DNA of 64,000 bases, taken from assembly GCF_005405885.1 (NCBI RefSeq), contig NZ_BJFL01000013.1:1-64000 (forward strand). Direction: 5' to 3'. The translations under genes and the position numbers were made by a program. Positions 1-64,000 of this stretch are shown here, one piece after another. The stretch is from Gandjariella thermophila (GTDB taxonomy: Bacteria > Actinomycetota > Actinomycetes > Mycobacteriales > Pseudonocardiaceae). Under the pieces are notes generated by a model. The model did not search any database. It was not told the origin of the DNA and saw nothing but the letters and a program-made list of their open reading frames with translations. The first letter of the stretch is position 1, and each line of letters begins with the position of its first letter.

Positions 1-1368
1 GTCCTCCGCGGCCGTCCAGGTATTGCATTGGGCGGTGCGGTTGTACTGGGCGCCCTGGACCGTCCAACCCTGCACGTGGGCGCCGTTGCCGTGGTCGCGA
101 CGGGTCTGCACGCCGTTGTCGTCGCCCCGGCCACGCTGATCCTGGATGGCCTCGTCGTACATCGTGCGGTTGACCGCGCCCCGGCCGGTCGCGGCGGCCC
201 AGAACATCCCGTCGAAGCAGTCGGCCTGCAACTCGATCCGCCGGGATATCTGCAGCCCCGCGGGGCTGTCCGCGTCGACGTCGTACATCTGCTCGTGTGC
301 CGCGTCGAGCACCCCGCTGGTGCCCTGGATGAAATGGCCGTACTCGTGCGCGAACACCGCGAGGTACACGCCGGGATGGGCGCCGATCTGGTCCGTCTGC
401 AGGCCGTCGAACGGCATGTAGATGGTGTTGTCCGCGGAGCAGTAGAACGCCGCGGCCTGGTCCGAGGTGGTCGTTCCGCACGCGCTGTGCCAGTTCCGGC
501 CCGCGGGGAAGGACAGCGCCGGCTGCTCGAACGGCAGGTTGGCCGCCCGCAGGACCGGCTGCCACGCCTGGTTCAGACAGGTGAGCGCGGCCTCGAAGAA
601 CGCCTGCGCGCTGGCCGGGTCGCTCCGCCACCGCGGCAGGTCGCAGGTGACCGCCGGCAACCCGAGTTGCCCCGCGAACAGGGGGTTGTCGCCGGTGGCG
701 AGCACCTTTCTCGGCCCGGCCGGGGCCGTGGCGGTCGGTGGTGCGGCGGTGGCCGGCGCGGACCGCCGCGGCCCGGCGGTGCCGGTCGCGGTCGGGGCGT
801 CCGTCGTGGTGTCGGCCGTTGTCGTGGTGGCGGTCGGGGTCGCGGTACCGGTATCAGGGACGTATTCCGTGGTGTCCGGCGCCGCGGTCGGCTGGGTGTA
901 GCCGACTTCGGCCGTGCGGTGGGATGCCGTGGCGACGCCGACGACGCCGGCCAGCATGGCGCCGACCAGGACGACCGCGCACAGCACCACGGCGAGCACC
1001 GGGCCGGCGCTGGACCCGCGGCGCGGGGTGATCAGCGGACCGGAGGGTCCCGGCCGCCAGGGACCCGGCCAGGGCGGGCCACCGGTCGCCGGGTACCCGA
1101 CCTGGCCGGGCGCTCCGGGCGCCGGCCGACCGGCGGTGAATAACGGCGTCCACGGCGGCGCGGGCGGGTTGGCCGCCGGTCCCGGGGCCAGCACCCCAGG
1201 CGGAGCCGCCGGCAGCGGAGCGGGTACCGGAGGCGGGGCCACCGGCCGCGGCGGCGGAACAGCGGGCACTCCGCCCGGCGGGCGGTACCCCGGGACCGGG
1301 TGCCCGAACGGTGGTGGTCCCTGGTGCGGTTGCTGGTTCGGCCAGCCCGGTGGTGGCGCCTGGTTCAC
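1..1368 (-). CDS. Membrane-anchored neutral zinc metallopeptidase (C-terminus beyond window)
   Basis: The gene reads leftward and runs off the window edge; 456 codons are visible. The chosen GTG (1366-1368) has a GGGGGAG-type ribosome site just upstream. The N-terminal ~115 residues are Pro/Gly-rich and probably cytosolic. One hydrophobic segment follows (about residues 121-146), then a Thr/Pro-rich spacer to about residue 215, then the catalytic domain. The zinc motif HEYGH (residues 341-345), within HEYGHFIQ, and a downstream ELQADCF with the third ligand are those of the YpfJ-type neutral zinc metallopeptidase family. The layout suggests a protease held outside the cell by a single membrane anchor and flexible linker. 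The substrate is unknown. It is divergent from the DUF2207 gene, with only ~117 bases between the starts. Confidence 0.85.
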   Translation of the reverse strand, partial: MNQAPPPGWPNQQPHQGPPPFGHPVPGYRPPGGVPAVPPPRPVAPPPVPAPLPAAPPGVLAPGPAANPPAPPWTPLFTAGRPAPGAPGQVGYPATGGPPWPGPWRPGPSGPLITPRRGSSAGPVLAVVLCAVVLVGAMLAGVVGVATASHRTAEVGYTQPTAAPDTTEYVPDTGTATPTATTTTADTTTDAPTATGTAGPRRSAPATAAPPTATAPAGPRKVLATGDNPLFAGQLGLPAVTCDLPRWRSDPASAQAFFEAALTCLNQAWQPVLRAANLPFEQPALSFPAGRNWHSACGTTTSDQAAAFYCSADNTIYMPFDGLQTDQIGAHPGVYLAVFAHEYGHFIQGTSGVLDAAHEQMYDVDADSPAGLQISRRIELQADCFDGMFWAAATGRGAVNRTMYDEAIQDQRGRGDDNGVQTRRDHGNGAHVQGWTVQGAQYNRTAQCNTWTAAED

Positions 1369-1485
1369 CGGGCTCCCCCGCCCCGCACGACGACCTGCCT
1401 CATCGCTACCCCCTGCCAGGTCGATCACGTGATTCCAACCGATTCGGCAGCAGAGCATAGGCGGCTTTCGCTACCGTCCGCGGGC

Positions 1486-3180
1486 GTGTCGCGAAAGATC
1501 CTCGCCCTCGTGCTCGCCGCCGTTGCTCTGGTCGGCATCCTGTTCTTTGTCGTGCAGCCCGGCGGGGACCAACGGCAGCCGTCGGCCGGTCCCGGCCTGC
1601 GCAGCCACGCCGAACTGAAGCTGCGCCGCGACGGCACGCTCGCCGTCACGGAGACCGTCGACGTCGCCAGCGGCACCACCGCCACCCGGCGTGCGCCCCT
1701 GCGCATCGCCGCCGACCAGCACACCGACCGGATCTTCACGGTAAGCGCCCCGACGGTGGTCGGCAGCGGCAGCGCGGAGGCCGACGACCAGACCTTCACC
1801 GTCCACCTCGGCGCGGGCCGGTCGACCATCACGTACACGGTGGACGGTGCCGTCGCAGGCCTCGGTGACCAGCAGGAACTGCGCTGGCAGCCGGTGAGTG
1901 GCTGGGACGTGCCGGTGGACACCTTCTCCGCCGTCGTCGCGGAACCCGGCCAACCGAACTCGATCACCTGCCTCGCCGGTGCCGCCGGCTCGCACATCCT
2001 CTGCGCCGTCGCCAAGATCGACCAGAGCCAGGTCGTCCGCCTCAGCCACACCGCCCTGCGCGCCGGGGACCGGATCGACGTCGCGGTCGGCATGGCCGGC
2101 TCCGGCGTACCGGTGAACGCGCGCCTGGTCCGGGCGCACACCCTGGCCGCCGCGTTCGCGCCCACGCCGCTCGACGTGGCCGGCGCCGTCACGCTCGCCG
2201 TGCTGCTGCTGGGCGGTTTCTGGCTGCTATGGCACCGCCGGGTCCGGGCGGCCCGCGTGGTGCCCGCCGGCGCGCCGGTGCCGCTGCTGGTACGCGGCGA
2301 GGGCGGGCACGTGGCCTTCGCCTCACCCGACGGCGTACTGCCCGGTCAGGTCGGCGCCGTGGCCACCGAGCGGGCGCGGGCGGTGGATATCGCGGCGACC
2401 GTGCTGGACCTGGCGGTGCGCAACTACCTGTGGATCCAGGAGGTGGAACTGCCGGACGGCAGGCTCGACTGGCAGGTGGTGCGGCGCAACGCGGCGGACC
2501 CCGCGTTGACCGGTTTCGAGCGGGCGGTGTACGCGTCAATCCTGCCGGACGAGGCGGAGCGGGCGCTGCTGAGCCAGGTCGCCAACGGCCACGCTGGCAA
2601 CCTGCGCGAGGCACTGTTCGGCGACGTGGTGGCGCGGGGGTGGCTGGCCCGGCCGCCCCGCACCGAGCGCCTGCGGTGGCTGGCCGTGGGCGCCGGGATC
2701 GCCGCGCTCGGCGTTGGCGTCACCGCCACGCTGGCGGGCACCGCGGGGCACGCGATGCTCGGGCTTCCGCTGATCGCTACCGGGCTGGGCCTCGCGGTGC
2801 TCGGCCGGTGGCTGCCGGTACGCACCCGGCGCGGCGCGGTGCTGCTCGGCCACGTGGCCGAACTGCAGCACTTTCTCGACGCCGCCACTCCTGAGGACGT
2901 GCCCGTGGCCGATCGGGAGCTGGTGTTCTCCCGGTCGCTGCCCTACGCCGTCGCGCTGGGTGTGACCGACCGCTGGCTGCGGGCGTTCGCCGGGGTCGCC
3001 ACGGACGCGGACGGCGTGCCGGGCCTGTACTGGTTCGGCTCGTGCCAGCCCATTCCCGACCTGACTCGGTTCGCCGAGCGGTTTCCCGCCCTGCTGGCCG
3101 CCTTGGCCGGCCAGGACCCAGCGGGCGGCCCGGGTCGGCGGACCCGCACGCCGGCCGAGGTGACTGCGCTCCGCCGATGA
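1486..3180 (+). CDS. DUF2207-family membrane protein
   Basis: 564 residues from a GTG that opens directly into a hydrophobic signal/anchor (VSRKILALVLAAVALVGILF). An extracytoplasmic beta-rich DUF2207 region of ~190 residues follows (LRSHAELKLRRDGTLAVTET). A transmembrane helix lies near residue 230 (VTLAVLLLGGFWLLW), then a cytosolic segment, then two more hydrophobic helices (AVGAGIAALGVGVTATLAGT and MLGLPLIATGLGLAVLG) and a C-terminal tail. DUF2207 proteins are predicted membrane proteins of unknown role. No strong ribosome site precedes the GTG. An upstream in-frame start near 1300 would overlap the divergent protease gene and add a non-hydrophobic leader, so it was not used. Confidence 0.8.
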   Translation: MSRKILALVLAAVALVGILFFVVQPGGDQRQPSAGPGLRSHAELKLRRDGTLAVTETVDVASGTTATRRAPLRIAADQHTDRIFTVSAPTVVGSGSAEADDQTFTVHLGAGRSTITYTVDGAVAGLGDQQELRWQPVSGWDVPVDTFSAVVAEPGQPNSITCLAGAAGSHILCAVAKIDQSQVVRLSHTALRAGDRIDVAVGMAGSGVPVNARLVRAHTLAAAFAPTPLDVAGAVTLAVLLLGGFWLLWHRRVRAARVVPAGAPVPLLVRGEGGHVAFASPDGVLPGQVGAVATERARAVDIAATVLDLAVRNYLWIQEVELPDGRLDWQVVRRNAADPALTGFERAVYASILPDEAERALLSQVANGHAGNLREALFGDVVARGWLARPPRTERLRWLAVGAGIAALGVGVTATLAGTAGHAMLGLPLIATGLGLAVLGRWLPVRTRRGAVLLGHVAELQHFLDAATPEDVPVADRELVFSRSLPYAVALGVTDRWLRAFAGVATDADGVPGLYWFGSCQPIPDLTRFAERFPALLAALAGQDPAGGPGRRTRTPAEVTALRR

Positions 3181-3252
3181 CCGCGCGGCGTCAGCCGATC
3201 GTCGGCCCGGCTCGCCACACGGCACACCGGTCGCTCCGCCGCTCGCTCGGCG

Positions 3253-3681
3253 TTATTGGAGGGGGTTCACCCACTTCAGGTTGGGGAACCTGGCGAAATC
3301 GCTGTCGTTGGAGTGCATCTCGGCGTCGTGTTCGATCGCGTGTGCCGCCAGTTGCACGTCCGTGGTGAGGTTCCCGGCCGTGCCGATGTCCCGCAGAAGC
3401 CCCAGCGCGATGTCCAGGTGACGTGGATTCGGCACCAGGAGGTCCACGTTCGGCTGGGCGAGCCAGTCATCGACGTATGCGACCGCGTCCGCGGCGGCGA
3501 GAGGCGATTCGAGGACGCGTGCATTGGTGGAAATCCGCAGGAAGCCGAACAAGGCAGGGTAGGCCAGTCCGATGCGGGTGGTGCTGTTGACGGTCTGCTC
3601 CCACCAGGAGCGCGCGCGAGAGTGTTGCGGAAAACCGGAGATGACCGCGTAGAGGAGCAGATTGACATCGGGAACGATCAC
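3253..3681 (-). CDS. vapC: PIN-domain toxin, VapC type
   Basis: 142 residues, typical of VapC. It opens with MIVPDVNLLLYAV, carrying the first acidic PIN residue (D5). The middle contains the conserved Ala-Tyr-Pro-Ala-rich helix, then TTDVQLAAHAIEHDAEMHSND with the later PIN acidic residues, and an FARFPNLKWVNPL end typical of the TIGR00028 Mycobacterium-type PIN family. These proteins are Mg-dependent ribonucleases that are silenced by their antitoxin. Its start overlaps the stop of the upstream antitoxin gene by four bases, so the pair is translationally coupled. The precise RNA target cannot be read from sequence. Confidence 0.85.
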   Translation of the reverse strand: MIVPDVNLLLYAVISGFPQHSRARSWWEQTVNSTTRIGLAYPALFGFLRISTNARVLESPLAAADAVAYVDDWLAQPNVDLLVPNPRHLDIALGLLRDIGTAGNLTTDVQLAAHAIEHDAEMHSNDSDFARFPNLKWVNPLQ

Positions 3682-3947
3682 GAGGTACGCCGTGCCCTGT
3701 CCATGATCGCCTCATCAGCCAACTCATCGGCCAGCCGATTGAAACCGGACAGGTCGAACCCCGGTCGTACGGCCGACTCGTGTGGCGTCAAGCGGTATGG
3801 CTGTTCCCGGCTGGCGCGCGGCGCCAACGCGCGCCGCAGCGCGTCGTTGACGACCTGCTTCATCGGACGACGCTCGCGGTGAACGGCGTCTTCGACCAGC
3901 CGAGCCACGTCATCGTCGAGAGTCAAGGTGGTTCGCATAGAAGTCAT
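3678..3947 (-). CDS. vapB: Ribbon-helix-helix antitoxin, VapB type
   Basis: 89 residues from an ATG at 3947, preceded by AGAGG about ten bases upstream. The N-terminal ~40 residues (MRTTLTLDDDVARLVEDAV) are a ribbon-helix-helix DNA-binding fold. The C-terminal half, rich in Arg, Pro and acidic residues, is the usual toxin-wrapping tail. It precedes and overlaps the PIN toxin (stop/start ATGA). By family precedent the antitoxin, alone or with the toxin, represses its own promoter, which would lie in 3948-4058. A start three codons later (3938) is possible. Confidence 0.8.
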   Translation of the reverse strand: MTSMRTTLTLDDDVARLVEDAVHRERRPMKQVVNDALRRALAPRASREQPYRLTPHESAVRPGFDLSGFNRLADELADEAIMDRARRTS

Positions 3948-4058
3948 CGTGATGCCTCTCGATGACCGCGTCAAGATGCGACATGGCTGGGGGTATGGTC
4001 GCGCACGCGCGCAACCCCGGCGGCGGACCGGCCACGTCGCGCGCACCGGTCCGCCCGC

Positions 4059-5216
4059 TCACCGGTACCGCCGGCCGGCGCGCCAGACGGCGTGCGTGAG
4101 TGGGACGCCGGGGCGGTAGGCCAGGTGGGTGACCGACGGCGCGTCCAGGACGTGCAGGTCGGCCCGGGCGCCGGGGCGCAGCACACCGACCGCGCCGTCG
4201 CCGCGTTCCCGGCGCAGCGCCCGCGCCCCGCCCCAGGTGGCCGCGCGGACCGCCTCGGCCACGCTCATCCGCATCTGCAGCACGGCGGTGGCCACGCAGA
4301 ACGCCATGGAGGAGGTGTAGGAGGATCCGGGGTTGCAGTTGCTGGCCAGCGCCACGGTGGCCCCGGCGGCAAGCAGCGCGCGGGCGTCCGGCAGCGGCTG
4401 CCGGGTGGACAGGTCGCAGGCCGGCAGCAGGGTGGCCACCGTGTCCGACGACGCCAGCGCGTCCACATCGGACGGTTCGAGGTGGGTGCAGTGGTCGACG
4501 CTGGCCGCCCCCATTTCCACCGCGAGCCGAACGCCCGGGCCGGGCCCGAGTTGGTTGCCGTGCACCCGCAGGCCCAGGCCGCGGCGGGCGGCGGCGGTGA
4601 GCACCGCGCGGGACTGCTCGGCGTCGAACGCGCCGGCCTCGCAGAACACGTCGGCCCAGCGCACGCGCGGCGCGACGGCGTCCAGCATCTCGCCGCAGAC
4701 CAGCGTGACGTAGTCGTCGGCGGACCAGCCGGGCGGGACCAGGTGCGCGCCGAGGAAGGTGACCTCGTCGACCTCGCGCGCGGCGATCACTGCCGAGCGC
4801 ACCTCGTCGGGCACGGTCAGCCCGTAGCCGGTCTTGGTCTCCAGGTAGGTGGTGCCCTGCGCGACCGCCTCGGCGACGTGCCGGCGCAGGTTCGCGACCA
4901 GCGCGGCATCGTCGGCGGCCCGGGTGGCCTCGACGGTGACCGCGATCCCGCCGGCGGTGTAGGGCTCGCCGGCCATCCGGGCGGCGAACTCGGCGGTGCG
5001 GTCACCGGCGAACACCAGGTGGGTGTGGCTGTCCACCCAGCCGGGCAGCGCGGCGCGGCCGGCCACGTCGACCCGCTCGTCCGCGTCCGGAGCATCCGCC
5101 GCCCCGCCGACCCACGCGACCCGGTCACCGTCCAGCACCACGGCGGCGTGCCGCAGCGTGCCCAGCTCGTCGTCGTTGGTGGTCAGCTCGCCGATGCCGG
5201 TGACAAGGACGCTCAC
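4059..5216 (-). CDS. hutI: Imidazolonepropionase
   Basis: 385 residues; third chemical step of histidine degradation, hydrolysing 4-imidazolone-5-propionate to N-formimino-L-glutamate. Amidohydrolase-superfamily features are present: [12 protein letters not shown] (metal His pair) near residue 65, [31 protein letters not shown], and [15 protein letters not shown]. The start GTG overlaps the hutF stop (GTGA), with GGGGAG about seven bases upstream. It is the last gene of the leftward hut operon. A GTG two codons upstream would sit directly against the ribosome site, so it was not chosen. Confidence 0.95.
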
Positions 5217-6535
5217 CGCCACAACTCCCCGATCGCCTCGGTGAGCAGCCGGCCCACGTCGCCGAGCAGCACGTGCCGGCCGTCGCAGGCCACCACCCGG
5301 CCGCCGATCACCACGGTGTCCACATCGGATGCCGTGGCCGCGAAAAGTGCCTGCTCGGGCAGGACGCCGGCGGTGCGCGGGCTGTCCAGCCGCACCGCGA
5401 CCAGGTCGGCCGGGGCGCCCTCGGCGATCCGCCCGGCCTCCGGCCAGCCCAGGCTGGCGTGCCCGCCGGCGGTGGCCGCGGTGACCAGGTCGGCCGGCGT
5501 GAAGTGGCCGCGCCGGCCGGTGCGCAGCCGCTCGCCGTGCTCCAGCGCCCGCGCCTCGGCGAACGGGTCCACCACCGCGTGCTGGTCGCTGCCCAGGGCC
5601 AGCGGGCAGCCGGCGTCGGCGAGGGCGCGCGCCGGGCCAAGCCCGTCGGCCAGGTCGGCCTCGGTGGTCGGGCACAGGCAGGCGGTGACGCCGGCCCCGC
5701 CGAGCAGGTCGATATCGGCCTCGCGCAGGTGGGTGGCGTGCACCGCGGTGGTGCGCGCGGACAGCGCCCCGGCGTCGTGCAGCAGTTCGGTGGGGGTGCG
5801 GCCGTAGGCGGCGAGGCATGCCTCGTTCTCCGCCGGCTGCTCGGACAGGTGCACGTGCAGTGGCCGGTCCGGAGGGGCGGCGGCGACCAGGTCGGGTAGC
5901 GCGTCGGCGGGCACCGCGCGCACCGAGTGAATGGCCGCGCCGATGCGGGTGGTGGCGTCCTCCCGCATGCCGGCGAGCCGTTCCGCCCAGGCGGCCACCG
6001 AGCCGTCACCGAACCGCGGTTGCGTGCCGGCGAGCGGTTTCCCGATGCCGCCGGCCAGGTAGCAGGTGTCCAGCAGGGTGAGCCGGATGCCAGCGTCGGC
6101 GGCGGCCCGGCGCAGCGCCTCCCCCATCGCGTTGGGGTCGGCGTAGCGGGCGCCGCCGGGACCGTGGTGCAGGTAGTGGAACTCGCCGACGCAGGCGATG
6201 CCAGCGACGGCCATCTCCGCGTAGACCGCCCGGGCCAGCCGCAGGTAGCCGTCCGGGTCCAGCCGCTCGGCCAGCCGGTACATGCCCTCCCGCCAGGTCC
6301 AGAACGTGCCGCCGGCGCCGTGTGTGCGACCGCGCAGCGCCCGGTGGAACGCGTGCGAGTGGGCGTTGGCGAAGCCGGGGAAGACCAGCCCGCGCAGCCG
6401 GATGGCGCCCAGCGGCGGCGTGTCCACAAAGGACACCTCGGTGATCGTGCCGCCGGCGCCGGCGCGGACCAGCACGCGCGGCGCGATGGCGTCCGGCAGC
6501 CAGGCCCGCTCGCACCAGTACGCCGTGTCGGTCAT
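5213..6535 (-). CDS. hutF: Formimidoylglutamate deiminase
   Basis: 440 residues, amidohydrolase superfamily. It converts N-formimino-L-glutamate to N-formyl-L-glutamate and ammonia, so this organism uses the five-step histidine route. Visible motifs: [16 protein letters not shown] near residue 55, HVHLSEQ, AVHATHL and [13 protein letters not shown] (metal or active-site His/Asp). A plain HutG-type formiminoglutamase is not present here. Its start overlaps the stop of the M20 gene (ATGA) and its stop overlaps the hutI start, so all three are translationally coupled. Confidence 0.93.
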
Positions 6536-7722
6536 GACGCCAGGTGCTCCAGGACGCTGGCCAGCGCGGCCACGCCGGCCGCGCAGTCATCGGGTTCGGC
6601 GTGCTCCTCCGGGGCGTGGCTGACGCCGGTGGGGTTGCGCACGAACAGCATCGCGGTGGGCACCCGGGCGGCCAGGATGCCGGCGTCGTGCCCGGCCCCG
6701 GTGGGTAGCGCGGGAACGCCGCCGAGCAGCCCGGCCAGCTCGTCGCGCAGCGCGGCATCGAAGGTCACCGCGTCGCCGTAGGACTCCTCGCGCACCTCGA
6801 CCGCGCAGCCCTCGGCGGCGGACGCCTCCCTGGCCGCCGCGACGATCTCGTCCACCAGCTTCCGCGTGTCCGGTGTGGACGGTGCGCGGGCGTCCAGCCA
6901 GACGTCCACGCTGGACGGGATCACATTGGTCCCGCCGGGGGTGGGCACCAGCCGGCCGACCGTGGCGCGCGCGTCCGTGCCGGCCAGCGCCCGCCGGGCG
7001 GCCAACACCGTGCTGGACGCGGGGATCATCGGGTCCCGGCGGTCGGCCACCGCCGTGGTGCCCGCGTGGTTGCCCTGCCCGCGGAACGTCAGCCGCCACC
7101 GGCCATGCGCCAGGATCGACGTGGCCACCGCGACCGGGGTGCGCTCGGGCAGCAGGTCGAGTTGCCGGCCCTGCTCGACGTGCAACTCCACGAAGCAGCG
7201 CAGGCCGGACAGCGCGGCGTCGTCGCGGCCGAGGTGGGCCGGGTTCAGGCCGGCGGCGCGCGCCGCCTCGGCGAGCGAGACGCCGTCCGGGTCGCGCAGC
7301 CCGCGGGCGGTGTCCGGGCCGATCGCGCCGGTGGCCAGCCGGGAGCCGAGGCAGGGCACGCCGAACCGGCCGCCCTCCTCCTCGGCGAACACCACCACCG
7401 CGATCGGCCGGGCGGGTACGAAGTCGCGGGCCCGCAACACGTCCACCGCGGCCAGCGCGGACACCACGCCGAGCGGCCCGTCGAACGCGCCGCCGCCGGG
7501 CACCGAGTCCAGGTGGCTGCCGGTGGCCACCGCGCCCGGTCCCGGCTCGCCCCACCAGGCCCACAGGTTGCCGTTGCGGTCGGTGTACACGGCCAGCCCG
7601 CGCCGCTCGGCCTGCTCGGTGAACCACGCGCGCAGTTGCAGGTCGGCCCGGTCGAAGCCGTGCCGCGCGTAGCCGCCACGGAACCGATCCGTTCCGACGT
7701 CGGCGATCTCGGCGAGCAGCAT
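6532..7722 (-). CDS. M20-family amidohydrolase (allantoate amidohydrolase-like) inside the hut operon
   Basis: 396 residues; ATG at 7722 with GAGAGG six bases upstream. M20/hydantoinase-carbamoylase features: metal site ATGSHLDSVPGGGAFDGPLG near residue 75, the catalytic EEEGGRFG near residue 115, HVEQG, and the dimerisation-domain FRGQGNHAGTT. Annotated relatives are allantoate or N-carbamoyl-amino-acid amidohydrolases. Because HutF makes N-formyl-L-glutamate and no HutG-type deformylase is visible, the likely role (inference) is hydrolysis of N-formylglutamate to glutamate and formate. The overlapping stop/start with hutF supports a hut function. A true allantoate activity cannot be excluded from sequence. 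Confidence 0.88.
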   Translation of the reverse strand: MLLAEIADVGTDRFRGGYARHGFDRADLQLRAWFTEQAERRGLAVYTDRNGNLWAWWGEPGPGAVATGSHLDSVPGGGAFDGPLGVVSALAAVDVLRARDFVPARPIAVVVFAEEEGGRFGVPCLGSRLATGAIGPDTARGLRDPDGVSLAEAARAAGLNPAHLGRDDAALSGLRCFVELHVEQGRQLDLLPERTPVAVATSILAHGRWRLTFRGQGNHAGTTAVADRRDPMIPASSTVLAARRALAGTDARATVGRLVPTPGGTNVIPSSVDVWLDARAPSTPDTRKLVDEIVAAAREASAAEGCAVEVREESYGDAVTFDAALRDELAGLLGGVPALPTGAGHDAGILAARVPTAMLFVRNPTGVSHAPEEHAEPDDCAAGVAALASVLEHLAS

Positions 7723-7738
7723 GCTCACCCTCTCCCCG

Positions 7739-7799
7739 CATTCAGGGGGCTGAACGGGGCCCTGCGCACCCTCCAAACCCCCGTTGAGCCTGCGGAATG
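7739..7799. repeat. Long imperfect inverted repeat between hutU and the M20 gene
   Basis: Two 21-base arms, 7739-7759 and 7779-7799, match at 17 of 21 positions when folded and are separated by 19 bases. The element fills the only non-coding gap inside the hut operon, right after the hutU stop. It could be an intra-operon RNA hairpin that affects message stability or partial termination, or one copy of a dispersed palindromic repeat. No second copy was seen in this window. Confidence 0.6.
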
Positions 7800-7805
7800 C
7801 GGGAA

Positions 7806-9461
7806 TCACCGCCGCTCCTTCATCGGGATGCGCAGGCCGCGTTCGGCGGCGACCTCGGCGGCGCGCGGGTAGCCGGCGTCGGCGTGCCGGAGCACCCCCA
7901 TCGCCGGGTCGTTGGTGAGCACCCGCTCGATCTTCCGCGCGGCCAGCGGGGTGCCGTCGGCCACGGTGACCTGCCCGGCGTGGATGGACCGGCCCATGCC
8001 CACGCCGCCGCCGTGGTGGATGGACACCCACGTCGCCCCGGACGCCGTGTTGACCAGCGCGTTGAGCAGCGGCCAGTCGGCGATCGCGTCAGAGCCGTCG
8101 GCCATCGCCTCGGTCTCCCGGTACGGCGAGGCCACCGAGCCGCAGTCCAGGTGGTCCCGGCCGATCACCACCGGGGCGGAGAGCTCACCGCTGGCCACCA
8201 TCTCGTTGAACGCGAGCCCGGCGCGGTCCCGCTCGCCGTAGCCGAGCCAGCAGATCCGGGCGGGCAATCCCTGGAAGGCGACGCGCTCGCCGGCCATCCG
8301 GATCCACCGGGCCAGCGGTTCGTTGCCCGGGAACAGCTTCAGCACGGCCCGGTCGGTGGCGGCGATGTCGGCCGGGTCGCCGGACAGCGCCGCCCACCGG
8401 AACGGTCCCCTGCCCTCGCAGAACAGCGGCCGGATGTAGGCGGGCACGAAACCTGGGAAGTCGAAGGCGCGGTCGCAGCCGCCAAGCTTGGCCTCGCCGC
8501 GGATCGAGTTGCCGTAGTCGAACACCTCGGCCCCGGCGTCCAGGAACCCCACCATCGCCGAGACGTGGGCGGCCATCGACTCGCGGGCCCGGTCGGTGAA
8601 CTCCTCCGGCTTGCTCGCCGCGTAGTCCCGCCACTCGTGCACACCGACGCCGATCGGCAGGTAGGCGAGCGGGTCGTGGGCCGAGGTCTGGTCGGTGACC
8701 ACGTCCACCTCGACGCCCCGGCGCAGCAGTTCGGGCAGCACCTCGGCGGCGTTGCCGATCACCGCCACGGACAGCGGCCGCCGCTGGGCCTTCGCCGCGG
8801 TCACCCTGCGCACCGCGTCGTGCACATCGGACGCGATCTCGTCCAAGTAGCGGGTTTCCAGCCGGCGGCGGGCGCGCTGCGGGTCGCACTCGACGACCAG
8901 CGCGACACCCTCGTTCATGGTGATCGCCAGCGGCTGCGCGCCGCCCATGCCGCCCAGCCCGGCGGTGACGGTGAGCGTCCCGGCCAGCGACCCGCCGAAC
9001 CGCTTGGCGGCCACCGCGGCGAACGTCTCGTAGGTGCCCTGCAGGATGCCCTGGGTGCCGATGTAGATCCACGACCCGGCGGTCATCTGCCCGTACATGG
9101 TCAGCCCGGCGGCCTCCAGGCGGCGGAACTCCGGCCAGTTCGCCCAGTCCGGCACCAGGTTGGCGTTGGCGATCAGCACCCGGGGCGCCCACGGGTGGGT
9201 GCGCAGCACGCCAACCGGCCGGCCGGACTGCACCAGCAGCGTCTCGTCCTCACCGAGCGCGGTTAGCTCCCGGCTGATCGCGTCGAAGCTGGCCCAGTCC
9301 CGGGTGGCCCTGCCGGTGCCGCCGTAGACGACCAGGTCGGCCGGGCGCTCGGCCACCTCCGGGTCCAGGTTGTTGTGCAGCATGCGCAGCGGTGCCTCGG
9401 TGGCCCAGCTCCGCGCGGTGAGCGTGGTGCCCCGGGCGGCCCGCACGGTCGGTGCGCTCAT
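7806..9461 (-). CDS. hutU: Urocanate hydratase
   Basis: 551 residues, the normal length. It catalyses the second step of histidine degradation, urocanate to imidazolonepropionate, using tightly bound NAD. Family signatures: [14 protein letters not shown] at the N-terminus, [12 protein letters not shown], the NAD-binding [26 protein letters not shown], and the active-site segment [21 protein letters not shown] at 9461 overlaps the hutH stop by four bases. It is followed by an ~83-base gap with a large inverted repeat, then the M20 gene. Confidence 0.96.
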
Positions 9462-11026
9462 TCGTACTCCACTGTGGACGGTAGGTGCGGGGCGATGGCG
9501 TCCAGCAGCACGCCGGAGCGGACCAGGTCCTCGGCGATCCGGATCTCCGGGGCGAGGTGCCGGTCCGGGCCGGGGCCGGGCACCGCGGCGCGCAGCACGC
9601 CCGCCGCTGCGGCGGTGGCCGGGGCGGGGGCCAGCGGGGCACGCAGGTCCAGGGCGCGGGCCGCGGTGAGCAGTTCGATGGCCAGCACGGTGGTCAGCCC
9701 GTCCAGCGCGCGCCGCAGCTTGCGGGCCGCCGCCCAGCCCATGGACACGTGGTCCTCCTGCATCGCGCTGGTCGGGATGGTGTCCACCGACGCGGGCACG
9801 GCCAGCCGCTTCAGCTCGGCGACCACCGCGGCCTGGGTGTAGTGCGCGATCATGTAGCCGGAGTCGACGCCCGGGTCGTCGGCGAGGAACGGCGGTAGCC
9901 CGTGCGAGCGCGCCACGTCGAGCATCCGGTCGGTGCGCCGCTCGGCCATCGCGGCCAGGTCGGCGATCGGGATGGCCAGGAAGTCCAGCACGTAGGCCAG
10001 CGGGGCGCCGTGGAAGTTGCCGTTGGACTCCACCCGGCCCTTGTCCAGCACGACGGGGTTGTCCACCGCGGCGGCGAGTTCCCGGTCGGCCACCGTCTCG
10101 GCGTGGCCGATGGTGTCCCTGGCCGCCCCGTGCACCTGCGGTGCGCAGCGCAGCGAGTAGGCGTCCTGCACCCGGGTGCACTCCGGGCCGCGGTGGCTGG
10201 CCATGATGTCCGAGCCGGCCAGCATCGCCGTCATCCGGGCGGCGGACCGGGCCTGCCCGGGGTGCGGCCGCAGCGCCTGCAGGTCGGCGGCGAACGCCCG
10301 GTCGGTGCCGAGCAGCGCCTCCACGCTCATCGCCGCGGTCAGGTCGGCGGTGTCCACCAGCCGCTGCGCGTCGGCGAGCGCGAGCACCAGCATGCCGAGC
10401 ATCCCGTCGGTGCCGTTGATCAGCGCCAGACCCTCCTTCTCGGCCAGCCGCAGCGGCTCGATGCCGGCGGCCAGCAGGGTCTCGGCGGCCGGGCGCAGCC
10501 GGCCCCCGGCGTCCCGAACCTCGCCCTCGCCGATCAGCGCGAGAGCGACGGCCGCGAGCGGGGCCAGGTCGCCGGAGCAGCCCAGCGAGCCGTGCTCGTG
10601 CACGACCGGCACGATGCCCGCGTTGAGCATCCCGGCCATGGCCAGCGCGGTCTCCACGCGTACCCCCGTGTGCCCGGTGGCGAGCGTGTGCAGGCGCAGC
10701 AGCATCAGGGCCCGGACCACCTCGCGCTCCACCTCTCCGCCCGCGCCAGCGGCGTGCGAGCGGACCAGGGAGAGCTGCATCGCGGCCCGCCGCTCGGCCG
10801 GGATGTGCCGGGTGGCCAGCGCGCCGAACCCGGTGGAGATGCCGTAGGTGGGCCGGTCGCCGCCAGCGAGGGCGTCCACGTGGGCGCGGGCGCTGCGCAC
10901 CGCCTCCAGCGCCTCACCGGTCAGCTCGACCGGGGCGCCGCCGCGGGCCACCGCGACGACCTGCTCCCGGCGCAGCGGCTTGCTGCCGAGCGGAACCGGC
11001 CCGGACGGCGTCGTAGCGGGATCCAT
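9458..11026 (-). CDS. hutH: Histidine ammonia-lyase
   Basis: 522 residues from ATG 11026. It removes ammonia from L-histidine to give urocanate, the first step of the pathway. Aromatic ammonia-lyase features: YGISTGFG near residue 61, the MIO-forming triad in [12 protein letters not shown] (Cys150-Ser151-Gly152), [24 protein letters not shown], and MQEDHVSMG near the C-terminus. The triad has Cys in place of the more usual Ala; Ser and Gly are intact, so a cofactor should still form. It is the first gene of the leftward hut operon and is divergent from the IclR gene. Confidence 0.95.
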
Positions 11027-11115
11027 ATCCCCATCACAGCCCGCCCACGGCTGCCGTTCGAGCCCGTAACGGGTGACACTGTCTGGTATCCGAGACACTC
11101 TGCATGCGGAGATTC

Positions 11116-11201
11116 GCGTTGTTCGGCGGGCCCGTGCGGCCGCGCCAGGGCGTCACCACACCCGCCCGCACGCCGGGCCGCCCGCGGGTTCCGAACAACG
11201 C
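11116..11201. promoter_or_regulatory. Perfect 11-bp inverted repeat in the hutH/iclR divergent region
   Basis: GCGTTGTTCGG at 11116-11126 and its exact reverse complement CCGAACAACGC at 11191-11201 flank a 64-base spacer between the divergent hutH and IclR-regulator starts. The arms lie about 90 bases and 20 bases from the two genes. The position fits paired operator half-sites for the neighbouring IclR protein, or DNA looping, but the regulator itself has not been matched to this sequence. Confidence 0.45.
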
Positions 11202-11220
11202 ACACGGGCGGAGGGTGCCG

Positions 11221-12009
11221 ATGGGCGCGAGCAGCGAGGTACCGGCGCTGCGCCGCGGGCTCGCGGTGCTGCGGTTCCTCGGCGGGCGCCCCGGGCCGGT
11301 GTCCGCCGCCACGGTGGCCCGCGAGCTGGGCATCCCCCGGTCGAGCACGTACCACCTGCTCAGCGAGCTGGTCGCGGCCGGGTTCGTCACCCACTTCCCG
11401 GAGGAGCGGCGGTACGGGCTGGGGGTGGCCGTGTTCGAGCTGGGCTCCGCCTACCTGCGGCATGACCCGCTGGAGCGGCTGGCCCGGCCGATCCTGCGCC
11501 GGCTGGTGGACCGGCTGGACCGTACCGCGCACCTCGGCGTGCTGCACGGCGCCGAGACGCTGTACCTGCTGCGCGAGCAGCCCCGGCACCCGCAGACGCT
11601 GGTCACCGACGTGGGCGTGCGGCTGCCCGCGCACCTGCCGGCGTCCGGCCGGGCCATGCTGGCCCACCTGCCGGCGCCGCAGGTGCGGGCGCTGTTCCCG
11701 AACGCGGCCAGCTTCGTGGACCGCACCGGCCGCGGCCCGCGCAACCTGCCGGCGCTGCGCCGGCTGCTGGCGGCCGAGCGGCGCCGCGGCTGGGCGGTCG
11801 AGGACGGCTACGTGACCGCCGGGTTCGCCTCGGTGGCGGTGCCGGTGTTCGACCACGGGGGCCGTCCGCTCGCGGCGATCAGCGTGACGTTCCGCCACTT
11901 CTGCCCGGACGAGTGGGACTGCGGCCGGAGCTGGCCCGAGCTGGCCGAGAGCGTGCGCCGGGCGGCCGCCGAGCTGACCGCCCGCATCGGCGGCCACCCG
12001 ATCGGGTGA
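11221..12009 (+). CDS. IclR-family transcriptional regulator, probable hut regulator
   Basis: 262 residues from ATG 11221, with a GGAGGG ribosome site about five bases upstream. The N-terminal winged helix-turn-helix (ALRRGLAVLRFLGG ... VARELGIPRSSTYHLLSEL, residues ~8-60) is followed by an IclR effector domain with RLPAHLPASGRAMLAHL and ASVAVPVFDHGGRPLAAISV. Divergent placement next to hutH suggests control of the histidine operon, possibly with a histidine catabolite as ligand (inference). An in-frame upstream start at 11104 would add a Pro/Arg-rich leader and overlap the operator-like repeat, so it was rejected. Confidence 0.88.
   Translation: MGASSEVPALRRGLAVLRFLGGRPGPVSAATVARELGIPRSSTYHLLSELVAAGFVTHFPEERRYGLGVAVFELGSAYLRHDPLERLARPILRRLVDRLDRTAHLGVLHGAETLYLLREQPRHPQTLVTDVGVRLPAHLPASGRAMLAHLPAPQVRALFPNAASFVDRTGRGPRNLPALRRLLAAERRRGWAVEDGYVTAGFASVAVPVFDHGGRPLAAISVTFRHFCPDEWDCGRSWPELAESVRRAAAELTARIGGHPIG
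11995..12008. terminator. 14-bp perfect palindrome at the iclR stop
   Basis: CACCCGATCGGGTG covers the last codons and stop of the IclR gene, just before the convergent binding-protein gene ends at 12011. With essentially no intergenic space, it may be the only termination structure for both genes. There is no T tract, so confidence is low. Confidence 0.3.
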
Positions 12010-12010
12010 T

Positions 12011-12973
12011 TCACCCCAACCCGACGGAGGCCAGCCAGTCCTTGGCCACTGCGGCGGCGTCCGGGTGGTCCGGGGCGGACAGCCTGGCGTCCAGGTCCGC
12101 CAGCGCCTTCGTGTCCAGCTTGGCGGAGATGGCGTTCAGCGTCTGCTTGACGGTGTCGTTCGCCTTCTTCGCGTTGATCAGCGGGACCACGTTCTGCGCG
12201 GCGAAGTTGCTCTTCGGGTCGGCGAGCACGACGAAGTTGTTGGCCGCGATGGACGAGTCGGTGGTGAACAGGTCGGCGGCGTCCGCCGTGCCGTCCTTGA
12301 CCGCGGCCACGGTGAGCGGGCCGCCGGCGTCCAGCGACTTGTAGCCCTTGAACGTGCAGCCGTAGTTCTTGGTGAGCCCGGGCAGGCCGTCCGGGCGGGT
12401 CTGGAACTCCGGCGGGCCGCCCATGGTCAGCTCGGCGCAGTGCGGCGCGAGGTCGGCGATCGACTTCAGGTTGAACTTCTGCGCGGTGGCGGCGGACACC
12501 ACGACGGCGTCCTTGTCCTCCGCGGTGGCCTTGTCCAGCACGGTCAGCCCGGGCGGCAACGCCTTGGGCAGCGCCGCGTACACGTCCTCCGACGAGGTCT
12601 GCGGGGCGGTCTTGTCCAGGTACTGCAGCAGGGTGCCGGTGTACTCGGGGATCAGGTCGATGGAGCCGTCCTTGAGCGCCGGCAGGTACACCTCGCGGCT
12701 GCCGATGTTCGGCTTGAGCGTGGTCTTCACGCCCCTGGCGGTCAGCGCGGTGGCGTAGATCTGGGCGAGCAGGCGGCTCTCCGGGAAGTTGGCCGAGCCG
12801 ATGGTGATGGTGTCCGGCGCGGACGACGCGCCGCCACCGGCGTTGCTGGACAGCGGGTTGGCGGCGCCACCGCAGGCGGTGAGCCCGAGGGCGGCCAGCA
12901 CGGCGATGACCGCCGAGGCAATCCTTCCCGGCGAGGCGGCAGATGACACCGCTCCGGTGACGGTTCGTTTCAT
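12011..12973 (-). CDS. Osmoprotectant/quaternary-amine ABC importer, substrate-binding lipoprotein
   Basis: 320 residues; ATG 12973 with AGGAGG eight bases upstream. A signal peptide ends in the lipobox LGLTACGGA, so the mature protein is lipid-anchored at the outer face of the membrane. The body is an OpuAC/OpuCC-type binding domain (ITIGSANFPESRLLAQIYAT; LIPEYTGTLLQYLDK; DLFTTDSSI), the fold that binds glycine betaine, choline, carnitine or proline betaine in an aromatic pocket. Its start overlaps the stop of the upstream permease gene. The exact substrate cannot be told from sequence. Confidence 0.92.
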   Translation of the reverse strand: MKRTVTGAVSSAASPGRIASAVIAVLAALGLTACGGAANPLSSNAGGGASSAPDTITIGSANFPESRLLAQIYATALTARGVKTTLKPNIGSREVYLPALKDGSIDLIPEYTGTLLQYLDKTAPQTSSEDVYAALPKALPPGLTVLDKATAEDKDAVVVSAATAQKFNLKSIADLAPHCAELTMGGPPEFQTRPDGLPGLTKNYGCTFKGYKSLDAGGPLTVAAVKDGTADAADLFTTDSSIAANNFVVLADPKSNFAAQNVVPLINAKKANDTVKQTLNAISAKLDTKALADLDARLSAPDHPDAAAVAKDWLASVGLG

Positions 12974-13701
12974 CCCGGCGTTCCTCCTGGTTCCGTTGCT
13001 CTCACCGCGGAAACTCGTCCGGCCCGGCCACGCCGGGAGCGGCGCGCGCCGGCCGGCGACACCACCCGCTGCACGCCGGCGAACGCCGCGTCCAGCACCA
13101 CGGCCAGCGCGGCGACCAGCACCGCGCCGGCCAGCACCTGCGGGTAGTCGAGCTGCGCCAGCCCGTCGATGACGTAGCGGCCGAGGCCGCCCATGGCCAC
13201 GTAGGCGGCCACCGTCGCGGTGGCCACGATCTGCAGGGCGGCGCTGCGCACCCCGCCGAAGATGATCGGCAGCGCGTTGGGCAGTTCCACCCGGAGCAGC
13301 ACCTGGTGCTCGCGCATGCCCATGCCGCGCGCGGCGTCCACCACCGCCGGGTCCACCGCCCGGACGCCGGCGTAGGTGCCGGCCAGCACCGGCGGCACGG
13401 CAAGCACGGTGAGCGCGGCGATCGGCGGCAGCAGGCCCACCCCGGCCAGCAGCACCACGACCGTCAGCAGGCCCAGGGTGGGCAGCGCCCGCAGCCCGTT
13501 GGCCAAGCCGACCAGCAGGAAGCCGCCGCGGCCGGTGTGACCCACCAGGGCGCCGATCGGCAGCGCGATGACCAGCGCGCAGGCCAGCGCGAGCGCCGTG
13601 TAGCCCAGGTGCTCCAGCAGCCGCTGCGGCACCCCGGTCGGCCCGGTCCAGTGCGCCGGGTCGCCGAACCAACCGATCAGCTCACCCAGCACGGCGCGCA
13701 C
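12970..13701 (-). CDS. Osmoprotectant ABC importer permease (OpuCD-like)
   Basis: 243 residues with five to six hydrophobic helices and the inner-membrane permease signature EHQVLLRVELPNALPIIFGGVR, the EAA-loop region that docks on the ATPase. The C-terminal ~30 residues are Arg-rich and cytosolic. It overlaps the other permease gene by 20 bases and the binding-protein gene by 4, within a four-gene operon. A GTG three codons later is an alternative start. Confidence 0.88.
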   Translation of the reverse strand: MRAVLGELIGWFGDPAHWTGPTGVPQRLLEHLGYTALALACALVIALPIGALVGHTGRGGFLLVGLANGLRALPTLGLLTVVVLLAGVGLLPPIAALTVLAVPPVLAGTYAGVRAVDPAVVDAARGMGMREHQVLLRVELPNALPIIFGGVRSAALQIVATATVAAYVAMGGLGRYVIDGLAQLDYPQVLAGAVLVAALAVVLDAAFAGVQRVVSPAGARRSRRGRAGRVSAVRATEPGGTPG

Positions 13702-14329
13702 CCCGCTCCCACGGGGTCAGCGCCCGGCCGGCGACCAGCAGCACCGCGTCGGCGAGCAGGGCGAGCAGCACCGAGCCGACGATGCCGACCACGATCGGGG
13801 TGAGGAACTGGAGCTGGAAGCCGTCGGTGAACAGCTCACCAAGGCCGCCGACACCGATCAGCGCGCCCACACTGACCAGGCTGATGTTGGACACCGCGGC
13901 CACCCGCAGGCCGGCCACCACGACCGGCACCGCCAGCGGCAATTCCACCGTGAGGAACCGGCGCAGCGGGCGGAACCCCATCGCGTCCGCCGCGGACACC
14001 ACGTGCGTGGGCACCGAGCCCAGCGCGTCGGTCACCGACCGGACCAGCAGCGCGATCGTGTAGACGGTCAGCGCCACCATGACGTTGACCGGGTTGAGGA
14101 TCTTGGTGCCGATCACCGCGGGCAGCACCACCAGCAGCGCCAGCGACGGGATCGTGTAGAGCACACCGGACACCGAGAGCAGCAGCCCGCGCGCCGCCAC
14201 CGAGCGGTTCGCCAGCCAGCCCAGCGGCACCGAGAGCAGCAGCCCGGCCAGCAGCGGCACCCCCGCCAGCTCCAGGTGCTGCCGCACCAGGTCAAGGATG
14301 TGCGGCCAGTTCCGGGCCAGCCAGCTCAC
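13682..14329 (-). CDS. Osmoprotectant ABC importer permease (OpuCB-like)
   Basis: 215 residues from a GTG overlapping the ATPase stop. It has multiple transmembrane helices (GVPLLAGLLLSVPLGWLANR; GVLYTIPSLALLVVLP) and an EAA-type loop (AADAMGFRPLRRFLTVELPLAVPVVVAGLR). It pairs with the neighbouring permease to form the heterodimeric channel of an OpuC-type importer in the cytoplasmic membrane. Confidence 0.9.
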   Translation of the reverse strand: MSWLARNWPHILDLVRQHLELAGVPLLAGLLLSVPLGWLANRSVAARGLLLSVSGVLYTIPSLALLVVLPAVIGTKILNPVNVMVALTVYTIALLVRSVTDALGSVPTHVVSAADAMGFRPLRRFLTVELPLAVPVVVAGLRVAAVSNISLVSVGALIGVGGLGELFTDGFQLQFLTPIVVGIVGSVLLALLADAVLLVAGRALTPWERGARRAG

Positions 14330-15465
14330 GACGGAACCTCGCCGGCCTGCCGGGCGTCGGCCAAGGCGCGCAGCACGTCGTGCGCGGTGACGGAGCCGAC
14401 CACCGCCCCGTCCGCGTCCACCGCGACGCCGCGCGCGGACGGCGAGCTGAGCGCCGCGTCCAGCGCGCCGCGCAGCGACCCGGCCCTGCCGCCCGGAGAG
14501 TCCACTTCGTACAGTGACCCGCCGGACTCCACCAGCTCATCGGACACCGCCGCCTCACCGTCCACACCGGACAGCCGGGACGCGGACACCCAGCCGACCG
14601 GCCGGCGCGCCTCGTCGACCACGACGGCCCAGCCGTCGCGCAGCGCGTCCCGCGCGGCCGCGACGCTGCCGCCCAGCCGGACGGTGGCCACCTCGCCCAC
14701 CGGCACGCCCTTGGCCGGCAGGAAGCCGAGCGCGCGGTAGCCGCGGTCCCGGCCGACGAACGAGGCGACGAAGTCGTCGGCGGGCCGGCCGAGCAGCGCG
14801 GCCGGCTCGTCGTACTGGGCGAGCACGCCGCCGGTGCGGAACACGGCGACCCGGTCACCGAGCTTGATCGCCTCGTCGATGTCGTGGGTGACGAACAGGA
14901 TCGTCTTGTCCAGCTCCTGCTGCAGCCGCAGCAGCTCGTCCTGCAGGTCGGCGCGCACCACCGGGTCGACCGCGCTGAACGGCTCGTCCATCAGCAGCAC
15001 CGGCGGGTCCGCCGCGAGCGCCCTGGCCACCCCGACCCGCTGCTGCTGGCCGCCGGAGAGCTGCGCCGGGTAGCGGCGCCCCAGCTCGGCCGGCAGGCCG
15101 ACCAGATCCAGCAGTTCGGCCGCCCGGCCACGGGCCCGCCGCCGGGGCCAGCCGGACAGCAGCGGCACGGTGGCGATGTTGTCCAGCACCGTGCGGTGCG
15201 GGAACAGCCCGGTCTGCTGGATGACGTAGCCGATGCCGCGGCGCAGCACCGCGCGCGGCGACTCGCGGACGTCCCTGCCGCCCACCAGCACGGTGCCCGA
15301 GGTGGGCTCGACCATCCGGTTGACCATCCGCAGCGAGGTGGTCTTTCCGCACCCGGAGGGCCCGACGAACATGGTGATACCGCCCGGCTCCACGGTCAGG
15401 GTCAGCTCGTTGACCGCCACGGTCCCGTCGTCGAACCGCTTGGTCGCGGCCCGGAACTCGATCAC
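14326..15465 (-). CDS. Osmoprotectant ABC importer ATP-binding subunit with C-terminal CBS region
   Basis: 379 residues from GTG 15465, with GGAGGG about nine bases upstream. The first ~240 residues are a complete ABC ATPase: Walker A GPSGCGKTT, Q-loop QQTG, signature LSGGQQQR, Walker B LLMDEPFSAVD, and the H-loop in FVTHD. The C-terminal ~130 residues look like a CBS-domain pair (VVDEARRPVGWVSASRL; GVAVDADGAVVGSVTAHDVL), which in the OpuA/OpuC family senses ionic strength or nucleotides. First gene of the leftward operon ATPase-permease-permease-binding protein. Confidence 0.92.
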   Translation of the reverse strand: MIEFRAATKRFDDGTVAVNELTLTVEPGGITMFVGPSGCGKTTSLRMVNRMVEPTSGTVLVGGRDVRESPRAVLRRGIGYVIQQTGLFPHRTVLDNIATVPLLSGWPRRRARGRAAELLDLVGLPAELGRRYPAQLSGGQQQRVGVARALAADPPVLLMDEPFSAVDPVVRADLQDELLRLQQELDKTILFVTHDIDEAIKLGDRVAVFRTGGVLAQYDEPAALLGRPADDFVASFVGRDRGYRALGFLPAKGVPVGEVATVRLGGSVAAARDALRDGWAVVVDEARRPVGWVSASRLSGVDGEAAVSDELVESGGSLYEVDSPGGRAGSLRGALDAALSSPSARGVAVDADGAVVGSVTAHDVLRALADARQAGEVPS

Positions 15466-15595
15466 GCGTGAGGTCCCTCCGTCGGTACCGGTTGCGCCGA
15501 ATTGGAACAAGACCCTAACCGCAACGGGCGACAACGGCAGCGGATTCCGAGATCTGGATACGGAGAGACACAAAAATCGGCGGTCACGGGAAGCC

Positions 15596-15608
15596 GTGGG
15601 TCACCCAC
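15596..15608. terminator. Small hairpin downstream of the GGDEF/EAL gene
   Basis: GTGGG-TCA-CCCAC lies just beyond the stop of the leftward PAS-GGDEF-EAL gene and before the opuCA-like start region. It is short, with no T run, so it is only a possible termination aid. Confidence 0.25.
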
Positions 15609-15616
15609 ACGAGGAT

Positions 15617-18600
15617 TCAGCCGGCGCGCGGCACGTGCAGCGGTCCCAGTTCCAGCACGGCGCGGAACTCCTTGATCGGCACCGCCCGGGAGAACAGCCA
15701 GCCCTGGTAGGCGTCCACCCCGACGCCGCGCAGCACGTGGAACTGGGTGGCGGTCTCCACGCCCTCGGCCACGCAGCTGCGGCCCATCGCCCTGGCCATG
15801 TCCACCACCGCACGGGCCACCGCGAAGTCGGACGAGTCGTTGCCGACGCCGGCCACGAACCGCCGGTCCACCTTGATGATCTGCGCCGGCAGGTCCTTGA
15901 GCCGGGCCAGCGACGAGTAGCCGGTGCCGAAGTCGTCCACGGCGAACCGGACGCCCCGCTCCACCAGTTCGGCCATTGCCTGGCGTGTTCGGGAGGGCAG
16001 GTCGACCAGGCTGGTCTCGACCAGTTCCAGCACCACCCGGTCCCACTCGATGCCGGACTCGGCGACCGCGTTGGCCACCGCGTCGACGAAGTCCGGGTCG
16101 CCGGGAACCAGTCCGGAAAGGTTTACGGCGACGGCCACCGCGTTGCCGTCGACCTTCGGCCAGCCGGCGGCCTCCTTCAACGCCGTCCGCAACACCCAGC
16201 GGTCCAGCTCGCGGAGCAGGTCACCCTGCTCGGCTACCGGCAGGAACACGTCCGGGCCGAGCAGTCCCCGGTCCGGGTGCGGCCAGCGGACCAGCGCCTC
16301 GGCGGTGAGCACCGTGCCGTCCACCCCGACCACCGGCTGGAAGTGCAGGGTCAGCCCGTCCCGGGTGAGCGCCTCGCGGAGCTGGCCCTCCAGGTGCACC
16401 TGCCGGTCGGCGGAGGCGATCAGCGCCGCGCTGGCCAGCGAGACCCGCCCGGCACCGCGCCGCTTGGCCTCGAACATCGCGGCGTCGGCGAAGCGCAGCA
16501 GGTCGGCCCCGGTGGCCCGGGACCCGTTGGGCACCGCCGCCCCGATCGACGCGGACACCCGCACCAGCTGGCCGTGCACCGGCACCGCGGTGCGCAGCAG
16601 GCTGGCAACCTTGGTGGCCAGCGCCTGCACGCCGCCGACCGCCTCGGCGTCCTCGCACAGGATGACGTACTCATCACCGGAGAGCCGGGCCGCGGTGCAG
16701 CCGGGCGGCAGCCCGCTCTCCAACCGCCTGGCCAGCGCGACCAGCAGCTCGTCACCGGCGTCGTGGCCGAGGGAGTCGTTGACCCGCTTGAAGTTGTCGA
16801 TGTCGCAGAACAGCACGGCCACGCCGGAGCGGCGCTCGCCGCCGAGCAACTGGCCGAGCAGTTCCTTGACCGCGGCCCGGTTCGGCAGGCCGGTCAGCTC
16901 GTCGTGGGTGGCCTGGTGGCGCAGCGCCTCCGCGGCCCGCCGGCGCTCGGTGATGTCCTGGAACACCACCAGCCAGAACCGCCGGCCGTCGTCCTGGATG
17001 GACACGGCCACATGCAGGTCGCAGTAGACCGGCTCGCCGTCCGCCCGGAGCAGCACCCGCTGCGGGATCTTGTAGCTCTTCCGCGCGGCGCCGGCCATCT
17101 GCTCCGCGGGCCGTAACCGCTCGCCCCGGTCGTCGGGGTGAGTGAGCTGCTCGATGGTCAGCCCGCGCAGCTGGTGCAGGTCCAGGCCGACCAGGTCGCA
17201 CAGCGCGTCGTTGGCGTCGACCAGCCGCTCCGACTCGTCGAACAGCCCGATGCCCACCGGGGTGACCGAGACCAGGTCGGTGAACCGCTGGCTGGACCGC
17301 TCCACCCGGGTCTCCGCCAGCCGCTGCTCGGTGACGTCCTGCGCGGTGCCGACCAGCAGCATCTTGCCGTCCGGCCGGCGCACCGCGGCGCCGTGGCAGC
17401 GGAACACCCTGGTCACCCCGTCGGTGCGGATCAACCGGTGCTCGCACTGCACGGGCTGGTGGTCGGCGGCGAGCTGCCGCCACAGGTCGTCCACCCAGCC
17501 GCGGTCCTCCGGGTGGACCAGGCCGAGGTAGGTCTGGTACGTGGTGCGCTGGTCGACCGGGACGCCGTACAGCTCGTGCAGCATGCTCGACCACACGGCA
17601 TCGTCCGTGCTCGGATCCCACTCCCAGGTGCCCAGCCGGGACACCCGCTGGGCGTCGTTCAGCCGCCGCCGGTCGTCCCGGAGCTGCCGCTCCAGCGCGC
17701 GCAACTCGGTGACGTCCTGGACGGTGCCCAGCAGCCGGACGGCCTGGCCGTTCGCGTCGAACTCGGCCCGCGCCCGGCACACATAGCTGCGGGCCAGCGC
17801 CTCGTCCCGCACCTCCGCCTCGATCGGCTCCGGCGTCTTCGCGTTGAGCAGCCGGTGCCGCATCTCCTCCAGGGTCGCCCTGTCCTGCGGGTGGACGCCG
17901 CAGAGCAGGTCGTTGGTGGGCACGATGCCCAGCTCGTCGTACATCTCCAGGAGCACCGAGCTGCGGTAGATGGCACCGGTGGCGAATTCGTAGCTCCAGC
18001 TGCCGATGCGCGCGATGCGCTGCGCCTCCAGCAGCCGGGCCCGCTCCTCGGCAAGCTCGGTGCTGGCCCGCCACGCCTCGGTGACGTCCTTGATGTAGCC
18101 GGTGATCAGCTTGGCGCGGCCGTCGGCCCGGTGCGTCTCGGCCACCCCGCGGATCCGCCGCACCTCGCCGTCCGGGCGGATGATCCGGTACTCGATGTCG
18201 ATCGGCTCGCCGGAGATCTCGTGGTTGCGCCAGTACGCCTCGACCATCTCCCGGTCCTCGGGATGCACGACGTCGAGGACGGCCTGGGCGCCGGGCACCA
18301 CCGAGCCCGGGGCGAGGCCGAGCAGCTCGTAGTGCGAGTCCGACCACACGGTGACGCCGGTGCTCGGGTCGTACTCCCACGACCCGAGCCCGGCCACCTG
18401 GTGCACCTGGTCCAGCCGGCGCCGCTCCTCGCGCTGCGCCTCGGCCGCGGCCGACAGGTCGGAGACGTCGACCAGCAGCACGGCCTCCAGCCCGGTGCCG
18501 GGCACCGGCCAACGCGCGGCCCGCACGGACAGCTCGGTGCCGTCCACGCGGCGGAGCCGGAAGTCCGGCTCGGCGCCGCGCAGCAGGTCGGCGAGCGGTC

Positions 18601-18820
18601 GCCCGGTGAGCTCCTTGGGGCCGGACGCGCCGGCGAGCGCCACCGCGGCGGGATTGGCCTGCATGACCACGCACTTGCGGTCGCAGAGCAGCGAAGGCGC
18701 GTCGGGCAGGGGTAACCCGCCGCGGGTCTGCGACTTTCGCCCCGCCGTCCCGGCCTTTCCCCGCGAGACGCTGTCCAGCACCAGCGGAGCGCTCCCCGCC
18801 CGATCGACCTGCTCGGCCAC
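15617..18820 (-). CDS. Multi-PAS GGDEF-EAL cyclic-di-GMP signalling protein
   Basis: 1067 residues from GTG 18820 (ribosome site AAGGGTGG); an in-frame TTG at 18904 is an alternative. There are about five PAS/PAC units over residues ~50-620, each ending in a typical PAC tail such as DVTEQRLAE or DITERRRAAE. A GGDEF domain follows (HDELTGLPNRAAV; active-site variant SGDEY near residue 714), then an EAL domain (AEALVRW near 841; NLSGLVPGDP; LELVETSL; VDDFGTGYSSL; EGVETATQFHVL). The EAL catalytic residues look complete, so phosphodiesterase activity is likely. The cyclase loop has Ser at its first position and Tyr at its last, leaving its activity uncertain. No membrane helices are obvious, so it is probably a cytosolic sensor. 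Confidence 0.93.
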   Translation of the reverse strand: MAEQVDRAGSAPLVLDSVSRGKAGTAGRKSQTRGGLPLPDAPSLLCDRKCVVMQANPAAVALAGASGPKELTGRPLADLLRGAEPDFRLRRVDGTELSVRAARWPVPGTGLEAVLLVDVSDLSAAAEAQREERRRLDQVHQVAGLGSWEYDPSTGVTVWSDSHYELLGLAPGSVVPGAQAVLDVVHPEDREMVEAYWRNHEISGEPIDIEYRIIRPDGEVRRIRGVAETHRADGRAKLITGYIKDVTEAWRASTELAEERARLLEAQRIARIGSWSYEFATGAIYRSSVLLEMYDELGIVPTNDLLCGVHPQDRATLEEMRHRLLNAKTPEPIEAEVRDEALARSYVCRARAEFDANGQAVRLLGTVQDVTELRALERQLRDDRRRLNDAQRVSRLGTWEWDPSTDDAVWSSMLHELYGVPVDQRTTYQTYLGLVHPEDRGWVDDLWRQLAADHQPVQCEHRLIRTDGVTRVFRCHGAAVRRPDGKMLLVGTAQDVTEQRLAETRVERSSQRFTDLVSVTPVGIGLFDESERLVDANDALCDLVGLDLHQLRGLTIEQLTHPDDRGERLRPAEQMAGAARKSYKIPQRVLLRADGEPVYCDLHVAVSIQDDGRRFWLVVFQDITERRRAAEALRHQATHDELTGLPNRAAVKELLGQLLGGERRSGVAVLFCDIDNFKRVNDSLGHDAGDELLVALARRLESGLPPGCTAARLSGDEYVILCEDAEAVGGVQALATKVASLLRTAVPVHGQLVRVSASIGAAVPNGSRATGADLLRFADAAMFEAKRRGAGRVSLASAALIASADRQVHLEGQLREALTRDGLTLHFQPVVGVDGTVLTAEALVRWPHPDRGLLGPDVFLPVAEQGDLLRELDRWVLRTALKEAAGWPKVDGNAVAVAVNLSGLVPGDPDFVDAVANAVAESGIEWDRVVLELVETSLVDLPSRTRQAMAELVERGVRFAVDDFGTGYSSLARLKDLPAQIIKVDRRFVAGVGNDSSDFAVARAVVDMARAMGRSCVAEGVETATQFHVLRGVGVDAYQGWLFSRAVPIKEFRAVLELGPLHVPRAG

Positions 18821-18905
18821 GGCTCCACCCTTCCGCGTGCACCACCGACCGCGGCGTGGGGTTGGCCGTGCCGGTGGCTGCCTCCGCAGCGCATCAGAAG
18901 GCAAG

Positions 18906-18935
18906 GTGAACGTTCAACGCCCCTTGAACGCTCAC
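18906..18935. promoter_or_regulatory. Paired palindromes upstream of the GGDEF/EAL gene
   Basis: Two near-identical palindromic decamers, TGAACGTTCA (18907-18916) and TGAACGCTCA (18925-18934), lie 18 bases apart start to start. Together they form a 12-base inverted repeat with one mismatch around a 6-base spacer. They sit about 85 bases before the chosen start of the leftward cyclic-di-GMP gene. This looks like a dimeric repressor operator (LacI- or TetR-like symmetry) rather than a terminator. The regulator is unknown. Confidence 0.5.
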
Positions 18936-19091
18936 CCGTCCGAGCGACCGTAGCGCGTCAACCCGACATCGGCACAGCCCTTCGGCAATCATCGCGGCCG
19001 CGAAGACGGCCGATCAGCGTAGCCGTGTCAGCGTGACGTACTTCTGGCGTGGCGCAGGTGTCACCGGGGGTCCCCACTCACCCGGTACCGA

Positions 19092-20273
19092 TCAGGCTAC
19101 TCCGTCCTCCCTGGCGGCCCGGGCAACGGCGGCCGCCACCTCGGGGCCGACCCGGGGGTCGAGCGCGCTCGGCACAATCCGGTCGGTCGACAGGTCCTCG
19201 CTCGCGACCGCGGCGATCGCCTCGGCGGCGGCGATCTTCATCCGGTCGGTGATCTTGAGGGCGTTGGCGTCCAGCGCGCCGCGGAAGATGCCCGGGAAGG
19301 CCAGCACGTTGTTGATCTGGTTCGGGTAGTCGCTGCGGCCGGTGGCCACCACCGCGGCGTGCCGGGCGGCGATCTCCGGATGGATCTCCGGGTCCGGGTT
19401 GGACAGCGCGAAGACGATCGACTTCGGGGCCATGCCGGCCACCAGTTCCTCGGGGATCGTCGACGCGGAGAGGCCGACGAACACGTCCGCGCCGCGCATC
19501 GCCTCGGGCAGCCCACCGCGCAGTCCGGTGAGGTTGGTCACCTCGGCGATCTCCGCCTTCACCGGGTTCAGGTTGTCTCGGCCCGGGTGGATGATCCCGC
19601 GCGAGTCCAGCACCGTGACGTCGCCGACTCCGGCGGCGAGCAGGATGCGCGCGCAGGCCACGCCGGCCGCGCCGGCCCCGGAGATGACCACGCGCTGGTC
19701 GGACAGCTCCCGGTCGAGCGCCATGCAGGCGCCGCGCAGCGCGGCCAGCACCACGATCGCGGTGCCGTGCTGGTCGTCGTGCATGACCGGGCAGTCCAGC
19801 GCGTCGATCAGCCGGGCCTCCAGTTCGAAGCACCGCGGCGCCGCCACGTCCTCCAGGTTCACCGCGCCGAACGAGGGCCGCAGCCGGACCAGGGTCTCCA
19901 CGATCTCGTCCACGTCGGTGGTGTCGAGCACGATCGGGATGGCGTCCAGCCCGCCGAACCGCTTGAACAGCGCGGCCTTGCCCTCCATCACGGGCAGCGA
20001 GGCGCGCGGACCGATGTCACCGAGGCCGAGCACGGCGGTGCCGTCACTCACCACGGCAACCAGCCGGTGCGCCCAGGTGTACTTCACGGCCAACGCCGAG
20101 TCCTCGGCGATCGCCCGGCTCACCTGGGCCACGCCCGGGGTGTAGGCGATCGAGAGCGCGCGGGAGTCGGCCAGCGACGCGGTCACGTCGATGCCGAGCT
20201 TGCCACCCTCGTGCGCGCGGAAGATCTCGTCGGCGGTGAGCTGGGTGGAAGCTGGTTGGTTCACGGCGGTCAA
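19092..20273 (-). CDS. NAD(P)-dependent malic enzyme
   Basis: 393 residues of the short bacterial malic enzyme type. It oxidatively decarboxylates malate to pyruvate in the cytosol. The N-terminal catalytic domain has SIAYTPGVAQVSRAI (catalytic Tyr), GDIGPRASLPVMEGKAALFK (catalytic Lys) and CPVMHDDQHGTAIV (metal-binding acids). The Rossmann region has VVISGAGAAGVACARILL, and later SNPDPEI and SDYPNQINNVLAFPGIFRGALD. The TTG at 20273 has GGAGGG five bases upstream and is preferred; GTG 20264 is the alternative. Cofactor preference cannot be assigned with certainty. Confidence 0.93.
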   Translation of the reverse strand: MTAVNQPASTQLTADEIFRAHEGGKLGIDVTASLADSRALSIAYTPGVAQVSRAIAEDSALAVKYTWAHRLVAVVSDGTAVLGLGDIGPRASLPVMEGKAALFKRFGGLDAIPIVLDTTDVDEIVETLVRLRPSFGAVNLEDVAAPRCFELEARLIDALDCPVMHDDQHGTAIVVLAALRGACMALDRELSDQRVVISGAGAAGVACARILLAAGVGDVTVLDSRGIIHPGRDNLNPVKAEIAEVTNLTGLRGGLPEAMRGADVFVGLSASTIPEELVAGMAPKSIVFALSNPDPEIHPEIAARHAAVVATGRSDYPNQINNVLAFPGIFRGALDANALKITDRMKIAAAEAIAAVASEDLSTDRIVPSALDPRVGPEVAAAVARAAREDGVA

Positions 20274-20683
20274 GGCGTCCCTCCATGCCGGTGGGGTTGG
20301 GCGGGTGCTGCTTTCGGGATCCCGCCCGAATCACGCACCGCTGCCGGCGTGATCGTGTCGGGCCAGCGGGCGTCTACGGCCGGTCAGCGGACGGCGCTCG
20401 TGCCAACCATCCGCCTACGGACGCTGCGGTGCCGCCCAGTGTGACAGCGACGCCCCGCGATGTCTGCGGCGGGGATCACAGTACCAAGAGCATTTTTCCG
20501 CAGGTCAGACGCGGTATTTCAAGACGTCCGTCCGGCTTGTTGCACTGGCCGGTCAGTCTTCCCAGGCCGGGCTCACCCGATCGGTCAAGGAGCGCACCAG
20601 GGCTTTCACCGGTCCCGATCGTGGTATGGGCGGCCGCCAAGCCCCGCAGGTCAGGTCTAGGGCGATGACTAATCTTGGACCGC
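20274..20683. other. 410-bp intergenic region between malic enzyme and rmlC
   Basis: No convincing gene on either strand. It must hold the divergent promoters of the malic enzyme gene (left) and the epimerase gene (right). The stretch around 20470-20530 is less GC-rich than its surroundings. No clear operator palindrome was found. Confidence 0.5.
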
Positions 20684-21289
20684 ATGAAGGTGCACGAGCT
20701 TTCGGTGGCCGGGGCCTACGAGTTCACCCCTCCGGTGTTCCCGGACCACCGGGGGCTGTTCACCGCGCCGTTCCAGGGGGCCGCCTTCGCCGAGGTGCTC
20801 GGCCACCCGCTGCGGGTGGCGCAGACGAACCACAGCGTGTCCCGCCGGGGCACCGTGCGCGGGGTGCACTTCGCCGACGTGCCGCCCGGCCAGGCCAAGT
20901 ACGTGTACTGCCCGCGCGGTGCGCTGCTCGACGTGGTGCTGGACGTGCGGGTGGGCTCGCCCACCTTCGGCCGCTGGGAGGCGGTGCGGCTGGACGCCGT
21001 CGACTACCGCGCGGTGTACCTGGCCGAGGGGCTGGGCCACGCGTTCGTCGCGCTCGAGGACGACACCGTGATGAGCTACCTGTGCTCGACGGGTTACCAC
21101 CCCGCGGCCGAGCACGGCGTGAACCCGCTGGACCCGGCCCTGGACCTGCCCTGGCCGCCCGGCCTCGAGCTGATCCTGTCCGACAAGGACCGCGACGCCC
21201 CGACCCTGGCCGAGGCACGCGAGGCCGGCCTGCTGCCCGACTACCAGGCCTGCCTGGCGCGCTACGCCGAACTCCGCGCCGCGGGCTGA
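20684..21289 (+). CDS. rmlC: dTDP-4-dehydrorhamnose 3,5-epimerase-family protein
   Basis: 201 residues, the RmlC cupin size. RRGTVRGVHF contains the catalytic His region of the family, followed by AKYVYCPRGALLDVVLDVRVGSPTFGRW and LAEGLGHAFVALEDDTVMSYLCSTGYHP with the conserved Tyr region. The usual RmlC RGLHxQ reads RGVHFA here, so substrate choice could differ; such genes also serve deoxysugar pathways of natural products. No other dTDP-sugar genes are in this window, so it stands alone. ATG 20684 is chosen; a TTG three codons upstream is possible. Confidence 0.85.
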   Translation: MKVHELSVAGAYEFTPPVFPDHRGLFTAPFQGAAFAEVLGHPLRVAQTNHSVSRRGTVRGVHFADVPPGQAKYVYCPRGALLDVVLDVRVGSPTFGRWEAVRLDAVDYRAVYLAEGLGHAFVALEDDTVMSYLCSTGYHPAAEHGVNPLDPALDLPWPPGLELILSDKDRDAPTLAEAREAGLLPDYQACLARYAELRAAG

Positions 21290-21379
21290 ATGCCGCCCGC
21301 CGCGGGTCGAGCGCCGCGCGCCGACCCGTGGCTGGGTCCAGCACCGCGCGCTGCCGGCCGGTGATTGGGCGCCGGCCGA

Positions 21380-21428
21380 GTGCCGCGGGGCGTTCGCGCT
21401 CCGCAGGGTTGTTCGCGCTCCGCGGCAC
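21380..21428. repeat. Inverted and direct repeats between rmlC and sodX
   Basis: A 13-base inverted repeat with one mismatch (21380-21392 with 21416-21428) encloses a 13-base direct repeat, GTTCGCGCTCCGC, at 21392-21404 and 21411-21423. It lies between two convergent genes, so a folded terminator-like structure is the simplest reading. Confidence 0.4.
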
Positions 21429-21438
21429 CGGCGGGTTT

Positions 21439-21780
21439 CTATCGCGGCGTGCGGGCCGGCAGTCGGCGCGGCCGGGGCCACAGCCGCCACGGCACCACGC
21501 CCAGCACCTCGGCCGGCCCAAGCTCGCGGCTGTCAGTGGAGCCGAACTCGTTGTCGCCGAGCACGAACCAGCCGCCGTCCACCGGCCGCACCGCGCGCTT
21601 GACGGAGAGCTGCCCCGGCCGCGACGTCCAGCGCACCAGGACCACGTCCCCGGCCGCCGGCATGCGCGACCGGCGCACCACCACCACGTCGCCGTCGGCG
21701 AGCGTGGGCGCCATCGAGGGACCGCGGACCCGTACCCGCCGCACCGGAAACCAACCCAGGACGCGGTCGCCCCGTGCCAC
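21439..21780 (-). CDS. sodX: Nickel-type superoxide dismutase maturation protease
   Basis: 113 residues; a small S26 signal-peptidase-like protein. VRVRGPSMAPTLADGDVVVV holds the catalytic Ser (GPSMAP), and QLSVKRAV holds the catalytic Lys. FVLGDNEFGSTDSRELG is the box E region. It removes the propeptide of pro-SodN so that the N-terminal His can bind nickel. GTG 21780 follows a very strong ribosome site (GGAGGTGAT). It is divergent from sodN, the arrangement usual in actinomycetes. Confidence 0.92.
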   Translation of the reverse strand: MARGDRVLGWFPVRRVRVRGPSMAPTLADGDVVVVRRSRMPAAGDVVLVRWTSRPGQLSVKRAVRPVDGGWFVLGDNEFGSTDSRELGPAEVLGVVPWRLWPRPRRLPARTPR

Positions 21781-21830
21781 CGATCACCTCCGCCTGCCGG
21801 GCGTGGACGCCAGAGGTAGGGTCCCCATTG

Positions 21831-21850
21831 TCGGAGCATCTCGGAGCATC
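21831..21850. repeat. Perfect tandem 10-mer in the sodN leader
   Basis: TCGGAGCATC occurs twice back to back (21831-21840 and 21841-21850), between a plausible -10 element (TAGGGT, 21817-21822) and the sodN ribosome site. A one-helical-turn tandem repeat in the first transcribed bases could be a regulator site, or a recent slippage duplication. Confidence 0.5.
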
Positions 21851-21873
21851 CACTGTCAGGGAGGAACGAAACG

Positions 21874-22281
21874 ATGCGACTGCTCTCCCGCATCTTCGGT
21901 CCGCGCCTGGAGGCGACCGCCCACTGCGACCTCCCGTGCGGCGTTTACGACCCGGCGCAGGCCAGGATCGAGGCCGAGTCGGTCAAGGCGATCCAGGAGA
22001 AGTACCAGTCCAACGAGGACCCGGTGTTCCGGCAGCGCGCTGTCATGATCAAGGAAGAGCGCGCCCAGCTGGTCAAGCACCACCTGTGGGTGCTGTGGAC
22101 CGACTACTTCAAGGCACCGCACTTCGAGAAGTACCCGCAGCTGCACGACCTGTTCAACCGGGCCACCAAGGCCGCGGGTGCCACCGGGTCGAAGGGCTCC
22201 ATGGACCCGGCCACGGGTCAGGAGCTGCTCGACCTGATCGCCGAGATCGACAAGATTTTCTGGGAAACCAAGCAGGGCTGA
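21874..22281 (+). CDS. sodN: Superoxide dismutase, nickel type
   Basis: 135 residues; GGAGG ribosome site upstream. A 16-residue propeptide (ending EATA) precedes the nickel hook HCDLPCGVYDP. After cleavage, His17 becomes His1, and Cys2 and Cys6 bind Ni. The rest is the four-helix bundle subunit (KEERAQLVKHHLWVLWTDYFK), which assembles as a hexamer. It disproportionates superoxide in the cytosol. Partner of the divergent sodX protease. In actinomycetes the gene is usually nickel-induced, but no clear Nur box was recognised here. Confidence 0.97.
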   Translation: MRLLSRIFGPRLEATAHCDLPCGVYDPAQARIEAESVKAIQEKYQSNEDPVFRQRAVMIKEERAQLVKHHLWVLWTDYFKAPHFEKYPQLHDLFNRATKAAGATGSKGSMDPATGQELLDLIAEIDKIFWETKQG

Positions 22282-22316
22282 GTTCCCGGGTCTTCCAGCC
22301 CTCTTTCGGGACCACC

Positions 22317-22359
22317 ACGGCGCTGGTCAACGGACGCCCATTCCGTTGGTCAGCGCCGT
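22317..22359 (+). terminator. Hairpin terminator after sodN
   Basis: Arms 22317-22334 and 22342-22359 pair at 16 of 18 positions around a 7-base loop, about 35 bases past the sodN stop. There is no long T tract, as is common in high-GC actinomycetes. Confidence 0.6.
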
Positions 22360-22635
22360 TGCGTTTCGGCGGGAACTGCTCGCCCACCCGTTCGGCACCG
22401 GGCCCGCGGCGTAGCCGGTGGGGAATGCCTACTCGACGCATCCAGCAGACGCCGACGGGCAACAGTCAGTGTGAAGGACCGTCCACCAATTCTTGGGAAG
22501 CGGATGAGCTGATCGTCTTCGCCCACGCGGTACGCCCGCATGCGCCGACCAGGTTCGCGGCGGGACATCGGCTGACCCGGAAGGGGCGGCGCGTCGAGCG
22601 GCCGCGCCGTCCCGGAGTACCGCACACTGGCCGGT
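22360..22635. other. Non-coding stretch upstream of the adenine methyltransferase
   Basis: Together with the sodN terminator this makes a ~354-bp gap. Reading frames here lack family motifs and run against the methyltransferase gene. No promoter or ribosome site for the downstream gene could be pinpointed. Confidence 0.4.
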
Positions 22636-23583
22636 GTGGTCGCGGTTCCGGTACGACCCCGGCGGCAGCCCGGGCTGGCGCGGGTGCCGCACGCGATTCC
22701 GTACCAGGGCAGCAAGCGCCGGCTCGCGCACACGATCGCGAGCCTCATCCCGGCGGACGTCGCGGTCCTGCACGAACCGTTCGCCGGCTCGGCGGCGGTG
22801 ACCATCGCCGCGCGACACCTTGGCGTTGCCCGTGCCACCCGCATCAGCGACATCGACGAACCGTTGATGGATCTGTGGGCGGACATCCTCGGCCGGCCGG
22901 CCGCGCTCGCCGACGAGTACGAGCGGCTCTGGTACGAGCAACTCGACGATCCGCGTACGTACTACGAGCAGGTGCGGGCGCGCTTCAACACCGCCCGGGA
23001 ACCCCGTTTCCTGCTGTACCTGCTGACGCGCTGCGTCAAGGCGGCGGTACGGTACAACCGCAACGGCGAGTTCAACCAGGCGGCCGACCACCGCCGGCTC
23101 GGGGTTCGGCCGGCGCGGATGCGGGCGCGGCTCACCGGTGCCTCCGCCACCCTCGCCGGCACCACGCTGCGCACCGGTGACTACGTGGACGTGTTGCGCA
23201 CCGCCGGGCAGCGCGACGTGGTCTACCTCGATCCGCCTTACGAGGGCGTTTCCTATACCCACGACCAACGATACGTGTCCGGGCTGCGACGGGAATCCTT
23301 CGAGCGCGAGTTGGCCATGGCGATCCGCCGCGGCACGTCGTTCATCGTTTCCTACGACGGTGCCTCGGGCGGCAGGGCATACGGCTGCCCGCTTTCCGCG
23401 GAATTGCGGATGTTGCACCTCCTGCTGCACGCGGGCCGGTCGTCCCAGGCCACCCTGCTCGGGGAGACCCGGGACACCGTGGAATCGCTGTACCTGTCGC
23501 CGGCGCTGGTTGATCGGCTCGGCGGCGCCGCCCGGGTCACGGCGATTCTGACCACAGACGGCGGTGATTCGCGCTCACGGTGA
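22636..23583 (+). CDS. D12-class N6-adenine DNA methyltransferase, orphan
   Basis: 315 residues. Dam/D12-class layout: PYQGSKRRLAHTIASLIP near residue 22 and EPFAGSAAVTIAARHLG form the S-adenosylmethionine site; DVVYLDPPYEGVSYTHD near residue 197 carries the catalytic DPPY. It should methylate adenine N6 in a specific DNA site. No restriction endonuclease gene adjoins it (sodN upstream, a phosphatase downstream), so it is an orphan, perhaps a mobile-element or phage relic or a regulatory methylase. Start uncertain: GTG 22636 is the longest, and GTG 22684 would begin just before the conserved PYQGSK. Confidence 0.85.
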   Translation: MVAVPVRPRRQPGLARVPHAIPYQGSKRRLAHTIASLIPADVAVLHEPFAGSAAVTIAARHLGVARATRISDIDEPLMDLWADILGRPAALADEYERLWYEQLDDPRTYYEQVRARFNTAREPRFLLYLLTRCVKAAVRYNRNGEFNQAADHRRLGVRPARMRARLTGASATLAGTTLRTGDYVDVLRTAGQRDVVYLDPPYEGVSYTHDQRYVSGLRRESFERELAMAIRRGTSFIVSYDGASGGRAYGCPLSAELRMLHLLLHAGRSSQATLLGETRDTVESLYLSPALVDRLGGAARVTAILTTDGGDSRSR

Positions 23584-23745
23584 ACATTATCCGGAGCCGG
23601 CCCAGCCACCCCGAGCCGCCGGGCCCGTGCACGCGGCCGTGGTGGACGGCACCGGGCTGCCGAATAACGTCAACTTGCGAGTAGGAAACTGTGAGCCATC
23701 CCTCGTCGGCCTGCCGGAAAAGATGGCCCTCCATACGATGAGAGA

Positions 23746-24366
23746 ATGGTGGGGAACGCACGAGAGGGCCGGATATACCTGCTCCGGCACGGCGAGACGG
23801 AATGGTCGGCCACCGGCCGGCACACCAGTTACACCGACGTCCCCCTCACCGGGCGGGGCCGGCAGCAGGCTCGTCGCGCGGGCGCGGTGCTGTCCCGGCT
23901 GCGCGGCACCGACGTACCGCCGGCGCTCGTGCTGACCAGCCCGCGAGTCCGGGCGCGGCGTACCGCCGAACTGGCCGGGCTGGCCGTGGACGAGGTGGCC
24001 GACGCGCTCGCCGAGTGGAACTACGGCGAGTACGAGGGGCTGACCACCGAGCAGATCCGCGAAAGCGTGCCGGGCTGGACGGTGTGGACGCACCCGTGCC
24101 CGGGCGGGGAAACCGCGGACGACGTCGCGGCCCGGGCCGGCAAGGTGCTCGAGCGGGCGCGGGACGCGCTGCCCGGCGGGGACGTGGTGCTGGTCGGGCA
24201 CGGTCACTTCAGCCGGGTCCTGGTCGCCGCGTGGCTGGGTATGCCGCCGGGTGCCGGGGTGCACTTCGCTCTGACCGCCGCCGGCACGTCGGTGCTGGGC
24301 GACGAGCGCGGCGTCCCGCAACTGTGTCACCTGGACGTCCCGCCGTGGGGCGACCAGGAGGACTAG
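23746..24366 (+). CDS. Histidine phosphatase superfamily (phosphoglycerate mutase-like) protein
   Basis: 206 residues. YLLRHGETEWSATGRHTSYTDVPLT holds the phosphorylated His and RHG motif. LTSPRVRARRTAEL, EWNYGEYEGLTTEQIR and VVLVGHGHFSRVLVA (second catalytic His) complete the active site. Members are acid phosphatases or cofactor-dependent mutases; the lack of mutase-specific extensions favours a small phosphatase. The substrate is unknown. It is likely transcribed alone. Confidence 0.88.
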   Translation: MVGNAREGRIYLLRHGETEWSATGRHTSYTDVPLTGRGRQQARRAGAVLSRLRGTDVPPALVLTSPRVRARRTAELAGLAVDEVADALAEWNYGEYEGLTTEQIRESVPGWTVWTHPCPGGETADDVAARAGKVLERARDALPGGDVVLVGHGHFSRVLVAAWLGMPPGAGVHFALTAAGTSVLGDERGVPQLCHLDVPPWGDQED

Positions 24367-24515
24367 CTGGCGGCTCGGCGGCGCTCGTGGCGCGACCAGT
24401 GGGCCCGCCGCCGCGGGTCGGACTCCACGAACCGGTCCAGGATGTCCGTGCCGAGCCCAGAGTTGTCAAAGAGATCGAAATACGTGGGGGCAGTCCAGGC
24501 ACGGGCCGAAACCAC
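24363..24515 (-). CDS. Possible small protein, 50 residues, function unknown
   Basis: An open frame on the minus strand fills the gap between the phosphatase and acetyltransferase genes. Its product has a plausible composition: a central FDLFDNSGLGTDILDRFVES segment followed by a very basic tail (HWSRHERRRAAS). The start GTG 24515 has no clear ribosome site; it could be leaderless. Its stop overlaps the end of the convergent phosphatase gene. It lacks recognised motifs and needs conservation evidence to be trusted. Confidence 0.4.
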   Translation of the reverse strand: MVSARAWTAPTYFDLFDNSGLGTDILDRFVESDPRRRAHWSRHERRRAAS

Positions 24516-24573
24516 TTGGTTGTCGACGTTACGCTCGGACGGCGATCCGAATCGATGTCGGCGAGGAGGCACG

Positions 24574-25059
24574 GTGCCGGACCCACGGGTGCGCCGGGTG
24601 CGGGAGTCGGACGTGCACGCCGTGGTGCACCTGGTGCACCGGCTGGCCGAGTACGAGCGGGCGCCGGAGCAGTGCCACCTCACCTCCGACCAGCTGCGCG
24701 CGGCCCTGTTCGCCCCGTCCCCGGCACTGTTCGGGCACGTGGCCGAGGTGGCGGGCGAGGTCGTCGGCTTCGCCTTGTGGTTTCTCAACTTCTCCACCTG
24801 GGACGGCGTGCACGGCATCTACCTGGAGGACCTGTTCGTCGTCCCGGAGCACCGAGGCAGCGGCCTGGGCAGGGCGCTACTCACCGAACTGGCCGAGGAG
24901 TGCGTCCGCCGCGGCTACAGCCGGCTGCAGTGGTGGGTGCTGAACTGGAACACCCCGGCCATCGACTTCTACAAGTCCGTGGGCGCGGTGCCGATGGACG
25001 AGTGGACCGTGTACCGGCTCACCGGCGACGCGCTGACCGCGCTGGGTGACAGCCGCTGA
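24574..25059 (+). CDS. GNAT-family N-acetyltransferase
   Basis: 161 residues from GTG 24574 with GAGGAGG upstream. A complete GNAT fold is visible: RRVRESDVHAVVHLVHRLAEYE at the start, then LEDLFVVPEHRGSGLGRALLTELAEE with the acetyl-CoA-binding R/Q-x-x-G-x-G/A motif, then QWWVLNWNTPAIDFYKSVGA. The opening and closing motifs resemble diamine (spermidine/spermine-type) acetyltransferases, but the acceptor cannot be assigned with confidence. Confidence 0.88.
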   Translation: MPDPRVRRVRESDVHAVVHLVHRLAEYERAPEQCHLTSDQLRAALFAPSPALFGHVAEVAGEVVGFALWFLNFSTWDGVHGIYLEDLFVVPEHRGSGLGRALLTELAEECVRRGYSRLQWWVLNWNTPAIDFYKSVGAVPMDEWTVYRLTGDALTALGDSR

Positions 25060-25080
25060 CCAGCCCTGGCCACACGCTGA

Positions 25081-25488
25081 TCAGCCGCGCTCCGAGTCGG
25101 CCCATTCGCCGGTGCGCATCGACCACGCCCGCGCCCGCCCCGTGAACAGCAGCACCAGCACGGCCACGCAGAACAGCGCGAGCAGCACGCCGATCAGGTG
25201 CTGGCCGGACCCGCCGAACACGTACCAGGAGACGCCAAGCAGCAGCAACTGCACGACGACCGCCGGGGTACGCGCCCAGCGGCGGCCGCGCACCAGGCCG
25301 ATCGCGGCGGCCAGCACGCCGGCGGAAATCAGCAGGAAGTAGCCGGCCTCGGCGAGCACGCTGCCGGGGTGCTGAACCTGCGTGGCCGCCCGGACGACCA
25401 GGGCGACGGCGAACGCCAGTCCGGCCAGGCCCTGCAGGCCGACCAGGACACCCGCGATGCGGACCTGACGGGGGGCGTCGGGTGGCAC
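25081..25488 (-). CDS. Small four-helix integral membrane protein
   Basis: 135 residues from GTG 25488, with GGAAGG five bases upstream. Four hydrophobic helices are visible (VLVGLQGLAGLAFAVALVV; EAGYFLLISAGVLAAAIGLV; TPAVVVQLLLLGVSWYVF; HLIGVLLALFCVAVLVLLF), with short loops and a polar tail. No catalytic motif was found. This type is common in actinomycetes and of unknown function. A longer in-frame start near 25557 is less likely because it has no ribosome site and overlaps a palindrome. Confidence 0.75.
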   Translation of the reverse strand: MPPDAPRQVRIAGVLVGLQGLAGLAFAVALVVRAATQVQHPGSVLAEAGYFLLISAGVLAAAIGLVRGRRWARTPAVVVQLLLLGVSWYVFGGSGQHLIGVLLALFCVAVLVLLFTGRARAWSMRTGEWADSERG

Positions 25489-25517
25489 GTCGACCTTCCA
25501 ACTCGGCGCGGCAAGGC

Positions 25518-25534
25518 ATACACACGGTGTGTGT
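25518..25534. promoter_or_regulatory. 17-bp palindrome upstream of the small membrane-protein gene
   Basis: ATACACAC and GTGTGTGT flank a single G (7 of 8 pairs match), about 30 bases before the GTG start of the leftward membrane-protein gene. The symmetry and position suggest a dimeric repressor operator. The regulator is unknown. Confidence 0.4.
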
Positions 25535-25767
25535 GCGCAAGGAGGATCGTAGGGCACCCGGATGGGGGTCCCGTTCGGTGCTTGCGCGCGCGAAGATCAG
25601 TGTCGTCGTCGGCGGGCGGGCGGTCGTCCGGGGTGCACTCGTCGCGGCAGCAGGTAAGCGCATAGTCAGCGACGAAGGGAGATCTCAGCCACTCGGCGTA
25701 GGACAAGCACACCCGAACGGCCCCGATTCGGGCGGAGAACTACCACGGGCTGTCCTACTCTGCAGTA

Positions 25768-26688
25768 GTGCGCGCCCTATTGGTGGTCAATCCCGAGGCA
25801 ACCTCCACCACGCCGGCCGGCCGGGACGTGATCGCGCACGCCCTGGCCAGCGACGTGAAGCTGGAGGTCGCCGAGACGGGACACCGTGGACACGGTTCGG
25901 CGCTCGCCGCCCGGGCGGTGACCGACCACGTCGATCTCGTCATCGCGCACGGCGGTGACGGCACGATCAACGAGGTGGTCAACGGCCTGCTCGCGGGAGG
26001 GCCGGACCGCGACGTGCCCATGCTCGGCGTGGTACCCGGCGGCTCGGCGAACGTCTTCGCCGGCGCGCTCGGCCTGCCCAGGGACCCGCTGGAGGCCACC
26101 CATCGGCTGCTGCGGGCGATCGAGTGCGGCCGATCCCGGCGGGTCGGCCTGGGCCGCGCGGCCGGACGCTGGTTCACCTTCAACGCCGGGCTCGGCTGGG
26201 ACGCCGACGTGGTCGCCCGGGTGGAGCGGCTGCGCGCCAGGGGCCGCGAGGCGAGCCCGCTGCTGTACGCGCGTGCCGCCCTGACCAGCTACGCCCACCA
26301 GCGTCGGCACGCGCCGCAACTCACCATCGAGATCCCGGGCATGAAGCCGGTGGAGGATGCCCGGCTCGCCTTCGTCGCCAACACCGACCCGTGGACCTAC
26401 CTGCGCTCCCGGCCGGTCCGTATCACCCCGGGCACCAGCTTCGACGGCGGTCTCGGCCTGTACGCACTGCGCAGCCTGCGGCTTTCCACGGTGCTGCGGC
26501 AGGTGACACAGGTCCTGCGCACGGAAGCGAATCCGCGCAGCGGGAACGTCGTGCGCCTCGACGACGTTGACCATCTACGGGTGCTCAGTGACGAGCCCGT
26601 GCCGCTCCAGGTGGACGGGGACCTCGTCGGTGACCGCACCGACGTGACGTTCGTGTCCGTGCCGGGCGCGCTTCGGGTCGCGGTCTGA
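25768..26688 (+). CDS. Diacylglycerol/lipid kinase (DAGK catalytic domain)
   Basis: 306 residues, GTG start. LLVVNPEATSTTPAGRDVI opens a YegS/DgkB-type kinase. IAHGGDGTINEVVNGLL is the nucleotide-binding GGDGT motif, and MLGVVPGGSANVFAGALGLP the second conserved loop. The C-terminal beta domain ends in PVPLQVDGDLVGD. It phosphorylates diacylglycerol or a related lipid at the membrane, feeding phosphatidate recycling. There is no clear ribosome site; the message may be leaderless. Confidence 0.9.
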   Translation: MRALLVVNPEATSTTPAGRDVIAHALASDVKLEVAETGHRGHGSALAARAVTDHVDLVIAHGGDGTINEVVNGLLAGGPDRDVPMLGVVPGGSANVFAGALGLPRDPLEATHRLLRAIECGRSRRVGLGRAAGRWFTFNAGLGWDADVVARVERLRARGREASPLLYARAALTSYAHQRRHAPQLTIEIPGMKPVEDARLAFVANTDPWTYLRSRPVRITPGTSFDGGLGLYALRSLRLSTVLRQVTQVLRTEANPRSGNVVRLDDVDHLRVLSDEPVPLQVDGDLVGDRTDVTFVSVPGALRVAV

Positions 26689-26801
26689 CGCTACCTGTCA
26701 TAGCGTGACCTTTATGTGACCGGGTCGCTACGATTGTGCGATCTTTCCGGTCGGCTTGATCGAGTGCCGTGAAACCGCAGGTCAAGGCCACCCCTCGATT
26801 G

Positions 26802-26867
26802 GGTGACTTCACTCACCTGGGGGCTTCTCAGCCCTTGACATCACGGCAGTTCGTGAAAGCATTCACA
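26802..26867 (+). promoter_or_regulatory. Two CRP/cAMP-receptor-like sites upstream of whiB1
   Basis: CGTGA-AAGCAT-TCACA (26852-26867) matches 9 of the 10 fixed positions of the CRP consensus TGTGA-N6-TCACA. GGTGA-CTTCAC-TCACC (26802-26817) is a weaker match 50 bases upstream. The strong site is centred about 77 bases before the whiB1 start. In Mycobacterium, whiB1 is known to be controlled by the cAMP receptor protein, so the location supports function. Confidence 0.6.
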
Positions 26868-26936
26868 AGCACCCCCGAACGACCGCTGTACGACGACTAC
26901 CGGCGCGTGCGCGCGCCTAGCGAGGAGCAAGGAACA

Positions 26937-27191
26937 ATGGACTGGCGCCACCGTGCGGCCTGCCGTGACGAGGACCCGGAACTGTTCTTCCCCGTCGGGA
27001 ACAGTGGTCCCGCGCTCCTGCAGATCGCCGAGGCGAAGGCTGTCTGCCGTCGCTGCCCCGTGACCTCCGAGTGCCTGGCGTGGGCCCTGGAGACCGGGCA
27101 GGACGCTGGTGTGTGGGGCGGCATGAGCGAGGACGAGCGTCGCGCCCTCAAGCGGCGCAACGCGCGTGTCCGGGCCCGCAGCAGCGCCTGA
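26937..27191 (+). CDS. whiB1: WhiB-family iron-sulfur transcription factor WhiB1
   Basis: 84 residues from ATG 26937 with a GGAGCAAGGA ribosome site. It has the four cluster cysteines in AACRDEDPELFFP (C9), AVCRRCPVTSEC (C37, C40, C46), then the WhiB turn GVWGGMSEDER and a basic DNA-binding tail (ALKRRNARVRARSS). The [4Fe-4S] protein is a nitric-oxide-responsive regulator that binds the housekeeping sigma factor. Its place beside a PdtaS-type kinase matches the mycobacterial whiB1 locus, supporting the WhiB1 assignment. Confidence 0.93.
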   Translation: MDWRHRAACRDEDPELFFPVGNSGPALLQIAEAKAVCRRCPVTSECLAWALETGQDAGVWGGMSEDERRALKRRNARVRARSSA

Positions 27192-27209
27192 CGCCGACAT
27201 ATCGCGAGC

Positions 27210-27256
27210 CGAACGAGAGGCCCGGCGACCCGCTACGTCGCCGGGCCTCTCGTTCG
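27210..27256. terminator. Strong bidirectional terminator between whiB1 and pdtaS
   Basis: Perfect 20-bp inverted repeat (27210-27229 with 27237-27256) around a 7-base loop, followed on the plus strand by TCTTTC. It lies in the gap between the convergent whiB1 and kinase genes. Confidence 0.85.
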
Positions 27257-27260
27257 TCTT

Positions 27261-28751
27261 TCAGCGGCGCACCCGCATCGGCACGCGCAGCACCGCCTCG
27301 GTGCCGCCGCGGTCTCTGCGCCGCAGGCTAAGCGAGCCGCGAAGCTCGGAGTCGACCAGGGTGCGCACGATCTGCAGACCCAGCCGGTCGGTGCGTTCCA
27401 GGGAGAACCCGGCGGGCAGGCCCTTGCCGTCGTCGGCGATCACCACGTCCAGCCACTTCGCCGACCGCTCCGCGCGCACCACCACCTCGCCCCGCTGCTC
27501 GGGCAGGAAGGCGTGCTCGAAGGCGTTCTGCACCAGTTCGGTGAGCACCATGACCAGCGGGGTGGCGATCGCCGCGGGCACCACGCCGAAGGTGCCCTCG
27601 CGGCGGACCACGACGTGCGTCTCGGTGACCGCGACCTCGCTGACCATCGGAATCACCTTGTCGATCAACTGGTCCAGGTCCACCTGCTCGTCGACGGACA
27701 TCGACAGCACCTCGTGCACCAGCGCGATCGAGGTGACCCGGCGCACCGACTCGGCGAGCGCCTGCCGGGCCTCCCGGTTGCCCATCCGCCGGGACTGCAG
27801 GCGCAGCAGCGCCGCCACGGTCTGCAGGTTGTTCTTCACCCGGTGGTGGATCTCCCGGATGGTGGCGTCCTTGGACATCAGCGCCCGGTCCCGGCGCTTG
27901 ACCTCGGTGACGTCCCGGACCAGCACCAGCGCCCCGGCCGGGTTACCCCTCGGCCGCAGCGGCAGCGCGCGGAAGAGCACCGCGGCGCCGCGCCGGGACT
28001 CCACCTCGGTGCGCATGCTCGGCTGCCCGTCCAGCGCGGCGCGGATCCGCTGGGCCACCTCGTCGGCGTCGAACGGGTCGGCGATCAGCGACCGGGTCAG
28101 CGGCGCGAGGTGCACGCCGACCAGGTCGGCGGCGTGGCCCATGCGGTGGTAGGCGGACAGCGCGTTGGGGCTGGCGAACACCACCGCGCCGGAGGCGTCC
28201 AGCCGGATCAGGCCGTCCCCGACGCGGGGACTGGTGTGCACGTCGGCCAGCGGCTCGGAGGTCGGGTAGGTGCCGTCGGCGATCATCTGGCACAGATCGG
28301 CCGCGCTGCCCAGGTAGGAGATCTCCAGCGGGCTGGGCACTCGGGGCACCGCGAGGTTGGTGTCCCGGCTGAGCACCGCGATCACGCGGTCGCCGTGCCG
28401 GACCGGGATGGTCTCCCGCCGTACCGGCACGCCCAGGTGCCAGTACGGGTCCTCCTCCCGGCAGATCCGCTCCTCCACCATGGCCCGGCGCAACTGGGCA
28501 TGCTCGCTCGCGGACACGGTGCTGCCCACCATGTCCTCCGGATGCGCGGTGGGCGCCGTGGTCGGCCGGGCCTGGGCCACGCACAGGAACTTGTCCGCGG
28601 GCTCCTCGCCGTCCAGCGGGACCCACAGCAGGAAGTCGGCGAAGGACAGGTCCGAAAGCAGCTGCCACTCGGCGACCACCAGTTTCAGGCGGTCGACCGC
28701 GTCACCGGACAGGCCGGTGTACTCGGCGAGGAGATCGGTAAGGGTGGACAC
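27261..28751 (-). CDS. pdtaS: Cytosolic sensor histidine kinase, PdtaS type
   Basis: 496 residues with no membrane helix. An N-terminal GAF-like domain (~1-150) and a PAS domain (~175-290; DGLIRLDASGAVVFASPNALSAYHR) precede a HisKA_2/HWE-type dimerisation helix with the phospho-acceptor in REIHHRVKNNLQTVAALLRLQ. The ATPase domain has VLTELVQNAFEHAF (N-box) and VIADDGKGLPAGF. Phosphotransfer is to the ANTAR RNA-binding regulator PdtaR, which is not in this window. The neighbours whiB1, a free biotinyl protein, rsrA and sigR copy the mycobacterial order. Confidence 0.9.
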   Translation of the reverse strand: MSTLTDLLAEYTGLSGDAVDRLKLVVAEWQLLSDLSFADFLLWVPLDGEEPADKFLCVAQARPTTAPTAHPEDMVGSTVSASEHAQLRRAMVEERICREEDPYWHLGVPVRRETIPVRHGDRVIAVLSRDTNLAVPRVPSPLEISYLGSAADLCQMIADGTYPTSEPLADVHTSPRVGDGLIRLDASGAVVFASPNALSAYHRMGHAADLVGVHLAPLTRSLIADPFDADEVAQRIRAALDGQPSMRTEVESRRGAAVLFRALPLRPRGNPAGALVLVRDVTEVKRRDRALMSKDATIREIHHRVKNNLQTVAALLRLQSRRMGNREARQALAESVRRVTSIALVHEVLSMSVDEQVDLDQLIDKVIPMVSEVAVTETHVVVRREGTFGVVPAAIATPLVMVLTELVQNAFEHAFLPEQRGEVVVRAERSAKWLDVVIADDGKGLPAGFSLERTDRLGLQIVRTLVDSELRGSLSLRRRDRGGTEAVLRVPMRVRR

Positions 28752-28779
28752 CTGGGCTCTGCTGCTCCTCCCCCGAGGC

Positions 28780-28995
28780 TTACTCCACGACCGCGATCAG
28801 GTCGCCCTCCTGCACCACGTCGCCCTCGTTGACGGCCACCTGCCGCACGGTCCCGTTGGCCTCGGTGAGCACCGGAATCTCCATCTTCATGGACTCGAGG
28901 ATGACCAGGGTGTCGCCGTCGCTGACGACGTCACCGGCCTTGACGACGACCTTCCACACGTTGGCCACCATCTCGGCCCGGATCTCCTCGGCCAT
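28780..28995 (-). CDS. Free-standing biotinyl/lipoyl-attachment protein (TB7.3-like)
   Basis: 71 residues made of a single biotinyl domain. The biotin-accepting Lys lies in LVILESMKMEIPVLTE, and GDVVQEGDLIAVVE ends the hammerhead fold. No carboxylase domains are attached, so it is either a separate carrier subunit or the stand-alone biotinylated protein known from the same position in Mycobacterium (TB7.3). ATG 28995 has a GAGGAGGTTCC-type site upstream. It lies 28 bases upstream of pdtaS on the same strand, so the two may be cotranscribed. Confidence 0.92.
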   Translation of the reverse strand: MAEEIRAEMVANVWKVVVKAGDVVSDGDTLVILESMKMEIPVLTEANGTVRQVAVNEGDVVQEGDLIAVVE

Positions 28996-29174
28996 GGAAC
29001 CTCCTCCACGTGGACCAGGCTCCGGCGGGGGTGTGCCGGGCCCGCTCGGTCATCCAATCACGGCGCAACCCCCACATTCCGGCAGACCCCGACATGTCAC
29101 ACTGGTCGGCGCGAAAGGCATCGCCGGTGGCGCACGCGGCGCCCCGGGTCTCGAGCATCGTCAAGGAGACAAGC

Positions 29175-29249
29175 ATGTCGAAGCGCGCCCGCAAGCGCCG
29201 CGACCGGAAGAAGAACGCGGCCAACCACGGCAAGAAGCCAAACACCTGA
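29175..29249 (+). CDS. 50S ribosomal protein bL37, 24 residues
   Basis: A 24-residue, extremely basic product (MSKRARKRRDRKKNAANHGK, then KPNT). ATG 29175 is preceded by AAGGAG. It matches the tiny actinobacterial large-subunit protein bL37 seen in mycobacterial ribosome structures, with its R/K-rich start and AANHGK-PN end. It is too short for most automated gene callers. It lies in the divergent gap between the biotinyl protein and the rsrA terminator. Confidence 0.85.
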   Translation: MSKRARKRRDRKKNAANHGKKPNT

Positions 29250-29262
29250 TCGTGGGCGGCAG

Positions 29263-29294
29263 CAGGCCCCGGCAACCATGGTTGCCGGGGCCTG
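29263..29294. terminator. 32-base perfect palindromic terminator between bL37 and rsrA
   Basis: 15-base arms (29263-29277 and 29280-29294) pair perfectly around a 2-base centre. TTTCGTCGTT follows on the plus strand. It lies about 15 bases past the bL37 stop and just downstream of rsrA on the other strand, so it can serve both. Confidence 0.85.
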
Positions 29295-29310
29295 TTTCGT
29301 CGTTCCGGGG

Positions 29311-29634
29311 TCATTCCCCGCCGGCCTCCCGCGCGCCCGCCTCCCTGGCCTCGGCGCTCGCCGGCACGGAGGGCGCCTGCTCGGCCACCGCGTCCCGGAT
29401 GCACTGCCGCAGCCGCTCCTTGAACGCGTCCGGCGCGTGGTCACCGCCGCACTTGCGGGCCAGCAGGATCTTCAGGTGCTCCTCGATGCCGTACTGCTCC
29501 AGGCAGGGGCCGCACTCGTCGAGGTGCTCCTGCAGCAGCTTGCGCCGCTGCTCGTTGCACTCGTGATCGAGGAAGAGCCAGACCTCCCGCAGCACCTCGG
29601 AGCAGTCGGTCTCGTGGGGCTTGCCGCAGCTCAC
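29311..29634 (-). CDS. rsrA: Mycothiol-system zinc anti-sigma factor RsrA (RshA)
   Basis: 107 residues. ZAS-family anti-sigma factor with the zinc and redox site [12 protein letters not shown] (H-x3-C-x2-C) plus upstream Cys in [14 protein letters not shown]. It binds and silences SigR under reducing conditions; disulfide formation releases zinc and the sigma factor. Its GTG start overlaps the sigR stop by four bases, so the pair is coupled. The Ala/Glu-rich C-terminal tail (~25 residues) is probably disordered. Confidence 0.93.
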
Positions 29635-30257
29635 GAATCCGCCACCTCCCCGTCGGCGGAGCGGATGAATCCCCGCTCACGCGCCACGTCGGTGAGCATC
29701 TCGCGGAGTTGCCGGCGGCCGCGGTGCAACCGCGACATCACGGTGCCGATCGGAGTCCCCATGATGTCCGCGATCTCCTTGTAGGCGAAACCCTCGACAT
29801 CGGCAAGGTACACGGCCATCCGGAAGTCCTCGGGGAGCCGCTGCAGCGCCTGCTTCACGTCGTTGTCCGGGAGCCGGTCGAGGGCCTCGACCTCGGCCGA
29901 ACGCAGCCCGGTCGAGGTGTGGCTCTCCGCCTCGGCGAGCTGCCAGTCGGTGATCTCGTCGGTGGTCTGCTGCAGGGGCTGGCGCTGGCGCTTGCGGTAA
30001 CCGTTGATGTAGGTGTTGGTCAGGATGCGGTACAGCCAGGCCTTGAGGTTGGTGCCCTCGGTGAACGAGTGGAAGGCGGCGTAGGCGCGTAGGTACGTCT
30101 CCTGGACGAGGTCCTCCGCGTCCTGGGGGTTGCGCGTCATCCGCAGTGCCGCCGAGTACATCTGGTCGATCAGCGGCATCGCCTGCCGCTCGAAACGAGC
30201 GGCGCGCTCGGCCTGCGTCTCCTGGGTAGCGTTGACCGGTGTCGGTGTACCGGGCAC
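29631..30257 (-). CDS. sigR: Disulfide-stress ECF sigma factor SigR (SigH)
   Basis: 208 residues from GTG 30257, with AAGGAG five bases upstream. Region 2 is [23 protein letters not shown] ... [23 protein letters not shown]. Region 4 is [47 protein letters not shown]. It directs transcription of thioredoxin and mycothiol redox genes when RsrA is oxidised. The open frame continues upstream for about 60 codons to GTG 30443/30440, right below a SigR-type promoter, so a longer isoform like the sigma-R-prime of Streptomyces is likely. Confidence 0.94.
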
Positions 30258-30452
30258 CGCGCTCCTTTCCCGCCGAACTGGGTCGCCAGCGCCTCGTCCC
30301 GACGGTCCCGTCGGGACAGCCGGAGTGGACGCCACAGAGGATACGCGGCGACCCGCAGGCTTACCGGTCTCCCGGCCGCGACCTGGGCGAACGCTGCTCG
30401 GCCTGGCGCGGAGCTGGCTGGGCTTGACGTAGTCGGTCACCACATCGACGCC

Positions 30453-30479
30453 AACGCGACGCACCGGAGCGGCATTCCC
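30453..30479 (-). promoter_or_regulatory. SigR-type autoregulatory promoter upstream of sigR
   Basis: On the minus strand, GGGAAT (30479-30474) is followed after exactly 18 bases by GTT (30455-30453), a full match to the SigR/SigH consensus GGAAT-N18/19-GTT. Transcription would start near 30446, essentially at the in-frame GTG codons 30443 and 30440. This predicts positive feedback on sigR-rsrA and a nearly leaderless long isoform. Confidence 0.75.
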
Positions 30480-30497
30480 GATCTAGGGTTGACGGCC

Positions 30498-30974
30498 ATG
30501 GCGGGACGTGGGACACCGGCCACACAGCTGCTGCTCAGGCAGCGCGTCGCGCACCAGGTACACGCGTACCAGCACGATCCGAAGCACTCCTCGTACGGTC
30601 TGGAGGCCGCGGAGGCGCTCGGGTTGGACCCGGCGCGGGTGTTCAAGACAATGGTCGCGGAGGTGGATGGCCGGCTGACCGTGGGTGTGGTGCCGGTCAC
30701 CGGGCAGCTCGACCTCAAGGCGCTGGCCGCCGCGGCCGGCGGGAAGCGGGCCAGGATGGCGGAGGTGGCGGCGGCGGAGCGGGCCACCGGCTACGTGGCC
30801 GGCGGCATCTCCCCGCTCGGCCAGAAGAGGCGGCTGCCGACCGTGCTGGACTCCACCGCGGAAGCCTTCGAGACGATCTTCTGCAGCGGCGGGCGGCGCG
30901 GCCTGGAGATCGAGCTGGCCCCCGCCGACCTGATCCGGCTCACCGGCGCGACGCTCGCGCTGATCGCGGGTTAG
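30498..30974 (+). CDS. ybaK: Cys-tRNA(Pro)/Cys-tRNA deacylase, YbaK/EbsC type
   Basis: 158 residues from ATG 30498. YbaK family features: HDPKHSSYGLEAAEALGLDPARVFKTMV with the catalytic Lys, GVVPVTGQLDLKALAAAAGGKRARMA, and GYVAGGISPLGQKRRLPTVLD with the conserved GGISPxG loop. It clears Cys mischarged on tRNA(Pro) and so guards translation accuracy. It is divergent from sigR, whose SigR-type promoter starts only ~18 bases away. A TTG three codons upstream is possible. Confidence 0.93.
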   Translation: MAGRGTPATQLLLRQRVAHQVHAYQHDPKHSSYGLEAAEALGLDPARVFKTMVAEVDGRLTVGVVPVTGQLDLKALAAAAGGKRARMAEVAAAERATGYVAGGISPLGQKRRLPTVLDSTAEAFETIFCSGGRRGLEIELAPADLIRLTGATLALIAG

Positions 30975-31582
30975 TCCAGCGGGCGGAGCACCCGGTCCAG
31001 CCACTCGCCGACGGCCCTGGCCACGCCGTCCACGTCGGCGGAGAGCGCGTGGTCGCCGGGCACCGTGACCACCTCGCGCAGGTGCCCGGCCCGCGGGCGG
31101 CCGAACGGGTCGCGGTCGCCCTGGACCACCAGGGTCGGCACATCCACCTCGTCCAGTTCCGCGTGCCGACTCTTCTCCGGCCGGCCCGGCGGGTGCACCG
31201 GGAAGGCCAGGCAGAGCACGGCCACCGCCTGGCCCTCGCGGGCGGTCCGGCAGGCCACCCTGGCCCCGGCGGACCGGCCGCCGAAGACCAGCGGCAGGCC
31301 GTCGAACCAGTGCTCGCCGAGTTCCTCGGCGACCGCCAGCCAGGCCGCGTCGAGCTGCGTGGCCGGGGCCGGGGCCCGGCGGCCCGCCACCCGGTAGGGC
31401 TGCTCGACCAGGGCGACGTGCACGCCCACGTCGCGTGCCGCCCAGGTCACCGCCACCAGGTCCGGAGCCTCGATCCCGCCGCCCGCGCCGTGCCCGAGCA
31501 GCAGCGCGGCCCTGCCCTCGGGTGCGGAGTGCAGCTCCGCGCGGGCCGGGCCGTGCGGCGTGCGCACCTGGCGGCGGGTCAT
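30971..31582 (-). CDS. Alpha/beta hydrolase (dienelactone hydrolase/KANL3-TEX30-like)
   Basis: 203 residues. ALLLGHGAGGG supplies the oxyanion loop, LVFGGRSAGARVA the nucleophile Ser, VVQGDRDPFG the acid and VPGDHAL the His. The compact fold matches small DUF-type hydrolases related to KANL3/TEX30; the substrate is unknown. It lies three bases after the SRAP gene on the same strand and overlaps the end of ybaK on the other. Confidence 0.85.
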   Translation of the reverse strand: MTRRQVRTPHGPARAELHSAPEGRAALLLGHGAGGGIEAPDLVAVTWAARDVGVHVALVEQPYRVAGRRAPAPATQLDAAWLAVAEELGEHWFDGLPLVFGGRSAGARVACRTAREGQAVAVLCLAFPVHPPGRPEKSRHAELDEVDVPTLVVQGDRDPFGRPRAGHLREVVTVPGDHALSADVDGVARAVGEWLDRVLRPLD

Positions 31583-31585
31583 GGG

Positions 31586-32350
31586 TTACGGGCTCGGCTC
31601 GGGATCGAACAGGGCGGCCGGGCTCTCCTCGACGCGGGCGATCAGCTCCGGGCCGTTGTTGCGCACGCTGTTCACCGCCGAGGACACCGGGCGCAACTCC
31701 AGCGCCTCGACCAGCGTGTCGGCCGGCGGGGCGGCCAGCAGGTCGGCGACGTCCGCGGTGCCCGGGTCCAGCCACCGCGCCCACGCATCGGGACCGAGCA
31801 GCAGCGGCATCCGGTCGTGCACCTCGGTGAGCGGGCCGACCGCCGCGGTGGTCACCACCGCGCAGGTCACCAGCGGCTCGGCGTCCTCCCCGGCGGCCGG
31901 ATCCCGCCAGGTGGCGAAGATACCGGCGAACGCCAGGCTGGCACCGTCCGTGCGGGTCATGTAGTACGGCTGCTTGCGGCCGTCCGCGCGCTTCCACTCG
32001 AACCAGCCGTCCGCCGGCACCAGGCAGCGGTGCCTGGCCACGGAGCGGCGGAACGCGGGCTTGCTGGCCACGGTCTCCGCCCTGGCGTTGATCATGCGGG
32101 ACCCGATCGAGCGCTCCTTGGCCCAGCTCGGCACCAGGCCCCAGCGCAGCACCCGCAGGCTGCGCTCGGTCGCGGCGGGTTCCGGCTCGCCGTCCTCGCC
32201 GTGGCGCGGCCGCTCCACCACCGCGACGACCCGCTTGGTCGGCGCGACGTTGTGGTCGGGGCCGGGGGCCATGCCCTCCGTGGCGTCCACCGCTTCGAAC
32301 TCGGCGGCGAGTCTGGCCGGATTCTTGGTGGACGCGTACCTACCGCACAA
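31586..32350 (-). CDS. SOS-response-associated peptidase (SRAP/HMCES, YedK type)
   Basis: 254 residues. Catalytic Cys2 in MCGRYAS becomes exposed after Met removal; the other SRAP residues are in [16 protein letters not shown] (Asn, Glu), [11 protein letters not shown] (Glu) and [11 protein letters not shown] (His). These proteins crosslink to abasic sites in single-stranded DNA through Cys2 and shield them. There is a one-gene gap to the hydrolase downstream, so they may share a message. No LexA box was recognised upstream. Confidence 0.93.
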
Positions 32351-32442
32351 GCCCCATCACCTCTTCCGCGCAACTGGGGCCATCGTGGCATGTCGGCAAC
32401 GTCCCGGCGAAACGTTCCGGGCGGATGCGGGATTATCGGGCC

Positions 32443-33726
32443 ATGACGTCTCGCTGGTCCGCACCCGCCGTGTCCGCACCGGTCCGCGCGCGGGTCACCG
32501 TGCCCGGTTCCAAGTCGCTGACCAACCGGGCCCTGCTGCTCGCCGCGCTGGCGGAGCGCCCGTCCACCCTGTTCGCGCCGCTGCGCAGCCGGGACACCCT
32601 GCTCATGGCGGCCGCGCTGCGGGCACTGGGCGTCGGCCTGACCGACGGCGAGGACGGGTCCTGGCAGGTGGTGCCGGCGCCGCTGCGGGCGCCCGCGGAG
32701 GTGGACTGCGGGCTGGCCGGCACGGTGATGCGGTTCGTGCCGCCGGCGGCGGTGCTGGCCGAGGGCGAGGTCCGTTTCGACGGCGACCCGCGCGCCCGGG
32801 AGCGGCCGATGGGCACGGTGCTGGACGCGCTGCGCGCGCTGGGCGCGGACGTGGCCGGCGACCGGTTGCCGTTCGTGGTGCGCGGCAAGGGCGGGCTGCC
32901 CGGCGGTGCGGTGACCATCGACGCGTCGGCGTCCTCCCAGTTCGTCTCCGGGCTGCTGCTCTCCGGCGCCCGCTACGACCAGGGCGTGACCGTGCGCCAC
33001 GCGGGCCAGCCGGTGCCCTCGCTGCCGCACATCGCGATGACCATGGACGTGCTGCGCTCGGTCGGCGTCGCGGTGGACGACACAGAACCGGACACCTGGC
33101 GGGTCGAGCCGGGCCCGATCCAGGGCCGGGACTGGCACGTGGAGCCGGACCTGTCCAACGCCGCGCCGTTCCTGGCCGCCGCGGCGGCCACCGCCGGCCG
33201 GGTCACCGTGCCCGGCTGGCCGGCGTCGACCACCCAGGCCGGGGACGGCTTTCGGGACATCCTGACCCGGTTCGGCTGCGCCGTGGACCTGACCGGGGAC
33301 GGGCTCACCGTGACCGGGCCGGACCGGCTGTCCGGGGTGGACATCGACCTGCACGACGTCGGCGAGCTCACCCCGACGGTGGCCGCGCTCGCGGTGCTCG
33401 GCACCGAGACCTCGTACCTGCGCGGCATCGCCCACCTGCGCGGCCACGAGACCGACCGGCTGGCCGCGCTGGTCGCGGAGATCACCGGCCTGGGCGGGGA
33501 CGCCGAGGAACTGGCCGACGGCCTGGTGATCCGGCCGCGACGGCTACACGGCGGCACCTGGCACGCCTACGCCGACCACCGGATGGCCACCGCGGGTGCG
33601 ATCGTGGGCCTGGTGGTACCAGGGATCGAGGTGGACGACATCGCGAGCACGACCAAGACCATCCCGGACTTCCCGGGCATGTGGGCGGCCATGATCGCCG
33701 GGGAGTCCGCGCCGGGGCGCCCATGA
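32443..33726 (+). CDS. aroA: 3-phosphoshikimate 1-carboxyvinyltransferase (EPSP synthase)
   Basis: 427 residues from ATG 32443. Shikimate-pathway enzyme that joins phosphoenolpyruvate to shikimate-3-phosphate. Motifs: [30 protein letters not shown] (the AGTxxR loop), [44 protein letters not shown] and [13 protein letters not shown]. The AGT-V-M-R loop resembles the actinobacterial enzymes. The next gene, rsgA, starts inside its stop (ATGA), so the two are coupled. Confidence 0.95.
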
Positions 33727-34739
33727 GTCCACGGGACTGGCGGCGGCTGGACGAGTCGGACGTGCGGGTGCGGCCGGGCCGCCGGGGCACCCGGCCGCGC
33801 AGCAAGCGCCGCCCGGAACACGAGGACGCGCGGGCCGCGATGGTGGTCGGGGTGGACCGCGGCCGGTGGACCTGCGCCCTGGACGGGGACCCGGACCGGC
33901 TGGTGGTGGCCATGCGGGCGCGTGAGCTGGGCCGCACCCCGGTGGTGGTCGGCGACCGGGTGGGCCTGGTCGGCGACACCTCGGGCGCGCCGGACACCCT
34001 GGCCCGGATCGTCAGGGTGGCCGAGCGGAGTTCCGTACTGCGCCGCACCGCCGACGACGCCGACCCGTACGAGCGGGTGGTGGTGGCCAACGCCGAGCAA
34101 CTCGTGATCGTCACCGCGCTGGCCGACCCGCCGCCGCGCACCGGGTTCATCGACCGCTGCCTGGTCGCCGCCTACGCGGGCGGGCTCGAGCCGGTGCTCT
34201 GCCTGACCAAGGCCGACCTGGCCGGCCCGGATGAGGTGCTGGCCACCTACGCCGACCTGGACCTGCCGGTGGTGGTGACCCGGATCGACGCCGAGCCGGA
34301 CGAGTTGCGCGCCCGGCTGACCGGCCGGGTGTCCGCGCTGGTCGGGCACTCGGGGGTGGGCAAGTCCACGCTGGTCAACCGGATCGTGCCGGAGGCGGGG
34401 CGGGCGATCGGCGAGGTCAGCGCGGTGGGCAAGGGGCGGCACACCTCCACCACCGCGGTGGCGCTGCCGCTGCCGGAGAGCGGCTGGGTGGTGGACACCC
34501 CGGGCATCCGCTCCTTCGGGCTGGCCCACGTCACCCCGGACGACATCGTCGCGGCGTTCCCGGAGATGGTGGAGGCCGCCGAGGAGTGCCCGTCCGGCTG
34601 CGGCCACCTGGGCCCGCCGGACGACCCGGACTGCGCGCTGGACGGCCTGGTCGCCGAGGGGGTGGCCGGGGCGGGCCGGCTCGCCTCGCTGCGCCGGCTG
34701 CTCGTCTCCCGCGCCCGTCTGGACGAGTACGCCGACTAG
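33723..34739 (+). CDS. rsgA: Ribosome small-subunit-dependent GTPase A
   Basis: 338 residues. An N-terminal OB-like region (~60-110) is followed by a circularly permuted GTPase: CLTKADL (G4) comes first, then [13 protein letters not shown] (G1) and [11 protein letters not shown] (G3). The C-terminal zinc site is [16 protein letters not shown]. It assists late 30S maturation. Coupled by four bases to aroA, the arrangement seen in many actinomycetes. The basic N-terminal tail (~35 residues) probably contacts rRNA. Confidence 0.95.
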
Positions 34740-34926
34740 GAGCTGCTGTCAGGAGGCGAGGCGCCCGCGGTTGGCCGGCGCTGACGAAGGGCAGCCCAAC
34801 CCGGAACCTCTCGCCGAATCGGCGCGTCATAACGGGTAATTCGGCGGCACTCGGCGCGACGGCGGTTTCCGTCACCGCTCGCTGCCGGTGTCCGCACCCG
34901 ATGACTCTTCGGACGAGGAGATGCCG

Positions 34927-35751
34927 ATGCGCAGGACCGCGGTCCTGGTCTGCGGCGTGATCGCCGCGCTCGCGCTCGCCGCCTGCGGCGCGAAAACCGA
35001 GAGCGGCACACCCGTCGCCGCCGGCGGCTCCGCCGGGTCAGCCCGAGGCGCCGCGACGTTCGGAACCGTCGCCGACCTCGCGTCGGCGGTGGCCACCAGC
35101 AGCCGGAGCAAGCAGAGCGCGCACTTCAGCACCGAGGTGACCACGGCCCAGGGCACCATGAAGGGCACCGGCGTCTACCGCCAGGACGCCTCCGGGGTGT
35201 CCGCCCAGTACACGATGTCGACGCCGCAGGGCGAGATGCAGATGATCGTGGTGCCGAACGCCGTCTACCTGAAGATGGCGCGGCTCGCCCCGGTCACCGG
35301 TGGCAAGCCGTGGATCAAGGTGACGCCGGACGGCACCGACCCGATGTCCAGGGCGCTCGGTGGACTGCTGACCGCCATGCAGGAGCAGGCGGACGTGACC
35401 AAGGCGATCGACAGGATCAAGGCCGCCGGCACCATCACGAACACCACCAGGGAAACCGTCGACGGCGTGAGCACCACGCACTACACGATCAAGGTGGACA
35501 TGGCGAAGCTCGCCGAGGTCGAGCCGGACCCGAACCTGAAGCAGATGTACCAGGCCGCGATCCAGCAGGGTCTCCGCACCTCGGACGACGACGTGTGGCT
35601 GAACGGCGACAACCTGCCGGTCAAGTTCGAGACCAGCAGTGCCGTGAACGGCCAGCAGGTGCACGGCACCGCCAGCTACACCCAGTGGGGTGAGCCGGTG
35701 CAGATCACCGTGCCGCCCGCCGACCAGGTCGGCCAGTTCCCGACCCGCTGA
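34927..35751 (+). CDS. LppX/LprAFG-family lipoprotein
   Basis: 274 residues from ATG 34927, with GAGGAG six bases upstream (an ATG two codons earlier would have no spacing). The signal peptide ends in lipobox ALALAACGAK, giving a lipid-anchored envelope protein. The body (SKQSAHFSTEVTTAQGTMKGTG; PWIKVTPDGTDPMS; VDGVSTTHYTIKVDMAKLAE; DDDVWLNGDNLPVKF) has the half-barrel fold of the LppX/LprG group (DUF1396), which carries acylated lipids between the membrane and outer envelope. The cargo is unknown. Confidence 0.85.
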   Translation: MRRTAVLVCGVIAALALAACGAKTESGTPVAAGGSAGSARGAATFGTVADLASAVATSSRSKQSAHFSTEVTTAQGTMKGTGVYRQDASGVSAQYTMSTPQGEMQMIVVPNAVYLKMARLAPVTGGKPWIKVTPDGTDPMSRALGGLLTAMQEQADVTKAIDRIKAAGTITNTTRETVDGVSTTHYTIKVDMAKLAEVEPDPNLKQMYQAAIQQGLRTSDDDVWLNGDNLPVKFETSSAVNGQQVHGTASYTQWGEPVQITVPPADQVGQFPTR

Positions 35752-35758
35752 GCGCGGG

Positions 35759-35773
35759 GCCGGCGGGCCGCCG
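35759..35773. terminator. Compact GC hairpin between the lipoprotein and pruA genes
   Basis: CCGGCGG-G-CCGCCGG lies in the 23-base gap between two convergent stops. The symmetry is perfect but there is no T tract, so it is tentative. Confidence 0.35.
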
Positions 35774-35774
35774 G

Positions 35775-37403
35775 TCATCCCATGTGCGGGTACGTGTGGT
35801 CGGTCGGCGGGACGAAGGTCTCCTTGATCGACCGGGCGCTGGTCCAGCGCAGCAGGTTGTAGATCGAGCCGGCCTTGTCGTTGGTGCCCGAGGCCCGGCT
35901 GCCGCCGAACGGCTGCTGGCCCACCACCGAGCCGGTCGGTTTGTCGTTGACGTAGAAGTTGCCGGCGGCGAACCGCAGCGCGTGCAACGCCTCGTCGATC
36001 GCGGTGCGCTCGGTGGCGAACACCGCCCCGGTCAGCGCGTACGGGGTGGCGCCGTCCACCAGTTGCAGCACCTTCGGGTAGTCGGCGTCGTCGTAGACGT
36101 GCACGGCCAGGATCGGGCCGAAGTACTCGACGCGGAACACGTCGTGCCACGGGTCCGAGCCGAGCAGCACGGTCGGCTGCACGAAGTAGCCCACCGAGTC
36201 GTCGCAGCCGCCGCCGGTGAGCACCTCGATGGACGGCTCTTCCGCCACCCGGCCGAGCAGTTCCCGGTGCTTGGCGAACGCCCTCCGGTCGATCACCGCG
36301 CCGCCGAAGTAGGAGAAGTCGGTGACGTCACCGAAGCTGATCGTCTTGGTGGTGTCCACCAGTTGCTCGCGCAGCCCGCCCTCCCACAGCGAGCGGGCCA
36401 CGAACGCGCGGGACGCGGCCGAGCACTTCTGCCCCTGGTACTCGAACGCGCCGCGGACCATCCCGGTGACCACCGCGTCGGCCTGCGCCGACGCGTGCGC
36501 CACGATGAAGTCCTTGCCGCCGGTCTCCCCGACGATCCTCGGGTAGGCGCGGTAGGTGTCCAGGTGCTCGGCGGCGCGCCGCCACAGCGCCTTGAACGTC
36601 CTGGTCGACCCGGTGAAGTGCAGGCCGGCGAAGTCCGGGTCGGCGAGCGCCACCTCGCTGACCGCGGCGCCGTCCCCGGTCACCATGTTGATCACGCCGG
36701 GCGGCAGGCCGGCCGCCTCCAGCAGCCGCATGGTGTAGTGCGCGGCGAGTTGCTGGGTGGGCGAGGGTTTCCACACCACCGTGTTGCCCATCAGCGCCGG
36801 GGACAGCGGCAGGTTGCCGGCGATCGCGGTGAAGTTGAACGGGGTGATCGCGACGACGAAGCCGTCCAGCGGGCGGTGGTCGAAGCGGTTCCACATGCCG
36901 CGCGCCGAGTTCGGCTGCTCGGCCAGGATGCGCCGGGCGTAGGACACGTTGAACCGCATGAAGTCGATCAGCTCGCAGGCCGCGTCGATCTCCGCCTGCT
37001 GCACCGACTTGGACTGGCCGAGGATGGTGGCCGCGTTCAGCGTGTCCCGCCACGGACCGGCGAGCAGGTCGGCGGCGCGCAGCAGCACGGCGGCCCGCTC
37101 GTCGAACGGCAGGTCGCGCCAGGCTGGCGCGGCGTCCTTGGCGGCGGCCACCGCGCGGGCCACGTCCTCCGCGGTGGCCTGCGCGGACACGCCGAGCACG
37201 TGCTGGTGGTCGTGCGGCTGGACCACGTCGATCGGGTCACCGCCGGCCATCCGCGGCTCGCCGGCGATGGTCATGGTCAGCTCGTGCCGCTCGCCCTCGA
37301 GTTCGGCGATCCGGCGGCGCAGCGACTCCCGCTCCGCGCTGCCCGGCGGGTAGTAGCGGACCGGCTCGTTGTACGGCTCGGGTACCGACGTGACGGCGTC
37401 CAT
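35775..37403 (-). CDS. pruA: L-glutamate gamma-semialdehyde (1-pyrroline-5-carboxylate) dehydrogenase
   Basis: 542 residues from ATG 37403. Last step of proline degradation, oxidising glutamate semialdehyde to glutamate with NAD. Aldehyde dehydrogenase hallmarks: FVVAITPFNFTAIAGNLPLSPA, VVWKPSPTQ, HFTGSTRTF, IVGETGGKDFIV (catalytic Glu) and EYQGQKCSAASRAFV (catalytic Cys). The class-4 P5CDH signature VGQQPFGGSRASGTNDKAG is near the end. No proline dehydrogenase gene is visible in the window, so its partner is encoded elsewhere. Both this and the hut operon feed glutamate. Confidence 0.95.
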   Translation of the reverse strand: MDAVTSVPEPYNEPVRYYPPGSAERESLRRRIAELEGERHELTMTIAGEPRMAGGDPIDVVQPHDHQHVLGVSAQATAEDVARAVAAAKDAAPAWRDLPFDERAAVLLRAADLLAGPWRDTLNAATILGQSKSVQQAEIDAACELIDFMRFNVSYARRILAEQPNSARGMWNRFDHRPLDGFVVAITPFNFTAIAGNLPLSPALMGNTVVWKPSPTQQLAAHYTMRLLEAAGLPPGVINMVTGDGAAVSEVALADPDFAGLHFTGSTRTFKALWRRAAEHLDTYRAYPRIVGETGGKDFIVAHASAQADAVVTGMVRGAFEYQGQKCSAASRAFVARSLWEGGLREQLVDTTKTISFGDVTDFSYFGGAVIDRRAFAKHRELLGRVAEEPSIEVLTGGGCDDSVGYFVQPTVLLGSDPWHDVFRVEYFGPILAVHVYDDADYPKVLQLVDGATPYALTGAVFATERTAIDEALHALRFAAGNFYVNDKPTGSVVGQQPFGGSRASGTNDKAGSIYNLLRWTSARSIKETFVPPTDHTYPHMG

Positions 37404-37480
37404 CTCCCTGGCTCGCCTCCCTCCCCACGTGCGGGCGTCCACGACCATCCTGCACGCGGGAAGTGACCCGCGTCACCCCC

Positions 37481-37972
37481 TCACATGAGGTCGAGGAGGA
37501 ACGGCAGTTCCTGGGGCGCGTACCAGGCCAGTTCGTGGTCCTCCGCGGAGCCGAGCACGAACTCCGCGTCCGGGTCGCCGAGGTCGGCGGCGTCGACCAC
37601 CTTGACCGCCTGCCGCACGGCGTCCTCCGCGTCCGCGGTGTCCACGTGCGCGGCCGCGAGGCACTGCATGGTCACCGGCCCGTTCAGCCGGACCACCGAG
37701 TAGTCCAGGTCGGGGCGCAACTCGACCCGGTCGATGTCGGCGGAGAGCACCGCACGGCGCGGCGGCGCGTCGACGTCCAGGGAGAGCAGCCGCAGCGAGG
37801 CGCGCGCCGCGTCCAGCATGGCCGCGTACTCCATCTCCTCGGTGTCCCCGGTGGCGTAGGACTCGCGCAGCGCCGGGGTGAGCGCGAACGCCGTCCCGTT
37901 GACCGGGTGCAGCTCCCCCTTGTCCACCAGCCTGCGCAGCATCGGCACGGTGGCCGGCACGTAAACCCTCAC
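37481..37972 (-). CDS. DUF6912-like conserved actinobacterial protein
   Basis: 163 residues from GTG 37972. It opens with VRVYVPATVPMLRRLVDKGELHP and closes with AWYAPQELPFLLDLM, features of a conserved but uncharacterised actinobacterial family. It is soluble, acidic and without catalytic motifs. It follows the WS/DGAT gene by 16 bases on the same strand, so cotranscription is likely. The longer frame to 38071 is Arg/Cys-rich and overlaps that gene, so it was not used. Confidence 0.75.
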   Translation of the reverse strand: MRVYVPATVPMLRRLVDKGELHPVNGTAFALTPALRESYATGDTEEMEYAAMLDAARASLRLLSLDVDAPPRRAVLSADIDRVELRPDLDYSVVRLNGPVTMQCLAAAHVDTADAEDAVRQAVKVVDAADLGDPDAEFVLGSAEDHELAWYAPQELPFLLDLM

Positions 37973-37988
37973 TTGGCCCCCAAGTCCA

Positions 37989-39395
37989 TCAGCTGGACAC
38001 CGTCCCCACCAGCTCCTCGACCGACTCCTGGACGCTCGCCGCGAGCACGTCCACGTCCGACATGGCATCACGATCCGCGTTCAACCCGTAGTAGACGCCG
38101 CCGTCGTAGGAGGTCACCCCGATCGAGAGGGCCTGCTGCTTGGCCAGCGGAACCACCGGAAACATCTCCACCATCCTGGCCCCGCAGACGTACAACGGCA
38201 CCTGCGGGCCCGGCACGTTGGTCACCACCACGTTGAACAGCCGCCGGGAGAACGAGCTGGCCGCCCTGGCGCCGAGCGCGTGCAGGGTGGGCGGGGCGAA
38301 CCCGGACAGCCGGACCAGTGCGTCCGCCGCCACCGACTGCCCGGACTCCTTGTGCCAGCGCATCGCGTGGCTGATGTGGTGCAACCGCACCACCGGGTTG
38401 GGCTCCCCCACCGGCAGGTCGACCAGGTACGCGGTGACCTTCGGGGCCACCCCGTTGGGCGTCGTGGCGGGGGCCTCCTCGCCCCGCACGGACAGCGGGA
38501 CCAGGGCGCGGATCGTGGTCCGCGAGGTGACCGGCTCGCCGCGGCAGAGCAGGAAGCTGCGCAGCGCGCCGGAGATCACCGCGAGCACCACGTCGTTGAT
38601 GGTGCCGTCGTGCGCGCGGCGCACCCTGCGGTAGTCGTCCAGCTCGGTACGGGCCACGGTGAACCGCCGCTGCGTGGAGATCGGCACGTTCAGCGGGCTG
38701 CCCGGCGCCGGGGTGGCCGCGGCCCGCACCGCGGAGGCCAGCCCGCCGAGGGCGCCGGCGACCTTCTGCACGGTGGCCGCCGCGTCCAGCGCCGCCGACC
38801 GGATGTTCTCCACCAGCTCGCCGGGTCGCTGCACGGCCTCGGCCACCGCGTCCAGCACGAGCTGCGTCCGGCCGGGCGCCGGTTCCGGCATCCACAGGGT
38901 CTCGCCCGCATCGTGCGGGGTGGACGTGGGTTCCAGCAGCACCTGGCTGATGTCGATGGTGCCCCGGCCGTCCACCATCGCCTGGTGGGTCTTGGTGACC
39001 AGCGCGATCCGGTTCTTCTGCAGGCCCTCCACCAGGTAGATCTCCCACAGCGGCCGGGTGTGGTCCAGCGGCCGGGACATCAGCCGGGCGACCAGGTCGG
39101 TGAACTGCTGCTCGGTGCCGGGTTTGGGCAGCGCGGAGCGGCGCACGTGGTAGGTGATGTCGAAGTCCGGATCGTCCACCCAGACCGGCCGGGCGAGGTG
39201 TCCGGGCACGTGCACAACCTTCTTGCGGAACCGCGGCACCAGTGCGAGGCGCTGCTCGATCAGCTCCACCAGCGCGTCGTAGTCGAACCCGGCGCGAGGG
39301 CGGCGGAACGTGGCCACGCTCCCGACGTGCATCGGGGTGGTCGGTTCCTCCAGGTACAGGTATGACGCGTCCAGCGCCGAGAGGCGGTTCGGCAT
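37989..39395 (-). CDS. Wax ester synthase/diacylglycerol acyltransferase family protein with altered active site
   Basis: 468 residues, full length for the family. The N-terminal MPNRLSALDASYLYLEEPTTPMHVG and the C-terminal NVVVTNVPGPQVPLYVCGARM are typical of actinobacterial WS/DGATs, which make storage triacylglycerol or wax esters at the membrane. The acyltransferase motif HHxxxDG reads HQAMVDG (in KTHQAMVDGRG), so the second His, usually taken as the general base, is Gln. Activity may be low or changed. ND-motif residues (GTINDVVLAVISGALR) are intact. Confidence 0.85.
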   Translation of the reverse strand: MPNRLSALDASYLYLEEPTTPMHVGSVATFRRPRAGFDYDALVELIEQRLALVPRFRKKVVHVPGHLARPVWVDDPDFDITYHVRRSALPKPGTEQQFTDLVARLMSRPLDHTRPLWEIYLVEGLQKNRIALVTKTHQAMVDGRGTIDISQVLLEPTSTPHDAGETLWMPEPAPGRTQLVLDAVAEAVQRPGELVENIRSAALDAAATVQKVAGALGGLASAVRAAATPAPGSPLNVPISTQRRFTVARTELDDYRRVRRAHDGTINDVVLAVISGALRSFLLCRGEPVTSRTTIRALVPLSVRGEEAPATTPNGVAPKVTAYLVDLPVGEPNPVVRLHHISHAMRWHKESGQSVAADALVRLSGFAPPTLHALGARAASSFSRRLFNVVVTNVPGPQVPLYVCGARMVEMFPVVPLAKQQALSIGVTSYDGGVYYGLNADRDAMSDVDVLAASVQESVEELVGTVSS

Positions 39396-39425
39396 GCTGT
39401 CGATCCTGACACAGTGGGCGGCTGG

Positions 39426-40133
39426 TCAGCCCGCCACACGTTCGCCCATCCGTTCCAGCAGGCGTGCGACGGATGCCCGCTCGGCCGGGTCCCGGTCCGG
39501 GCTGGACAGCCGCACCTCGGCGGCGGCGGGCAGCGCGGCGCGCACCGCGGCCCGGTCGAAGCGGGCGAGGAAGGTGTGCAGCAGCGTCCAGCGCGCCGGG
39601 CGGTGCCGGGGCCGCAGCCGGGCCGCCGCCAGCACCAGCCAGCTCAGCGCCACGTCAACGCCCCGCTCGCCGCGGGCGGCGTTGGCCCAGTCCACCACGA
39701 CCGGGCCGGCCGGGCCGAGCAGCACGTTGCCGGGGTGCAGGTCCAGGTGCAGCAGCCGGTCGCCGCCGCGGCGGCCCTCGCCCAGCCGGCGCAGCCACGG
39801 CGGCGCGGGCACCCGGTCGAGCTGGCGGTGCAGCCGGGCCAGCGCCCGGCCCAGGCCGGCGGCCCGCCACGGGTGGGCGCTCAGCTCCGCCGCCATGGTC
39901 GGCCCGGCCACGTAGTCCATCACCAGTTCGCTGCCTTCGGCGCGGACCACTCTGGGCACCGGCACGTCGAAGCGACCGAGGTAGCGCAGCAGCTCCGCCT
40001 CGGGCTCCGCCGGGGCGCCCGCACGACTTCGCTTCACCAGCAGCCCGTCGGCGCGCAGGAACACGTCGGCGTCCTTGCCGCTGGCGATCAGGTGTGCCCG
40101 GTCCGCGTCGACCGGCCACTCACCGGATGCCAT
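39426..40133 (-). CDS. Aminoglycoside-phosphotransferase-fold (APH) small kinase
   Basis: 235 residues from ATG 40133. Protein-kinase-like fold: SGKDADVFLRADGLLVKRSR (ATP-site Lys), LVMDYVAGPTM (hinge), RLLHLDLHPGNVLLGP (catalytic loop) and VVVDWANAARGERGVDVALS (metal-binding Asp). Such proteins phosphorylate small molecules or confer aminoglycoside resistance; nothing in the context points to resistance. The target is unknown. It shares its upstream region with the divergent RNA methyltransferase gene. Confidence 0.85.
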   Translation of the reverse strand: MASGEWPVDADRAHLIASGKDADVFLRADGLLVKRSRAGAPAEPEAELLRYLGRFDVPVPRVVRAEGSELVMDYVAGPTMAAELSAHPWRAAGLGRALARLHRQLDRVPAPPWLRRLGEGRRGGDRLLHLDLHPGNVLLGPAGPVVVDWANAARGERGVDVALSWLVLAAARLRPRHRPARWTLLHTFLARFDRAAVRAALPAAAEVRLSSPDRDPAERASVARLLERMGERVAG

Positions 40134-40227
40134 GTGGCGAGTCTCACCGTCATGGCCGAACGCGCAACCCCCCGCGCCGAACTTTCGCCCGTCCGGACCC
40201 GGTACCCGGGTGTGCGAGGCTGGAGCC

Positions 40228-41004
40228 GTGCAGCACGCGGAGGCGTCGGCGGCGGTGTCGCCGAAGGACCGGTTCGTCACGGTGTACGGCCGCAAGCCGG
40301 TGCTGGAGGCGCTCGGCGATCCGGACCTCGCGGTGGACAAGGTGGTGCTGGCGGACACCGCGCGCGGTCCCGCGGCCAGGGAGATCCTCGACGCGGCCGC
40401 GCGTCGCGGCGTGCCGGTGCGCCGGGCCAGCGCGCACCGGGTGAAGGTGCTGGCCGGTAACGGCCGGCACGACCAGGGCGTGCTCGCCGACGTGGTGGCC
40501 CCGCGCATGCGCCCGCTGGCCGCCGCGCTGGACGGGCGCCGGCCGCCGCGGACGGTGCTGCTGCTGGACGGCATCACCACTCCGGCCAACCTGGGGATGA
40601 TCCTGCGCACCGCGACCGCCGCGGGGATCGGTGGCGTCGTGGTGCCCCGGCATGGGGTGGCCAGCATCGACCCGCTGGTGGTCAAGGCGTCCGCCGGGGT
40701 GGCCTTCCACGCGCCGGTGCTACGCGCCGCGACCGCCGAGGACGCGGCGGAGGCGTTGCGGCGGGCGGGCTACCCGCTGCTCGCCATGGACGCCGGCGCC
40801 GATCAGACGCTGTTCACCGCGAGGCTGCCGGAACCGGTGGCGTTCGTGCTGGGCGGGGAGACCGCGGGCGTCTCGCCCGGTGTCCGCCGCCACGTCACCG
40901 GCCGGGTGGCGATTCCGATGGCCGGTGGGGTGGAGTCGCTCAACGTGGCCGGCGCGGCGGCGGTGCTCTGCTTCGAGCTGGTCCGCCGCCGCATCGGCGG
41001 TTGA
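40228..41004 (+). CDS. TrmH/SpoU-family RNA 2'-O-ribose methyltransferase
   Basis: 258 residues from GTG 40228. An N-terminal L30e-like substrate domain (VTVYGRKPVLEALGDPDLAVDKVVL) is followed by the knotted SPOUT domain: LLLDGITTPANLGMILRTATAAGI (motif 1, Arg), AFVLGGETAGVS (motif 2) and VAIPMAGGVESLNVAGAAAVLCFEL (motif 3, knot). It methylates a ribose in rRNA or tRNA using S-adenosylmethionine; RlmB- or TsnR-like targets are possible. The exact start is uncertain; GTG 40210 is an alternative. Confidence 0.88.
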   Translation: MQHAEASAAVSPKDRFVTVYGRKPVLEALGDPDLAVDKVVLADTARGPAAREILDAAARRGVPVRRASAHRVKVLAGNGRHDQGVLADVVAPRMRPLAAALDGRRPPRTVLLLDGITTPANLGMILRTATAAGIGGVVVPRHGVASIDPLVVKASAGVAFHAPVLRAATAEDAAEALRRAGYPLLAMDAGADQTLFTARLPEPVAFVLGGETAGVSPGVRRHVTGRVAIPMAGGVESLNVAGAAAVLCFELVRRRIGG

Positions 41005-41052
41005 CCCGGGAGGGGGTCAGCAGCTGTTCCGGAAGTCCCGGCTAGACGGACG

Positions 41053-41448
41053 TCAGAAGAAGTCGACGCGGTAGTCCAGCACGTGACCCGGGTCGAAGTC
41101 GCTGCCCCGGCACTGCACGCTGGAGGAGTCCCGGCCGATCGGCACGATCTCGCCGAACTCGAGCCACTCGGTGCGGGTGTTGCCGCAGCGCGCGACGACC
41201 CGGTAGTCCCAGCCGGGCCCGCTCTCGCAGAACGCGCGGATGCCCTCGCCGCTGTAGAGGTGGTGCGGCGTGAAGGAGCAACCCGGCGTGTACGACGGGT
41301 AGTAGCCGGGGAAACTCGCCGGGTAGGCGGTGCCCGTCGACACCGGAGCGGGCGCGGGGTAGTGCACCGGCGTGGCCGCCTCGGCCACGGCCGGCGCCAG
41401 GAGCAACGCCGCCGCGGCGGCCACGGAACCAAGAATGAACTTGCGCAT
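41053..41448 (-). CDS. Small secreted protein of unknown function
   Basis: 131 residues. A signal peptide (MRKFILGSVAAAAALLLAPA) is probably cut after AEA. The mature ~108 residues begin with a Pro/Tyr-rich stretch and contain four Cys (PGCSF, AFCES, ARCGN, VQCRG), probably two disulfides. No enzyme motif. ATG 41448 follows a GGGGGT site. It may be a surface or small protective protein; nothing nearby defines its role. Confidence 0.75.
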   Translation of the reverse strand: MRKFILGSVAAAAALLLAPAVAEAATPVHYPAPAPVSTGTAYPASFPGYYPSYTPGCSFTPHHLYSGEGIRAFCESGPGWDYRVVARCGNTRTEWLEFGEIVPIGRDSSSVQCRGSDFDPGHVLDYRVDFF

Positions 41449-41578
41449 CACAACCCCCGTGAATTCGAGGACGAACGGGGAAAAGGTACGCGCCCAGCCG
41501 AATTCACGGCAATTAACCGGTGGAGTGAAGAAACGAAGCGCTCGGTCACCCGAATCCTCCGGAATACCCCTCGGGTGG

Positions 41579-41977
41579 TCACTCCAACAGCACGTCAAGC
41601 TCGTTCAGGGTCTCCTCGACGGACCGGTGGTGCACGCCCACCATGCCGACTCCGGCGGCCGCGCGGACGTTCACCGAGAGGTCGTCGACGAAGACGCAGT
41701 CCGCCGGGTCCAGACCCAGCTGGCGCGCGGCCAGCAGGAAGATCCGCGGATCGGGCTTGCCGAACCCGACCTGGCCGGAGAGCACCACGGCGTCGAACAG
41801 GCCGGCCAGGCCGGAGGCCGCGCCAAGGGTGTCCGCATTGGACAGCAGGGCGGTGCGCACGCCCCTGCTCCTGGCCGTGCGCAGCGCCGCGACCAGGGGC
41901 TGCTCGCCCCCTGCGGGGTCACCGTTCCCGGTGTCGGTGAGCACTCCGCCGTAGTCGACAATCAGCCCGCGTAGCAC
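41579..41977 (-). CDS. Capless HAD-superfamily hydrolase
   Basis: 132 residues, short for a HAD-IA protein (usually ~200). Motifs: IVDYGGVLTD (motif I, with Gly where the second Asp usually sits), TALLSNAD (II), FGKPDPRIF (III, Lys) and CVFVDDLSVNVRAA (IV). The cap domain normally inserted after motif I is almost absent. Lack of the second Asp is typical of the DFGGVL subgroup, in which phosphatase activity is often lost. Start GTG 41977. Function unknown. Confidence 0.8.
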   Translation of the reverse strand: MLRGLIVDYGGVLTDTGNGDPAGGEQPLVAALRTARSRGVRTALLSNADTLGAASGLAGLFDAVVLSGQVGFGKPDPRIFLLAARQLGLDPADCVFVDDLSVNVRAAAGVGMVGVHHRSVEETLNELDVLLE

Positions 41978-42069
41978 ACCGGAAACATTACCTGACCGGG
42001 TAGGTAGAAACACCCTCCCCGGATGATGACCGCTTTTACGTAGATCATCGCGGGCAATACCGTACCGCC

Positions 42070-42087
42070 ATTCACGATCGGGTGAAT
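42070..42087. promoter_or_regulatory. Inverted repeat upstream of the Rv3235-like gene
   Basis: ATTCAC-N6-GTGAAT (42070-42075 with 42082-42087), about 95 bases before the start of the rightward Rv3235-family gene, has the symmetry of a dimeric operator. The spacing is like CRP sites but the half-sites are reversed. Confidence 0.3.
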
Positions 42088-42182
42088 TGAGCCGTGACAC
42101 GGCGTTTCTGGAACGCGTGGACACGTCCCATTCGGCGTCGCACCACCAGCCACCGGTCACCACCGACCAGCGAGGAGGCGCC

Positions 42183-42803
42183 GTGCCGTCACCCCGTTCC
42201 ATCGCACCACCGCGCAGCGCACCGGACGGGACGCGACCCGGCGTCACCGGTCCGATCCCCGCCCAGCGGCACGGACTGGCCGTGCGCCCGCTGGCGGACT
42301 GCGAGCCGCCGCCCGACCAGATGGTCGAGGAGGTCACCGGCCCCGCCGAGGCATGCCCGCCGGCCGAGGCGGCGACCAGCGCCGCCGAGCCAGGTCCGCC
42401 CACCGAGGCCGGCGAAAACCCGACCGATGCAGGTTCCCCCGCCGAGGCGGCGGAGGGCACGGCTGACGCACCCGACCCGGCCGGGGTGAACTTCCGGGTG
42501 GTCGCGCACGCCGTAGCCCGCCGGGTGGTGACCGGCGTGATCGAGGTGCTGGACGGCCGGCGTCCGGTGGCCCAGCTTCGCGGCCTGCTCAGCGAGCAGG
42601 TGTACGCGGCGCTGCAGACCCGGGTGCGGACCGGGTGTCGAGGACCGGCCCGCCGGCTGCACCGGGTACACATCTGCCACCCGGCCGCCGGAGTCGCCGA
42701 GGTGTCCGCGACGTTCGGCAACGCGCACCGCACGCACGCGGTTGCGCTACGCCTGGAGTGTCGCGCCGGCGGATGGCGGTGCACCGCGCTGCGGGTGCTC
42801 TAG
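42183..42803 (+). CDS. Rv3235-family Ala/Pro-rich protein
   Basis: 206 residues from GTG 42183, with GAGGAGG upstream. The first ~100 residues are low-complexity Pro, Ala and Glu. The conserved C-terminal ~100 residues (VAHAVARRVVTGVIEVLDGRRPVAQLRGLLSEQVYAALQTR ... GWRCTALRVL) match the actinobacterial Rv3235 family of unknown function. Located next to secA, close to the mycobacterial order (Rv3235 to Rv3240c). No transmembrane segment. Confidence 0.75.
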   Translation: MPSPRSIAPPRSAPDGTRPGVTGPIPAQRHGLAVRPLADCEPPPDQMVEEVTGPAEACPPAEAATSAAEPGPPTEAGENPTDAGSPAEAAEGTADAPDPAGVNFRVVAHAVARRVVTGVIEVLDGRRPVAQLRGLLSEQVYAALQTRVRTGCRGPARRLHRVHICHPAAGVAEVSATFGNAHRTHAVALRLECRAGGWRCTALRVL

Positions 42804-42908
42804 ATGTGCCGGCACGGACGCCCGCCGAGGCGGCGAACGGCGCGGCCCGGTGCGTGGCGGCCGGAACCGGCCACGTACCGGGTCACGCGTACCGGGTGCG
42901 GGAACCGG

Positions 42909-45779
<2,871 letters not shown>

Positions 45780-45909
45780 CCGGTCGACCTCGCTAGCTGA
45801 TCGTCACGTACCCATTACGGGCGCCTTGCGGCCATCGTATGCAAACCCCTGCGTGCGGGACGAGAAAGCTGGTCAGAAGGACCGGGTGGAGTGGACCGCC
45901 GCGTGGACC

Positions 45910-45938
45910 GGCCCCCGCGAGTGCCACTCGCGGGGGCC
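45910..45938. terminator. Strong palindromic terminator downstream of hpf
   Basis: 14-base perfect arms (45910-45923 and 45925-45938) around one base, in the gap between the end of hpf and the start of secA, both leftward. It should stop hpf transcripts ahead of secA. Confidence 0.75.
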
Positions 45939-45989
45939 GTCGGCGTTCTCGCCCGGGGGGTGGGTTCTGCCCACAACCCTACCGGGATG

Positions 45990-46649
45990 TCACTCCTCGG
46001 CGAGCCGGATCACTCCGTAGTCGAAGCCCCTCCGGCGGTACACGACGCTCGGCCGTCCCGAGTCAGCGTCGTGGAACAGGTAGAAGTCGTGTCCGACCAG
46101 TTCCATCTGGTAGAGGGCCTGGTCGACGGTGATCGGTTTGGCCGGATGTTCCTTCTCGCGCACGACCCGTCCCGGCATGGTCTCTTCGATGCCCTCGTCC
46201 CAGCGCTGCTCGGGCACCTCGGGCAGGTCGGTGCGTTCGGCGACATCCAGTACCGCCGTTCGCGCGGCCGCCCGCTCCCGTGACGGCGTCTCGCTCGCGG
46301 CCAGGGCGGTCGCCTCCGCGACGGAGGCCGGGCTCCGGCGCCCGTAGTGCACACGCCGGCGGTCGTGCAGGCGGCGCAGGCGGTTCTCCAGCTTGCTGAC
46401 CGCGCGGTCGAGCGCGGAGTAGAAGTCGCTGGCGCAACCCTCGGCGCGAACGACGGGTCCACGGCCCTTCCCGGTGATCTCCACGTGCTGGCAGCTCTTG
46501 GCCTGCCGGCGGTTGGGCTCATGGATGAGCTCAACGTCGAACCGGATGAACTTCCTGTCGTAACGCTCCATCCGAGCCAGCTTCTGCTGAACGTGCACCC
46601 GGTAGTGCTCGGGCACCTCGACGTTGCGGCCCTTCACGACGATGTCCAT
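45990..46649 (-). CDS. hpf: Ribosome hibernation-promoting factor, long form
   Basis: 219 residues from ATG 46649 with GGAGG upstream. The N-terminal S30AE/YfiA domain (MDIVVKGRNVEVPEHYRVHV ... HVEITGKGRGPVVRAEGCASDFYSALDRAVSKLENRLRR) blocks the 30S decoding centre. After a ~45-residue linker, the C-terminal domain (VREKEHPAKPITVDQALYQMELVGHDFYLFHDADSGRPSVVYRR) mediates dimerisation, joining two ribosomes into inactive 100S particles. The long form is standard for actinomycetes. The ~700-bp upstream region may hold stress-dependent promoters. Confidence 0.95.
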   Translation of the reverse strand: MDIVVKGRNVEVPEHYRVHVQQKLARMERYDRKFIRFDVELIHEPNRRQAKSCQHVEITGKGRGPVVRAEGCASDFYSALDRAVSKLENRLRRLHDRRRVHYGRRSPASVAEATALAASETPSRERAAARTAVLDVAERTDLPEVPEQRWDEGIEETMPGRVVREKEHPAKPITVDQALYQMELVGHDFYLFHDADSGRPSVVYRRRGFDYGVIRLAEE

Positions 46650-47353
46650 ACACGACCTCCGTTCCTGTGAGGCAGAACAGGACGAGTGCGCGGCGCCGGT
46701 CGTGCGATCGCTGAGCGTGGTCAACGGTCCTCCGGCGCCAGGGTCATGGGCTCTTCGCCTCCTCCCCGCGAGCCGGGATCGCTGATAGCGCTGCACGTTA
46801 GCCCGGTCTTCGCCGCGAGGACAGTCCCCACGCCGACCGATGTCAAGCGTCCGCAGTCCGTCACGCACTGCGACCACGGACGGTGACGGATTGCCGTTCG
46901 CGTACGGAACGCCGCCGGATGGCGGATGGCCGTCTCACTCGACCGGCCCCGCCCGATCACTGCGCACGCCCGCGCCCCGGCTGCGGCGGACGGGCTGCGC
47001 GGCGGCCTCATGTCCGGTCAACGGCCTGGTTTCCGACTGGGTTCCCCGACACTCGGCACCACTGGTTCGATCCACGGTGGGCAGCGCGTTTCCGTCCGGT
47101 CACGGCGTGTTCATCGGCGCGCGTTCCACTGGGGCGGGCACGACCGCCGGCGCCGTGCCGCCGCGGCGGCCCGCACCGGGCGGCTGGCCACCCCGCCGGT
47201 CGGGTGACCGCCGAACCGGCGTCGCCCCGATGCTGCCCGTCCCGGGGGCGGAGGGCAGTTTCGAACGGCAGGCCCGTCCGGCGAGCGGCTACGATTTCAC
47301 TCATGTGAGTGAGTCGCGGCATCTTCGTTACCGGAGAGTGACCATCCCGCCGA
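46650..47353. other. 704-bp gap between hpf and comF
   Basis: The longest non-coding stretch of the window. Overlapping open frames on both strands encode only biased Arg/Pro/Gly-rich products without motifs. It should contain the hpf promoter(s) near 46660-46900. A 16-bp palindrome, TCACTCATGTGAGTGA apart from its central TG, lies at 47297-47312, about 40 bases beyond the comF stop. No RNA gene was recognised. Confidence 0.5.
47297..47312. promoter_or_regulatory. 16-bp palindrome between hpf and comF
   Basis: Arms TCACTCA and TGAGTGA around a central TG. There is no T tract and the size is small for a terminator, so an operator for an unseen plus-strand transcript, or a comF end signal, are both possible. 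Confidence 0.3.
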
Positions 47354-48031
47354 TCAGGCTCCGGCCCTGGTGAGGGCAAGCACGGCGGTGACCACGAGCC
47401 CGGCCCTGGCCAGCGCGGCGGCACACGCACGCACGGTGGCGCCGGTGGTCACCACGTCGTCCACCAGCACCACGGGCGTGCCCGGTCGTGGCGCGCCGGC
47501 CGGCACCACCCGCACCCGGCCGGCCAGGTTGGCGGCCCGGCCGGCCGCGGTCAGCCCCACCGAGTCGCGGGCGCCGCGGTGCAGCCGGAGCGCGGGCGCG
47601 ACCGCGGCAGCGCGGCCGTGCCGGGCGAGCGCCGCGGCACCGCGCCTGACCAGCCGCAGCATGTGCTCGCCGCCACGCTGGCGAGCCGCCGACCGCCGGG
47701 ACGGGGCCGGCACCAGCCACCAGGTGCCCTCGTGGTCGGCGCGGGCGCCGGGCAGCGAGAGCAGCCCGGCGGCGAGCAGCTCACCGAGCGGGCCGGCCAG
47801 TTCCCGCCGGCCGCGTTCCTTGTAGGCGAGGACCGCCTCACGCGCGGCGCCGCGGTACTCGGCCAGCGCATGCGCCGGCGGCCCCTCGGCCAGGCAGGCC
47901 CGGGCCACCGGGAGTAGCTCGCCAAACGCGGCCCGGCAGTGCGGGCAGAGCACGGTGCCCGGCGCGTCACGGCAGCCCGCGCAGCGCACCGGAACCACGA
48001 GATCGACCAGCGGAGCCAGCGGTCCGAGCAT
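47354..48031 (-). CDS. comF: ComF-family phosphoribosyltransferase-like protein
   Basis: 225 residues. The N-terminal zinc-ribbon-like part has CAGCRDAPGTVLCPHC. The Type I phosphoribosyltransferase core has VPAPSRRSAARQRGGEHM and the PRPP loop VVLVDDVVTTGATVRAC. In naturally competent bacteria ComF assists DNA uptake; in actinomycetes the role is unknown. Position between hpf and lpqB equals Mycobacterium Rv3242c. Confidence 0.9.
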   Translation of the reverse strand: MLGPLAPLVDLVVPVRCAGCRDAPGTVLCPHCRAAFGELLPVARACLAEGPPAHALAEYRGAAREAVLAYKERGRRELAGPLGELLAAGLLSLPGARADHEGTWWLVPAPSRRSAARQRGGEHMLRLVRRGAAALARHGRAAAVAPALRLHRGARDSVGLTAAGRAANLAGRVRVVPAGAPRPGTPVVLVDDVVTTGATVRACAAALARAGLVVTAVLALTRAGA

Positions 48032-48133
48032 GTGGCCAGGATGCCCGGCCGCACCGACAGTTTCCGCGCCGCAACGGGTTGGCCGTCGTCGGCGACCCGT
48101 GGCCTGCGGTACTCGCGGACCGCGGTGGGTGGG

Positions 48134-49900
48134 TCAGCCGGGATAGAACGGCAGCGAGCCGGCGCCGAAGTTGATCGGCATGGACCGCCACACCTCGCCG
48201 ATGTCGTTGGCGGTCCACGCGCCGCTGGCGTCGACCACCATCACCGGCCGGCCCGGGGCCGCGGCCACCGCGGTGACCGGGGCGGTGAGGTTGGCGCTGC
48301 TGTACCGGTCGACCTGCAGCCCGTCCACCGGCAGCCGCGCCACCGGGGTGGTCGGGCTGGACGTGGCCACCACCAGGCTGTCCTGCGACTGCCAGTCGAC
48401 GTCGACCACGCCAGCGAGGCTGCCCCACTGCAACGCCCTGGGTGCCTGCAGGGTCACCGAGGAGTCCTGGTTGCGGACCACCGAGGAGACCACCAGCCGG
48501 CCACCGGCGACCGCGGCGACCCGCACCCCGTCCCGGGACAGCCGAAGGTCGGTGATCGGTCCGAGTTGGGTCAGCTCCGCCGCGTTGACCGCCTGCGGCA
48601 CCCAGACCCCCTCCGCGGTCTTGACCACCCGGACCACGTTGCCGTCGGCCACCGTCCACAGCTCGTTGCTGGCGTCCGTGGTGGAGCCGCCGGGCGCCCA
48701 GGTCGGCCGGGTCAGCTGGCTGGCAGGCAGGTCGACCTCGCGCGGCGTCTCGCCGTACCGGCCGACCCGCAACGCCATCCCGCCGGCCGGCCGGCGCACC
48801 ACCACGGCCAGCTCCGAGCCGTCCGCCGACTGCGCGCCGCTGACCACCTGATACTCGCCGGAGCCGGCCGGCCCCGGCACCGGGCTGCCGTCCTTGAGCG
48901 AGCGCACCCTGCCGCCCGCGACCACCAGTCCCTGCAGGTCGGCGCCGGGCATGGTCTGGGCGTCGTAGGACGGGATGTCACCGGGCAGCCAGTCGGGATG
49001 GTCCGGGAACAGCGGCATGCCGCCGGACTCGATCCGCACCCGGCTGTTCGTCACGCCCTGCAGGGACCGCACGATCTGCGCCACGATCAGCCGCTTGTTC
49101 TGCACGGTCTGGTCGCCGAGTTGGTCGAGGTTGACCTCCAGCGCACCGTCCGGGGTCTCCACCGGGTTGGTTCGGGTGCTCACGGTCGGCGGGATGGCGC
49201 TGCGCACCGCGCCGCCCAGCGCCTGGGAGGGGCCGGCGAGCAGCAGGTCCATCACCCGGGCCGGCATGCCGCTGGGCGGCTGGGCCACCACGTAGCGCGG
49301 GTCCGGCACGAGCACCTGGCGGTCCGGGTCGAAGAAGTACAACCGCGCCTGGTGGTAGTTCTCGGTGAAGCCACTCAGCGTGACCCGCACCCCGTCCGGT
49401 GGCTCGGAGATCCGCCACTGGCCGTCCGGCTGCCGCTCCACCTGCATGGGCACCTCCTCGGTGCCCACCTCCGGGGTGAACGCGCTGTCCGGGCCGAGGC
49501 GGCCGACCTTGGTGGCCCGCAGCACCACGGTGGTGCGGCTGGCGCTGCCAGACGGCGTCACGCTGGGGCTGTAGAGGGTGTCGAAGCTGTCCGCGATCAC
49601 CGAGGGGCTGGCCTTGGTGTTCCACTGGTCCTGGGCCTGCTTGGTGAGGTAGAGCCGGGCGGCCGCGTGGTCGCCGTCCGGGCTCGAGCTGGCCAGGATG
49701 AAGTTGCGGACCAGGGTGAGCGGGTCGGCGTCCCGCTCCGGCTCGGCCACCGGGGACGCACGCCGACTCTCGTCCGCGCCCTTCACCGCCTGCGGCGGCG
49801 AGTACTCGGGGATGGCCGCGCAGCCGATCGCCGGCAGGGCCGCGCACAGCACGGCCAGCGCGGCCCGAAGTATCCGCACAGCCCGGGGCGATCGCCTCAC
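48134..49900 (-). CDS. lpqB: Lipoprotein LpqB, MtrB-associated
   Basis: 588 residues; signal peptide with lipobox LPAIGCAAIP. A GerMN-type sporulation/germination domain lies around residues 190-300 (GMPARVMDLLLAGPSQALGGAV). It is followed by a beta-propeller-like C-terminal region with VSGAQSADGSELAVVVRR and DLRLSRDGVRVAAVAGGRL repeats. In mycobacteria LpqB interacts with the extracellular part of MtrB and tunes MtrA phosphorylation, cell division and motility. The GTG start overlaps the mtrB stop by four bases. Confidence 0.95.
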   Translation of the reverse strand: MRRSPRAVRILRAALAVLCAALPAIGCAAIPEYSPPQAVKGADESRRASPVAEPERDADPLTLVRNFILASSSPDGDHAAARLYLTKQAQDQWNTKASPSVIADSFDTLYSPSVTPSGSASRTTVVLRATKVGRLGPDSAFTPEVGTEEVPMQVERQPDGQWRISEPPDGVRVTLSGFTENYHQARLYFFDPDRQVLVPDPRYVVAQPPSGMPARVMDLLLAGPSQALGGAVRSAIPPTVSTRTNPVETPDGALEVNLDQLGDQTVQNKRLIVAQIVRSLQGVTNSRVRIESGGMPLFPDHPDWLPGDIPSYDAQTMPGADLQGLVVAGGRVRSLKDGSPVPGPAGSGEYQVVSGAQSADGSELAVVVRRPAGGMALRVGRYGETPREVDLPASQLTRPTWAPGGSTTDASNELWTVADGNVVRVVKTAEGVWVPQAVNAAELTQLGPITDLRLSRDGVRVAAVAGGRLVVSSVVRNQDSSVTLQAPRALQWGSLAGVVDVDWQSQDSLVVATSSPTTPVARLPVDGLQVDRYSSANLTAPVTAVAAAPGRPVMVVDASGAWTANDIGEVWRSMPINFGAGSLPFYPG

Positions 49901-51726
49901 CCGACCTCCTCCCTGGTCGGCTCGTCGGCCGGTGCCGCGCCCCGCTCGGCCGCCGCCGGCGGCTGCCCGTTGCCGCCCACCGGAGGGGTGCCGCGGCCCG
50001 GTTCCCCCGGGAACGCCTCCGCAGCCGGCCGCGCTTCCGCTTCCGCCGGGGCCGCGCCCACCGGGGCCGCGCCCGCCCGGTCCGGCCGCGCGGCCTCGAC
50101 GGGGGTGAAGTCGGCCGGGGGCAGTTCCAGGGGGCTGCCGGTCAGCTCCCAGCCCTGGCGGCGCGGCAGGGTGAGCCGGAAGCAGGCGCCCTGGTCGGGT
50201 TCACCCCACGCCTCCAGCCAGCCGCCGTGCAGGCGGGCGTCCTCCAGGCTGATGGACAGGCCGAGGCCGGTGCCGCCGGTGCGCCGGTTGCGGGACGGGT
50301 CGGCTCGCCAGAATCGGGTGAATACCAGCTCGGCCTCGCCGGGCCGCAGCCCGACGCCGTGGTCCCGAACGGTCACCGCGACCGCGTGGTCGTCGGAGGC
50401 CACCCGCACCTCGATCGGCAGGCCCTCGCCGTGGTCGATCGCGTTGGCCAGCAGGTTGCGCAGGATGCGCTCGATCCGCCGGGCGTCCAGCTCCGCGGTG
50501 ACCGCGTGATCGGGCAGGCGCAGCTCGATGGCGGTGCCCGCGGTGTCCGCGATGGCCCGCACCGCGTTGACCGCGTGGTGCACCAGCACCCGCAGGTCCG
50601 CCTCCTCCTCGGTGAGCTCCTCCACTCCCGCGTCCAGGCGGCTGATCTCCAGCAGGTCGCCGAGCAGCGCCTCGAACCGGTCCAGCTCGTCGACCAGCAA
50701 CTCGGTGGAGCGGGCCAGGCCGCCGGGAAACTGCTCGCGGGAGGCGTGCAGCACGTCGGCGGCCATCCGCACGGTGGTCAGCGGGGTGCGCAGCTCGTGC
50801 GACACGTCGGAGGTGAACCGCCGCTGGAGCTGGCCGAACTCCTCGAGCTGGTGGATCTGGTCCTGGATGCTCGCGGCCATCTCGTTGAACGACTCGGCGA
50901 GCCGGGCCACCTCGTCCTCGCCGACCACCGGCACCCGCTCATCCAGCTTGCCGTCAGCGAACCGGCCGGCCACCTCGGCGGCCTGCCGCACCGGCAGCAC
51001 CACCTGGCGGGTGACCAGGTTGGCGATGCCGGCCAGCAGCACCAGCAGCACCACTCCGCCGACCAGCAGGGTGCTCTGCACCACACTGGTGGTGCGCTGC
51101 TCGGCGGTGAGCGGGAAGAGCAAGTAGAGCTGCAGCGGGTGGGACGAACTGCTCACCGGCACGCCCACGATCAGCATGGTGGTCCGGGTACCGTCCCGAT
51201 CCACCGTGTTGATCATGGTGCCGATGGTGCCGTTCTCCGGGTACCGGCGCAGCGCCTCCGGCACGTCGTTGTACGGGCCGGCGGACGGTGCGTTGCCGGT
51301 GGAGTCCCTGCCGGTACCGTCGGCGAGCACCGGCTGGAACGCCCCGGCCGCGGAGCTGGCCGCGTCCTGCTGGTCGCTGCCCGGGCTGGTCAGCTTGTTC
51401 AGCGCGCTGCGGAACCGGCCCTCCAGCGCGTCCGCCCCCGGGTTCACGCCGGTCAGCTCGCGCTCCACCACCAGCGCGCTGGACTCCGCCTGCGCGATGG
51501 CCGCCTGGGTCTTGGTGGCCAGCAGCCGCTCGGTGATCTCCGTTTCCAGCACCATGCCCAGCACGAACACCACGGCCAGGGACAGCGCCAGCGTGCTGAT
51601 CACCACGCGGAGTTGCAGCGACCGCCGCCAGCGCTCGCCGAAGGCGACCCACTGCCGACGCGCCTCGGCCAGCCCGCGGCGGGCATAACGCACCGCGGGC
51701 CGAGCCAGCCACGCGTCGTAGCTCAT
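49897..51726 (-). CDS. mtrB: Sensor histidine kinase MtrB
   Basis: 609 residues. Two transmembrane helices (VVISTLALSLAVVFVLGMVL near residue 45; VVQSTLLVGGVVLLVLLAGI near 218) flank a ~150-residue extracytoplasmic sensor domain. HAMP (GRFADGKLDERVPVVGEDEVARLAESF) and HisKA (FTSDVSHELRTPLTTVRMA) follow. The ATPase has RNLLANAIDHGEG (N-box), VRDHGVGL and GGTGLGLSI. The C-terminal ~90 residues are Pro/Ala/Glu-rich and disordered. It phosphorylates MtrA to link cell-wall and division status to transcription. Its start is 138 bases past the mtrA stop. Confidence 0.96.
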   Translation of the reverse strand: MSYDAWLARPAVRYARRGLAEARRQWVAFGERWRRSLQLRVVISTLALSLAVVFVLGMVLETEITERLLATKTQAAIAQAESSALVVERELTGVNPGADALEGRFRSALNKLTSPGSDQQDAASSAAGAFQPVLADGTGRDSTGNAPSAGPYNDVPEALRRYPENGTIGTMINTVDRDGTRTTMLIVGVPVSSSSHPLQLYLLFPLTAEQRTTSVVQSTLLVGGVVLLVLLAGIANLVTRQVVLPVRQAAEVAGRFADGKLDERVPVVGEDEVARLAESFNEMAASIQDQIHQLEEFGQLQRRFTSDVSHELRTPLTTVRMAADVLHASREQFPGGLARSTELLVDELDRFEALLGDLLEISRLDAGVEELTEEEADLRVLVHHAVNAVRAIADTAGTAIELRLPDHAVTAELDARRIERILRNLLANAIDHGEGLPIEVRVASDDHAVAVTVRDHGVGLRPGEAELVFTRFWRADPSRNRRTGGTGLGLSISLEDARLHGGWLEAWGEPDQGACFRLTLPRRQGWELTGSPLELPPADFTPVEAARPDRAGAAPVGAAPAEAEARPAAEAFPGEPGRGTPPVGGNGQPPAAAERGAAPADEPTREEVG

Positions 51727-51863
51727 GCCGGATTCTCCACGCGAACAGTTACCGGAGGCGGCAGGCTACCTCGCCCCCGGCGAACGGTAACCAGTGTGCC
51801 TGCTCCGTCACTGGTCGCGGGGCCGGTCCCGGGCAACGCCGGTGCGCATCCGGAGGTTCGCGG

Positions 51864-52550
51864 TCACGGGGGACCGGCCTTGTAGCCGACGCCTCGCACG
51901 GTGAGCACCACCTCGGGGTGCTCCGGGTCCTTCTCCACCTTGGACCGCAGCCGCTGCACGTGGACGTTGACCAGCCGGGTGTCGGCGGCGTGCCGGTACC
52001 CCCACACCTGCTCGAGCAGCACCTCGCGGGTGAACACCTGGCGGGGCTTGCGGGCCAGCGCGACGAGCAGGTCGAACTCCAGCGGGGTGAGCTGGATCGG
52101 CTTGCCCTCCCTGGTCACCTCGTGCCCGGGCACGTCGATGGTCAGGTCGCCGATGTTGAGGATCTCCGCCGGCTCCGACTCGGTGCGCCGCAGTCGCGCC
52201 CGGATGCGGGCCACCAACTCCTTCGGCTTGAACGGCTTGACCACGTAGTCGTCGGCCCCGGACTCCAGGCCCAGCACGATGTCCACGGTGTCGCTCTTGG
52301 CGGTGAGCATCACGATCGGGACACCGGACTCGGCCCGGATGGCCTTGCACACGTCGATGCCGTTCATGCCCGGCAGCATCAGATCGAGCAGGACCAGGTC
52401 CGGTTTCATCTCACGCAGTGCCGGCAGTGCGCGGGCACCGTCGGAGACCACCGCGGTGTCGAACCCCTCACCCCGCAGCACGATTGTCAACATCTCCGCC
52501 AGCGCGGGATCGTCGTCAACCACCAGCACGCGCGCCTTCATGCCCCACAT
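51864..52550 (-). CDS. mtrA: DNA-binding response regulator MtrA
   Basis: 228 residues from ATG 52550 (MWGMKARVL); ATG 52541 is the alternative. The receiver domain is VLVVDDDPALAEMLTIVLRG ... PDLVLLDLMLPGMNGIDVC (phospho-Asp), LTAKSD and VVKPFKPKELVAR. The OmpR-type winged helix is PLEFDLLVALARKPRQVFTREVLLEQVWGYRH ... VNVHVQRLRSKVEKDPEHPEVVLTVRGVGYK. The sequence resembles mycobacterial MtrA closely, so the name is secure. Essential regulator of division and cell wall in mycobacteria and of development in Streptomyces. Confidence 0.97.
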   Translation of the reverse strand: MWGMKARVLVVDDDPALAEMLTIVLRGEGFDTAVVSDGARALPALREMKPDLVLLDLMLPGMNGIDVCKAIRAESGVPIVMLTAKSDTVDIVLGLESGADDYVVKPFKPKELVARIRARLRRTESEPAEILNIGDLTIDVPGHEVTREGKPIQLTPLEFDLLVALARKPRQVFTREVLLEQVWGYRHAADTRLVNVHVQRLRSKVEKDPEHPEVVLTVRGVGYKAGPP

Positions 52551-52791
52551 GTTCGCACTGCTCGGCTGGCGGTCGCGCAGTACCCGGCGGTCACGGCGGC
52601 CCTGCCCGGTTCTGTCCTGCCCGTACGGCTCCTCCGGTGCGGCCATCAGGCCCTCCCCATCCCGTCCATCCCCCTTGCCTCTGGCTCTAAAGCGCGGGTT
52701 CGGCGCGTTTCGTTACCGATGTATAGTTGAAATTTGAAGTTCTTGCTCAGGTGGGGTCGCGGCAAGCGACGCAGCAGCCCGGGAGGACGCG

Positions 52792-53280
52792 ATGGGGATT
52801 CGCCGGCTCAACCACGCCGTGGTGTACGTCCGGGACGTGGCGCGCAGCGTCGCCTTCTACCAGGACGTGCTCGGGTTCCGGGTCAAGTACCAGATGCCCG
52901 GCGCGGCCTTCCTGCTCGCGCCGGACTCGGACAACGACCACGACCTGGGCCTTTTCCAGGTCGGCCGGGACGCGCTGGAGTCCCCGGCAGGCCGGGGCGC
53001 GGTTGGGCTGTACCACCTGGCGTGGTCGGTGCCGACGCTCGCCGACCTGGCCGACTACGCCAAGCGGCTGACCGAGGCGGGCGCGTTGGTGGGCGCATCC
53101 GACCATGTGACCACCAAGGCGCTGTACGCCAAGGACCCGGACGGCCTCGAGTTCGAGGTGTCCTGGCTGGTGCCGCACGATCGAATCACCGAGGAGATGC
53201 GCGCCCGGGTGGCCACCCTGCCGCTGGACCTGGAGGCGGAGATCCGCCGGTGGGGCGCGGACCTGGTCGGCGCGGACTGA
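52792..53280 (+). CDS. VOC-family (glyoxalase/extradiol dioxygenase-like) protein
   Basis: 162 residues from ATG 52792 with GGGAGG upstream. Two beta-alpha-beta-beta-beta units. Likely metal ligands are His8 (LNHAVVYV), His75 (GLYHLAWSVPT) and Glu122 (DPDGLEFEVSW), a His-His-Glu set like ring-cleavage dioxygenases. A short AT-rich patch (52724-52744) lies in the leader. Substrate unknown; detoxification of an aldehyde or catechol is possible. Together with the convergent methyltransferase it interrupts the usual mtrA-tmk neighbourhood. Confidence 0.85.
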   Translation: MGIRRLNHAVVYVRDVARSVAFYQDVLGFRVKYQMPGAAFLLAPDSDNDHDLGLFQVGRDALESPAGRGAVGLYHLAWSVPTLADLADYAKRLTEAGALVGASDHVTTKALYAKDPDGLEFEVSWLVPHDRITEEMRARVATLPLDLEAEIRRWGADLVGAD

Positions 53281-53298
53281 CCCGGGTGGCTCAGTCCG
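53273..53298. terminator. Hairpin spanning two convergent stop codons
   Basis: CGGACTGA (53273-53280) and TCAGTCCG (53291-53298) pair perfectly around a 10-base loop and contain the stop codons of the VOC gene and the convergent methyltransferase gene. Likely bidirectional termination. Confidence 0.45.
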
Positions 53299-54154
53299 TC
53301 GCGCGCTGCGCGCTGACCAGCCAGATCCGGCCCGAGCCGAGGTGTTCCGGGTCGTAGACGCGGGGCACCGGTCTGCCCAGCCGCCGGGCGAGGTCCTCGC
53401 CCGGCTGCACGCGGGCCCGCCAGCCGTGCCCGGCCAGCCAGGCCCTCGGGTCCTCCACCGTGGCATACCAGGACGCCTGGATCAGGGCGAACCGCCGGTG
53501 TACGGCGCGCATGTCCGGCGACTGGTGGAACGCCCGGTTGACGTGTTCCAGGGCGAGCCGGCTGCCCGGCGGGGAGAGTGAACCGATCCGGGCCAGCAGC
53601 CGGTCGTTGTCCTCGGGCCGCAGGAACATCAGCAGCCCCTCGGCCAGCCATGCGGTCGGCTCGTTCGGCTGGAAACCGGCGTCGAGCAGCGGGACCGACC
53701 AGTCGTCGCGCAGGTCGGCGCGGACCACGGCACGCTCGCAGGCCGGCGCCGCCTCGCTCTCGGCGATCACCCGCTCCTTGAAGCTCAGCAGCTCGGGCAG
53801 GTCCAGCTCGAACAGCCGGGTGCCGTCCGGCCAGGGCAGCCGGAACGCCCTGGTGTCCAGCCCGGCCGCGAGCAGCACCACCTGCCGGCAGCCGGCCTCG
53901 GCGGCGTCCAGCAGCTGGTCGTCGAAGTAGCGGGTGCGCAGCACGAAGTTGGGACCACCGAAGTCGTTCACCCGGTCCAGGCCGTCCGGCAGGCCGGCCG
54001 CGTCCAGGAATCCCCCGGCCAGGGGGTCACGGAACAGGGCGTCCTCACGGTCGCTCTCCTCCGCCCGCGCCCGCGCGATCAGCATGGCCGTCAGGCTCAC
54101 GCCGGCGGGCGCCTGCTGTCTTACCCATTCACCGACACTGCTCGGAAGACTCAC
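53291..54154 (-). CDS. SAM-dependent methyltransferase, TIGR00027/leucine-carboxyl-type
   Basis: 287 residues. The family signature is clear: TARMLIARARAEE-like opening (SLTAMLIARARAEESDREDALFRDPLA), RTRYFDDQLLDAAEAGCRQVVLLAAGLDTRAFRLPWPDGTRLFELD (SAM-binding motif), VRADLRDDW, and EGLLMFLRPEDNDRLLARI. These are class I methyltransferases common in actinomycetes, often linked to polyketide or small-molecule O-methylation; the substrate is not known. It lies 16 bases after the tmk gene on the same strand. Confidence 0.88.
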   Translation of the reverse strand: MSLPSSVGEWVRQQAPAGVSLTAMLIARARAEESDREDALFRDPLAGGFLDAAGLPDGLDRVNDFGGPNFVLRTRYFDDQLLDAAEAGCRQVVLLAAGLDTRAFRLPWPDGTRLFELDLPELLSFKERVIAESEAAPACERAVVRADLRDDWSVPLLDAGFQPNEPTAWLAEGLLMFLRPEDNDRLLARIGSLSPPGSRLALEHVNRAFHQSPDMRAVHRRFALIQASWYATVEDPRAWLAGHGWRARVQPGEDLARRLGRPVPRVYDPEHLGSGRIWLVSAQRATD

Positions 54155-54169
54155 GTCAGAAACCCCGGC

Positions 54170-54835
54170 TTACTCGTGCGCGGCGGGCGCGTGGCCGGCG
54201 AGCACCGTGCCCGCCAGCGCGCCGACGTCCGCGGTGATGGCCCCATCCACGACGATCCAGGGAGCCAGCCATCCGGTGGCGGCCAGCTCCTCGTAGACCA
54301 AGGCGCAGCGGCGCTGTAGCCCGCCGTCGACCTCGAAGGTGTCTCGCTGCCGGTCCGACTCGGTGCGCTCGCGGTGCTCGGCGCGCGCCGCGGCCAGTTC
54401 GGGCGGCACACGCAGCAGCAGCTGGAGATCCGGCACCGGCAGGCCGAACCGCTCGACCTCCAGCTCGGTGAGCCAGGAGACGAACTCGCCGCGCGCGCCC
54501 TGGTGCAGCCGTGCCGCCCCGTAGGCGGCGTTGGACGCCACGTACCGGTCGACCAGCACGACGTCGTGCCTGACCAGGTCGGACCGGATCCGCTGTGCCG
54601 CGTCCCTGCGGTCGAGCGCGAACAGCACGGCCATGCCGTGCACCGAGTGCGCGAGATCGCCAAGCTGACCATGCAAGGCGTCCCGCACCAGGTCGGCGTG
54701 CACATTCTCGCCGTACCGGGGGAAGGCGAGGCGGGTGACCGTCGCGCCGCGGTGCTCCAGCGCGCGGGTCAGGCCATCACCGAGCGTGCGCTTGCCCGCC
54801 CCGTCGAGGCCCTCGATAACCACCAGCCGTCCCAC
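54170..54835 (-). CDS. tmk: dTMP kinase (thymidylate kinase)
   Basis: 221 residues from GTG 54835. LVVIEGLDGAGKRTLGDGL is the P-loop (with Arg after the GK instead of the usual Ser/Thr), VVLVDRYVASNAAYGAARL is the DRY/substrate loop, and FGLPVPDLQLLLRVPPELAAAR the LID region. It phosphorylates dTMP in DNA precursor synthesis. In Mycobacterium tmk lies directly between mtrA and sahH; here both sides have extra genes. The K-R-T variant is seen in other actinobacterial Tmk proteins. Confidence 0.93.
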   Translation of the reverse strand: MGRLVVIEGLDGAGKRTLGDGLTRALEHRGATVTRLAFPRYGENVHADLVRDALHGQLGDLAHSVHGMAVLFALDRRDAAQRIRSDLVRHDVVLVDRYVASNAAYGAARLHQGARGEFVSWLTELEVERFGLPVPDLQLLLRVPPELAAARAEHRERTESDRQRDTFEVDGGLQRRCALVYEELAATGWLAPWIVVDGAITADVGALAGTVLAGHAPAAHE

Positions 54836-55063
54836 GAGCAGAACCCTACGGACCGCAGCGGCGCGGGGAATACCGTCACTCGTCGGGTTTTCCGAGACTC
54901 ATCAGCCCCCGAAATAGGCGACGGCCACTCGCCGCACAACCGTGCACCCATATGGGTGACACCGTGACGTGAAGGAACCGGCGGAACGGACAATCTGTAT
55001 CGGGTTCCGGGACGCGCAGCGTTACGAGTCCGGGCCTATACACACTTCCAGTGAACACTTGGA

Positions 55064-55077
55064 GTGACTACCGTCAC
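55064..55077. promoter_or_regulatory. Small inverted repeat upstream of the XRE-family gene
   Basis: GTGAC-N4-GTCAC at 55064-55077, with a neighbouring imperfect repeat (55051-55066), lies 30-55 bases before the start of the XRE regulator. Autoregulation is possible. Confidence 0.3.
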
Positions 55078-55106
55078 GTAGCTTCGGATCGATCGGAACG
55101 ACCACG

Positions 55107-56204
55107 GTGAGCGTCGGGGATGTCAAGGGCTCAGAAGGGTGCCAGGTGACCGGTGACCCCGTTCGGGCGGAACGGCCCGCGGTACTGACGCAGGCGGCCG
55201 GCGAGGACCCGATCGGGGGAGACGGCCGGGACCTGCCCGCCGAGCTGGACGAGGCGCTGCGGGAGGGACCGTTCCACCGCGCCCTGCGGGCGGCCATCGC
55301 ACACCGGGGGCTGCCGCTGGCCCGGCTGCGGGCCCGGCTGGACGAGCTGGGCGCGCACGTCGGCCAGTCCACGCTGAGCTACTGGCAGCGCGGCACCCGG
55401 CATCCGGAGCTGCCCAAGGCCGTCGGCGCCATCCGAGCCCTGGAGTCGGTGCTGCGGCTGCCGCGCGAGTCACTGGTCACCCTGGCGCGGCTAGCCGGCC
55501 GCCCGGCCGGGCCCGCACCGCTGCTGCCCGCCACGCCGGCCGACCCGGCCGACGCCTGGGCGCGGACGGTCGCGTTGCTCGCTGAGTTCGACAGCCTGCC
55601 GGACGCCAAGCGATGCAACGCCGAGCTTGAGGTGCTCGCGGTGCACGACACCGTGCTGGTCGGGGCGAACCGCCAGCGGCTGGCGGTGACCACCCGGATG
55701 GTGGTGCGCGCGCTGGTCGACGGCCCGGACCGGTACCTCGTCGTGCACCACGCCGACGAGGTACCGGCGGGCGAGGACATCGAGGCGGTGGCGGCGGAGG
55801 GGTGCCGGCCCGGCTGGCTCCGGCGCGCCGCCGCGGTCCCCGGCCTGGTCGCCGAGCTGCTGTTCGACCGGCGGCTCGCGGAGGGCGAGACGCACGTGTT
55901 CTGCTTCACCGTCCGGGACGGCACCGGCGGGCCCACCCCCGGGCAGTACCGGATGTTCCGCGGCTCGTGCGCCAGCTACCTGGTGCAGATGTCGTTCCGG
56001 CCGGAGATGCCGCCGGCCCGCTGCGTCCGCCGGTTCCGCGCCGCGGACGGCACGGAGCCGGCGAGCGCCGACGACCTGGTGTGCGGGCTCGGCGGGGTGG
56101 TCAGCGCGTACTTCCCCGATGTCGGCCCCGGCCTGGCCGGCATCGACATCACCTGGTCCCGGGAACACAGCGCGGCTGCGCATGTCAGCGGGCAATCCGG
56201 CTAG
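55107..56204 (+). CDS. XRE-family DNA-binding protein with large C-terminal effector-like domain
   Basis: 365 residues from GTG 55107 (GTG 55146 is an alternative). The XRE-type helix-turn-helix lies around residues 55-115 (FHRALRAAIAHRGLPLARLRARLD ... STLSYWQRGTRHPELPKAV). A ~200-residue C-terminal domain follows (VLAVHDTVLVGANRQRLAVTTRMVVRAL; HVFCFTVRDGTGGPTPGQYRMFRGSCASYLVQM), of no recognised fold; it may bind a ligand. It ends nine bases before the STAND regulator gene, so they are very likely one operon. Function unknown. Confidence 0.8.
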   Translation: MSVGDVKGSEGCQVTGDPVRAERPAVLTQAAGEDPIGGDGRDLPAELDEALREGPFHRALRAAIAHRGLPLARLRARLDELGAHVGQSTLSYWQRGTRHPELPKAVGAIRALESVLRLPRESLVTLARLAGRPAGPAPLLPATPADPADAWARTVALLAEFDSLPDAKRCNAELEVLAVHDTVLVGANRQRLAVTTRMVVRALVDGPDRYLVVHHADEVPAGEDIEAVAAEGCRPGWLRRAAAVPGLVAELLFDRRLAEGETHVFCFTVRDGTGGPTPGQYRMFRGSCASYLVQMSFRPEMPPARCVRRFRAADGTEPASADDLVCGLGGVVSAYFPDVGPGLAGIDITWSREHSAAAHVSGQSG

Positions 56205-56213
56205 CCTGGCGCC

Positions 56214-58559
56214 ATGACGGCGGCCCTCCGCACCGGTACCCCACGTCGGGTCGGCAACCTGCCGTTCGACACGACGAGCTTCTTCGGCCGCCGACGTGAG
56301 ATCGGCCAGATCAGGCGGCTGCTGTCCAACTACCGCGTGGTCACCATCACCGGTCCCGGCGGGGTGGGCAAGACCCGGCTGGCCGTGCGCACGGCCGGCG
56401 ACACGGGGCGGGCGTTCCGGAACAACGTGTGGTTCGTCGAGCTCGGCGAGCTTCGCGACCCCAGCCTGCTGGGCACCACCGTCGCGGAGACCCTGGGCCT
56501 GTACGACCACACCAAGCGGTCCCCGATCGACACGGTCATCGACCACGTCGCCGACAGCCCGACGCTGCTCCTGCTGGACAACTGCGAGCACCTGGTCGAC
56601 GAGGTGGCGGCGTTCGTGGACCGGCTCATCCGCAACTGCCCCGGGCTGACGGTCATGGCCACCAGCCGCCAGTCGCTCGGCCTGGTCGGGGAGAGCACGT
56701 TCGCGGTCGCGCCGCTCCAGGTTCCCGATCCGGACCACGTCCGGTCGCCGGACGCGGTCATGCAGTACGACTCGGTGCTGCTGTTCGCCGAACGTGCCGC
56801 CGCGGTGTGGCCGCACTTCAGCGTGACCGAACAGAACTACCGGGCCGTCGCCCGGCTGTGCCACGACCTGGACGGGATGCCGCTGGCCATCGAGTTGGCC
56901 GCGGCCCGCCTGCGGGCACTGTCCCTGGACCAGATCGTCGAGCGGCTCCGCGAGCGCTTCCGGCTGCTCTCCGGCGGCGCGCGCGGCGCGCCCACCCGGC
57001 AGCGCACGCTACGGGCGCTCATCGACTGGAGCTACGAGCTGTGCTCCGAGCGGGAACGGCACGTTTGGGCGCGCGCGGCGGTGTTCTCCGGCAGCTTCGA
57101 CCTGGCCGCCGCCGAATACGTGGCCGGCGGCGGCCTGGACCCCGCGGACGTGTACAGCACCGTGGATTCCCTGTTGGACAAGTCGATCCTGATGCGCGAG
57201 GAGCACGGCGCCACCGTGCGGTACCGGATGCTCGAGACGATCCGGGAGTACGGCGAGGACATGCTCGCCGAGGCCGGCGAACTCACCGCCGTCCGGCGCC
57301 GCCACCGCGACTGGTACGGGCGGCTCGCCGCGCGGTTCGAGGCCGAGTGGATCGGTCCGCACCAGGTCGACTGGGTTCGCCGGTTGCAGCGGGAACACCC
57401 CAACCTGCGGGTGGCGCTGGAGTTCTGCGCCCAGGAGCCCGGTGAGGCGGTCGCCGGGTTGCGCCTTGCCGCGCGGCTCGACGACTACTGGGCGGTGCGC
57501 GGCCTCTACACCGAGCTGCGGCACTGGCTGGACCGGACCCTGCGGGTGGCGACCGAGCCCACCCCGGAACGGGTGGCCGGGCTGCGGATGAACGCCTGGT
57601 ACGCGACGCTCCAGGGCGACATCCCCGCGGCACGACGGCTGCTCGCCGATGCCGTGATGCTCAACGGCGCGCTCGGGGTCGAGGCCGAGCGCGCCTACCT
57701 GATCCAGGCAACGGCTCTCGGTGCCCTCTTCAGCGGCGACCGGGACACGGCGGTCACGCTGTTCGGGGAGGCGCTCGCGGCGTTCCGGGCGGCCCGGGAC
57801 ATGCGCGGGGAACTGATCAGCCTGATGCTGCTCGGCGCGACCGTGGGCCTGCACGGAGATCCCGAGAAGGGGCTGGCCCTGCTGCACGAGTGCATCGGGA
57901 AGGCGACGGCGCTCGGCGAGGTGGGCTGGCGGTCGTGGGCGCTGTGGGAGGTGACCCAGATCGAAGTGCCCTACGGCTCGCTGGACGACGCCGACTCCGC
58001 CGCCCGCGAGGCACTCGAGCTGCACCAACGGCTCGGCATGAAGCTCGCCATGGCCTTCGCCCTCGACACCCTGGCGTGGATCGCCGAGCGTCGTGACCAG
58101 CACACCCGGGCAGCCGAGCTGTTCGGCGCCGCCAGCACCCTGTGGGACGCGGTCGGAGCCTCGCCGGAGAACTACATGGGCTTCGAGACCCAGCACCGCC
58201 GGCAGTGGGACCGTGCCCGCAAGGCGCTCGGCGACGCCGCGTTCGACGCGGCGTTCCAGCACGGCAGGCAACTGCCCACCGACGCGGCCGTGAACCTCGC
58301 GCTGGGGCGACGCCCGGTCGAAGCCGCCGCGCCACCGCCGAGCCCGAGGAAGGCACCGCTGACGCGGCGCGAGGGGGAGATCGCCGAACTGGTCGCCGAG
58401 GGCATGACCAACAGGGACATCGCCGAGCGGCTGGTGATCTCGCCGCGCACCGCGGACACGCACGTCGAGCACATCCTGACCAAGCTCGGCTTCACCTCCC
58501 GCGCCCAGATCGCGTCGTGGGTGGCCGCCCAGAAGGGGCGGCCACCCGGCACGACGTAA
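56214..58559 (+). CDS. STAND-ATPase regulator with C-terminal LuxR HTH
   Basis: 781 residues. The NTPase core has SFFGRRREIGQIRRLL, VTITGPGGVGKTRLAVR (P-loop, ~47-54), LLLLDNCEHLVDEVAAFVD (Walker B), GLTVMATSRQSLGLVGES and GMPLAIELAAARL. A winged-helix and TPR-like helical repeats follow (residues ~300-680), then a LuxR-type helix-turn-helix (LTRREGEIAELVAEGMTNRDIAERLVISPRTADTHVEHILTKLGF). Such LAL/STAND regulators switch on oligomerisation after ligand or partner binding and often control secondary metabolism. The likely partner is the co-transcribed XRE protein. Targets unknown. Confidence 0.9.
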   Translation: MTAALRTGTPRRVGNLPFDTTSFFGRRREIGQIRRLLSNYRVVTITGPGGVGKTRLAVRTAGDTGRAFRNNVWFVELGELRDPSLLGTTVAETLGLYDHTKRSPIDTVIDHVADSPTLLLLDNCEHLVDEVAAFVDRLIRNCPGLTVMATSRQSLGLVGESTFAVAPLQVPDPDHVRSPDAVMQYDSVLLFAERAAAVWPHFSVTEQNYRAVARLCHDLDGMPLAIELAAARLRALSLDQIVERLRERFRLLSGGARGAPTRQRTLRALIDWSYELCSERERHVWARAAVFSGSFDLAAAEYVAGGGLDPADVYSTVDSLLDKSILMREEHGATVRYRMLETIREYGEDMLAEAGELTAVRRRHRDWYGRLAARFEAEWIGPHQVDWVRRLQREHPNLRVALEFCAQEPGEAVAGLRLAARLDDYWAVRGLYTELRHWLDRTLRVATEPTPERVAGLRMNAWYATLQGDIPAARRLLADAVMLNGALGVEAERAYLIQATALGALFSGDRDTAVTLFGEALAAFRAARDMRGELISLMLLGATVGLHGDPEKGLALLHECIGKATALGEVGWRSWALWEVTQIEVPYGSLDDADSAAREALELHQRLGMKLAMAFALDTLAWIAERRDQHTRAAELFGAASTLWDAVGASPENYMGFETQHRRQWDRARKALGDAAFDAAFQHGRQLPTDAAVNLALGRRPVEAAAPPPSPRKAPLTRREGEIAELVAEGMTNRDIAERLVISPRTADTHVEHILTKLGFTSRAQIASWVAAQKGRPPGTT

Positions 58560-58650
58560 CCGGCCCGCGGTCTCGGCGGGGCGACTCAGTGCCTGCTCCT
58601 GAACGCGCGCCGCGATCGCGTCGCCGGGGCTCGCAGGTGAGTCCACTTCC

Positions 58651-58675
58651 GGAACAGGCCGTCAGAGCCTGTCCC
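58651..58675. terminator. Hairpin between the STAND regulator and ahcY
   Basis: GGAACAGGC (58651-58659) and GCCTGTCCC (58667-58675) pair at 8 of 9 positions around a 7-base loop, between two convergent genes. Tentative. Confidence 0.35.
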
Positions 58676-58724
58676 GGCGCGTTCCCAGCTCGTCACCGCC
58701 GGTCAGTCCCGTCGGAGGAGGCTG

Positions 58725-60188
58725 TCAGTACCGGTAGTGCTCCGACTTGAACGGGCCCTCCGGGTCCACGCCGATGTACTCGGCCTGGTCCTTGGTGAGC
58801 TTGGTGATCTCACCGCCGAGCGCCTCGACGTGGATCCTGGCCACCTTCTCGTCGAGGATCTTGGGCAGCCGGTACACCTCGCGGTCGTACCCCTGGTACT
58901 TGGTGAACAGCTCGACCTGCGCGATGACCTGGTTGGAGAACGAGTTCGACATCACGAACGACGGGTGACCGGTGGCGTTGCCCAGGTTCAGCAGCCGCCC
59001 CTCGGACAGCACGATGATCGAGTGCCCGTCCGGGAACACCCACTCGTCCACCTGCGGCTTGATGTTGATCCGGTGAATCCCGGGGTAGCGGGCCAGGCCG
59101 GCCATGTCCAGCTCATTGTCGAAGTGACCGATGTTGCCCAGGATCGCCTGGTGCTTCATCCGGGCCATGTGGTCGACCGTGACCACGTCCTTGTTACCGG
59201 TCGTGGTGATCACGATGTCGGCGGTGTCGAGCACGCTCTCCAACTTGGCCACCTGGTAGCCGTCCATCATGGCCTGCAGCGCGCAGATCGGGTCGATCTC
59301 GGTGACGATCACCCGGGCGCCCTGGCCGCGTAGCGACTCGGCGGCGCCCTTGCCCACGTCGCCGTAGCCGCAGACCACCGCCACCTTGCCGCCGATGAGC
59401 ACGTCGGTGCCCCGGTTGATGCCGTCGATCAGTGAGTGCCGGATGCCGTAGCGGTTGTCGAACTTCGACTTGGTGACCGAGTCGTTGACGTTGATCGCCG
59501 GGAACAGCAGCTCACCCGCGGCGGCGAGCTGGTACAGCCGCAGCACGCCGGTGGTGGTCTCCTCGGTGACGCCCCGGATGCCCTCGCCGATCTTGGTCCA
59601 CTTGCCCGGGTCGGCCGCGAGGGACGCCCGCAGCAGCTCCAGGATGACCTTCCACTCCTCCGGGTCGTCCTCCTCGGGTGAGGGCACCACGCCGGCCTTC
59701 TCGTACTGGGTGCCCTTGTGCACCAGCAGCGTCGCGTCCCCGCCGTCGTCCAGGATCATGTTCGGGCCGGCGCCGTCCGGCCAGGTCAGCGCGCGTTCGG
59801 TGCACCACCAGTACTCGGTCAGCGACTCACCCTTCCAGGCGAACACCGGCACGCCCTTCGGCTCCTCGGGGCTGCCGTGCGGGCCGACCACCACGGCGGC
59901 CGCGGCGTGGTCCTGGGTGGAGAAGATGTTGCAGGACGCCCACCGCACCTCGGCACCCAGCGCGACCAGCGTCTCGATCAGCACGGCGGTCTGCACCGTC
60001 ATGTGCAGCGATCCGGAGATCCGGGCGCCCCGCAGGGGGTAGACCTCGGCGTACTCCCGGCGCAGCGCCATCAACCCCGGCATCTCGTGCTCGGCCAGCC
60101 GGATCTCCTTGCGGCCGAACTCGGCCTGCGCGAGATCGGCAACGGCGAAGTCGACGCCGTTGCGGGTCTGCAGCCGTTCTGCGGTCAT
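58725..60188 (-). CDS. ahcY: Adenosylhomocysteinase (S-adenosylhomocysteine hydrolase)
   Basis: 487 residues from ATG 60188 with GGGAGG upstream. It splits S-adenosylhomocysteine, the product inhibitor of methylation reactions, into adenosine and homocysteine. Motifs: [53 protein letters not shown], the NAD-binding [39 protein letters not shown] and [13 protein letters not shown]. It has the ~40-residue insertion of the mycobacterial/eukaryote-like long form. No SAH riboswitch was recognised upstream. Confidence 0.97.
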
Positions 60189-60485
60189 GGGCGCGCCCCT
60201 CCCTGGATCCGGTTTTCGCGCCTCGACCCTACCGCCCACCACCTGCGGCTCCCGTCCGATCGACGGAAATCGCGCCGTTCCGCAGCGGCGCGCCGCGTCA
60301 TCTCGAAGAATGATCGCGAGCCTGACGGTTCGCGGAGCCGCAGAGGTTACCTGGCCGACGTGAGTCGCGGCACGTGGGGCGACCCGCGCGCGCCGGGCCG
60401 CCGGGCCCGCGATCGGGGTGGCCAGAGGCGCCCTGCCGACACGATCGCGGCGGCGCGCGAAGTCGCGAAGGGAGGAGCCGTGCTG
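60189..60485. other. ~297-bp divergent region between ahcY and the membrane hydrolase gene
   Basis: It should hold the ahcY promoter and that of the rightward gene. No motif beyond ordinary ribosome sites was recognised. Confidence 0.4.
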
Positions 60486-62897
60486 ATGCCGGGGCCCGAC
60501 ACGCGGGTGGTCGAGCTGAGGGTGCATGGCGTGCACGGGACCGCGCCCGAGGACCTGGTCGACGCGGTGGCCGCGGTGGACGTGGCCGGCGACGGGGTGG
60601 GCCGGATCGTGCGCCCGGCGGACCGGCTGCGCAGACCGGCGCCCGGGCCGGTGCTGCACGCCGCGGTGCAGCCGGTCACCCGCACCGTGGAGGGCTACCA
60701 CTGGGGCGCGATGACCTCCGGCGGGCTGGCCAAGTCGACCTGGGCGCTGCTGTTCCCGTTCGCGCTGGCCAACGTCGCGCACTGGATGCTGCCGCCGGTG
60801 CCCGAGGGCGATCGCCCGGCCCGGGTGCTCGGCTACCTGCTGCGCGCGCTCCTGCGGCTGGCCGCGTTACTGCTGACGATGCTGCTCACCGCCCAGTTGA
60901 CAGTGGTCAGCTTCGACCTGCTGGCCGCCCAGTGCCTCGCGCCCGGCTCATCCTGCCTGGCCGGCACGGTCGGAGAGTGGCTGCGCGAGCTACCCGGCGT
61001 GCGCCCGGCGGCCGGCCTGCTCCCGGTGGCACTGGCCGCGTACGTGCTGCACCGGGTGTCCACGGTGAACTGGAAGGTGTCCGAGGACGCGACCGCGACG
61101 ACGGCGCCGCGCGAGGGCGTCGACCCGAAGCTGCCCGGGGCCACGGTGGACGCCGACCCGGACACCGCGGCGCTGCGCACGTTGCACCTCACCGCGGCCC
61201 TGGCGGTGACCGCGCTGCTGGTGCTCGGCGGCCCGCTGCGGCCGACCGGCTCGGACACGGCCACGGTGACCTGGCTTGCCTCGCTGGTGCTGCTCGCGGT
61301 GTGCGGGGTGGGGGTACTGCTGCTGGACGACCCCACCTCGGCCACCCCGAGCCGCACGCCCGGCTGGGTGCATGCCCGGCTCGGCCCGGTGCCCCGGCGG
61401 GTGCTCGGCGGCCTGGGCGCGGTCGTCTTCGCCGTCTCCGGAGTACTGGCCACCCCGCTGCCGGAGCGGCTCGCCGGGCCGGACGCCACCGTGGAGACCA
61501 TCGCCGGGCTGCTCGTGGTGGTGTGCGTGGCATTCGCCGTGCTGCTGGCGCCGGCCGCGCTGCTGGCCCGCCGCGGGTGCCACTGGTCGGCGCTGCCGCG
61601 CCGGCTACGCCCGTGGGCCGGGGGCTGGATGGCCGCGCCGGTGCTGGTGCTCGGCGCGCTGCTCGGCGGCGGGTTCGGCGCCGGCCTGGCGATCACGGTC
61701 CGCGAGGCCATCCACAGCGTCCGCCTGGACCTGCCCGCGGGCTACCGGCTGATCACCCTGCTGTGGGGCGCCGGCGCGGTGCTCGGGCTGGCGGCCGCGC
61801 TCACCGGGGTCGGCGTCGCCGCGATGCTGCGCTGGCTGTCCGCGCGCCGGGGCCGGGACACCGCACCCGAGGTCGGGCTGCTGCACGAGGGCCGGCCGGA
61901 GGATGCCCGGCGCGCGGCCCGGGCCTGGGCGCGGGCCAGCCTGGAACGCGGCCACGGGCAGCACGTGCTGCTCGCCGTGGCCGGCGCACTGGCCACCGGC
62001 GCGGCGCTCGCCATCCTGGTCCGCCTCGGCCTGCTGCCGCTGCCGGACTGGCTGCAGCCGCTGTCCACGGTCGGGGTGGCGGTGCTGTGGCTGCTGGTCG
62101 GCGGGCTGCTGCGGCTGGTGTATCTCGCCGCTGCGCGCCCGGGCGCGGCACGCGGCCTCGGCATCCTGTACGACCTGGCGTCGTTCTGGCCGAGGGAGGC
62201 GCATCCCGTGGTGCCGCCCTGCTACGCACTCAAGGCGGTGCCCGAGGTGGCCGCCCGGGCGGCGGAGCACCTCAAAGACCCGAACACCCGCGTCGTGCTC
62301 ACCGGGCACAGCCAGGGCAGCCTGCTGGTCGCGGTGGCCGCGTCCCGGCTGCTCGCCGCGCTGCCGGACGCGGACCACGAGCGGGTCGGCCTGGTCACAG
62401 CGGGGTCGCAGCTGCAGTGGGCCTACCCGAGAGCGTTCCCGGCCGTGGTGCCGCACGCGTCGCTGACCGCGCTGTTCGGCGAGTTGGGCGGCCGCTGGCG
62501 GGCGCTGTGCCGGGGCACCGACCCGCTTGGCGGCGCGGTGTCCAGTTGGGGTCGCCAGGTCTACGGCGGGATGCTGCTCGGCGTCGGGTTCCGCGCGGAC
62601 GGCACGGACGGCGCGCTGCCCGCCGCGACCCGCGGGCCGACCGGGGTGCTGGTGCTCGGCGGTGACCACTGGCTGCCCGACCCGCAGCGCGGCCCGTTCC
62701 CGGGCCGCCGCTGGCGCGCCGGGGTGCTCGGCCACGCCGACTACTACTCCGACCCGGAATGGGACCGCGCGGTGGCCATGGCCGCAGGCCTCGAACCCAC
62801 GGTGACCGAGGAGCCGGCCGAGGAGCCGCCCAATCTGCTCGCCGCCGTCAACGGCAGCCGGGAGCCGAGCGGGCTGGCACCGCAGGACGGGCCGTGA
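60486..62897 (+). CDS. Multi-pass membrane protein with split alpha/beta-hydrolase motifs
   Basis: 803 residues from ATG 60486; GTG 60480 is two codons earlier and both share the GGGAGGAGCC site. It opens with a typical hydrolase strand and oxyanion loop ([21 protein letters not shown]). About eight hydrophobic helices follow over residues ~90-545 ([78 protein letters not shown]). After ~580 the hydrolase resumes with [20 protein letters not shown] (nucleophile Ser in GHSQG) and a His-containing [11 protein letters not shown]. This looks like a serine lipase or esterase fold with a membrane domain inserted. Function unknown. Confidence 0.85.
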
Positions 62898-63039
62898 CGG
62901 CCGTTTTCGCTCGACAGCCCTGGCGGAGTGGACCGGTGAAGACGATCGGCTCGTCCGGCCCGAGGACAGCCCGGTCCCGGTGTTCCCCACCACGCGCCTG
63001 CACGTCGACGCGGCCGTGGCGCGGGGCCTGGACGAGTAG
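62896..63039 (+). pseudogene. Coding-like remnant without a start codon
   Basis: In the frame +1 relative to the upstream membrane protein, codons run without a stop to TAG at 63037. They encode a non-repetitive, protein-like sequence (ALAEWTGEDDRLVRPEDSPV followed by FPTTRLHVDAAVARGLDE). There is no ATG, GTG or TTG start in frame, and the segment fits no neighbour. It may be the 3' end of a gene lost by deletion or frameshift. The family was not recognised. Confidence 0.35.
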
Positions 63040-63051
63040 CGGCCTGGCCGG

Positions 63052-64000
63052 TCAACCGCTGGCGACCGCCGATTCGGCCGCCAGACGGCCGGTGAGCAGG
63101 GCGTCGGCGGTGGCCTGCCGGCCGGCGCCCGCCAGCAACCCGGCCGGCGCGAGCACGTAGTCGGCGTCCACCGTGACCGCCGCGCCGCGCAGCACCGGCC
63201 GGAGCACCGGGTCCGCGCGCAGGTCGTGTTCCAGGCCGGCGAGGGCGTCGCGGTCGGCGTGCCGGAACACACCGCCGGAGAGGACCAGCAGCCCGGCGCC
63301 GCGCGGCCCGAGCCGCCCGTCGACCAGCCGCAGATGCCGGCGGACGGCGAGCACCACGGCCAGGCGGGCGAGCGTCAGGTCGACGGTTCTCTCCCGCGCG
63401 TCGTCCGGCACCCAGCCGACGTCGGTGGCTCGCCTCTCCGCCGCCTCCCCGAGTTCCGCCGCCTGACCGGCGTCGACCAGCCGTTCCGCTGCCGCCTCGG
63501 CCACCACCGTCGGCGCCGACCACCGCATGCCGAGGTCCCCCTCGACCGTGCGCCGGTCGGCCGGCAGCCCGACGGCCCGCTCGCCTCCGTCCGGTGTGGA
63601 CACCGCCGAGTACACGTCCGTGGTGGCTCCGCCGACATCGACCACGAGGACCGCGCCGCCGCTGCCGTCCCGCTCGGCGAGCACACCGGCCAGCCGGGAC
63701 ACCCCGGCCAGCACCGCGTCCGGGGTCACCGCGCGCACCATGCGGCGGAACGCCGGACCGCGCGACAGCCCCTTGCCGCCGATCACGTGCCGCAGGAACG
63801 CCTCCCGGATCGCCTTTCGCGCCGGCCCTGGCGCGAGTTCGCCCACGTCGGGGAGCACGTTGTCGGTGGCCGCCACGGTGCGGCCGGTGTCCCGCAGGAT
63901 GGCCAGCGCCTCGTCCCTGGCGTCGGCGTTGCCGGCCAGCACGATCGGGGTGCGCAGTCGGTTGGTGGCCAGCCGGTGCGCGTTGTGCAGCAGCACGCGG
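63052..64000 (-). CDS. GlmL/MutL-family ASKHA ATPase (N-terminus beyond window)
   Basis: The C-terminal ~316 residues of a leftward gene cut by the right edge; the true start lies outside. LVVDVGGATTDVYSAVS is a phosphate-binding loop of actin/Hsp70-type ATPases, LLVLSGGVFRH is a second nucleotide loop, and PIVLAGNADARDEA with NVLPDVGELAPGPARKAI resembles the MutL/GlmL proteins that accompany adenosylcobalamin-dependent glutamate mutases and aminomutases. A reactivating-chaperone role for such a mutase is the likely function; the mutase genes would lie to the right. Confidence 0.8.
   Translation of the reverse strand, partial: RVLLHNAHRLATNRLRTPIVLAGNADARDEALAILRDTGRTVAATDNVLPDVGELAPGPARKAIREAFLRHVIGGKGLSRGPAFRRMVRAVTPDAVLAGVSRLAGVLAERDGSGGAVLVVDVGGATTDVYSAVSTPDGGERAVGLPADRRTVEGDLGMRWSAPTVVAEAAAERLVDAGQAAELGEAAERRATDVGWVPDDARERTVDLTLARLAVVLAVRRHLRLVDGRLGPRGAGLLVLSGGVFRHADRDALAGLEHDLRADPVLRPVLRGAAVTVDADYVLAPAGLLAGAGRQATADALLTGRLAAESAVASG

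Follow-up and report, generated by a model that had tools for sequence, protein, structure and literature searches.

The gene at positions 60486-62897 of the window, the whole 64,000-nucleotide stretch of Gandjariella thermophila DNA analyzed here, appears on balance to encode a polytopic serine hydrolase of the inner membrane whose alpha/beta-hydrolase domain is discontinuous and which probably acts on lipids of the inner leaflet, as judged from sequence conservation and two structure models. In the proposed arrangement, the N-terminal strand (VHG) would supply the oxyanion loop, after which the chain would traverse the membrane ten times and return to the cytosol. The last ~230 residues would then provide the nucleophile elbow, the Asp, the His, and the remaining core, and this C-terminal part would close on the N-terminal strand to form a single active site on the inner side of the membrane. 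Substrate entry may be shaped by the invariant FWPR..HP loop together with the membrane helices. The gene contains the following elements.

60486-62897, plus strand: membrane serine hydrolase gene, an open frame of 803 aa with GTG 60480 as the likelier start.
60504-60542, plus strand: putative oxyanion strand (residues 7-14, strand E7-14 in the model) and VHGVHGT (residues 13-19).
60690-60725, plus strand: conserved EGYxWGxxTSG segment, residues 69-80, ahead of TM1 (Tyr71 in 133/137, Trp73 in 135/137, and Thr77 in 133/137 aligned members).
60813-62135, plus strand: inserted membrane domain with ten predicted helices, residues 110-550, based on hydropathy, the model, and the positive-inside pattern.
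Residues 110-150, 172-193, 227-246, 257-279, and 301-321, plus strand: helices TM1-TM5 as placed by model 1.
Residues 332-364, 383-408, 418-454, 471-514, and 521-550, plus strand: helices TM6-TM10 as placed by model 1.
62184-62225, plus strand: junction loop FWPR..HP..P.CY, residues 567-580, leading from TM10 to the nucleophile half and recognized by its conservation.
62304-62318, plus strand: nucleophile elbow GHSQG with Ser609, preceded by a model strand (601-608) and followed by a helix (610-625).
62520-62522, plus strand: Asp679, the likely triad acid, after strand 671-676.
62667-62669, plus strand: His728.
62733-62735, plus strand: His750, the likely triad base.

The first-pass annotation had placed an oxyanion-strand motif at the N-terminus and the nucleophile far downstream, and both positions hold: VHGVHGT occupies residues 13-19 of 803, GHSQG occupies residues 607-611, and Ser609 is 595 residues away from His14. 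Conservation was scored in a set of 166 proteins including the window protein, from which 29 sharing their last 500 residues with another were removed. The resulting 137 members were taken from the best matches listed, with the weakest relatives under-represented. Among them, Ser609 and Gly611 were each retained in 137/137 and Gly607 in 124/137, and the loss of the serine in orthologues, which had been named beforehand as refuting the split-hydrolase idea, was thus seen in 0/137 of these best-matching members. Asp679 was found in 136/137 members (Glu in L101) and His750 in 135/137 (Gly in L074, missing in L101). At the other end of the chain, Gly15 was present in 133/133 sequences and His14 in 131/133 (Pro in L032 and L048), the remaining four of the 137 being without an N-terminus. 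Chance would not produce conservation on this scale at either end. Each of Pro569, Arg570, His573, Pro574, and Tyr580 in the junction loop was kept in 137/137 members.

The same residues persisted at greater distance. In the diverse set A2, which comprised 28 sequences, 21 of them distant (24-31% identity with the window protein), His14, Gly15, Ser609, Asp679, and His750 were all invariant. The E-x-x-HG strand motif was present in 22/22 distant proteins whose N-terminus lay inside the locus (26 were kept from the phylum sample, of which four were cut by the locus end). If the active site is split, the distant N-terminal VHG and the triad should be conserved jointly, as they are here. Two hallmarks of the alpha/beta-hydrolase superfamily were also found, namely a G-x-S-x-G motif flanked by a strand and a helix, and an acid and a His (Asp679 and His750) following the nucleophile in sequence order. 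Since the triad is conserved, we infer that the window protein is catalytically active.

His728 was considered as the catalytic His and dropped. It does not vary among the 81 close sequences, but occurs in 92/137 members overall, compared with 135/137 for His750, and since distant members without His728 nevertheless keep His750, the latter is the better triad candidate. Some members deviate around the active site. The Actinophytocola copies L069, L070, L075, and L076 have GDSQG, GDSHG, or GESHG instead of GHSQG, with the Ser kept, while L074 (His750 to Gly) and L101 (Asp679 to Glu) are possibly altered members.

Two AlphaFold2 models were compared with known structures. Model 1, of the 803-aa window protein with 81 sequences, had a mean pLDDT of 82.1 and a pTM of 0.87, and model 2, with the 741-aa Kutzneria protein L063 as the query and 62 sequences, had a mean pLDDT of 76.0 and a pTM of 0.83. 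In model 1, the pLDDT fell below 50 in loops 568-578, 680-682, and 740-750, all of them containing or flanking active-site residues, and in model 2 it did so in the equivalent loops and in residues 16-50. For model 1, the alignments in the 50 rows listed by VIA-align started at residues 1-7, ended at 765-775, and covered 153-207 residues, with Z values of 8.1-9.5, and the 50 rows listed for model 2 ran from 1-7 to 723-739 with Z values of 7.5-8.9. VIA-align gives Z values of 7-8 as typical for models without a clear match, and the range of 7.5-9.5 obtained here is at or only modestly above that level. Going by their titles, we take all 50 rows for model 1 to be alpha/beta-hydrolases, and those for model 2 are presumably hydrolases as well, except one, 9c37 (Nir2), which could not be assigned. 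The best Z for model 1 was 9.5 (the thioesterase YbtT, 3.9 Å over 173 residues; LCAT, 4.5 Å over 192 residues), and TesA reached a Z of 9.4.

Across both models, the alignments with Bacillus lipase A began with model residue 7 on chain residue 3, or 6 on 2. Provided that no gap intervenes, V13-H14-G15-V16 would fall on V9-H10-G11-I12 of lipase A, VHGI (9-12), including Ile12, being the oxyanion strand of that enzyme. Run against the PDB and a set of viral models, Foldseek returned nothing at E ≤ 0.001. The best hydrolase for model 1 was LCAT (E 0.75, probability 0.69), and the top 40 rows for this model were mostly transporters with probabilities of ≤0.20.

As read from the aligned ranges, the N- and C-terminal halves most likely assemble as a single hydrolase domain. 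Prediction of the whole chain had been suggested at the outset as the means of seeing whether the two ends pack into one hydrolase, and the outcome was divided: in both models the ranges span both ends, as one sheet including the oxyanion strand would have it, with Z values of up to 9.5, but the Foldseek matches were weak. The proposal of a hydrolase fold assembled across a membrane insertion was supported by the alignments of both models and by the joint conservation of the triad and the oxyanion strand. The other proposal made at that stage, a channel of helices delivering a lipid to the active site, would be compatible with it.

An uninterrupted counterpart was found in the class sample, in which G008 and G934, two genomes from another taxonomic family, gave weak matches confined to the elbow region. 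The G008 protein L188 has LFLHGVG and GHSLGS, with 142 residues from His to Ser and no hydropathy peak between them. It matched Abhydrolase_6 over residues 25-250 with 25.6 bits against a cut-off of 26.3, and hhalign aligned it with A2 at 95% over 76 columns, corresponding to the elbow-to-Asp stretch. The LHGVG strand, the GHSLGS elbow, and the WANFWNVLDP acid stretch are like those of the window family, whereas the lack of an insertion and the extra C-terminal regions are not. Judged by these motifs, L188 shows what is apparently the uninterrupted version of the fold.

The inserted domain was initially thought to have eight helices, but ten were found by hydropathy and in both models. The averaged hydropathy of 81 sequences had ten peaks with cores between residues 125 and 549, and model 1 had ten helices of at least 20 residues between 110 and 550, with model 2 likewise having ten. 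Several polar residues inside the helices are conserved, including His234 in TM3 (137/137), Thr131 (135/137), and the near-invariant Asp144. TM3, which holds the invariant His234, is weakly hydrophobic in distant members, with 40% of 43 above 1.3. In 92 orthologues, the loops on the side of the two chain ends contained 3.2, 3.2, 3.0, and 7.3 K+R per sequence, compared with 1.3, 0.6, 0.7, 0.3, and 0.6 for the loops on the opposite side. The 45 distant members alternated in the same way, with 5.9, 4.0, 2.4, and 7.7 K+R versus 1.7, 1.7, 1.5, 0.6, and 0.2. Since the number of helices is even and alternate loops are rich in K/R, both ends, and hence the active site, are predicted to be cytosolic, and a shared side is a requirement for the two halves to form one domain. 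In L190 (348-3605, plus strand, 1086 aa), VHG and HSLG are separated by 857 residues with about twelve hydropathy peaks between them, and the size of the insert therefore varies and can grow. The VIA-align lists for the full-length models named no membrane fold for the insert, and are silent on whether its fold is new.

A search for the same split in other actinomycetes had also been proposed, and the split was found there. The bacterial genome scan yielded 112 relatives, and the 80 best of these, with 54-65% identity to the window protein, were retained. In evenly drawn samples, matches were obtained in 251/297 genomes of the organism's own taxonomic family (E ≤ 0.001, a few of them weak), in 111/394 genomes of the class (28-row profile A2, E ≤ 1e-6), and in 27/396 genomes of the phylum (single sequence, E ≤ 0.001). 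From these sequences, the split layout is read as old and common to many actinobacteria. Some matches listed in the family and class samples contain an in-frame stop, which may represent gene ends, errors, or broken copies. A tblastn search of plasmid records with a Streptomyces-type member gave two matches, one under "hypothetical protein" and one without annotation. L079, which is 58% identical and has a 'Candidatus Melainabacteria' title, was discarded as a case from outside the phylum; the title is most likely wrong, since contig 670 of its genome, G1046, carries the gene almost where G406 does, and G1046 is apparently identical with G406, which is placed in the family of the window organism.

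The gene neighborhood in the window consists of the following genes.

58725-60188, minus strand: sahH, divergent from the hydrolase gene.
56214-58559, plus strand: gene for a 781-aa protein with the N-terminal nucleotide-binding motif GPGGVGKT.
63052-63999, minus strand: gene cut by the window end, with relatives downstream in 47 clustered loci, window counted.

We take the 58725-60188 gene to encode adenosylhomocysteinase, and the C-terminus of the 781-aa protein is presumably a LuxR-like helix-turn-helix, while the 63052-63999 product resembles, in our estimation, a MutL/GlmL-type protein. A possible helix-turn-helix protein at 55107-56204 adjoins the 56214-58559 gene. Divergent sahH adjoins the hydrolase gene in 60/80 orthologues with a median gap of 142 bases, and the 20/80 without it are Saccharopolyspora, Actinopolyspora, and Halosaccharopolyspora loci. 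The 16 distant loci showed some neighbors common to L111-L113 and L126, which belong to one family, and no neighbors recurring between branches. The gene calls at the neighborhood loci were made by a rough script and are sometimes antisense frames (cluster 1 of the neighbor clustering). Because the neighbors beyond sahH differ between branches, the context names no substrate or pathway.

The first-pass annotation had not recognized the family, and this stands for the window protein, for which Pfam and NCBIfam gave nothing above cut-off and NCBIfam, PHROGs, and PADLOC gave no match. Lipase_3 (PF01764) scored 17.2 bits, below its gathering cut-off of 22, in a match confined to residues 597-641, and Cutinase (PF01083) reached 16.5 bits against a gathering cut-off of 25.9. 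When 28 members were searched at E ≤ 0.1, 15 Pfam families were listed, of which only Lipase_3 (13 members, best E 1e-6), Cutinase (six), and Abhydrolase_1 (two) matched more than one member, while NCBIfam gave five families with one or two members each. Searching the PDB by sequence yielded only weak hits, chiefly to lipases near the elbow; 8boz (Tle3) was rejected as a relative because the elbow region is all that it shares.

Several known systems were compared with this family. Class 3 lipases (Lipase_3) are alike in the elbow region, as seen in 13/28 members, and are not known to have a comparable membrane insertion. In the alignments with the models, Bacillus subtilis lipase A and the cutinases present the VHG strand, the elbow, and the C-terminal part in the same order, but they are small and soluble, without a membrane domain, and are 9-20% identical in the alignments listed. 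A 2011 FEBS Letters paper reportedly deals with transmembrane lipases. According to the consulted extracts of a 2024 superfamily survey, Abhydrolase_9 and Abhydrolase_9_N (PF10081 and PF15420) likewise combine an alpha/beta-hydrolase with a transmembrane domain and are alleged lipases (PMC11878206). Their membrane domain is fused beside the hydrolase, whereas that of the window protein lies inside it, between the oxyanion strand and the nucleophile. Neither PF10081 nor PF15420 was listed for any of the 28 members at E ≤ 0.1, and PF10081 had no match in the genome of the window. The same extracts describe membrane bundles that are C-terminal (DUF687) or form a fused domain (Abhydrolase_9_N), list lid insertion sites, including one after strand 4, and call unique the 229-residue non-membrane helical bundle located right before the catalytic His of DUF6792; they do not mention a multi-helix membrane insertion inside the hydrolase core (PMC11878206). 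A membrane domain inserted in the hydrolase core was not found in the open-licence literature searched. The protein is clearly of the alpha/beta-hydrolase type, its architecture was not found described, and the best reading is a new, nameless family of serine hydrolases that are polytopic in the membrane and have a discontinuous catalytic domain.

The suggested substrate is an inner-leaflet ester or thioester of the lipid type, because the active site is predicted to be cytosolic at the membrane face and the conserved loops 567-580 and 69-80 adjoin helices in the sequence. The same split hydrolase could instead use its membrane domain as a mere anchor or scaffold and act on substrates that are soluble or attached to proteins, for example an acyl-thioester, an acylated protein, or a peptide. 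In the VIA-align list for model 1, thioesterases are placed level with lipases (YbtT 9.5, TesA 9.4), and no lipid-pathway neighbor is evident, with sahH as the common neighbor and differing genes at the distant loci. However, an anchor needs no polar residues in its helices, yet His234 and Thr131 are conserved as described above, and ten helices exceed what an anchor requires; we consider this explanation fairly unlikely.

A further, rather doubtful extension of the inner-leaflet hydrolase is that the insert of ten helices has a function of its own that is linked to catalysis, so that the hydrolase would be built around its own lipid transporter. Helix movement might then open and close the oxyanion hole, the sheet being complete only after the return from the membrane, and a path along His234, Thr131, and Asp144 might bring a lipid, possibly one of the outer leaflet, to the serine on the cytosolic side.

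The protein could also be a transporter, channel, or sensor with a degenerate hydrolase as its regulatory domain. The predominance of transporters among the best Foldseek rows, at probabilities of ≤0.20, fits this idea, and excerpts of the literature on plant AXR4 provide a precedent in that a hydrolase-like fold can be inactive (PMC10756756). The conservation of the triad residues in 135 to 137 of the 137 members is not expected for a degenerate domain and makes this improbable.

Many actinomycete lipases and cutinases are secreted, and by analogy the hydrolase might face outward and act on cell-wall or outer-leaflet lipids. Against this, the end-side loops contain 3.0-7.3 K+R compared with 0.3-1.3 on the opposite side in the 92 orthologues, and the model strand starting at residue 7 leaves no space for a signal peptide, so an outward orientation seems very improbable.

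The cytosolic-facing hydrolase is read from a single frame, 60486-62897, which has no interruption and ends with a TGA stop codon. The position of GTG 60480 is a start codon in 79/80 orthologues and that of ATG 60486 in 5/80, and GTG 60480 is therefore probably the true start. The sequence GGGAGGAG at 60470-60477, upstream of both candidates, could be used for a start at 60480 or 60486. Gly15 and Ser609 lie within one open frame in 80/80 extracted orthologues (the best 80 of 112 relatives) and in 22/22 distant proteins having the N-terminus, which refutes an artefact in which two unrelated genes or a frame error were misread as a single gene, a possibility for which no support was found and which we regard as negligible.

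In other hydrolases, as covered by the extracts of the superfamily survey, membrane domains adjoin the catalytic domain, and inserted segments take the form of lids, caps, or soluble domains (PMC11878206). With a ten-helix membrane domain within the catalytic core, insertion into the membrane should be a condition for forming the active site. A widespread, nameless actinobacterial family that keeps an intact triad and probably acts on a lipid bears on the remodeling of inner-leaflet lipids in bacteria.
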